Positions 1 to 34,007 are shown, counted from the first letter of the stretch. The stretch is DNA of 34,007 nucleotides from a bacterium HR17 (GCA_002898575.1 BEHT01000037.1:1-34007), one strand, 5' to 3'. Translations and numbers: made by a program. The notes: a model not told the origin generated them from the sequence alone.

Positions 1-107
1 GGCGGCTCAGGAGAGCCGCCCTCCGAACGAACCTTCGGCGCCTCGGCGGGCGCATCTCTGATGCGCCGCTTTTGGCGGCTCAGGAGAGCCGCCCTCCGAG
101 CACATCC
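1..107. repeat. Edge of a palindromic repeat array (partial)
   Basis: Two copies of the palindrome with arms GGCGGCTC/GAGCCGCC (about 1-20 and 75-95) flank one copy of the GCGCATC/GATGCGC palindrome (about 51-67). Linkers such as CCTCCGA match those of the large array at 14811-15748, but in reverse-complement order. The array continues off the left edge. It ends just before the stop codon of the kinase-MurQ gene, so it may also act as that gene's 3' hairpin, although no T tract follows. Confidence 0.8.
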
Positions 108-109
108 CA

Positions 110-1945
110 TTATTCAACACAGCACCGCTTACCCGTTCGCAGCCAAGCGATGGCTTTTCGGACTTCCCAGTTGTTGGCTTCAAGGGCTCGTTCCGCTTCA
201 GACACGCTGACACCTGCAAGTTGAGCGACGATGCGTTTCGCCCGTTCGCGTAACTTGACACTCCATGTCCTTAAGTCAATCATCAAGTTGCTCCTGACTC
301 GCCCCAATTTAACCATCGTTGCAGTGCTGATCATGTTCAAGACGAGTTTTTGGGCTGTCCCTGCTTTCATGCGCGTAGACCCTGCGACGATTTCGGGACC
401 GACGACAGGCGCAATGACGAGATCGGCGACCGCTGCGATAGGGGCATCGCGGTTGACGGTGATGGCGACGGTTTTTGCGCCGCGCTTTTTCGCTTCGTCC
501 ATCGCCGCGATGACGAAGGGCGTGCGTCCCGAAACGGACAGCCCGACGACGATGTCGTTTTCGCCGACACAGAGCCGTTGCATCTCTTGGCGTCCGGCAT
601 CTACATCGTCTTCCGCGCCTTCAACGGGATGGAAAACGGCGTGCGGTCCGCCGGCGATGACGCCGATGACCCAATCGGGAGGCGTGCCGAAAGTCGGCGG
701 GCATTCGGCGGCGTCCATGATGCCCAGGCGTCCGCTGGTGCCCGCGCCGACATAAATGAGCCGACCACCCCTTGACAATCCCCGCACCGCCCAGCGCACC
801 GCTTGGGCGATAGCGGGAATTTCCTGCCGCACGGCAGGTGCAATTTTGTGGTCTTCGTCGTTGATGAGGGTGAGGATGGCGTCCACATCCAGTTGGTCAA
901 GGAACAGGGAGGCAGGGTTGCGTTGTTCGGAGAGCAAACGCGGCAGCACTTCCACCAACCCTGCGCCCAAGTCAAAGTAGCCCCATTGCTTGCCCGTTTC
1001 CGCCAATCGGTGCAACCATGCGGCGTTCACTTGCCAGCCGCAATGTTTGGCTGCCAGCAACGCCGCACCTAAGTGCGGGGGCAATTGGGGTTCAACGATG
1101 CGCGCGTCAGGCAATCGGCGCAAAAGCGCGGTGCGAAACAAATGGGGCATCGTCGGCGTCAACCGAAAAACGCCGCCTGTGAAACTGACGGGCAAATCCC
1201 AACGGTCAAGGCGACGCAAAGCGGCGAAAGCGCTTTCCGCCAAACGGTCGGCAGCGTCGTTCAAAATTTGCCGTGCCACTTGGTCGCCGCCTTCGGCGAC
1301 TTGTGCGACGACGGTTGCAGCCCATGCCAATTCAAACCTCGTCAAATCGCCGTGTGCCAGCAAGGTGGCGATGTCGCGCAGGGTGTCGACCATGAGCGCG
1401 TTAGGCAAGACGGTTGCCAGCGCTGTCGGTGCACCGCGTCCGTCAAGGGCGCGGGCGGAAGCGCGGAGGGCTTGCAATGCGATCCAAGTGCTGCTGCCTT
1501 CATCGCCGAACCAGTGCCCCATGCCGTCCACGCGGACGCGCTTGCCGTCCGCGATGCCAAGGGTGATGGCACCTGTTCCGGCGACGACGACCACGCCGTC
1601 GTCGCCTGCTAAGGCGCCAGCGTGGGCGACGATGCCGTCGTTGTCAAGGGTGAAGGGAATGGGCAAGCGTTGCTGCAATTGGGTATAAGCGAACAGGTGT
1701 GGGGAGGAGCCCGGTTCATCAGCCCCCGCCATTCCGATGAACGCAAAGGCAACTTCGTCCCAGTTCGCTTGTGCAATGGTCAGGGCTGCGTCGCAAGCCG
1801 ACCGGATGTTTTCAAAGGCGACATCGCGCCATGTCAGTGGGTTAGCGCCGCCGGCGGTGCCGACGGCGAGGACGCTGCCGCGGGCATCCACGACAGCGGC
1901 GACCGTCTTAGTTGCGCCGCCATCCACACCCAACACCAACGCCAT
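110..1945 (-). CDS. murQ: Bifunctional BadF/BcrA-type amino sugar kinase - MurQ etherase fusion
   Basis: A 611-residue fusion. Residues 1 to about 320 form an ASKHA kinase of the BadF/BadG/GlcNAc-kinase family: phosphate-1 motif GVDGGATKT near residue 6, VVAGTGAI near 120 and FGDEGSS near 145. Residues 337-611 are a complete N-acetylmuramic acid 6-phosphate etherase, with SIS-domain motif GAGTSGRLG at 400-408, DAAECPPTFGTPP (Glu about 414, matching the catalytic Glu of E. coli MurQ), GPEIVAGSTRMKAGTAQK, and the C-terminal helical UBA-like tail. From the families, the kinase half would phosphorylate MurNAc and/or GlcNAc, and the etherase half would convert MurNAc-6P to GlcNAc-6P plus D-lactate. 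Both belong to cytoplasmic peptidoglycan recycling. I chose the ATG at 1945 because AAGGAGG lies 9 nt upstream; an in-frame codon at 1996 lacks homology support. No neighbour belongs to the pathway. Domain assignment is firm; kinase substrate is inferred. Confidence 0.93.
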   Translation of the reverse strand: MALVLGVDGGATKTVAAVVDARGSVLAVGTAGGANPLTWRDVAFENIRSACDAALTIAQANWDEVAFAFIGMAGADEPGSSPHLFAYTQLQQRLPIPFTLDNDGIVAHAGALAGDDGVVVVAGTGAITLGIADGKRVRVDGMGHWFGDEGSSTWIALQALRASARALDGRGAPTALATVLPNALMVDTLRDIATLLAHGDLTRFELAWAATVVAQVAEGGDQVARQILNDAADRLAESAFAALRRLDRWDLPVSFTGGVFRLTPTMPHLFRTALLRRLPDARIVEPQLPPHLGAALLAAKHCGWQVNAAWLHRLAETGKQWGYFDLGAGLVEVLPRLLSEQRNPASLFLDQLDVDAILTLINDEDHKIAPAVRQEIPAIAQAVRWAVRGLSRGGRLIYVGAGTSGRLGIMDAAECPPTFGTPPDWVIGVIAGGPHAVFHPVEGAEDDVDAGRQEMQRLCVGENDIVVGLSVSGRTPFVIAAMDEAKKRGAKTVAITVNRDAPIAAVADLVIAPVVGPEIVAGSTRMKAGTAQKLVLNMISTATMVKLGRVRSNLMIDLRTWSVKLRERAKRIVAQLAGVSVSEAERALEANNWEVRKAIAWLRTGKRCCVE

Positions 1946-1999
1946 ATCGGGCTGCCTCCTTCGGTGTTGTCGGTTACGCCTAAGAATGTGGCACAAGTC

Positions 2000-2028
2000 T
2001 TGCGGACGCTGACACCGACTGGCACAAT
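2000..2028 (+). promoter_or_regulatory. Putative sigma70-type promoter of the pil operon
   Basis: TTGCGG (2000-2005), a 17-nt spacer and CACAAT (2023-2028) preceded by TGG, giving an extended -10. The predicted start near 2035 leaves a 5' UTR of about 36 nt before pilM. The -35 and -10 are only partial matches, so this is a reasonable but not strong call. Confidence 0.4.
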
Positions 2029-2070
2029 TTGAGCGGCTGAACAGTCAAAATAGAGGTGCGGTGATCCATC

Positions 2071-3528
2071 ATGCCCAACAGTGTGCTGGGCATCAATATG
2101 GGCAACCATACGATCAAGGTCGTGGAGTTGGTGCGGCGCGGGTCCACCTTCGCCGTCCAGAACCTGTTGATTGCTCCGACGCAAGATGCGATTGTTTCCG
2201 GTGAAGTCATCCAACCTGATGTCGTGGGGCAAATTGTGAAGGGGATGCTTCAAGCCGCTGGCGTGCGCACCCGCAAGGCTGTCATCGCAGTCGGCGGTCA
2301 AACAGGGGTCATCGTGCGAGTCACGGAATTGCCCAAAATGACGCGGCGCGAATTGATGCAGGCGATCCCGCTAGAAATAGAGCGACACCTACCTTTCCAG
2401 GCTGGCACAGCCGTGCAAGCCTACACCCTTCTGAAAGACCCCGAGGAAGTCGGTGAAAGCGAACAAATTCCCGTTCTCTTCGCCGCAGCCCGCGAAGACT
2501 TGGTCAACGCCTACTTGATGGCTCTGCAAGAGGCGGGGCTCTCGCCCTTGGGCGTAGAAGTGGAGCCGTTGGCGTTAGCGCGCGCCGTTTACGCCGCTCA
2601 AGGTTTCGGGATGCGCGATGGGCGGGAGGACCAAATCAACATCGTCGTCAACATCGGTCACGAGGGCACTGAAATTTCCTTTTTAGAAGGGACGAAACTC
2701 ATTTTCACCCGTTTGGTGCCCAGCGGTGGACGCCATTTCACCGAAGACTTGCGGGACGCATTGGGGGTCAGCATGGACGAAGCCGAGCGGTTGAAGGTAG
2801 AACAGGGGACGGCGTGGGTGGAACATCCTACTCCCGCTCCACCTCCGGCTGCGGCGCCGACAGGGCTGGAAACGCAAGTGTTGCCTCCGACGACCCCGTC
2901 ACCTCCTGCGGCGGAACCGGTGCCTTTTGAGTTGCCGACTGCGGAATCAGCGGCGCCGCCGACCATTGCGTTTGACTTGCCTACCGAACCGTCGCCGCCG
3001 TCGCAGCCCGCTACTGCGCCCACATTGGATTTCTCGTTGGAATTTGAGCCGACCCCACCGAGTTCAACGCCATCAGAGCCAGCGGCGCAATTGCCGTCGC
3101 TGGAATTCACCCCATCTGCCCAGCAAGAACCGTCGCTTACGCCACTGGTAGGGGAGACGAGTGTTGGAGGCGCTGAGTGGCTACCGACGCCCCCTGCTGA
3201 GGCGCCGCCGCTGCCGATAACGATTCACAACGCCATCAGCAACCGCCTTTTGGACTTAGCCGGCGAAATCGCGCGGTCGGTAGAATTCCTCGCATCGCAG
3301 CGCCCCAATTTGACGGTGCAGCGCATTTACCTTGTGGGCGGCGGCGCGCTACTGAAGGATTTAGACCGCTTCTTGGAAAATCAGTTGGGTGTGCCCGTCG
3401 AGCGGTTGAACCCCTTCGCCTACATGGATGTGGCGCCGGTCGCCGGACGATTAGGGCGCGATTACATTGAGCAGACAGCCCCCATCTACGCGGTCGCTGT
3501 CGGCTTAGCCCTTTGGGCGTACCTGTGA
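2071..3528 (+). CDS. pilM: Type IV pilus assembly protein PilM, with a long Pro/Thr/Ala-rich insert
   Basis: Actin-like cytoplasmic ATPase that joins PilN in the inner-membrane alignment complex of type IV pili (known for the family). The N-terminus VLGINMGNHTIKVVEL is the phosphate-1/PilM signature. The SHS2-type region includes TELPKMTRRELMQAIPLEIE, and INIVVNIGHEGTEISFLEG is phosphate-2-like. The C-terminal YLVGGGALLKDLDRFLENQL is the adenosine motif. Residues about 252-380 are a low-complexity segment of Pro, Thr, Ser, Ala and Glu between the LGVSMDEAERLK helix and the C-terminal actin subdomain. At 485 residues it is much longer than the usual 350 or so, and the insert explains the excess. 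The start has GGTGAT a few bases upstream. It is the first gene of the pilMNO(P)Q operon. Confidence 0.93.
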   Translation: MPNSVLGINMGNHTIKVVELVRRGSTFAVQNLLIAPTQDAIVSGEVIQPDVVGQIVKGMLQAAGVRTRKAVIAVGGQTGVIVRVTELPKMTRRELMQAIPLEIERHLPFQAGTAVQAYTLLKDPEEVGESEQIPVLFAAAREDLVNAYLMALQEAGLSPLGVEVEPLALARAVYAAQGFGMRDGREDQINIVVNIGHEGTEISFLEGTKLIFTRLVPSGGRHFTEDLRDALGVSMDEAERLKVEQGTAWVEHPTPAPPPAAAPTGLETQVLPPTTPSPPAAEPVPFELPTAESAAPPTIAFDLPTEPSPPSQPATAPTLDFSLEFEPTPPSSTPSEPAAQLPSLEFTPSAQQEPSLTPLVGETSVGGAEWLPTPPAEAPPLPITIHNAISNRLLDLAGEIARSVEFLASQRPNLTVQRIYLVGGGALLKDLDRFLENQLGVPVERLNPFAYMDVAPVAGRLGRDYIEQTAPIYAVAVGLALWAYL

Positions 3529-3546
3529 ACGAGGTGAAGGGTGTAT

Positions 3547-3580
3547 CGGAGGGCGCTTCTCTGAAGCGCCGATTCGTTCG
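3547..3580. repeat. Solo copy of the palindromic repeat between pilM and pilN
   Basis: GGCGCTTC (3552-3559), loop TCT, GAAGCGCC (3563-3570) form an 8-bp perfect stem. The flanks CGGAG on the left and GATTCGTTCGG on the right match the linkers of the large array at 14811-15748, so this is a dispersed copy with compensatory arm changes. It sits in the 79-nt pilM-pilN gap, where it would form an intra-operon mRNA hairpin. Confidence 0.7.
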
Positions 3581-3607
3581 GTGTGTCTGTGAGTGAGGTG
3601 AACGGTG

Positions 3608-4933
3608 ATGCCAGCGCGGGCGCGAAAAAGCAATATGCCTGCCGTCCCGAAGTTGAACCTGATGCCGCCTCATATCGCAGCGGCGAAACGGATGACAGCG
3701 GCGCTTATCGGCACCGTTGCCGTCGTCATCCTCATCCTGATGGGCATGGGGGTGTGGTGGCAAAGTAACGCCGCCACGATCTCGCGGCTGGAACGGGAAT
3801 TGCAAGAGAAAACGAGTCAAGCCGATGAAGTGCGCCGCATCCAACAACAAGCCCAAGCCATCCAAACTGGTGTCAAAGCGTTGTCAGATCGCTTAGCCGT
3901 GTTGGACGATATTCGGCAATCAGGCAGACAGTTGGCGCAATTGATACGGGATATTAGCGCGTGGGTGCCGCGCGGTGTGCGGTTGACCGCACTGCAGTTG
4001 CAAGGTAGCGGGGGCACGGGAACGTCCCCGATGGGTGCGGGAATGCCCATGGGAGCCGGTATGGGGATGCCGGGCGCCCCGATGATGGTGATGGGACCTG
4101 AGGCGCCCGGTATGCCAACCATGCCAGGCGCGACACCGACCGCCGCCGGTGGCATGCAGGTGAGGACGGTCATCATGCATGGCTATACCACTTCCTTGCA
4201 ACGGCTGCGGGACTTTTTCAGCCATTTGAGTCAAGCCGATTTGTTCAGCAGCGTTCAGTTGATCAGTTTTGAATGGCGGGGTCGCGTCTATTCGGGCAGT
4301 AACCTCCAACCCGTGCTGCCGCCTTCTAAGCCGGGTGAAAAGGCGATCACAGCGCCGGCAACCCCGACGACACCGGGACAGCCTTCGGGGACCGCGCCGG
4401 GCGTCGTGGGAGGTCCGCCTGGCGTGGGCGCGCACGGAGGTCCGCCCGGCGCGCCGATGGGAGCGCCGGGGATGGGTGGACATGGGGGGAGTATGCCCGG
4501 CGCACCCCCTCTGGGTGCACCCGGGATGGGGGCTCCCGGTATGGGCATGCATGGCGGTGGCGCTCCCAGCGCACCGCCCATGATGCCGGGGATGGGACCG
4601 ATGGGCGCAGGGACAAGTGCGTCGTTCGTGCGTGACCCGACAGCCCCGCGCAATGCTGTTTACTTCATCATTCAAGCGACATTGGCTCGCCCCCTTCAGA
4701 TTGCTGTGAAACTCCAACCCCCACAACCTCCCGCTGGAATGCCTGGTGGCGGCATGCCGGGTGCCATGGCGCCCGGTGCCATGGCGCCTGGCGCGATGGC
4801 GCCGGGTGCCCCTGCGCCGGGAGCACCTGGTATGGAAAGCGCGCCGCCCAGCGGCGGCACCGCGCCCTCAGGGGGTGGCGCCGCACCCAGTGGCTTAGGG
4901 GGACGACGCGGTGCGGAAGTGGGTGAGGAGTGA
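3608..4933 (+). CDS. pilN: PilN-like type IV pilus assembly protein with Met/Pro/Gly/Ala-rich segments
   Basis: Inner-membrane bitopic protein. A short cytoplasmic head (residues 1-28, with PKLNLMPPHIAAAKR resembling the PilM-binding N-motif of PilN) is followed by one transmembrane helix (about 29-51), a coiled coil (about 55-100) and a ferredoxin-like periplasmic fold that resumes around VRTVIMHGYTTSLQRLRDFF and SVQLISFEWRGRVY. The fold is interrupted by low-complexity Gly/Met/Pro/Ala blocks at about 134-183, 238-338 and 371-441. At 441 residues it is roughly twice a usual PilN. GAGGTG lies 8 nt before the ATG at 3608; a GTG at 3605 is an equally in-frame alternative. Position directly after pilM and before pilO supports the call. 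Sequence identity outside the N-motif and topology is weak, which is normal for PilN. Confidence 0.85.
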   Translation: MPARARKSNMPAVPKLNLMPPHIAAAKRMTAALIGTVAVVILILMGMGVWWQSNAATISRLERELQEKTSQADEVRRIQQQAQAIQTGVKALSDRLAVLDDIRQSGRQLAQLIRDISAWVPRGVRLTALQLQGSGGTGTSPMGAGMPMGAGMGMPGAPMMVMGPEAPGMPTMPGATPTAAGGMQVRTVIMHGYTTSLQRLRDFFSHLSQADLFSSVQLISFEWRGRVYSGSNLQPVLPPSKPGEKAITAPATPTTPGQPSGTAPGVVGGPPGVGAHGGPPGAPMGAPGMGGHGGSMPGAPPLGAPGMGAPGMGMHGGGAPSAPPMMPGMGPMGAGTSASFVRDPTAPRNAVYFIIQATLARPLQIAVKLQPPQPPAGMPGGGMPGAMAPGAMAPGAMAPGAPAPGAPGMESAPPSGGTAPSGGGAAPSGLGGRRGAEVGEE

Positions 4934-4969
4934 AAAAGCGTCGGAGGTCTTGCAGGAGGCGACGCGAGC

Positions 4970-5803
4970 ATGAAAATGCCTTGGTGGGTTGTTCCAATTA
5001 TCGGCGTGATCGTCGCCGCTATTGCCAGCGGGGCAGTGTTTTACTTTCTCATTCGTCCCCAACAAGACCGCATCCGTCAGTTGGAGGAAAACATCCGCCA
5101 ACAAGAGGCTACGATCGCCCAACGCCAGCAAGCCCAACAGGACTTGGCGAAGGCAAAACAGGAAGCCCAACAAGCGCGCGAACGGTGGCGCCAAATTCGC
5201 AGCGAATTGGTCTTGCTGCGCTTGCCTGATCCGACTGACCCCGCTGCAGTTTGGGCAGCCGGCATCGCTTTTCAGCAAGAGTCGCAGGGGTTTTTTGAGC
5301 GCGACCTGCGCAAGTTCTTGGCTGAGTTGGCGACACGCCACGATCTGGACCTCAGTTACGCCAGTATCCCGCAATATATGTTGGCGTCTTTGCAAATGCC
5401 CACACCGCAGCCCAACGGTTTCTTTCGGTGGGGGCAAATGACCTTGCAGGTAGATGGGCGCTTCGGCAACATCTTGCGGTTCATGGAGGAGTTGCCTCGG
5501 TTCACCCGCCCCATCGTCGTTCAGGTGCCTCAGTTTCAGTTGTTACCGAATGGTAAAGTGAGGGCGACAATCCCCATTGAAATCTACGCCCTCGTGGAAA
5601 CACCCATAGAGCGGCTCATCATGGAAGGCAAAGAAGTGCCGCCAGACCTCATGCAGCGGTTCCAGCAGTTGTTGGGACCGACACCGACAGGTCAACCGAC
5701 GACGATGTTGGGTCCTGAGGGCGAAGCCGTTGGAGCACCTGAAGCCGTTGGCGGTCCGGGGGCAGCGCCAATGGGCGTGCACGGAGGTGCACCGATGGAA
5801 TGA
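4970..5803 (+). CDS. pilO: PilO-like type IV pilus inner membrane protein
   Basis: 277-residue bitopic protein. A transmembrane helix at about 5-28 is followed by a Gln/Glu/Arg-rich coiled coil (about 30-80) and a globular periplasmic domain with the PilO-like stretch FFRWGQMTLQVDGRFGNILR and a conserved-looking RFMEELPRF. PilO partners PilN in the periplasmic ring linking PilM to PilP and the secretin. Residues about 247-277 form a Gly/Ala/Pro/Met-rich tail. AGGAGG lies 10 nt before the chosen ATG; an ATG two codons downstream is less well spaced. Its stop codon overlaps the next start in an ATGA arrangement, implying translational coupling. Confidence 0.85.
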   Translation: MKMPWWVVPIIGVIVAAIASGAVFYFLIRPQQDRIRQLEENIRQQEATIAQRQQAQQDLAKAKQEAQQARERWRQIRSELVLLRLPDPTDPAAVWAAGIAFQQESQGFFERDLRKFLAELATRHDLDLSYASIPQYMLASLQMPTPQPNGFFRWGQMTLQVDGRFGNILRFMEELPRFTRPIVVQVPQFQLLPNGKVRATIPIEIYALVETPIERLIMEGKEVPPDLMQRFQQLLGPTPTGQPTTMLGPEGEAVGAPEAVGGPGAAPMGVHGGAPME

Positions 5804-6669
5804 TGCAACAATGGCAACAAATGTCCAACCAGCAAAAAGCCTTAACGATCGGCTTAATCGCTGTCATTGTTCTGGCTTTGGCATTTGTCATTTGGTGGTT
5901 AGTGAGCAGCAATCGCCCACCGACGCCGGCGACGGCACCGACCCCCAGCGGCGTTGCCACGGCGCCACAAATGGGGGCACCGTCACCTAGCGGTGTGCCA
6001 GCAGGGACACCGCCGGAGTTTGTCGCCCCTGAACTGGCGGGCATACCCGGTGCCGTGCCTACCCAACCTACGACGCCGACGCCTCCAGCACCGACAGGAC
6101 CTCAACCAGGCAAACTGACCCGACCGCCAGAGCCAGGGCGCGGCGACCCGTTCGCTGCCTTGCCTGCGCCCCAGCCGTCGCGCACCGTTTTGCCCGTTGT
6201 TGTGCCGGCGGTGCCGCCTGCCTCAGCAGGCACGACTTACGCTCAAGAGCCGGCGCTGACGCGCGAAGAACCGTTGAGCCGCTTGCCGATGTTAAGCCTG
6301 CAGCAGGTGCCGACCGTTAACTTCGGCTCTTACCTCGCGCCGACAGTTGCGGCGCGTCCGAGCCCTACAGCCGATGCAAGTGGCTGGCGCATGGCTGGGT
6401 TTATGATGTCTGGACAGCGCGTCAGTGCCATCGTGGAGTTGCCCACCGGACGCACCCGTGTGGTGCAACCAGGGAGCACCGTAGAGGTGAATGGGGTCAC
6501 TTACACTGTGACCAAAGTAGAACCCGACCGGGTAACTTTGCGCAGTGGGGCAGGGGAGGAGATCGTCGTCCCACGCCGTTCCACGCCACCTGCCCCCGTT
6601 GGCGGTTCACCTGTCCCTTACGGACCAAGCGCCCCATACGGTGGTTATGGTGGCTATGGGGGAGAGTGA
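5800..6669 (+). CDS. PilP-like pilus protein: TM anchor, Pro/Thr linker, C-terminal beta domain
   Basis: 289 residues. A transmembrane helix (about 14-37) is followed by a Pro/Thr/Ala-rich linker (about 38-135) and a compact beta-rich domain at about 194-260 (GFMMSGQRVSAIVELPTGRT, QPGSTVEVNGVTYTVTKVEP, VTLRSGAGEEIVVP). This domain resembles the homology region of PilP/GspC-like proteins that contact the secretin N0 domain. The tail ends in a Gly/Tyr block. PilP is normally a lipoprotein; here a transmembrane segment replaces the lipobox, as in GspC. The first ATG overlaps the pilO stop by 4 nt and a second ATG follows immediately. Function is inferred from domain shape and position between pilO and secretin genes. 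Confidence 0.72.
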   Translation: MMQQWQQMSNQQKALTIGLIAVIVLALAFVIWWLVSSNRPPTPATAPTPSGVATAPQMGAPSPSGVPAGTPPEFVAPELAGIPGAVPTQPTTPTPPAPTGPQPGKLTRPPEPGRGDPFAALPAPQPSRTVLPVVVPAVPPASAGTTYAQEPALTREEPLSRLPMLSLQQVPTVNFGSYLAPTVAARPSPTADASGWRMAGFMMSGQRVSAIVELPTGRTRVVQPGSTVEVNGVTYTVTKVEPDRVTLRSGAGEEIVVPRRSTPPAPVGGSPVPYGPSAPYGGYGGYGGE

Positions 6670-6672
6670 ACC

Positions 6673-6701
6673 TTGACGCTTTACAACCGCCCCGTTACAA
6701 T
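6673..6701 (+). promoter_or_regulatory. Internal promoter ahead of the secretin genes
   Basis: TTGACG (6673-6678), a 17-nt spacer and TACAAT (6696-6701) each match the consensus at five of six positions. The element begins 3 nt after the PilP-like stop codon and places transcription start near 6708, a short distance before the GGAGGTGA ribosome binding site of the next gene. It would allow the two secretin-type genes to be expressed independently of pilMNO. Confidence 0.6.
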
Positions 6702-6724
6702 TGCCGATGCGGAGGTGACCAACG

Positions 6725-7489
6725 GTGCGCACTTTGGGGCTTGTCGCCGCTTTGCTTACGCTGCCGTTAATAGCGCTTGCCCAACAGGCGGGGTCTGAGT
6801 TGGACAAGGTCATTCCAGAGGTCAACTGGGACAACGCTGCGCTGTCGGACATCATCAACCTGTTGCACGACGAGACAGGGTTAAATTTCTCCGTCGCACC
6901 CGGTGTCGGCGGCTATGTGAACCTGCGGATGACCAACCGAACGGTGCGCGACATCTTGCAAGAGATTGCCAATCAATTGAACGCAGAGTTCGGCTACGAT
7001 CCGGCGACGAAAACGGTGCAATTGCGTCCGCGTGCGGCGTTACCAACCCCGTTGGCGTCTGGTCAAACGCAACAGCCACCCATTCGCACGCCTACATTGT
7101 CCACCGGCGGCGAGACCACCGCTTACACTTGGGAGCGCCTGCGGTTTCGGTTCTTGGACGCCTACACAGGCAGTCTGTTGCTCGGCGGGACAATCGTCTT
7201 GCCTTACTTTAGCCCCCTCACGAGCGGCATGGGCGGCTTCGGTGGGTTTGGTGGCTTTGGCGGTTTTGGTGGTTTAGGCGGTTTTGGCGGCTTCGGTGGT
7301 GGCTTTGGCGGGCTAGGCGGTTTCGGCGGCGGTTTCGGCGGTTTCGGCGGCTTAGGCGGCTTCGGTGGTTTGGGCGGTTTTGGCGGCGGGTTAGGTGGCT
7401 TTGGCGGCTTCGGCGGCTTCGGTGGTTTGGGCGGTTTTGGTGGCGGGTTGGGTGGCTTCGGCGGCTTCGGTGGCAGATTCGGCTATTAG
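6725..7489 (+). CDS. Secreted secretin-N (STN/NolW-like) protein with Gly/Phe-repeat tail, no secretin pore domain
   Basis: 254 residues starting at GTG with GGAGGTGA just upstream. A signal peptide (about 1-20, ending ALAQQA) is followed by an STN-like domain at about 27-105 (VNWDNAALSDIINLLHDETG, VNLRMTNRTVRDILQEIANQ). A short piece then resembles the start of a secretin-N domain (YTWERLRFRFLDAYTGSLLL). From about residue 163 to the end the protein is almost only Gly, Phe and Leu in GGFGG/GGLGG units. It therefore matches the first half of the next gene's secretin but lacks the pore-forming C domain. I infer an exported periplasmic accessory subunit or a truncated paralogue; its true role is unknown. 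DNA in the tail is highly repetitive, so its length may vary between strains. Confidence 0.78.
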   Translation: MRTLGLVAALLTLPLIALAQQAGSELDKVIPEVNWDNAALSDIINLLHDETGLNFSVAPGVGGYVNLRMTNRTVRDILQEIANQLNAEFGYDPATKTVQLRPRAALPTPLASGQTQQPPIRTPTLSTGGETTAYTWERLRFRFLDAYTGSLLLGGTIVLPYFSPLTSGMGGFGGFGGFGGFGGLGGFGGFGGGFGGLGGFGGGFGGFGGLGGFGGLGGFGGGLGGFGGFGGFGGLGGFGGGLGGFGGFGGRFGY

Positions 7490-7529
7490 CCGCTGTATCC
7501 CAAGCAAGTGCAGAGTGGGGGGAAGAACG

Positions 7530-9278
7530 ATGGTCGGGCGTTCCTGTCTGAGTGTGTGGTTGGCGTTAGTGGTGCTCGCAGGGTCAGTGGCTTGGTCGCA
7601 GCAAACAATTGACCCCAAAGATGACCCTGTCATTCCATTGGTAGAGTTTGATTCGGCGACGGTCGGGGCAGTGCTGGACTTATTGTTTAGCAACGCCCAG
7701 TATTCAGCGACGCCCGATGTTTTGGCGCTACCGATCGGACGGTTGCGCTTGGTGAACAAACGGGTCAGCGAGATTTTGAACTTTGTCGTCCAACAGACTG
7801 GTTTGCAATGGCGTTACGAAAATGGCGTTTTCCTGATCACCCGCCGCCCGCCTGAAGAGCCGAAACCCGTTGAGCCAACGCCGTCAGGGCGAGACAAAGA
7901 ACCGGCGAAAAAAGAGCCGGCAAAAGTAGATCAACCGCTCCCTGCGACGCCGCGTGTCGTGTCGCCGACCGAATGGCAAGAGCGACTGCAGCCTGCGCCA
8001 CAACCTGTTATCACTGAATTTTTGCGGGTGCGTAACATTCCTGTCGCCGATGCCTGTTTCTTATTGGGGATCCCGTCTCAAGGCATATCCACCTATCAAA
8101 CCATTCACGACATCGTGGCGGCACAGTATCGGCAGCTCTATAACTCGTTCAGCACCTCGTCGGCGGGCGTTACACCAAACGATGTCCAACCCTCATTGCG
8201 CGGCGGTTTGCCGACGGCACCAGTAGCAACGCCTGTAGCGGGTGGGGTAAACGCTTTGCCCGTTGACCCGTTCACACGCGTGCCGTCTCCTATCGGTGAG
8301 GTGGCGCGACAGTTTGGCGTCGGCTTCGGCGGTATCGGTGGGTTTGGACAGCCTGGCGTCGGTTTCGGCGGTGTCGGCGGGGTTGGTGGTATCGGTGGCA
8401 TCGGGGGTGTCGGTGGGTTCGGTTTGGGCGGTGCCGGCGCGGGTATCGCATCCTTCATCACCGGCATCCAACAAATTGTCGGTATCCCCACACAAAACGC
8501 TATTCTGGTGCGGGGCACTGCCGAAGCCATTGAAGAACTGCGACGCATCCTCGCCCTCATTGATGTGCCTCCAGACCAAGTGGAAATTGAATCCCAGTTC
8601 GTCTCAGTTGTCACGGGTTTTCAAGACATCGTCGGCATTGACTGGTCGGTCGCCGGCACTGAAGTCACCGCCGTCACCTCGGGCATGTCCTCTGCCGGCA
8701 GCATCAACATCGGGTTAGTGCGGGGTAATTTGTCAGCGACCTTAGGGGCGTTGATCGCCTCCAACCGCGGTCGGGTCATCCAAGCCCCGCGTGCCTTTAC
8801 CATCAACGGCTTGCCCGCTATTTTCGTCAGCGCCATCCAGCGTCCCTTCTTTGTCCAACAAGCCATCTCCGACATTTCGGGTGCCACACGCATTGTCACC
8901 AGCATTGGGTTAGTGCAGGTCACCATCGCGCTGATCGCGATCCCCTTTATCAACGAAGACCAAACTGTAACCGTCTTCATTCAGCCGGTCGTGCAAGACA
9001 TCGTGGGGGAGATTGAAAATCCGGTCGGCGGCACTGTGCCGATTATTTCGTCCACTTTCACGGCTTCGTTGGTGCGGGTGCGCAGCGGTGACAGTTTTGC
9101 TATTGGCGGGTTGCTAACGACCCGCACCACCGAGCAGCGGCGCGAAATTCCGCTTCTTGCCCGCCTGCCTCTTATTGGGAGCCTGTTCAGGCGCACGAGC
9201 AAAATTACCGATGAGACCAACCTTATCATCTTCGTGACCCCTCGCATCGTGCCTGCCGAAGAGTTATCGTCCAGTTAG
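7530..9278 (+). CDS. pilQ: Type IV pilus secretin (PilQ family)
   Basis: 582 residues. A signal peptide (about 1-24) is followed by an STN/N0-like domain (about 30-95), a Pro/Lys/Glu-rich linker (about 105-145) and a secretin-N domain whose two halves (LRVRNIPVADACFLLG and IVGIPTQNAILVRGTAEAIE) are separated by a spacer with a Gly/Phe/Val/Ile block at about 264-305. The C-terminal secretin barrel spans about 360-575 and carries the signature VRVRSGDSFAIGGLL and the terminal PLLARLPLIGSLFR and NLIIFVTPRIV motifs. It would form the outer-membrane pore for the pilus. I chose the ATG at 7530, preceded by a purine-rich GGGGGGAAG. Upstream in-frame codons overlap the previous gene's Gly/Phe region and would lose the signal peptide. 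Confidence 0.94.
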   Translation: MVGRSCLSVWLALVVLAGSVAWSQQTIDPKDDPVIPLVEFDSATVGAVLDLLFSNAQYSATPDVLALPIGRLRLVNKRVSEILNFVVQQTGLQWRYENGVFLITRRPPEEPKPVEPTPSGRDKEPAKKEPAKVDQPLPATPRVVSPTEWQERLQPAPQPVITEFLRVRNIPVADACFLLGIPSQGISTYQTIHDIVAAQYRQLYNSFSTSSAGVTPNDVQPSLRGGLPTAPVATPVAGGVNALPVDPFTRVPSPIGEVARQFGVGFGGIGGFGQPGVGFGGVGGVGGIGGIGGVGGFGLGGAGAGIASFITGIQQIVGIPTQNAILVRGTAEAIEELRRILALIDVPPDQVEIESQFVSVVTGFQDIVGIDWSVAGTEVTAVTSGMSSAGSINIGLVRGNLSATLGALIASNRGRVIQAPRAFTINGLPAIFVSAIQRPFFVQQAISDISGATRIVTSIGLVQVTIALIAIPFINEDQTVTVFIQPVVQDIVGEIENPVGGTVPIISSTFTASLVRVRSGDSFAIGGLLTTRTTEQRREIPLLARLPLIGSLFRRTSKITDETNLIIFVTPRIVPAEELSSS

Positions 9279-9292
9279 CGCCTTCCGCCAGC

Positions 9293-9314
9293 GCCCCGTC
9301 CTCGTTGACGGGGG
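9293..9314 (+). terminator. Possible hairpin at the end of the pil operon
   Basis: CCCCGTC (9294-9300), a 6-nt loop and GACGGGG (9307-9313) form a 7-bp stem 16 nt after the secretin stop codon. There is no T tract, so it is not a canonical intrinsic terminator. It could be an mRNA-stabilising or Rho-associated hairpin. Confidence 0.25.
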
Positions 9315-9352
9315 CAAGGGATATGCCAAAATTGCTGGCAGGAGGGTCCTAG

Positions 9353-10585
9353 ATGCTAACACGGCTGCGGTTTCTGACAGCGGGTGAATCGCACGGTCCG
9401 GCATTGACTGTTATAGTGGACGGCGTGCCAGCAGGGTTATCGCTGTCACCTGATGACATCAACGGCGACCTCCGCCGCCGCCAACGAGGTTATGGGCGCG
9501 GCGCCCGCATGCGCCGCATTGAGAACGATGTCGTGCGTTTTTTAGGCGGAGTGCGCCACGGTGTCACTATCGGTAGCCCCATCGCGATGGTCATTGAAAA
9601 CCGTGACTATGTCAATTGGCAAATTGCTATGTCCCCTGAACCGCTTGTAGAGTCGTTCCCTGAAGACAAGTTGCGCGCTTTTTTTATCCCTCGCCCTGGG
9701 CACGCAGACTTGGCAGGAGCCGTCAAGTATGGGACGCGCGATTTGCGCCCGATTTTGGAACGCGCCAGCGCGCGAGAGACGGCGGCGCGCGTCGCCGCTG
9801 GCGCCGTCGCCCGTAAATTGTTGGGGGAAATCGGCGTCCGCATCGTCTCCCATGTCGTCGCCCTCGGCACCGTAGAAGCTCAAGTGGACGCTAGCGCCCT
9901 GCCCTTTGACGAAATCGTCGCCCGCGCCGAAGCGTCCGAGTTGCGCTGCCTTGACCCCGCTGCAGAAGCGGCGATGAAACGCCTCGTGGACGAAGCCAAC
10001 GAACGCCACGATACATTGGGCGGCGTGTTTGAAGTCATCGCCGACAGCGTGCCTATTGGGTTGGGCAGCCATGTTCATTGGGACCGCAAGTTGGACGGGC
10101 GGCTGGCACAAGCCGTCATGAGCATTCCTGCCGTCAAGGGCGTGGAAATTGGACGGGCGTTTGAAATGGCGCGCCGGTTCGGGTCACAAGTGCATGACCC
10201 GTTTTTACCACCCGACCCTCACCCCTCCGATTGGCGCTTCTTTCCCCGCGCGTCCAACAATGCAGGCGGTTTGGAAGGCGGCGTCACCAACGGCGAACGA
10301 CTCATCGTTCGGGGGGCGATGAAACCCCTGTCCACTTTGCGCCACCCGCTGCCGTCGCTGGATTTGCGCACGCTGCAACCGGCTAAAGCCCATGTGGAGC
10401 GGTCCGATGTGTGTGCGGTGCCGGCGGCAGGCGTCGTCGCCGAGGCGATGGTCGCCCTCGTCCTCGCCGATGCTGTGCTGGAAAAATTTGGCGCCGATAC
10501 AATGGATGAACTCAAAGCCCATCTGCGATACTACCGCGATCAAATCCGCCAATGGTTGCAGACGCCCATGACGCTCCGTCAGTAA
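9353..10585 (+). CDS. aroC: Chorismate synthase
   Basis: 410 residues, FMN-dependent last step of the shikimate pathway (EPSP to chorismate). Motifs in order: FLTAGESHG near the N-terminus (with the active-site His), LRRRQRGYGRGARM, ERASARETAARVAAGAVARK, the second-His region, SNNAGGLEGGVTNGE, and the C-terminal VERSDVCAVPAAGVVAEAM. The length is slightly above the usual 350-400 range. AGGAGG lies 7 nt before the ATG. It stands alone with respect to pathway neighbours, although another aromatic amino acid gene, trpB, lies 3 kb downstream on the same strand. Confidence 0.97.
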   Translation: MLTRLRFLTAGESHGPALTVIVDGVPAGLSLSPDDINGDLRRRQRGYGRGARMRRIENDVVRFLGGVRHGVTIGSPIAMVIENRDYVNWQIAMSPEPLVESFPEDKLRAFFIPRPGHADLAGAVKYGTRDLRPILERASARETAARVAAGAVARKLLGEIGVRIVSHVVALGTVEAQVDASALPFDEIVARAEASELRCLDPAAEAAMKRLVDEANERHDTLGGVFEVIADSVPIGLGSHVHWDRKLDGRLAQAVMSIPAVKGVEIGRAFEMARRFGSQVHDPFLPPDPHPSDWRFFPRASNNAGGLEGGVTNGERLIVRGAMKPLSTLRHPLPSLDLRTLQPAKAHVERSDVCAVPAAGVVAEAMVALVLADAVLEKFGADTMDELKAHLRYYRDQIRQWLQTPMTLRQ

Positions 10586-10621
10586 TGCCGTCGTCGCAAG
10601 GCGTCAGGAGGCATGAGAGAC

Positions 10622-12004
10622 ATGCGCCGGGGAAGATGGGCGCACCCTGCGGTGCGTTGGCAGCCGACCTTCAGGCAGCGGAAGCAAAGGGGGAAACTCT
10701 TTCGGCTCCCTCGGTCCCAATGGCGGGTGTGGCGGGGTGCGATATGGCTGATGCTGGTCGGCGTCGCGGCATTGCCCAGCCTCCACTGGGCAGACCGATG
10801 GCTTTACCAACACCAACGCGCGATGACCGAACCGTTTCTGTCTATCCTCCCGCCGACAGCGTTGGGCGATCGCATCGCAATCGTCGCTCCTCATCCCGAC
10901 GACGAAGCGTTGGGATGTGGTGGGTTAATTCAATGGCTGGTCAACAACGGCGTCATCCCCCACATCCTTGTCGTGACGGACGGTGACGGGTTTGATGCGG
11001 CGATTCGGCTGCACTATCACCAGTTGCAAGTCACTGAACGGCTGCGCCGCGCATTCGCCTTGCAGCGGCGCAAGGAAACATTGGCGGCGATGGGCGTTTT
11101 GGGCGTGCCCGTGAGCCATGTGCACTTTCTCGGTCTTTCCGAACGGACACTGCCTACTCGTTGGCTGATGCGCCGGGATGAGCGACCGCTCCGAGAACTG
11201 ATGACATGGTTGGCAGCGGTTCAGCCGACAGGGGTCATTGTGCCCAGCCGTTACGACGATCACCCCGTTCACGCCGTTGTGTGCAGCCTTGTGTGGGCAG
11301 CGGTCCTTCAAGCCCACGCGGAGGGGATATTGCGTCAACTGCCGCGTGTCGTGGAATACCTCGTCCACTACGGTGAATTTCCCCGCCCGCAAGGATGGCA
11401 TCCCAACTGGGAATTGTTGCCGCCGACCGATTTGTTGTCGGTCGCTGTGTGGTGGCGCTTGCCGCTGCCTGAACCGTTGCGGCAGCGCAAAGCGGAGGCT
11501 ATTGCCCAATATCAAACGCAACTGCCATTGACAGGGCGGTTTTTGAACAGTTTCGTGCGCGCTAACGAGCTGTTCGCCGAACCCATGCTCCGCTTGGAGC
11601 AACCGGACCGCGCAGGTGAGCCCCGCTCGCTGTTACCGGCAACGGACATCGTGGAAATTGCCGTTTTGCCTGAAGCACCGGTGCCATCAACGCCGGCGCG
11701 TTTTGCGATGCGGTTAAGGGGTAAACCGTCGCGGGCTTGCCTTTACGGCGTGCATGTGTTTGTGCCTTCTGCCCATAGACCACAAGTTCAAGTGCTGTCA
11801 CCGCAATCGTTGCCATCATCTGACACCCTTGTTTTCGCCTTACCTAAGGCACACGCTGCACCCTCACCGACGGCGCAGGTCAGGCATGTACGGAGCGCAC
11901 AACCGTCAGCCGTCATCACGGCGTTTGTGGTGCGGCACGACCGCGTGTTGGATGTGGCGCCCCTGACACCGCGACGCTGGGCAGGTGGCGTCCATGCCCC
12001 GTAG
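10622..12004 (+). CDS. Membrane-anchored PIG-L/LmbE family deacetylase
   Basis: 460 residues. A basic N-terminus and one hydrophobic segment (about 38-55) precede a PIG-L/LmbE zinc deacetylase domain beginning near residue 82, with metal-binding motif IVAPHPDDEALGCGG. Typical downstream elements VVTDGDGFDAA and SRYDDHPVHAVV carry the second His motif. Family members deacetylate N-acetylglucosaminyl substrates; the substrate here is unknown. Residues after about 340 form an extra C-terminal region without a motif I recognise. The start at 10622 is preferred because AGGAGG sits 10 nt upstream, whereas the ATG at 10613 is only 1 nt from it. The 3' end overlaps the next gene by 11 nt. Confidence 0.85.
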   Translation: MRRGRWAHPAVRWQPTFRQRKQRGKLFRLPRSQWRVWRGAIWLMLVGVAALPSLHWADRWLYQHQRAMTEPFLSILPPTALGDRIAIVAPHPDDEALGCGGLIQWLVNNGVIPHILVVTDGDGFDAAIRLHYHQLQVTERLRRAFALQRRKETLAAMGVLGVPVSHVHFLGLSERTLPTRWLMRRDERPLRELMTWLAAVQPTGVIVPSRYDDHPVHAVVCSLVWAAVLQAHAEGILRQLPRVVEYLVHYGEFPRPQGWHPNWELLPPTDLLSVAVWWRLPLPEPLRQRKAEAIAQYQTQLPLTGRFLNSFVRANELFAEPMLRLEQPDRAGEPRSLLPATDIVEIAVLPEAPVPSTPARFAMRLRGKPSRACLYGVHVFVPSAHRPQVQVLSPQSLPSSDTLVFALPKAHAAPSPTAQVRHVRSAQPSAVITAFVVRHDRVLDVAPLTPRRWAGGVHAP

Positions 12005-12947
12005 CGCGCTCGTGGGGGCTGTTTTGCTTATTCTGTGGGCGGTAGAAATCGCTGGCGCCGCGGAAACGGACATTCGCGCCCGCGCCGAAGTCGCCTACTT
12101 GCCACCTTACCGGATCGGCGATGTCGCTCGTTACCGCATCGCCGTCGTTGCCCCGGAGCAGGTCAAGGTCATTTTCCCTAACCCGTTGCCTTTGGCGCCG
12201 TTTGAGGTGTTAGGTGGAGGACAGGTGCAGCGCCAGCAGGGGGCGTTGCCGGGTGTCGTTATCACCGTCGCCGAATGGGACATCGCTGTTTACCGGTTGG
12301 GCAAGGTCACGATCCCCTCGGTGCCGATTTCGTGCGAATGGGAAGGGCGACGGACTCTAGTGCGCACCAACCCGATCGCCTTAGAAGTTGTGCCGTTGAC
12401 TTCACCGAAGGACCAACAACCCCGCCCTCCCAAACCGCCTTTGCCTTACCCGTTAGACCCGATTGCCTTGACTTTGTTAGCAGCGGGGACATTGACGGCG
12501 GTGGCGGTCACTTGGCTGGTGGCGCGCGGGCTGATCTGGGCGTTACGAACAGCATGGTCTTCGCTGCAGCAGGCGACGGCGCGTCCGCCTTTGCCGGCGC
12601 ATCAACTGGCGTTGCAAACGATTGACCGCGCCGAGCAACTCTATCGGCAAGGGGAAACGGAACGCGCCTTCACCTTGCTTTCGTTCGGTGTCCGTCGCTA
12701 CTTGCGCGACCGCTTTCAAGTGCCCGCATTGGAACTGCCCACTTGGCAATTGCAGTCCTATTTACAACCGCACCTACCCGCTGACTTGCTGCGCACGCTG
12801 TATAAAACGCTCACGCTCAGCGATCTGATCAAATTCGCCCGCTACAATCCGACCGACACCGAAGCCCAACAACTGTTCGCTGACGCCCGGCAATTGATCC
12901 GCACGACCCAGCCTGTTGAGCCGCCAGCGCAACCCCGCCGCGAATGA
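11994..12947 (+). CDS. BatD-like exported protein with TM helix and cytoplasmic helical domain
   Basis: 317 residues. A signal peptide (about 1-25) is followed by a beta-rich extracytoplasmic domain resembling the Ig-like part of BatD/DUF4381-type proteins (RARAEVAYLPPYRIGDVARY, FPNPLPLAPFEVLGGG), a Pro-rich linker, one transmembrane helix (about 155-180) and a helical cytoplasmic domain (FTLLSFGVRRYLRDRFQVPA, LYKTLTLSDLIKFARYNP). The last stretch resembles the C-terminal region of proteins found with MoxR/VWA (Bat) operons, but no MoxR or VWA gene is adjacent; the nearest set is about 9.5 kb away. The start at 11994 gives a proper signal peptide and an 11-nt overlap with the deacetylase gene, suggesting coupling. 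Function unproven. Confidence 0.72.
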   Translation: MPRSALVGAVLLILWAVEIAGAAETDIRARAEVAYLPPYRIGDVARYRIAVVAPEQVKVIFPNPLPLAPFEVLGGGQVQRQQGALPGVVITVAEWDIAVYRLGKVTIPSVPISCEWEGRRTLVRTNPIALEVVPLTSPKDQQPRPPKPPLPYPLDPIALTLLAAGTLTAVAVTWLVARGLIWALRTAWSSLQQATARPPLPAHQLALQTIDRAEQLYRQGETERAFTLLSFGVRRYLRDRFQVPALELPTWQLQSYLQPHLPADLLRTLYKTLTLSDLIKFARYNPTDTEAQQLFADARQLIRTTQPVEPPAQPRRE

Positions 12948-13009
12948 CTTTTTAGCGCAAATTGCTATCGCTTCATGACTCATGCGGGTCGGCTAACCCT
13001 CTTCGCCCT

Positions 13010-13381
13010 TTAGGGCTCTCGCTCCAGCGGGAAGTAATAAGGCTGCACGAACCGATAGGGTGCAGGGCGGGGCTTGCCGAACTCTTCGGGCGGCACCCTG
13101 AAGGGCAGCGCCCAAGGCTCAACGAACGGGCGGGGTGACGGAATGACAAAAACGCGGGGCATAACGCTTACAGACGGGCGTGACTGGGCGCGTTGGCGCA
13201 ATTCGTTAACTTGTTGCTCCAGCGTCTGGCAGCGCTTTTCTAAATCAGCGACGCGCTTTTCCAGTTCGGCGATGCGTTTTTCCAAGGCTTTGGTGGGGTC
13301 GCTGTCACCGCCCGATTGCCCTAACGCCCATCCGACCCACAAGAGCACTGCTGTGAGGAGCGCTCCGATAACCCACCGCAT
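13010..13381 (-). CDS. Small membrane-anchored coiled-coil protein, function unknown
   Basis: 123 residues. An N-terminal hydrophobic segment (about 3-20) acts as an anchor or signal. It is followed by a heptad-like Lys/Glu/Leu coiled coil (KRIAELEKRVADLEKRCQTL and beyond, about 33-68) and a Pro/Phe/Arg-rich tail rich in Tyr and Phe. The chosen ATG at 13381 has GGAGGTGA 10 nt upstream; an earlier in-frame start at 13435 has no such site. Gene order is convergent with the BatD-like gene and divergent from trpB. I do not recognise a family. Confidence 0.6.
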   Translation of the reverse strand: MRWVIGALLTAVLLWVGWALGQSGGDSDPTKALEKRIAELEKRVADLEKRCQTLEQQVNELRQRAQSRPSVSVMPRVFVIPSPRPFVEPWALPFRVPPEEFGKPRPAPYRFVQPYYFPLEREP

Positions 13382-13474
13382 GGCGGGCGGGTCACCTCCC
13401 GCTTGAAGCGTTCCGCTGACATTTTGCCATGCCAAACTGTAGGGGTGCTATCGGCTCGCCGACTACTTGTATTT

Positions 13475-13498
13475 GCAGGCGCAGCAGGGTGCGCCTGC
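13475..13498 (+). promoter_or_regulatory. Perfect hairpin in the trpB 5' region
   Basis: GCAGGCGCA (13475-13483), a 6-nt loop, and TGCGCCTGC (13490-13498) form a 9-bp perfect stem ending 34 nt before the trpB ATG. No T tract follows on either strand, so it is not an intrinsic terminator. It may be an mRNA leader structure or a protein-binding palindrome. The core GGCGCA/TGCGCC resembles one palindrome of the array at 14811-15748, but the flanks differ. Confidence 0.4.
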
Positions 13499-13532
13499 AC
13501 GCGATAAAAAAACCGACGCAAGGTGATGCTTG

Positions 13533-14738
13533 ATGACAGCCATCCGATGGGATGCGTTGCCCGACGAGCGGGGTTGGTTTCAAGACTTTGGGGGGCGGTT
13601 CGTCCCAGAAACCCTGATGCATCCGTTGGAAGAGTTGACGGCGGCGTTTGAAAGCGCCGTCGCCGACCCGCAGTTCAACGCTGAGTGGCAAATGCTCTTG
13701 CGCGACTATGCGGGGCGCCCGACGCCGCTGTATTTCGCCCGTCGCCTCACAGAGCACATCGGCGGGGCGAAAATCTACCTCAAGCGCGAAGACTTGCTCC
13801 ACACGGGTGCCCACAAAATCAACAACACGCTGGGACAAGCCCTGCTGACCAAGCGCATGGGCAAACACCGCGTTATCGCCGAGACGGGCGCAGGGCAACA
13901 CGGTGTCGCGACGGCGACCGCCGCCGCGTTGCTCGGTTTGGAGTGCGTCATCTACATGGGCGAAGTGGATATGGAACGGCAGCGGCTCAATGTGTTCCGC
14001 ATGAAGTTGCTGGGCGCCGAAGTCATACCCGTCCGCACGGGCAGTCGCACGCTCAAAGACGCCATTAATGAAGCCCTGCGCGATTGGGTCACCAATGTCC
14101 GCACGACCCATTACATCCTCGGTAGCGTCACAGGTCCGCATCCGTTTCCCAAGATAGTGCGCCACTTCCAATCGGTCATCGGGCAGGAAGCCAAGCAGCA
14201 AATCCGAGAGCGCGAAGGGCGTTTGCCCGATTTCGTCGTCGCGTGCGTCGGCGGCGGCAGCAATGCGATGGGAATCTTTTGGGCGTTTTTACCCGATGAG
14301 CAGGTGAGACTGATCGGCGTGGAAGCGGGCGGAAAAGGACTGGCAACGAGCGAACATGCTGCCAGTTTGTGCGCAGGCACGATCGGCGTCCTGCACGGCG
14401 CCAAAACTTTTGTCCTCCAAGACGACGATGGGCAGATCCGTGACACCCACAGCATCAGCGCGGGCTTAGACTATCCCGCCGTCGGACCTGAGCATGCGTT
14501 TTTGAAAGCGACGGGGCGGGCGCAATATGTCGCCGTCACCGACGACGAGGCGTTAGCGGCGTTTGAATTGCTGGCGAAATTGGAAGGCATCTTGTCTGCG
14601 TTAGAACCTGCCCACGCCCTTGCTTACGCTTGCCAGTTAGCCCGCCATTTGCCTAAAGACGCCATCGTGATGGTCAACCTGTCGGGACGGGGCGACAAAG
14701 ATGTGGAAGTTGCCCTCAAAGCCTTGCACTTGCCATGA
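13533..14738 (+). CDS. trpB: Tryptophan synthase beta chain
   Basis: 401 residues, PLP-dependent condensation of indole and serine. Motifs: [17 protein letters not shown] at the start, [20 protein letters not shown] containing the Schiff-base Lys, [20 protein letters not shown], the PLP phosphate-binding [12 protein letters not shown], and [18 protein letters not shown]. It is the trpB1-type length and motif set that normally partners TrpA, yet no trpA is next to it in this window. The ATG at 13533 follows AAGGTGAT; a TTG one codon earlier is also in frame. Confidence 0.97.
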
Positions 14739-14810
14739 AGGTGTGCAGGGCTGCCACGGCGCTGTTTGCGGAGCCGAAAGGCGATGCGGCTGCGGCGTTG
14801 AATAATGAGG

Positions 14811-15748
14811 TTCATTCGGAGGGCGGCTCTCTTGAGCCGCCGAGAAGCAAGCGGCGCATCAGAGATGCGCCCTCCGAGAACGCTGAGGGTTCGTTCGGGG
14901 GGCGGCTCTCTTGAGCCGCCGAGAAGCGAGCGGCGCATCAGGAGATGCGCCCTCCGAGATGCAAAGGGTTCATTCGGAGGGCGGCTCTCTTGAGCCGCCG
15001 AGAAGCAAATGGCGCATCAGGAGATGCGCCCTCCGAGATGCAAAGGGCTCGTTCGGAGGGCGGCTCTCTGAGCCGCCGAGAAGCAAATGGCGCATCAGGA
15101 GATGCGCCCTCCGAGATGCAAAGGGTCCATTCGGAGGGCGGCTCTCTTGAGCCGCCGAGAAGCAAGCGGCGCATCAGAGATGCGCCCTCCGAGAACGCTG
15201 AGGGTTCATTCGGAGGGCGGCTCTCTGAGCCGCCGAGAAGCAAGCGGCGCATCAGGAGATGCGCCCTCCGAGATGCAAAGGGCTCGTTCGGAGGGCGGCT
15301 CTCTTGAGCCGCCGAGAAGCAAGCGGCGCATCAGGAGATGCGCCCTCCGAGAACGCTGAGGGTTCATTCGGAGGGCGGCTCTCTGAGCCGCCGAGAAGCA
15401 AGTGGCGCATCAGAGATGCGCCCTCCGAGAACGCTGAGGGTTCGTTCGGAGGGCGGCTCTCTGAGCCGCCGAGAAGCAAGCGGCGCATCAGGAGATGCGC
15501 CCTCCGAGATGTTGAGGGTTCGTTCGGGGGGCGGCTCTCTTGAGCCGCCGCAGAAGCAAGCGGCGCATCAGGAGATGTGCCCTCCGAGATGTTGAGGGTT
15601 CGTTCGGAGGGCGGCTCTCTTGAGCCGCCGCAGAAGCAAGTGGCGCATCAGGAGATGCGCCCTCCGAGAACGCTGAGGGTTCGTTCGGAGGGCGGCTCTC
15701 TGAGCCGCTGAAGGAAGAGCGGCGCATCAGGAGACGCGCCCTCCGAGA
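14811..15748. repeat. Tandem array of about 12 double-palindrome units
   Basis: About 12 units of roughly 78-80 bp. Each has palindrome A (GGCGGCTC, short loop, GAGCCGCC), linker GAGAAGCAAG, palindrome B (GGCGCATC, 3-4 nt loop, GATGCGCC) and a second linker CCTCCGAG followed by either AACGCTGAGGGTTC or ATGCAAAGGGTTC-like text. Palindrome A copies start near 14822, 14902, 14980, 15059, 15136, 15216, 15295, 15377, 15455, 15531, 15609 and 15690. Arms are nearly invariant; loops vary (TCT versus TCTT, AGA versus AGGA). Open frames through it on both strands merely translate the repeat. Related copies occur at 1-107, 3547-3580 and 27579-27606. Confidence 0.93.
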
Positions 15749-15754
15749 TGCTGA

Positions 15755-16282
15755 AAGGAAAAATTCAACAAAGCAGATGCGGCTGCAGCCGTCGTCCGTC
15801 GGTTGGGGCTGGCATGGAGCGTGCAATGCGTCCTGTGGCGTGGAACGACCATCGCCGTTCGCACGGGCTGGCTGACGCCAGCGCAATTACGGCTACGCCA
15901 CCGCGTCATCGTAGACGCCAACGGCAACATGCGTTATTGGGTTGCCGACCGTGCCGACCCGCTGGTCGCGGTGGAGCGCAAAGGCGCACCTTCTCTGACT
16001 TTCACCGCTGAAGGGGCAGTCGTGCGCCTTTACGATGCGGACGGCAAAAAGAGCCCATCGCTTTACGGGGAATGCCGACAGCACCTGCCAAATCTCTTCT
16101 CTGTCAACGACCGTCAAAGGCGCTGCCGTATCGGCATCAGTGTCCTCACGCAAGAGACGCCCTCGTTGACCCTCTACGACGCTCAAAGGCGTGGGCGTTG
16201 CCTCCTGCACCTGCGCGTTGGCGGTGCGCCGTCACGGTGTTTTTACGGTGCTCAGCGGCAGCCGGTGTCCACTGCTCCCTGA
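15755..16282 (+). pseudogene. Decayed or 5'-truncated small repeat-type protein gene
   Basis: An open frame of about 175 codons begins right after the palindromic array without a plausible ATG; the first candidate start is TTG at 15803. The translation starts with a hydrophobic stretch (RRLGLAWSVQCVLW), then HRVIVDANGNMRYWVADRAD and degenerate units of the type SLTFTAEGAVVRLYDADGK, LFSVNDRQRRCRIGI and SLTLYDAQRRGRCLLHL. I read these as decayed copies of a repeated motif 'LxLYDAxGRxRxxL'. Loss of the start next to the array and irregular repeat spacing suggest a gene remnant. It could instead be an intact non-ATG gene. Confidence 0.4.
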
Positions 16283-16362
16283 CAGGCTGTGCTAGCCCTC
16301 CTAAAGCACCGACCTTGCTTCGTTGCCCCGGTAAAGCGTTACCGCAATGGGCAATGGGCGGA

Positions 16363-16371
16363 TGGTATAAT
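16363..16371 (+). promoter_or_regulatory. Extended -10 promoter for the SpoIIIAA/R3H ATPase gene
   Basis: TGGTATAAT gives a perfect TATAAT (16366-16371) with the TGN extension. No good -35 lies at 16-18 nt. The predicted start near 16378 gives a 5' UTR of about 64 nt, and CGGAGGCG sits shortly before the ATG at 16442. Confidence 0.55.
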
Positions 16372-16441
16372 TTTGCTGAACCGCTGAAGGACACGGTGAA
16401 AGGTCGCTAAAGCGTACATTGCACGGAGGCGTTTCGTTGCC

Positions 16442-17959
16442 ATGACGGTGCACGAAATCGTGGACGATTTGGACAAACTGTTGGCGGTGTTACCGCCACG
16501 CATCCGCAAAGTGCTGGAACAGCAGGACGAGTTATCCGAGTTGCTGGAAGTCGTGCTGGACTTGGGGCGCCAGCCTGAGGCGCGTTTTCCCCACCGTTTC
16601 GTTTATCTCAACGACGAGCCCGTTACCCGCGACGACCTTGATTTCGTCGTGGAGCGCGTCGGCGAATTCAACCGCGATAACCGCGCAGGCATTGAAGGGA
16701 CACTCCATCGCATCTCGTGCATCCGCAACCGCAGCGGGCGCATCGTCGGGCTGACCTGTCGTGTCGGGCGGGCAGTGTTCGGGACGGTCAACATCATCCG
16801 CGACATCGTGGAGTCAGGCAAAAGCATTTTGCTGCTGGGCAAGCCGGGTGTCGGGAAGACGACCAAGTTGCGGGAGATTGCCCGTATCTTGGCGGATGAG
16901 TTTGGCAAGCGGGTCATCGTCGTGGATACTTCCAACGAGATTGCGGGTGATGGCGATGTGCCTCATCCAGGCATCGGATTGGCACGCCGAATGCAAGTGC
17001 CTTCGCCCGAAAAGCAAGCCGATGTGATGATTGAAGCCGTTGAAAACCACATGCCCGAGGTCATCATCGTGGACGAAATCGGGCGCAAAGAGGAAGCCGA
17101 TGCCGCCCGCACCATTGCCGAGCGGGGTGTTCAGTTGGTTGCGACAGCGCACGGCAATACACTGGACAATTTGGTCGCTAACCCGCTGCTGTGCGATTTG
17201 GTCGGTGGCATCCAAGCCGTTACCCTTTCCGACGAAGAAGCCCGTCGGCGTGGGACGCAAAAGACCGTGCTGGAACGCAAAGCCCCACCGACCTTTGATG
17301 TCGTCGTGGAACTTATTGACCGCCACAAAGTCGCTATCCACCACGATGCCGCCAAAGCCGTTGACGCTTTGTTGCGGGGGCAACCCATTCAGCCCGAAAT
17401 CCGCGAAGAGTTGCCCGACGGCAGCGTCCGCATCGTTCAGCCCGCACAAGAGCCCAAAAGCGAAACACCGCCAACCCTAGCGGGTTTGTCCCGCGAGAAA
17501 GGCGGGCGCGTTTACGCCTACGGCGTTTCGCGCAAGCACCTAGAACGAGCGACGATTCTGCTGGGCATCCCGCTGCGGTTGGTCAATTCGCCCAACGACG
17601 CCGATGTCATCCTCACGCTGGAATCGCACTTGCGCAAGGGGCATGGTAACTTGCGCGCCGTCGCTGAACGCGGGCAAAAACCCGTGTTCGCGCTGCGCAG
17701 CAACACTTACGCCCAAGTGGAACGCACTTTGCGGCTCATCTTTGGCATCAGCCGAACGCCCGAAGAAGAGTTAGCCATCCGCGAAGCCGAAAGCGCCGTG
17801 CAGACCGTTTTGGAAGAGCGTCGCCCTGTGGAGTTGACGCCCGTCGGTCCGCACCTGCGCAAGTTGCAACATCAAGTCGCCGAGCGCTACCGCTTGCCCA
17901 GCGAATCCATCGGGCGCGAACCGCGCCGGCGTGTCGTGATTTACCCCAACAGCGATTGA
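16442..17959 (+). CDS. SpoIIIAA/Ycf45-type AAA ATPase with R3H-like C-terminus
   Basis: 505 residues. An N-terminal region (about 1-115, with LGRQPEARF and VTRDDLDFVVERVGEFNRDN) precedes a P-loop ATPase with Walker A LLGKPGVGKTTK (about 131-142), DTSNEIAGDGDVPHPGIG, and Walker B VIIVDEIGRKEEADAARTIA (about 207-226), followed by ATAHGNTLDNLVANP. After a linker, GVSRKHLERATILLGIPLRL and the DADVILTL region lead to a C-terminal R3H-like segment (VGPHLRKLQHQVAERYRLPS) ending near the stop. This is the architecture annotated as 'AAA ATPase, R3H domain' and is related to chloroplast Ycf45 and to SpoIIIAA. Single-stranded nucleic acid binding is likely but the cellular role is poorly known. It has its own promoter and converges on the sugar isomerase gene 6 nt downstream. 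Confidence 0.9.
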   Translation: MTVHEIVDDLDKLLAVLPPRIRKVLEQQDELSELLEVVLDLGRQPEARFPHRFVYLNDEPVTRDDLDFVVERVGEFNRDNRAGIEGTLHRISCIRNRSGRIVGLTCRVGRAVFGTVNIIRDIVESGKSILLLGKPGVGKTTKLREIARILADEFGKRVIVVDTSNEIAGDGDVPHPGIGLARRMQVPSPEKQADVMIEAVENHMPEVIIVDEIGRKEEADAARTIAERGVQLVATAHGNTLDNLVANPLLCDLVGGIQAVTLSDEEARRRGTQKTVLERKAPPTFDVVVELIDRHKVAIHHDAAKAVDALLRGQPIQPEIREELPDGSVRIVQPAQEPKSETPPTLAGLSREKGGRVYAYGVSRKHLERATILLGIPLRLVNSPNDADVILTLESHLRKGHGNLRAVAERGQKPVFALRSNTYAQVERTLRLIFGISRTPEEELAIREAESAVQTVLEERRPVELTPVGPHLRKLQHQVAERYRLPSESIGREPRRRVVIYPNSD

Positions 17960-17965
17960 GCCCAC

Positions 17966-18778
17966 CTACGCTTCTTCCCACAGTTGCCGCAAATAGCGGG
18001 CACACCGAGGCAAATCGTCCGCTGGGTCACCGACGACGCTACACTCCAAGCCCATAAACTTGCCGTAGCCGATCTCTTTGAGGGCGCGAAAGCACGGACG
18101 GAAATCGGTATGTCCGTGCGGCGGTGTCAGGCGGTTGCTGTCAGCGATGTGGATGTTGGCAAGGTAAGAGCCACCCAGCCGAATGGCTTCCGCCATGTCC
18201 CCTTCCTCAATGTTGGCGTGGAAGAAGTCAAACATCGTCCGCAGGTGTGGGTTGCCGACGGCGCGGCACAACGCGACGGCTTGCTCCACGCGGTTGGGAT
18301 GCCATTGCTCGTAGCGGTTGAGCGGTTCCACGATGACGACGACATTGCCCAACCGTTGCGCGTAATCCGCCAGTTCACCGTAAAGCGCCACCATCATCTG
18401 CCATTCCAACTCTTCCACCTTCTGCCACGGCGAAAGGTCGGGCAAACGAGGGCGGTTTTGCATTTTCGTCGGCAACAAGGGAACGCTGATGACGCCGACA
18501 GCGTTCAACTCGCTGGCGATTTCCAGCGCCGTCTTGTGGGATTGCACGGCACGGTCGCGCTCTTCTTTGCGGGCTTCAATCAACGCCCCGCCCCCGATGG
18601 ACGACACGATGCTGACCTGCACGCCCGTGACCCGCATCGCTTGCTTCACTTCCTCTAGGCATTCCTGACGGCTGCTGCGGGTCAACTCAATGGCGTCATA
18701 ACCCCATGCCTGCAGGTGGCGGAACTTTTCCGTCAAGGTTGCGCCGGGCACCATGTTCTCCCGCACCGCTAACCGCAT
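17966..18778 (-). CDS. Sugar phosphate isomerase/epimerase (xylose isomerase-like TIM barrel)
   Basis: 270 residues, AP-endonuclease-2 superfamily TIM barrel. Seen: WGYDAIELTRSSRQECLEEV early, VVIVEPLNRYEQWHPN (metal-binding Glu), LRTMFDFFHANIEEGD (metal-binding Asp and His), NIHIADSNRLTPPHGHTDF (His/Asp) and LECSVVGDPADDL near the end. The ATG at 18778 has GGGGAG 10 nt upstream, whereas a GTG at 18796 would overlap the preceding gene. Only 5 nt separate it from the Gfo/Idh gene, so the two form an operon. Such pairs commonly act in catabolism of unusual sugars or inositol-like polyols; the substrate cannot be named. Confidence 0.88.
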   Translation of the reverse strand: MRLAVRENMVPGATLTEKFRHLQAWGYDAIELTRSSRQECLEEVKQAMRVTGVQVSIVSSIGGGALIEARKEERDRAVQSHKTALEIASELNAVGVISVPLLPTKMQNRPRLPDLSPWQKVEELEWQMMVALYGELADYAQRLGNVVVIVEPLNRYEQWHPNRVEQAVALCRAVGNPHLRTMFDFFHANIEEGDMAEAIRLGGSYLANIHIADSNRLTPPHGHTDFRPCFRALKEIGYGKFMGLECSVVGDPADDLPRCARYLRQLWEEA

Positions 18779-18783
18779 CGCAG

Positions 18784-19845
18784 TCACACTCCCCACTCAA
18801 TCCTTTGGGGTGCGCCATGCGCCGAAGATGCGTAAATGGCATCGGTGATTTGCTGGACGACAAGCGCCTGCTCCAAACTCGTTTGCGGTTGCCGCCGCTC
18901 CAAAATGGCAGCGGCGAAGTCCGCCAACGGTCCGCGATGGGCGGTGTCCCAACTTTCATCACCTTGCCACAGCACTTTGGGCGTCACACCCCGTTCCGTC
19001 GTCCCTTCGTAAAACATGACGACTTTCGCCTTGTCGGGCACCATCTTGAACCGCAACGCCCCCTGTTCGCCGATGATTTCCCACACATCGTCGGGGGCTG
19101 TCGGCATGTATTCGCCCCGCTCGTAAGCGACGGTCAACGCCTCATCGCGCATTAAGGCGACGACATGCGTTTCGGCGTCAGAGCCCGGAGCGACATGAGG
19201 GATGAAAGGCGATGGCACCGTCCACATTTGCGCCAGCACCCATTGAGGGCGCCAACGCCAATCCAGCAGCCACAGAAGGTAGTCCAAGTCGTAACAGCCC
19301 CAGTTCATCAAAATGCCGCCCCCGTTCAAATCCCGCCGCAACCGCCACGCGGGCGGGGGTGTCGCTGGCGGTCCGTCGGCAGGGCGGATAGCGCGGATGC
19401 GGATGAGCCGCAAATCGCCCAACAGCCTGCTGTCCAACGCTTCCTTGACGACTTGCGCCGACGGCAAAAAACGATGGCGCGATGAGCAACAGCCCGCAAT
19501 CAAGTCGCCTTTGGCGGCGACCATCTGGCGCACTTCATTGGTGTTTATTGCGACAGGTTTTTCCACGAGCACATGCTTCCCTTCCGCAAAAGCGCGCAAC
19601 GCCACTTGCGCCCGCCCCGCTGCGGGGAACGCCAAAACGACCGCGTCCACATTAGGGTCGCTCAGCAACGCTTCAGCGCTTCCGTAAACGCGGGGCACAC
19701 CGAATTCCTGCGCCGCTGCCTGCGCGACTTCCTCGCGGACATCGGCGACGGCTACGACTTGGACGGACGACAAAGTCGTCGCGACCTTCAAATGCTGCCG
19801 TCCGATAACCCCGCAACCGATGACGCCCAACTGAATGACCGCCAT
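18784..19845 (-). CDS. Gfo/Idh/MocA family NAD(P)-dependent oxidoreductase
   Basis: 353 residues. The N-terminal Rossmann fold has LGVIGCGVIGRQHL and VVAVADVREE. The dinucleotide-linked catalytic region is EGKHVLVEKPVAINTNEV (EKP motif). The C-terminal alpha/beta domain includes LNGGGILMNWGCYDLDYLLW, where GGGILMNWGCYDLD fits the usual 'GGG.L.D.G.H..D' pattern with Asn and Cys-Tyr substitutions. GGTGAG is about 9 nt before the ATG. It is first in the operon with the isomerase. The oxidised substrate is unknown. Confidence 0.92.
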   Translation of the reverse strand: MAVIQLGVIGCGVIGRQHLKVATTLSSVQVVAVADVREEVAQAAAQEFGVPRVYGSAEALLSDPNVDAVVLAFPAAGRAQVALRAFAEGKHVLVEKPVAINTNEVRQMVAAKGDLIAGCCSSRHRFLPSAQVVKEALDSRLLGDLRLIRIRAIRPADGPPATPPPAWRLRRDLNGGGILMNWGCYDLDYLLWLLDWRWRPQWVLAQMWTVPSPFIPHVAPGSDAETHVVALMRDEALTVAYERGEYMPTAPDDVWEIIGEQGALRFKMVPDKAKVVMFYEGTTERGVTPKVLWQGDESWDTAHRGPLADFAAAILERRQPQTSLEQALVVQQITDAIYASSAHGAPQRIEWGV

Positions 19846-19890
19846 AGTTGTCTCACCCTATCTGAGTCAACGCGGCTTCGGCTGTGATGC

Positions 19891-19899
19891 ATTGTATCA
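19891..19899 (-). promoter_or_regulatory. Extended -10 promoter of the Gfo/Idh-isomerase operon
   Basis: Reading the minus strand, TGATACAAT is an extended -10 (TG plus TACAAT). No consensus -35 is visible because the terminator hairpin of the upstream prepilin gene occupies that position. Start would lie near 19884, about 40 nt from the ATG. Confidence 0.45.
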
Positions 19900-19911
19900 A
19901 CGGCAAAAGTG

Positions 19912-19937
19912 AAAGGCGCGCCCAAAGGCGCGCCTTT
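19912..19937 (-). terminator. Terminator hairpin after the DUF1559 prepilin gene
   Basis: AAAGGCGCGCC, a 4-nt loop and GGCGCGCCTTT form a perfect 11-bp stem. On the minus strand the hairpin is followed by TTTCACTTTT, a fair T-rich tail, and it lies about 50 nt after the prepilin stop codon. On the plus strand TTT also ends the stem, but no gene there needs it. Confidence 0.7.
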
Positions 19938-19988
19938 AAGTCGCCCTCAGCGATTGAGGTAAATGCAGAAAGAAAGCGTTTGCTGGGT

Positions 19989-20807
19989 CTATCGCCAATA
20001 ATTAGGGTCACATGGTTCTTCGTCGCATCGCATGAACCTGAGGGAGCCGCCCCAGCGGACCATGCGGATTTGTTGCCAAATATACCACTTGGCGTGTCCG
20101 TCTGCGAATACCAATAGGGAGCCTTTTAGGTGGCGACCGGCGTTGCTCTCATTGTAGGTGGCGAAGTTTGAGTTCCAATACTCCGGCCAAACAAGCCGCA
20201 CGACATGCCCTTGATTCGTCACGCCCCAGTTGTTCCCCATGCCCCAAGGGGTGAAGAACGCAGTTTCGCTATCGCCCCAGAGCACAAACTCTGCCGGCGT
20301 GCGCACCCGTGGCAAGCGCGTATAACCGTCAATATCGTTCTGCACCCACTCATTGTAGCCGTAACTGGTGAAGATAACCCAGTCAGGACGGTTGATGGCT
20401 GGATGGAGTCCGTAAGCGCCCCTACAATCCCACCAACCCCGGTTGCGGTTGGCTTGGGGGTCGTCACCCGCAGAAGCAAGCGGCCAACTCCAGTCGCGCC
20501 CCGTGCTGGGGCATTTGTAAACTTGCCTGTTGCGGATGTAGGGGTCCTGCATAACGGGAACAGGTGGGGCATACATTCCGCTGGGACCGCCAACCCAACA
20601 CGGCGTCCGCCAGAACGGGAAACGCTCGTCATAGTCCTGCGCATACTGCTGGGTCGCCAAACCGATGTTGCGGTTGTTGTTGGTGCATTGGCTTTGGCGC
20701 GCTTTCTCACGCGCTTGCGCGAACACGGGGAACAAAATCGCTGCCAAGATGGCGATGATCGCGATCACCACCAGCAGCTCAATCAAAGTGAACGCCGTGC
20801 GCTTCAT
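19989..20807 (-). CDS. Prepilin-like H-X9-DG (DUF1559) protein
   Basis: 272 residues. The start [20 protein letters not shown] is a type III (prepilin) signal: short basic leader, cleavage region before FTLIE and a hydrophobic helix, then [17 protein letters not shown]. The C-terminal [16 protein letters not shown] fits the H-X9-DG signature of DUF1559 proteins, abundant in Planctomycetes and Armatimonadota. It is probably a pseudopilin or minor pilin processed by prepilin peptidase, plausibly using the pilus machinery encoded at 2-9 kb. AAGGAGGTG lies 9 nt before the ATG at 20807. A second in-frame GTG at 20876 also has AAGGAGGTG upstream and would add 23 residues; the shorter form gives a typical leader. 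Confidence 0.9.
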
Positions 20808-20961
20808 GACACAACGCACCTCCTTCGTAGAGCGTATGCGCCACGCTTGTGGCGTGCAGCATCGGATTCGTATCACGACGACACCTCCTTTTTGCGAATG
20901 TTTGTGCCGCGCTTATTTGCGGCTTTGCTGAGTAACCCCCCATTCGCACCTTTAGCCCTGT

Positions 20962-20990
20962 AAGGTAGCACACTGCCTCTCATCTGTCAA
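20962..20990 (-). promoter_or_regulatory. Sigma70-type promoter of the DUF1559 gene
   Basis: On the minus strand, TTGACA (20985-20990, perfect) is followed by a 17-nt spacer and TACCTT (20962-20967) with a TGC extension. The predicted start near 20955 gives a leader of about 80 or 148 nt depending on which start codon is used. Confidence 0.65.
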
Positions 20991-20993
20991 CCC

Positions 20994-21272
20994 TTAACGG
21001 CAAAGGAACCGAACTTCGGCATTATCTGCGCCCTTCGGAGGAACTGTTGCCGCTCCCGCTGCTTCCACAACCCGCAGCACCGAGATTCGCCCTCGGTCGC
21101 GCGGAAATTGAAGCGTCGGAAGATGGGTTTCAGACCGACAGCCTGAGTGAAAAGGGGCGCACAACCTCTCTACTTGGCTCGTCGTGTGATCCAGTATGAC
21201 GAACTCCGTCACGCGTGGCGGAAAACTTTCGCTCTGAATTGCACTGGTAGGCGGATGAGAGCGTGATAAGCC
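20994..21272 (-). other. Non-coding or decayed stretch between prepilin and HEAT genes
   Basis: A minus-strand open frame covers most of this interval. Its translation contains gene-like text (PPRVTEFVILDHTTSQVERL, then RGRISVLRVVEAAGAA) but has no good start signal and includes an irregular His/Cys/Ser-rich middle. It could be the C-terminal remnant of a larger protein with a frameshift. I cannot assign a family and do not call it a gene. Confidence 0.15.
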
Positions 21273-21338
21273 ATGCTGCGTGGAGGAGCAGAACAGGCAC
21301 ACTTCAAGGAGAAAAGCGACCGGGAGGGGCTAAGGCTC

Positions 21339-21366
21339 TTTACACTCTACCTCAAACACATATATT
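21339..21366 (+). promoter_or_regulatory. Promoter of the HEAT/MoxR/VWA operon
   Basis: TTTACA (21339-21344), a 16-nt spacer and TATATT (21361-21366) each match five of six consensus positions. The predicted start near 21373 leaves about 32 nt before the ATG at 21405, with AAAGGAGG in between. The surrounding AT-rich patch stands out in this GC-rich window. Confidence 0.6.
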
Positions 21367-21404
21367 TTAAAGCAGAAAAAAGACTGAAAGGAGGGTTTAA
21401 GACA

Positions 21405-22454
21405 ATGACGAGCCTCAAAGTCAATTTGGATGAACTGCCGGCTACATTGGTAGAGTTATTGAACCCGTGGTCGGTTGGGTTGAAAGCGATGACGAATCTG
21501 ATCCTCGGCGTTCCTTGTGGCGGAGGTAAGCACGAAGTTACTGTTACGCTAACCAGGCAAGGCAAGGTGGAAATTTTTTCGCCGTGCCAACTCCTGCCTG
21601 AGCCTGCCAGAAAATTGGCAGGAAGCGATTGCCTTGTTCGCGTCTCAGAAGAACTCATTAAGGCACTGATCAATGCGTTGAGGGACGAGGTGGTTTGCAA
21701 AAGGGTAGTTGAAGTGTTAGCGCATATTGGCGCACCTGCCGTTAAGCCGCTCATTGAGGGGTTGAGGGATGAGCGAGTTCGGAGGGGAGCGGTTGAAGCG
21801 TTAGGGCGCATCGGTAAACCTGCCGTCAAACCCCTCGCTAAAGCGTTGAGGAATTGGGATTGGCGGATTCGGAGGGGAGCGGTTGAGGCATTAGGGCGCA
21901 TCGGTAAACCTGCCATTAAACCGCTCATTGAAGCGTTGGGGGATCGGCATGAGCTAGTTCGCGAGGGAGCGGTTGAAGCGCTGGTGTGTATTGGTAAACC
22001 TGCCGTTAAGCCGCTCATTGAAGCACTGGGGGATTGGCGAGTTCGGAGGGGAGCAGTTGAGGCGTTAGGACGCATCGGTAAACTTGCCGTTAAGCCGCTC
22101 ATTGAGGGGTTGAGGGATGAGCGAGTTCATAAGGGAGCGATAGAAGCGTTAGGGCGTATTGGCGCACCTGCCGTTAAACCGCTCATTGAGGGGTTGAGGG
22201 ATGAGCGAGTTCGGAGGGGAGCGGTTGAAGCGTTAGGGCGCATCGGTAAACCTGCCGTCAAACCCCTCATTGAAGCATTGAAAGACGAACGAGTCCGTGA
22301 GGAAGCGGTTGAGGCGTTGGTGCGCATTGGCGAGCCTGCTGTTGTGCTTTTAAGGCAAGTTTTGCGACAAACGAGCAGGGAAGACCCGTTGCGATGGGTC
22401 ATTATTCAAATTCTTCGGCAAATCCCTGAACGGGGTGAGCGACGATGGCGATAA
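21405..22454 (+). CDS. HEAT-repeat protein (PBS-lyase-like repeats)
   Basis: 349 residues. An N-terminal domain (about 1-83) with no recognised motif precedes eight short HEAT-like units of about 28 residues (84 to about 315) of the form VKPLIEGLRDERVRRGAVEA-LGRIGKPA, then a C-terminal cap. Several units are nearly identical at DNA level, for example 21730-21840 against 22159-22269. The ATG at 21405 has AAAGGAGG 10 nt upstream; an in-frame ATG at 21273 precedes the promoter and is unlikely. The end overlaps the next gene by 10 nt, so translation is probably coupled. HEAT arrays bind proteins or nucleic acids; here it is likely the recognition or scaffold partner of the AAA ATPase. Confidence 0.85.
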   Translation: MTSLKVNLDELPATLVELLNPWSVGLKAMTNLILGVPCGGGKHEVTVTLTRQGKVEIFSPCQLLPEPARKLAGSDCLVRVSEELIKALINALRDEVVCKRVVEVLAHIGAPAVKPLIEGLRDERVRRGAVEALGRIGKPAVKPLAKALRNWDWRIRRGAVEALGRIGKPAIKPLIEALGDRHELVREGAVEALVCIGKPAVKPLIEALGDWRVRRGAVEALGRIGKLAVKPLIEGLRDERVHKGAIEALGRIGAPAVKPLIEGLRDERVRRGAVEALGRIGKPAVKPLIEALKDERVREEAVEALVRIGEPAVVLLRQVLRQTSREDPLRWVIIQILRQIPERGERRWR

Positions 22455-23632
22455 TGCCCAAAGGTGGGAAAGAGTTGTTGATAGCCTTGCAGACGCCGTC
22501 GCCCAAAGGGCACATGGGCATCCCTGCGTTGCTTTGGGGTAACCCTGGCGAGGGAAAGTCCAGTTTTGTGGAGAGTTTGCATCGTGACGGTTTCCCCATC
22601 GTCACCCTCATTGCCTCCATCCACGATCCGACGGACTTTTCGGGGTTGCCCGTTCACCGTGATGGGAAAGTCCGTTTTGCTCCGCCTGAATGGGCTTTCG
22701 CTTTTGACGAGACGGGTCAGGGCGTCTTGTTTTTGGATGAGTTGACGACGGCGCCGCCTTCCGTTCAGGCTGCTTTGCTGCGAGTCATCTTGGAGCGAAA
22801 GGTCGGGTTTCGGGATTTGCCCAAAGGCGTTCGGGTTGTCGCAGCGGCAAACCCGCCTGACATCGTTTCTGGTGGTTGGGAACTTTCACCACCTCTTCGC
22901 AACCGCTTCGTCCACATCCGCTGGGAACTTTCGGACACCTCTTACTTGCAAGCGTTGCAAGATGGTTTTGCGCGTCCTGAATTGCCCGCTATTGACCCGA
23001 TACTGCACCAAGAGGCTAAAAGTTACTGGAAGATGATGGTCGCTGCCTTCCTGAAACTCAACCCAAATCTTGCGAGGACATCGGCATCGGACGAAGAACA
23101 CGCTTTCGCTTCACCCCGAACTTGGGACTACGCCATCGCCTTGATGGCGTCCTGTGACTTGTTAGGCGAAGCACCGAAGCCGGGCAAGCAGGGCAGCGAA
23201 GCGTTTTTGAACTTGGTAGAGGGCTGCATTGGACACGGTGCCGCCGTCGCGTTCGCCAAGTTTTTGTCAAGCCTGCGGTTACCTGACCCCGACGAGGTGC
23301 TGGATGGCAAAGCCCAAGCCACTGTCTCTAAACTGCGTGATGACGAATTGTATGTTCTGTTTTCAGCGATGGCTGCCGCATTGGTGCGACGACAGCAACA
23401 AGATGGTTTCGTGGATGCGATGTTGATTTTCCTTGATTTAGCGGAGCAAGTTTGTCGGGATGGGAAAGTGGACACGATCTTTGTCACGATGAGGCAAGTG
23501 GCACAAGGGCAGTTGTTATCCCATGCCGTCGCGGAAGCGCAAAGAAACGGAAGGTTAAAGGAGATGCAGGAAGCGCTGAAACGGACTTTTGAAAGAACGC
23601 CGTTGCAAGAGTTTGTGGCAACACTGGCGTAA
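22445..23632 (+). CDS. MoxR-type AAA+ ATPase
   Basis: 395 residues. Walker A GNPGEGKSS (32-40), Walker B VLFLDE (94-99), sensor-1 region VVAAANPPD (131-139) and SPPLRNRF with the arginine finger region soon after. MoxR-family ATPases act as chaperones that remodel or activate VWA-domain proteins; the VWA partner is the next gene, 19 nt downstream. The C-terminal 200 residues are helical, with FASPRTWDYAIALMAS resembling the lid region of this family. The ATG follows GGGGTGAG and lies inside the 3' end of the HEAT gene. Confident as MoxR-like; client and process are unknown. Confidence 0.9.
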   Translation: MAIMPKGGKELLIALQTPSPKGHMGIPALLWGNPGEGKSSFVESLHRDGFPIVTLIASIHDPTDFSGLPVHRDGKVRFAPPEWAFAFDETGQGVLFLDELTTAPPSVQAALLRVILERKVGFRDLPKGVRVVAAANPPDIVSGGWELSPPLRNRFVHIRWELSDTSYLQALQDGFARPELPAIDPILHQEAKSYWKMMVAAFLKLNPNLARTSASDEEHAFASPRTWDYAIALMASCDLLGEAPKPGKQGSEAFLNLVEGCIGHGAAVAFAKFLSSLRLPDPDEVLDGKAQATVSKLRDDELYVLFSAMAAALVRRQQQDGFVDAMLIFLDLAEQVCRDGKVDTIFVTMRQVAQGQLLSHAVAEAQRNGRLKEMQEALKRTFERTPLQEFVATLA

Positions 23633-23651
23633 AAAGGTCTGGTGATTGACC

Positions 23652-24902
23652 ATGACGCATAACGAGATAGAACAAGCCTTGCGAATGGCGAGGGCATATG
23701 CTGCCGAGAAGTTGCCTTGGTTTGCACCCGCTTTGTATGCGGCGAGATTGGTCATCACAGATGCCCTCCCTTTCCCCGCTGGTATTGACGAAAAGATGCG
23801 GGTTTACTTCAACCCACAATGGGTCGCTCAACTCCGGCAACAAACGAACGAGCAAAAGACAATTGCGCAGTTAGCGTGGATTTGGGTGCACGAAATTTGC
23901 CACCGCTTGCGAGAACACGGAGAACGAGCAAGAGAAAAGCAAACGGAGCACCTCCTCTGGAACATCGCTGCCGACTTGGAAATCAACGACGCTGAGTGGC
24001 AAGGGTTGGAACGACCTTCAAGGGCTTTGCTGCCTCAACTCTTTTATTTGCCTTGCGGAAAGTTGGCGGAGTTTTACTACCACGAGTTGGCGAAACTTCC
24101 TAATTTCATTGAAAGTCTCATCCTCCCAGTATGGGACGAAGGCAGTGGCGTGCATGGGCAAAGACGAGAGTGGGAGTTGCCTGACGATGAACCGCAAGCG
24201 CCGCCCTTGACGGAGTTGGAGCAAGAAGTGATGCGGCGCGCCGTCGCTGAGGCAATTGTGCGGCACAAAGACCGAGGCGTTATCCCTGCAGGTTGGTCGC
24301 GCTGGGCAGAAGAGGTCTTGCAGCCCAAAGTCGATTGGAAAAAGTTGCTCAAGCGGAAAGTGCGGGGCGCTATCACCATCGGGATAGGGCAACGGATAGA
24401 CTACTCGCTTGCCCGCCCTCATCGGCGGGCAGAAACTTACGAACCGGTGCTGCCTCCGTCGCTGCAGGGTGATTTTGTCCCGCGCGTTGTCTGTGTCGTA
24501 GACACTTCGGGGTCCATCGGCGAACGAGAGTTAGCCCAAGCGTTGGCGGAAGTTCGGCAAGTGTTGGAGACCCTTCGCACGCCTGTCGTCGTGCTACCTT
24601 GTGATGCCGTGCCTTATGAACCCGTCAAAGTTCTCACTGCCTCGCAACTTTTGCGACTGCACTTGAGAGGTGGCGGCGGGACGGACATGGTGGCAGGGAT
24701 TGAAGCGGCACTGCGGTTAAAACCTACGCCCGATGCCGTGATCGTTTTGACGGACGGATACACACCGTTCCCAAACCAACGATACCAAGTGCCCGTCATC
24801 TTCGGTATCTTTGCCCCAAACGGAAGCAGCGCAGCGCCGAAGCCTCCGATGCCACCTTGGCGGGAAAGCGATGTCGTTGTCATACCGTTGACAAACCCTT
24901 AG
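23652..24902 (+). CDS. DUF2201-type metallopeptidase-like plus VWA domain protein
   Basis: 416 residues. The N-terminal half has an HEXXH motif (WVHEICHRLREH, His80-Glu81 to His84) and LLWNIAADLEINDAEW, typical of the putative metallopeptidase domain of DUF2201 proteins. The C-terminal half is a VWA domain with an intact MIDAS: DTSGSIG near 283-289, GGGGTDM near 337-343 and VIVLTDGY near 357-364. This type is normally encoded next to a MoxR ATPase, as here. The ATG at 23652 follows GGTGAT by 5 nt; a TTG two codons earlier is in frame. Last gene of the three-gene unit. Confidence 0.88.
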   Translation: MTHNEIEQALRMARAYAAEKLPWFAPALYAARLVITDALPFPAGIDEKMRVYFNPQWVAQLRQQTNEQKTIAQLAWIWVHEICHRLREHGERAREKQTEHLLWNIAADLEINDAEWQGLERPSRALLPQLFYLPCGKLAEFYYHELAKLPNFIESLILPVWDEGSGVHGQRREWELPDDEPQAPPLTELEQEVMRRAVAEAIVRHKDRGVIPAGWSRWAEEVLQPKVDWKKLLKRKVRGAITIGIGQRIDYSLARPHRRAETYEPVLPPSLQGDFVPRVVCVVDTSGSIGERELAQALAEVRQVLETLRTPVVVLPCDAVPYEPVKVLTASQLLRLHLRGGGGTDMVAGIEAALRLKPTPDAVIVLTDGYTPFPNQRYQVPVIFGIFAPNGSSAAPKPPMPPWRESDVVVIPLTNP

Positions 24903-25121
24903 ATCGCTGCGCCTCACCGTTTCTGCGCTGTTGATGCGATAAAGCCCCTCAAGGCGAAAGCGCTGCTGCTTGGGGCGTTAAACGCTCCCGATTCTCAGCG
25001 AAGAGCATTGAACGCTTTCACGGTTTTCAAAGTTTCATGCGGTCGCTTTGCCCCGCTCGTTAGCGGACAGTTTTAACGCCACGGCGGCAAAAGCGTCGCA
25101 AACTTTTGGCGGTGGTGGCAA

Positions 25122-26045
25122 ATGGCGGTGCGCGTGTTTGATGCCCACACTGATGCGTTGACGCATCGGAGCGATATAGAGGCGCTGACCCAACGGTTGA
25201 GCGACGGGCATTGGGATTTAGTGCGGTTCCGGGAGGGCGGCGGCAAGTGGCAAATCGCCGCCATTTTCACACCGCCCAAGTTCACCGGCGTAGAAGCGCT
25301 GGCATACGCGCTCCATCACTTGGAGCGGGCGTGGGAATGGGTGGAACGCCACCGCGATAAGGTGCGGTTGATTTTACGGCGTCGCGATTTAAACGACGAC
25401 GGGCGCGTCGGTATCTTGCTGGCGTTGGAAGGTGCGTCGCCGCTGATGGGGCGTGAGGAGATGTTGCGCTTGTTCTTTCGGCTGGGCGTTCGCTGCCTAA
25501 CGCTGACTTGGAACCACCGCAACGAATTGGCGGACGGCGTGGGGGTCGGCGACGCCGCAGGCGGGTTGACGGAAGCAGGCAAAACAATCGTCGCCGCTTG
25601 CGAACGGTTGGGCATCGCCATTGATGTCTCTCACCTTTCCGAACGGAGTTTTTGGGCGCTGATGGAAGTCGTTCGTAAACCCGTCTTTGCGTCCCACTCC
25701 AACTTTCGCACCGTTTGCGACCACCCGCGCAACCTGACCGATGCGCAAGCGAGAGCCATCGCTGCCAAAGGCGGAATCGTCTGCTTGACTTTTGTGCCCG
25801 CGTTTGTCGGCGGCGATATGGCGATGCTGGTGCGTCATTACGCGCACGGCGCGCAACTCATCGGTGCCCACGCGTTGGGCATCGGTTCGGACTTTGACGG
25901 CTGCACGGACCCTGTCGTCCCCGATGCCGCTGCGTTTCCGCGGTTGGTAGATGCGTTGCGCCAGGAAGGGGTCGCCCCCAAAGCGGTGCGGGCGTTGATG
26001 CACGGCAATTTGCTGCGCTACTTCCGCCGCATTTTGCCGCCTTGA
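25122..26045 (+). CDS. Membrane dipeptidase (peptidase M19, renal dipeptidase family)
   Basis: 307 residues, zinc-dependent TIM-barrel dipeptidase. Motifs: FDAHTDAL near the start (HxD metal ligands), ILLALEGASPL (bridging Glu), LTLTWNHRNELADG, AIDVSHLSERSFW and KPVFASHSNFRTVCDHPRNL (metal His), and IGSDFDGCTD near the end. Proteins of this family cleave dipeptides, often with D-residues, and could work with the fused MurQ in peptidoglycan recycling, though they lie 23 kb apart. It lacks an obvious signal peptide, so it is likely cytoplasmic. No strong ribosome binding site is visible; GGCGGTGGTGG precedes the ATG. The next gene starts 53 nt downstream. Confidence 0.92.
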   Translation: MAVRVFDAHTDALTHRSDIEALTQRLSDGHWDLVRFREGGGKWQIAAIFTPPKFTGVEALAYALHHLERAWEWVERHRDKVRLILRRRDLNDDGRVGILLALEGASPLMGREEMLRLFFRLGVRCLTLTWNHRNELADGVGVGDAAGGLTEAGKTIVAACERLGIAIDVSHLSERSFWALMEVVRKPVFASHSNFRTVCDHPRNLTDAQARAIAAKGGIVCLTFVPAFVGGDMAMLVRHYAHGAQLIGAHALGIGSDFDGCTDPVVPDAAAFPRLVDALRQEGVAPKAVRALMHGNLLRYFRRILPP

Positions 26046-26098
26046 CGCCAGCGGCTGCCCGGCGGTGTGGCAAACTGATGATGCGGAGGTGGGAAAGG

Positions 26099-27385
26099 AT
26101 GGCTGCCGAACGCCAGCAGAGCGGATGGGACGAACTGCGGACGGCGGTGCAAGTGATGTTTTCGCAACCGCTGCTAGCGGTCATGATGTTCCTGCAATAC
26201 GCCATCTGGGGAGCGTGGGAGCCACCTTTGTCGGGCTACTTGGAGAAGAAGTTGGGCTTTACAGGGTTTGGGTTGGCGCTGGTTTACAACGCATTGCCGC
26301 TGATGAACCTGTTGGCGCCCTTGACGGCAGGACAAATCGCTGACCGCCTTCTGCCCGCTCAAGTGGCGCTGGGCATTTTCCATTTGGCGGGGGGCGTTTT
26401 GCTCTTCGTCCTGTCCACACAAAAGGCGTTGGAGCCGATGGTCGTGTTCATGCTGTTGTTTGCCCTGTGCTACGCACCGACTTTGGCGCTCACCAACTCC
26501 ATCGCCTTCCACCATTTGCGGGACCCGCAACGGCAATTTGGTCCCATCCGCGTTTGGGGCACCATCGGCTGGATCGTGGCAGGGTGGGCATTGAGCCTGT
26601 TGCGCAGGTCTTTCGGTTCGGAAAATTGGGCGGTCATTGATGTCTTCGTTTTGGCGGGTCTCTTTTCCATCTTGATGGGGATAGTGTCCTTTGCCCTGCC
26701 CCATACGCCACCGGCAAGAGAAGCCCAAGACCCGTTGGCGTTCCGTGAAGCGCTTGTCCTGTTGAAGGACCGCAATTACCTGATTTTTTTCGTCATCGCC
26801 TTTGTTGTCGCCACAGAGTTGCGGCTTTACTACATGCTGACCTTTCCCTTCCTGCAAACGGCAGGACAAGTCGTCGGTATCACTTCGGAAAACTTGCCGG
26901 CGTGGATGACCATTGCGCAAATCGCTGAGATTTTCACGATCACCTTTTTGCTGCCGTATGCGTTGCCCCGTTGGGGCGTTCGCAACGCCTTGTTGGTGGG
27001 CATCGTAGCGTGGCCTATACGCTACTTCATCTTCGCCTTGACTTGGGCGCACTACCAAACGACCCCGTGGCTCGTTTGGGTTTCGGTCGCCTCGTTAGCC
27101 TTGCACGGTTTTTGCTATGTCTTCTTTTTCGTTGTGGCGTTCATCTACACCGACATGGTGGCGCCCAAAGACATTCGGTCGTCGGCACAAGCGCTCATCA
27201 ATGTCGCCGTGTTGGGGCTGGGCTTGCTGATCGGCGGCTTCTTTGCGGGATGGCTGCGGGACTACTTCACCGCTGGGGGCGAGACCAACTACACGATGGT
27301 TTTCACCATCCCCGCCGTCATCACGCTCCTTTGTGCCGTCGTTTTCGCCGCACTGTTCCGAGAAGAACCGGCGCGAACGGCGTGA
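26099..27385 (+). CDS. MFS transporter, NupG/XapB-like nucleoside:H+ symporter family
   Basis: 428 residues with about 12 hydrophobic segments. The first helix region QYAIWGAWEPPLSGYLEKKL, the loop GQIADRLLPAQ, CYAPTLALTNSIAFHHL and FGPIRVWGTIGWIVAGWAL match the NupG/XapB family pattern (WGSW, YMPTLGLINTISY and PPIRIWGTIGFI in E. coli NupG). Substrate is therefore predicted to be nucleosides, but homologues in this kind of bacterium may carry other compounds. The ATG at 26099 has GGAGGT 8 nt upstream, making it better than two ATGs at 26078-26083. Confidence 0.88.
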   Translation: MAAERQQSGWDELRTAVQVMFSQPLLAVMMFLQYAIWGAWEPPLSGYLEKKLGFTGFGLALVYNALPLMNLLAPLTAGQIADRLLPAQVALGIFHLAGGVLLFVLSTQKALEPMVVFMLLFALCYAPTLALTNSIAFHHLRDPQRQFGPIRVWGTIGWIVAGWALSLLRRSFGSENWAVIDVFVLAGLFSILMGIVSFALPHTPPAREAQDPLAFREALVLLKDRNYLIFFVIAFVVATELRLYYMLTFPFLQTAGQVVGITSENLPAWMTIAQIAEIFTITFLLPYALPRWGVRNALLVGIVAWPIRYFIFALTWAHYQTTPWLVWVSVASLALHGFCYVFFFVVAFIYTDMVAPKDIRSSAQALINVAVLGLGLLIGGFFAGWLRDYFTAGGETNYTMVFTIPAVITLLCAVVFAALFREEPARTA

Positions 27386-27677
27386 CCTTTTCAGCCGCAT
27401 CGGAGCGCGTATCAGCCACATCGGCACGAAATTGCGCCTATTGGAGGCGGACATTGACGCCTGTCGGCGACTCCAACACGGGCGGAATCTGTGCCCGTGA
27501 TATCTTGCGTGACGGTGGCGGCGATGGCGCGCAAGTGCCCCTGCAAACTGTGCGGGCGATTTAATGCTGTGATTTAGTCGGAGGGCGGCTCTCCCGAGCC
27601 GCCGAAAATGGCGTGAAAAATCGTTACGGCTGCTGTCACAACTGCCATGCCACCTGCCGATGCTTACAAGGGGTCAG
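27386..27677. other. Intergenic region without a recognisable gene
   Basis: Convergent gap between the transporter and the RusA-type gene. Short open frames on both strands have no start signals or motifs. The only structure seen is the solo palindrome at 27579-27606. Confidence 0.5.
27579..27606. repeat. Solo copy of palindrome A
   Basis: GGCGGCTC (27584-27591), loop TCCC, GAGCCGCC (27596-27603), flanked by CGGAG on the left as in the large array. An isolated single copy between convergent genes. Confidence 0.8.
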
Positions 27678-28229
27678 TCAGTCCATTGCCCGCTCGGCAA
27701 GCCACCGTCGCAAGTCCAACGCCCTTTTGCGGCGGGAAGGGGAGAGGGGCGGAACTAAAGGGCGCAAATCTGTCGCCGTTTCGTTGTGGGGTGCGCCACG
27801 AAAATCCCACGACGCAACGAGTTGGACGGTCACCTCCAAGCGCGGGTTAACTGCGTCCACGCGCTTGAGCAACTCCACCGCCACGACATTTTTGTCGTCC
27901 ACACCCAACGCATCGCAAACCAAATCCTGCACAATTTTTAAGCCGTTATCCAAATCGCGCCGCTGCGGCGTTTTGAAAAAGAACTCCAACCGCAACCGCA
28001 CAAAACAGTCAGATGCTTGCGGCGCTGTCAACTCGGCGTCAAACAGCGAAAGGGTAGGAGCCTCTGGTGCCGGCGGAGCAAACTTCCCTGCGGCTTTCAG
28101 ACGCCGAAAGGCTTTTTGCAAGTGCGTTTTGTAGTGGCGCGCTTCACGGCTGAGCACCCAGCGTCCATCCCGCTCGGTGTATTGGTGATTGATGCTGGGC
28201 GGCAAGGGCAGAATGAACCGCCATTGCAT
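27678..28229 (-). CDS. RusA-family Holliday junction resolvase-like endonuclease
   Basis: 183 residues. N-terminal ILPLPPSINHQY matches the RusA start (substrate-binding 'P-P-S-x-N'). The catalytic core RRDLDNGLKIVQDLVCDALG followed by VDDKNVVAVEL holds Asp92, Asp94, Asn95, Lys98 and Asp111/112, corresponding to the acidic residues and Lys of E. coli RusA. About 40 C-terminal residues after the core are Arg-rich and extend beyond the usual 120-residue protein; a variable insert at about 48-72 is Pro/Ala-rich. RusA enzymes resolve four-way DNA junctions and are often prophage-borne. AAGGAGG lies 9 nt before the ATG. It lies 98 nt downstream of the HerA gene on the same strand, so co-transcription is likely. 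Confidence 0.88.
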   Translation of the reverse strand: MQWRFILPLPPSINHQYTERDGRWVLSREARHYKTHLQKAFRRLKAAGKFAPPAPEAPTLSLFDAELTAPQASDCFVRLRLEFFFKTPQRRDLDNGLKIVQDLVCDALGVDDKNVVAVELLKRVDAVNPRLEVTVQLVASWDFRGAPHNETATDLRPLVPPLSPSRRKRALDLRRWLAERAMD

Positions 28230-28327
28230 GGTTGGCAGCCTCCTTGCGCGCGCCGTTATTCGGACGGTGCCCCTTTTCGTGCGCCACTGCCGGCAGGAAC
28301 GAGCCTATCGCTCTGAAAGCGTCAGGC

Positions 28328-29989
28328 TCACTCTTGGGCGCTGTTGAAGAACTCGCCGAACAAACTGCGCGGCTGTTGGTGCGGTGGTGCTGTATCGCCA
28401 TTGGGTTGTTGGCGAGGTGTAGCGGTATCACCGATGGCGACAGTGGGCTGGAAAAAGTATTTCGTTTCGCCCGCTGTGTTGATGCCCTTGAGCGGCTTGA
28501 CACGAAAAATGATGGGGTAACCTTTCGTCACATTGCCCAGCGCCAACGCATGGTGGCGCTTGAGGCGCTTGACATACGAAAGCAGCGTCTGTTCATCGGT
28601 GAGCGCGCTTTTGGCGATGTGGCGCACATCGTCTTCAAAAGGCACATTGAGCAGCCAAAGGTTATCGGCTTGCCGCAACACAGATTCGTCCAATCCGCCG
28701 ATCATGTTGGTGATGAAAAAGCAGGTCAAGCCGATGTGACGGGAACGGGTCACGATGGCGCTGATGGTGTTGCGGCTGATATAAAGGTGTGCCTCTTCAA
28801 AGAAGACGAACGGAAAACGGTGCGTCCCCAGCAAGATTTCCTCGTCACAGATTTCTCGGATGATTTCCAGCAGCGCCTGCACGAACCCAAACCGCGCTAA
28901 ATAAGACAGGTCAGAAAGGTCAATGACCAACGCCCCACCGTCGCGGATTTTTTGATATTCGCGGCGGAAGTCAATGGCTTCGTTGGGGTGCGAGGCGAAG
29001 ATGCCCGTGTTTTTGATGGCTTGCAAGCGGGTGCGGATAGCGTTGTTGACGACTTCGTTGGACACCAATTGCCCCTGCTCGGACAGTTCAATCAGGTGAT
29101 CAAGGCTCAAAAAGTAGGGGCGACCCCGCTTGCGCTCCAGCGCATCGGCTTCCGCAAACAGTTGGTAGAGCCGATTTTCCAGTTGCACCGCCGACACTTC
29201 CGGTAAGCCATATTTCGTCATCAGCGTGATGAAAGGCTGGATGCCGAACTGGCGCAGACCCATCTTCAGGTTTTCGCCGACTTTCAGGTGCACGATGCCC
29301 CGCTTAAGCACCTTGCCCGTAAAAGGGTCAACAGAGTGGCGCGGCAATTGGATGTATTCGCGGTTGATGTCAAAGACGATGCAGGGCGCACCCCGTTCAA
29401 TCAGTTCCACCAAGATCACTTTGGCAAGGTGTGACTTGCCTGATCCCTTGACGCCCGTGATGATGTTGATCTTCTCTGTGTGTCGCCCTTCCACGCGGAA
29501 AGGTTTGCCGCGTAAGGTGTAGCCCAACTCCAGCGGGTTACCCAATAACTCCACACATTGCTGAAACATCTCATCATCGGGCACGGGAAATACTTCCACA
29601 TCACGGTGGGGAATCCAACCGTCCCACTGATCCCATCCGCCGTTGGGGAGCAAGGTGCGGCGGATTTTGGCAATGGCGACTTTTAGGTTGCGCTCTTCTG
29701 AAGGTTGCAACCCGTTATTGGACAAAAACCCGCCCCCGTTTGCCATCAACTCGCTTTGCCCCTTCAACGCTTCTGCCGCCCACTCATTGCCTGCCAACGC
29801 CAGTTTCAGCAACTCGCGAGTCATGGACGGGTAAGTGGCGGTGCGAAATTCCATGATTTGGACGATGAGCCCCCGGTTCGTGTCCTTTTCTCGCACGCAC
29901 AGACTCTCACCCACCCGTAAATCTTCCTCGCGAGGGTCAAAGACGAGTTCCATGATGTCGCCTCGCACTTGGTAGACCTCAATGCTCAT
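28328..29989 (-). CDS. HerA-type hexameric DNA-pumping ATPase (DUF87/FtsK-HerA superfamily)
   Basis: 553 residues. An N-terminal HAS-barrel-like part (about 1-55, with VGESLCVREKDTNRGLIVQI) and a helical insert precede the ATPase core: Walker A TGVKGSGKSHLAK (178-190), IVFDINREYIQLP (204-216, typical HerA/FtsK 'D.n.Ey'), Walker B FPFVFFEEAHLYI (392-404), TRSRHIG (414-420) and ITNMIGGLDESVLRQADNLW, where HerA proteins usually have an 'sQRPs' motif. The tail is Gln/Pro-rich. HerA works with nucleases (NurA in archaea; SIR2, DUF4297 and others in bacterial defence systems) to translocate and degrade or process DNA. Here the adjacent nuclease is RusA-like. GGTGA lies 8 nt before the ATG and a good promoter lies further up. 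Confidence 0.9.
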   Translation of the reverse strand: MSIEVYQVRGDIMELVFDPREEDLRVGESLCVREKDTNRGLIVQIMEFRTATYPSMTRELLKLALAGNEWAAEALKGQSELMANGGGFLSNNGLQPSEERNLKVAIAKIRRTLLPNGGWDQWDGWIPHRDVEVFPVPDDEMFQQCVELLGNPLELGYTLRGKPFRVEGRHTEKINIITGVKGSGKSHLAKVILVELIERGAPCIVFDINREYIQLPRHSVDPFTGKVLKRGIVHLKVGENLKMGLRQFGIQPFITLMTKYGLPEVSAVQLENRLYQLFAEADALERKRGRPYFLSLDHLIELSEQGQLVSNEVVNNAIRTRLQAIKNTGIFASHPNEAIDFRREYQKIRDGGALVIDLSDLSYLARFGFVQALLEIIREICDEEILLGTHRFPFVFFEEAHLYISRNTISAIVTRSRHIGLTCFFITNMIGGLDESVLRQADNLWLLNVPFEDDVRHIAKSALTDEQTLLSYVKRLKRHHALALGNVTKGYPIIFRVKPLKGINTAGETKYFFQPTVAIGDTATPRQQPNGDTAPPHQQPRSLFGEFFNSAQE

Positions 29990-30046
29990 TGCCGGTCACC
30001 GTTCCGTTGCGGGTGCCCTCGTCCCCTACAACTCTTGGCGGGTTAA

Positions 30047-30075
30047 ATAGTAGCACGCACCGATTTGCCTGCCAA
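30047..30075 (-). promoter_or_regulatory. Promoter of the herA-rusA unit
   Basis: On the minus strand: TTGGCA (30070-30075), 17-nt spacer, TACTAT (30047-30052) with TGC just before it (extended -10). Predicted start near 30040, about 50 nt before the HerA ATG. Confidence 0.6.
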
Positions 30076-30105
30076 TAGGGTGGAAAAATGCTGAAGGGGG
30101 CAGGC

Positions 30106-30134
30106 TTAACAGTCGGCATGTGCAGCCTTATAAT
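30106..30134 (+). promoter_or_regulatory. CRISPR leader promoter
   Basis: TTAACA (30106-30111), 17-nt spacer, TATAAT (30129-30134, perfect). Predicted start near 30141, about 190 nt before the first repeat. It faces the array and is back to back with the HerA promoter, whose -35 ends 30 nt away. Confidence 0.7.
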
Positions 30135-30329
30135 TGCCGTCGACCCTGCCGCCTTTCAGCACCGTGACAACTGAAGATTAGTCGTTGCCTTTATTTTAGG
30201 GCAAAATGCCATCATTTTCGCCCATCGCTTGCCGTCGACCCCCTCGCCCTTTCCTGCCAACCGAAAGTCGACGGCACCCATCGCCTCTTTTCTTTCCTTT
30301 TTCACCCCTCGCGCTATCATTTTAGTTTG
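30135..30329 (+). promoter_or_regulatory. CRISPR leader with three GCCGTCGAC motifs
   Basis: T-rich, gene-free segment joining the promoter to the first repeat. GCCGTCGAC occurs at 30136-30144 and 30231-30239 and inverted (GTCGACGGC) at 30267-30275. The last two could pair as a 9-bp stem across a 27-nt loop; the first overlaps the predicted transcription start. ATCATTTT occurs at 30211-30218 and again just before the first repeat. Position, composition and the repeat gradient in the array support this being the leader end. Confidence 0.7.
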
Positions 30330-33300
30330 GTTCCGACCCGACCTTGAGGGGATTGAAATGGCGCATAGGTCAGGGTCAGACAAGCAGCGTAATACGTTCC
30401 GACCCGACCTTGAGGGGATTGAAATTAGTCTTGCTCAACTTCCTGTCGACGATAGCTCTGGTTCCGACCCGACCTTGAGGGGATTGAAATTGTGGACGGA
30501 GAATGGCTCTGCCTCTACTTGCTGGGTTCCGACCCGACCTTGAGGGGATTGAAATTTTGATAAATCGCCAGATCGCTCGTGATAATGACCAGTTCCGACC
30601 CGACCTTGAGGGGATTGAAATGATATGAAGCGCTTCATTTTCGCCTGAGAGCCGCCCTCGTTCCGACCCGACCTTGAGGGGATTGAAATGAGTTCCATCG
30701 GGGAATACTCGCGAAACTCAGGCGTTCCGACCCGACCTTGAGGGGATTGAAATTCTGGCTGGCGGAGCAATTAGAGTTTCGGCTGAAACGCGTTCCGACC
30801 CGACCTTGAGGGGATTGAAATTCTTTCTGCGTTCCATCGTCATTCCCCCCTTAATGGCAGTTCCGACCCGACCTTGAGGGGATTGAAATTCTCATAGGCA
30901 AAATTGCCCATGCCAAATTCCCTCCGGTTCCGACCCGACCTTGAGGGGATTGAAATCATCGTCGTGGTGCCGTAAACAGGGACGGCGTGAGCGTTCCGAC
31001 CCGACCTTGAGGGGATTGAAATACGGCGCGGGAGCGGAGGCAGGCGCGGCGCCGTTTTGTTCCGACCCGACCTTGAGGGGATTGAAATTCACGAAAGAAG
31101 GCGTTTGGGTGCATGAGGAGTGGGAGTTCCGACCCGACCTTGAGGGGATTGAAATTTTTCGGCGCGGCTTTTTTTGCCCCCGCCCCTTCCATGTTCCGAC
31201 CCGACCTTGAGGGGATTGAAATTGTTCCCGAAGACATCCACGATTGGAAAGGCAGCAGCAGTTCCGACCCGACCTTGAGGGGATTGAAATGCGGGCATTG
31301 ATCCCCGCTGGACGGGCGATTGAACGTTCCGACCCGACCTTGAGGGGATTGAAATGCACATGCGTCGGGTGGTGTGACGGCACATGGCGTTGTTCCGACC
31401 CGACCTTGAGGGGATTGAAATCAGAGAAGTTGCTGACTTACTCTTGTTGGTTTTGGCTGTTCCGACCCGACCTTGAGGGGATTGAAATCACAACGGGGGT
31501 TGAAGGCACAAGCGATTTGCCATAAGTTCCGACCCGACCTTGAGGGGATTGAAATGATGGCAACTTCAGTCAGCACTGGGTCGGAAACGATCGTTCCGAC
31601 CCGACCTTGAGGGGATTGAAATGAGACAGAAAATCTTTCAAGCGATGGACAAAGTTATGTTCCGACCCGACCTTGAGGGGATTGAAATATTGACATATGT
31701 CAATTCGTCTTTTCGCTCCCATTGTTCCGACCCGACCTTGAGGGGATTGAAATTTGGCTTTCGGGTTGCTGTGGGCGTTGAAATGGAAAGTTCCGACCCG
31801 ACCTTGAGGGGATTGAAATTGATGACAATTGATGTCGTAACGCCCGTTCCCCATATGTTCCGACCCGACCTTGAGGGGATTGAAATTTCAGCGGGACTTT
31901 TTCCAAAAGGTTTACCGCATCGTTCCGACCCGACCTTGAGGGGATTGAAATTACAGCACCGGCTGGTTAAAACCGATGGGCTGGCGCTGTTCCGACCCGA
32001 CCTTGAGGGGATTGAAATTGCAGCCCCGCACGGTGCGCCAGCAAGAGATGCGCGTTCCGACCCGACCTTGAGGGGATTGAAATGGGTGTTGGCAGGGTTT
32101 TGTAACGCCAGCTGTAACAGTTCCGACCCGACCTTGAGGGGATTGAAATAGCACAAAATGTTGCCTGGCTGTGCGATGTAAGACCGTTCCGACCCGACCT
32201 TGAGGGGATTGAAATTAATGCGTTCGCGAAGCAAAACATAAACGAAAAACGGTTCCGACCCGACCTTGAGGGGATTGAAATTGACGGGTCATGTGTTCTG
32301 TGACGGGCATGGAGAGAGTTCCGACCCGACCTTGAGGGGATTGAAATGGGGAAAGTGGGGGAAGTCCGTCAAGACAAAAAGGGTGTTCCGACCCGACCTT
32401 GAGGGGATTGAAATTTGGCGGCTCGGAAGACAAAGAAAACTCACTATCGGTTCCGACCCGACCTTGAGGGGATTGAAATAGCAACTCGGTGAGGACGTGC
32501 CGACAGCTCGCATCCGTTCCGACCCGACCTTGAGGGGATTGAAATGGCGCCATTGAGCGGGCGTGCGACATGGTTCGTCCGTTCCGACCCGACCTTGAGG
32601 GGATTGAAATCCAGCGCATGTAGTTGCTGATTGCTTGACCGCCCTGGTTCCGACCCGACCTTGAGGGGATTGAAATGTGGCTGATACAAAGTGGTGCGGG
32701 TGAAGTGGCGGGTTCCGACCCGACCTTGAGGGGATTGAAATGCATACCAAAACCGACCTCCAGTGGGTGCATACTCCGTTCCGACCCGACCTTGAGGGGA
32801 TTGAAATGCCCGCATTGCATTACGGGTGGGCGACGGGTTGGACGGGCGTTCCGACCCGACCTTGAGGGGATTGAAATTTGTCATCACGGTATATCACCCA
32901 GCCCACTATGGGCTGTTCCGACCCGACCTTGAGGGGATTGAAATGCGTCAGCGCATTGCGAGAGCCGCTCAGCGTCAGCGCAGTTCCGACCCGACCTTGA
33001 GGGGATTGAAATTTTGCGGTGACGGATGGATGTGCGCCCAAGTCATCGTTCCGACCCGACCTTGAGGGGATTGAAAGAAACGGTCGGCGGATGTGGGTTG
33101 GCTCAGAGGAGGGTTCCGACCCGACCTTGAGGGGATTGAAAGGAGAGGAAATTTTGAGTGTGTTGGGCGTCCCGCCTGGTTCCGACCCGACCTTGAGGGG
33201 ATTGAAAGGTGAGAATCGTCTACGACTTTCAAGGTCGGAGTTACTGTTCCGACCCGACCTTGAGGGGATTGAAAGGTTATCAACAAACGATTTCTACTGA

Positions 33301-34007
33301 AGACCCGACGGTTCCGACCCGACCTTGAGGGGATTGAAAGACGGTTGTTGTTGTTGCTTCCGCGTCTGCATACTTGTTCCGACCCGACCTTGAGGGGATT
33401 GAAAGCACCTCGCTCATAGCGTGTCAACGCCATTGTCAATGTTCCGACCCGACCTTGAGGGGATTGAAAGGACAGGTGGCGGCAAGACTTCTTTTGCCGT
33501 GCAGGTGGGTTCCGACCCGACCTTGAGGGGATTGAAAGGCTCCTAGGAGAGAGTATTCGTTGTCATGATAAAAAGTTCCGACCCGACCTTGAGGGGATTG
33601 AAAGTGCCGTGCAACTTCCAACTTGGTCTGACCTTGCCGTCAGTTCCGACCCGACCTTGAGGGGATTGAAAGGTTGGGCGCTTGCATGGCGGGTTCTGAC
33701 ACATGCCGAGTTCCGACCCGACCTTGAGGGGATTGAAAGCCCGCCAATATGGATGTGATTGCGCCTGAAAGCGTTGTTCCGACCCGACCTTGAGGGGATT
33801 GAAAGGTTGGGCGCTTGCATGGCGGGTTCTGACACATGCCGAGTTCCGACCCGACCTTGAGGGGATTGAAAGCCCGCCAATATGGATGTGATTGCGCCTG
33901 AAAGCGTTGTTCCGACCCGACCTTGAGGGGATTGAAAGGTTGGGCGCTTGCATGGCGGGTTCTGACACATGCCGAGTTCCGACCCGACCTTGAGGGGATT
34001 GAAAGCC
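30330..34007 (+). CRISPR. CRISPR array, 56 repeats, open at the right edge
   Basis: 30-nt repeats starting GTTCCGACCCGACC and ending GAGGGGATTGAAA plus T or G, with 55 complete spacers of 34-40 nt. The first repeat is 30330-30359 and the last complete one is 33976-34005; the array continues off the window. Apart from the final base I saw no variation between repeats. The last base is T in repeats 1-41 (to 33012) and G in repeats 42-56 (from 33048). The ATTGAAA end is typical of several type I and type III systems and fixes the direction as plus strand, consistent with the T-rich leader on the left. No cas gene is present, so the type is unassigned. Spacers 51, 53 and 55 are identical, as are 52 and 54. 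Open frames through the array only translate repeats and are not genes. Confidence 0.99.

Follow-up and report, generated by a model that had tools for sequence, protein, structure and literature searches.

The window, by which we mean the whole 34,007-nt stretch of bacterium HR17 DNA analyzed here, carries at positions 21405-24902 a compact module that codes for a HEAT-repeat protein, a MoxR-clade AAA+ ATPase and a DUF2201 protein, as revealed by an ORF and Pfam scan. The genes and their motifs, the linkage of the three across phyla, the exchange of one type of repeat solenoid for another and the turnover of the repeats are all observed among relatives of this locus. We regard it as an even proposition that the module is an accessory ATP-dependent remodelling or proteolysis machine whose recognition subunit can be exchanged. 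The window corresponds to an entire contig of the 3.15-Mb host genome, and the phylum of the host takes in Fimbriimonadales and other named Armatimonadota. Here we describe the module and its core, examine whether the solenoid gene is a true component, compare the module with known MoxR and von Willebrand factor A (VWA) systems, and weigh different models of its function.

Organization of the Module

The HEAT gene (21405..22454, + strand) overlaps the MoxR gene (22445..23632, +) by 10 nt, and a gap of 19 nt separates the latter from the VWA gene (23652..24902, +), which agrees in every open reading frame with the tight packing described in an earlier note on this DNA. If an alternative MoxR ATG at 22454 is used, the overlap becomes 1 nt. 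The HEAT gene starts at the ATG at 21405, which is preceded by AAAGGAGGG; an in-frame ATG further upstream, at 21273, has no site like AAAGGAGGG. The same note had given the module its own AT-rich promoter, and a putative sigma-70-like promoter, TTTACA-16-TATATT, is indeed plausible upstream of the HEAT gene (21339..21366, +; 10 of 12 positions in a consensus scan), but the scan returned two matches against 1.7 expected in shuffles and the match is thus not significant.

The MoxR and DUF2201 Core

The ATPase of 395 aa matches AAA_5 (E=2.2e-9), and its PDB matches include the AAA domain of midasin; these two matches place it in the MoxR clade of AAA+ proteins, as is characteristic of MoxR-vWA ternary systems. 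Its sequence contains a Walker A motif, GNPGEGKS, at 22538-22561 (+). The DUF2201 protein of 416 aa joins an N-terminal metallopeptidase-like domain (DUF2201_N, PF13203, E=4.6e-19) to a C-terminal VWA domain (DUF2201, PF09967, E=3.8e-20), both exceeding the Pfam gathering score (69.5 vs 23.2 bits and 72.7 vs 26.4 bits, respectively). The N-terminal part is the conserved DUF2201_N domain, the C-terminus is the vWA domain, and no variable effector domain is fused to the protein.

The HExxH zinc-site motif, HEICH in the window (23889..23903, +), is kept in 27 of the 28 aligned VWA relatives and is followed by a third H, an R and conserved acidic residues in the arrangement N...D...IND, as expected downstream of HExxH in a zinc metallopeptidase. 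The orthologue found in a planctomycete (L108:4463-6055) has HLxxH instead, by which it is probably inactive as a peptidase, and proteolysis would thus not be essential everywhere. The MIDAS motif DTSGS (24501..24515, +) is accompanied by T344 (24681-24683) and D368 (24753-24755), and these residues, including the aspartates D284 and D368, are invariant or nearly so across relatives: DTSxS and GGGGT are each present in 28/28 aligned sequences, and the aspartate of TDG in all readable ones. Pfam matches and motifs therefore agree with the earlier reading of the locus as a HEAT-repeat protein, a MoxR ATPase and a VWA protein with HEICH and a complete MIDAS. An AlphaFold (AF2) model of the VWA protein reached a mean pLDDT of 88.5, and matches to this model in a fold search of the PDB cover the VWA half only; neither profile nor fold searches of the PDB found a relative of the HExxH half. 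The host genome holds one more distant VWA and one more MoxR-like gene, located on separate contigs (G000:C33:17090-18232 and G000:C19:31653-32078).

The HEAT Solenoid and Its N-Terminal Domain

The third component is a solenoid of 349 aa (HEAT_2, PF13646, E=4.8e-43; HEAT_PBS, 2.6e-33) consisting of nine HEAT-profile units with a period of 84 nt. Repeat analysis of the gene revealed an exact 90-nt stretch (21747..21836, +) with a second copy at 22179-22268, and the two copies fall in non-adjacent units, a pattern suggestive of a recent repeat duplication or conversion.

In front of the repeats is a domain of approximately 60 aa with the pattern VPCxGGKHxV...G (21492..21680, +), recognized by alignment with the third components of relatives. 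Residues ~30-92 of the window protein align with the starts of third proteins from Fimbriimonadales, Bacteroidota and a planctomycete, the latter two weakly. With HMMs built without the window protein, this protein ranked first of all ORFs not in the training family (9,788 ORFs searched), at E=0.19 with the Fimbriimonadales model (the decayed relative L052 set aside) and E=2 with the Bacteroidota model. Comparison by hhalign gave P=2.6e-4 between the Fimbriimonadales and Bacteroidota groups, and P=6.5e-4 against the actinobacterial ankyrin proteins. The AF2 model of the domain shows three strands and helices (pLDDT 64 overall, 76-80 in the core), and no credible relative was obtained when the PDB was searched for its fold. 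Within the HEAT group this is likely a docking domain, and its extension beyond that group, to the ankyrin proteins included, is tentative. We also considered a single N-terminal domain uniting all third components and set it aside as not established, given the weak cross-phylum support (E=0.19 to 2) and the tentative ankyrin match. In the leucine-rich repeat (LRR) third proteins no copy is visible.

Is the Solenoid Gene a True Component?

Loci around VWA orthologues were gathered from whole genomes and GTDB contigs. A solenoid gene adjoins the MoxR/VWA pair in Armatimonadota, Bacteroidota, one planctomycete and one Deinococcota plasmid, and its membership stays while the gene order varies among HEAT-MoxR-VWA, MoxR-HEAT-VWA, HEAT-VWA-MoxR and MoxR-VWA-solenoid. 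The Fimbriimonadales provide MoxR-HEAT-VWA with a HEAT protein of 802 aa (L066/L036), MoxR-HEAT-VWA fragment-HEAT-VWA (L065/L035) and HEAT-VWA at the start of a contig (L067); the order HEAT-MoxR-VWA is also seen at L058/L037, and the contigs of L068, L070 and L071 end too close to the VWA gene for a solenoid neighbor to be judged. In Bacteroidota the gene adjoins the pair at 14 of the 16 resolvable loci (HEAT or diverged helical repeats at 12, LRR at 2) and is not adjacent at the other two, L160 and L164. Several of the diverged helical proteins have no Pfam repeat match and were assigned through their N-terminal domain and their relatedness to HEAT-matching proteins. A helical third gene lies upstream of the planctomycete pair (L108), the plasmid pMESIL01 of Allomeiothermus silvanus carries HEAT-VWA-MoxR, and in Actinobacteria an ankyrin-bearing gene is found directly upstream of MoxR at 49 of 53 loci. 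Two loci possess more than one solenoid gene: at L158 (8557-11898) one MoxR-VWA pair is followed by two N-domain solenoid genes in tandem, and at L053 two such genes are upstream of the pair.

No solenoid was found beside the more distant Armatimonadota pairs L041-L045 or beside the phage relative inspected, indicating that the core can act without one. By eye, two of these distant MoxR-DUF2201 pairs (L042:5238-10860 and L043:6565-12395) have a conserved STAS-looking protein pair upstream and a cysteine-rich, zinc-finger-like protein downstream in place of a solenoid. Pairs without a HEAT gene, together with the several HEAT genes that Armatimonadota genomes hold, could be taken to mean that the HEAT gene is a chance neighbor of MoxR and VWA. 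We consider this highly improbable, because the genes overlap, the association recurs in several phyla and gene orders, and other solenoids occupy the same place. In its 3.15 Mb the host genome contains only about seven genes with a HEAT_2 match at E<=1e-10, and we estimate that a HEAT neighbor would arise by chance at roughly 1% of loci; with a solenoid at nearly every resolvable orthologous locus, the recurrence is far beyond chance, and a chance neighbor was rejected on this ground. The HEAT protein is thus upheld as the third component of a conserved module. The earlier note had also proposed that absence of HEAT beside most orthologues would speak against it. Such absence holds only if HEAT is read narrowly, since distant orthologues have ankyrin, leucine-rich or other partners; in the resolved clades a repeat solenoid is almost always there.

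Exchange of Solenoid Type and Repeat Turnover

In a maximum likelihood tree of the VWA protein, the ankyrin loci of Actinobacteria fall together in a single group with support. Both LRR loci (Saprospiraceae) are nested in the Bacteroidota HEAT/N-domain group as sister to a helical-repeat locus (support 92/89), and this nesting suggests that one solenoid type was replaced by another. The array itself also turns over fast while the core stays nearly unchanged: in two Fimbriimonadales loci, L065 and L066, the MoxR proteins are 92% and the VWA proteins 89% identical, and the HEAT proteins are of 372 and 275 aa with 9 and 6 profile units in the former and of 802 aa with 21 units in the latter. Several relatives' contigs stop within or beside the HEAT gene, as repetitive sequence would predict. 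A truncated VWA fragment lies between the two HEAT genes of L065 (6914-8004), and a broken-up HEAT and VWA remnant is found at L052 (7347-9277); we view both as signs of module duplication and decay.

Distribution and Genomic Context

The MoxR/VWA pair was detected in 30 of 291 Armatimonadota with a loose E threshold, in 6 of 18 genomes of one Fimbriimonadales family, and in none of the four nearest relatives of the host, two of which are incomplete genomes. Elsewhere it occurs in 13/249 genomes of a Bacteroidota order, 1/246 Planctomycetota and 80 of 150 Streptomyces, approximately 16 of the last with the high-scoring ankyrin-like type. Copies of the pair are located on plasmids, and distant relatives in phages. 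The module is accessory, patchy and partly plasmid-borne, and a role in conflict is therefore possible.

The earlier note had linked the module to defence through the nearby HerA-RusA genes and CRISPR array. We found no support for this link: the flanks of relatives consist of ordinary genes of ordinary metabolism, and the array starts 5.4 kb downstream of the module, separated from it by genes for an M19 dipeptidase and a nucleoside transporter and by the HerA-RusA pair. In a PADLOC scan of 66 flanking proteins, the strong hits among the matches listed (25 of 52 families) were two to a mad3 model and single ones to broad helicase/exonuclease families; no enrichment of known defence families is seen among these matches, and the defence island reading was dropped as the scan gave nothing specific.

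The window has further features of its own. Its CRISPR array (30330-34007) has roughly 55 repeats (GTTCCGACCCGACCTTGAGGGGATTGAAA) and is cut short by the end of the contig. In its first part GAAA is followed by T, which gives way to G at about 33070, and a 133-nt unit of two spacers recurs at the end of the array; no cas genes were seen among the window proteins scanned. The RusA resolvase gene adjoins the HerA/DUF87 helicase gene on the same strand (27678-29989, -), and this HerA is distant from the HerA models of NCBIfam, its best score being against PADLOC mad8. One protein combines SpoIIIAA-like ATPase, PF25516 and R3H domains (16442-17959), and an intergenic tandem array is built from a GC-rich palindromic unit of ~60 nt (14950-15760; GGAGGGCGGCTCTC...GCCGCCGAGAAGCAA...).

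Comparison with Known MoxR and VWA Systems

RavA-ViaA has two components and resembles the module in having MoxR and VWA as a pair of separate genes; ViaA is not known to be a DUF2201 protein. The rubisco activase CbbQO and NorQD, in which a MoxR motor is likewise combined with a VWA adaptor bearing a MIDAS, are not known to have a third solenoid gene or an HExxH domain, and their client is encoded nearby. The window module keeps the motor and the adaptor and has, in addition, an HExxH domain that is intact and an exchangeable solenoid. The VWA adaptors of CbbQO and NorQD bind their client at an acidic site by way of the MIDAS, with force provided by the MoxR ring (PMC4660213, PMC9976466).

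Four classes of MoxR-vWA ternary conflict systems have been defined by their third component, namely VMAP, iSTAND, FtsH and beta-propeller (Kaur et al., 2020; PMC7159879). The module shares with them a MoxR AAA+ gene, a vWA gene and a variable third gene as well as a patchy accessory distribution (PMC7159879), and by its MoxR AAA+ protein and the MIDAS aspartates of its vWA it is related to them in kind, as had been proposed. However, its vWA belongs to the DUF2201 type and has an intact HExxH domain at the N-terminus, and its third gene is a free-standing repeat solenoid, whereas the HEAT and TPR repeats of the published classes are fused to the vWA protein as effector regions, the only role in which HEAT appears there (PMC7159879). 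No VMAP, iSTAND, FtsH or beta-propeller third component was found, the third genes matching HEAT, LRR, Ank or nothing in Pfam. By the sequence features tested, the module would belong to none of the four classes.

Thermus phage phiFa and similar phages encode a MoxR-like ATPase paired with DUF2201/vWFA; the VWA family is shared with the window and the AAA+ gene is close by in phiFa, but the phage proteins are only 24-29% identical and the phiFa neighborhood has no annotated solenoid gene. A literature search, thin on subscription journals, found no paper on a triad of DUF2201 and solenoid, an absence that is not proof.

Proposed Mechanism and Alternative Models

A complex of the three proteins, a solenoid that recognizes the client, remodelling driven by ATP and proteolysis are all inferred. 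The HEAT solenoid, or the LRR, ankyrin or other repeats in relatives, would bind a client or trigger protein and would probably attach to the shared core through its small N-terminal domain. The DUF2201 protein would serve as both adaptor and tool, its MIDAS VWA gripping the client by an acidic residue or peptide and a hexameric MoxR ring pulling or restructuring the client using ATP, in the manner of CbbQO and NorQD. Cleavage of the client or a partner by the retained HExxH domain would probably follow. The most economical reading is that the solenoid contributes the choice of client, and the HExxH domain possibly a step that cuts it. The client may come from an invader, may be a damaged protein, or may be an enzyme awaiting maturation.

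Two other models have to be weighed against this one. If the module were a MoxR-vWA ternary conflict system, its solenoid would sense an invader protein, MoxR-VWA would set the threshold and the metalloprotease would be the effector. The patchy accessory distribution with its plasmid copies, the fast turnover of repeats and swapping of solenoids, and the published MoxR-vWA precedent (PMC7159879) all suit such a system, yet many accessory stress functions typically show sporadic inheritance too, the flanks are metabolic and free of defence enrichment among the matches listed, and the module has no known toxic or nucleic-acid effector and no PADLOC model that matches its VWA protein; we hold this model to be rather unlikely. 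A chaperone dedicated to maturing a single cellular enzyme or complex, similar to RavA-ViaA, NorQD or CbbQO and with the HEAT protein as a client-specific scaffold, we find unlikely as well. CbbQO and NorQD lie together with their client genes, but no enzyme gene was seen recurring beside the module across relatives, and the type and length of the solenoid change far faster than a fixed client predicts, even though HEAT repeats are common scaffolds and the characterized MoxR-VWA pairs do work in this manner (PMC9976466, PMC4660213). Our preferred reading remains the accessory remodelling or proteolysis machine. Its bolder form is a speculative idea that we put forward with considerable doubt: a new class of ATP-driven protease, acting as a bacterial receptor-protease, in which HEAT, leucine-rich or ankyrin receptors that are interchangeable and evolve fast direct one conserved MoxR-metalloprotease/VWA engine at proteins that are damaged or come from invaders.

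If the solenoid is a client receptor, one conserved motor-protease core could be re-aimed by swapping its repeat protein. The module would then represent a natural modular system for targeted proteolysis or remodelling, provide the DUF2201 family, so far unstudied, with a testable role, and form a further branch of the MoxR-vWA ternary systems.
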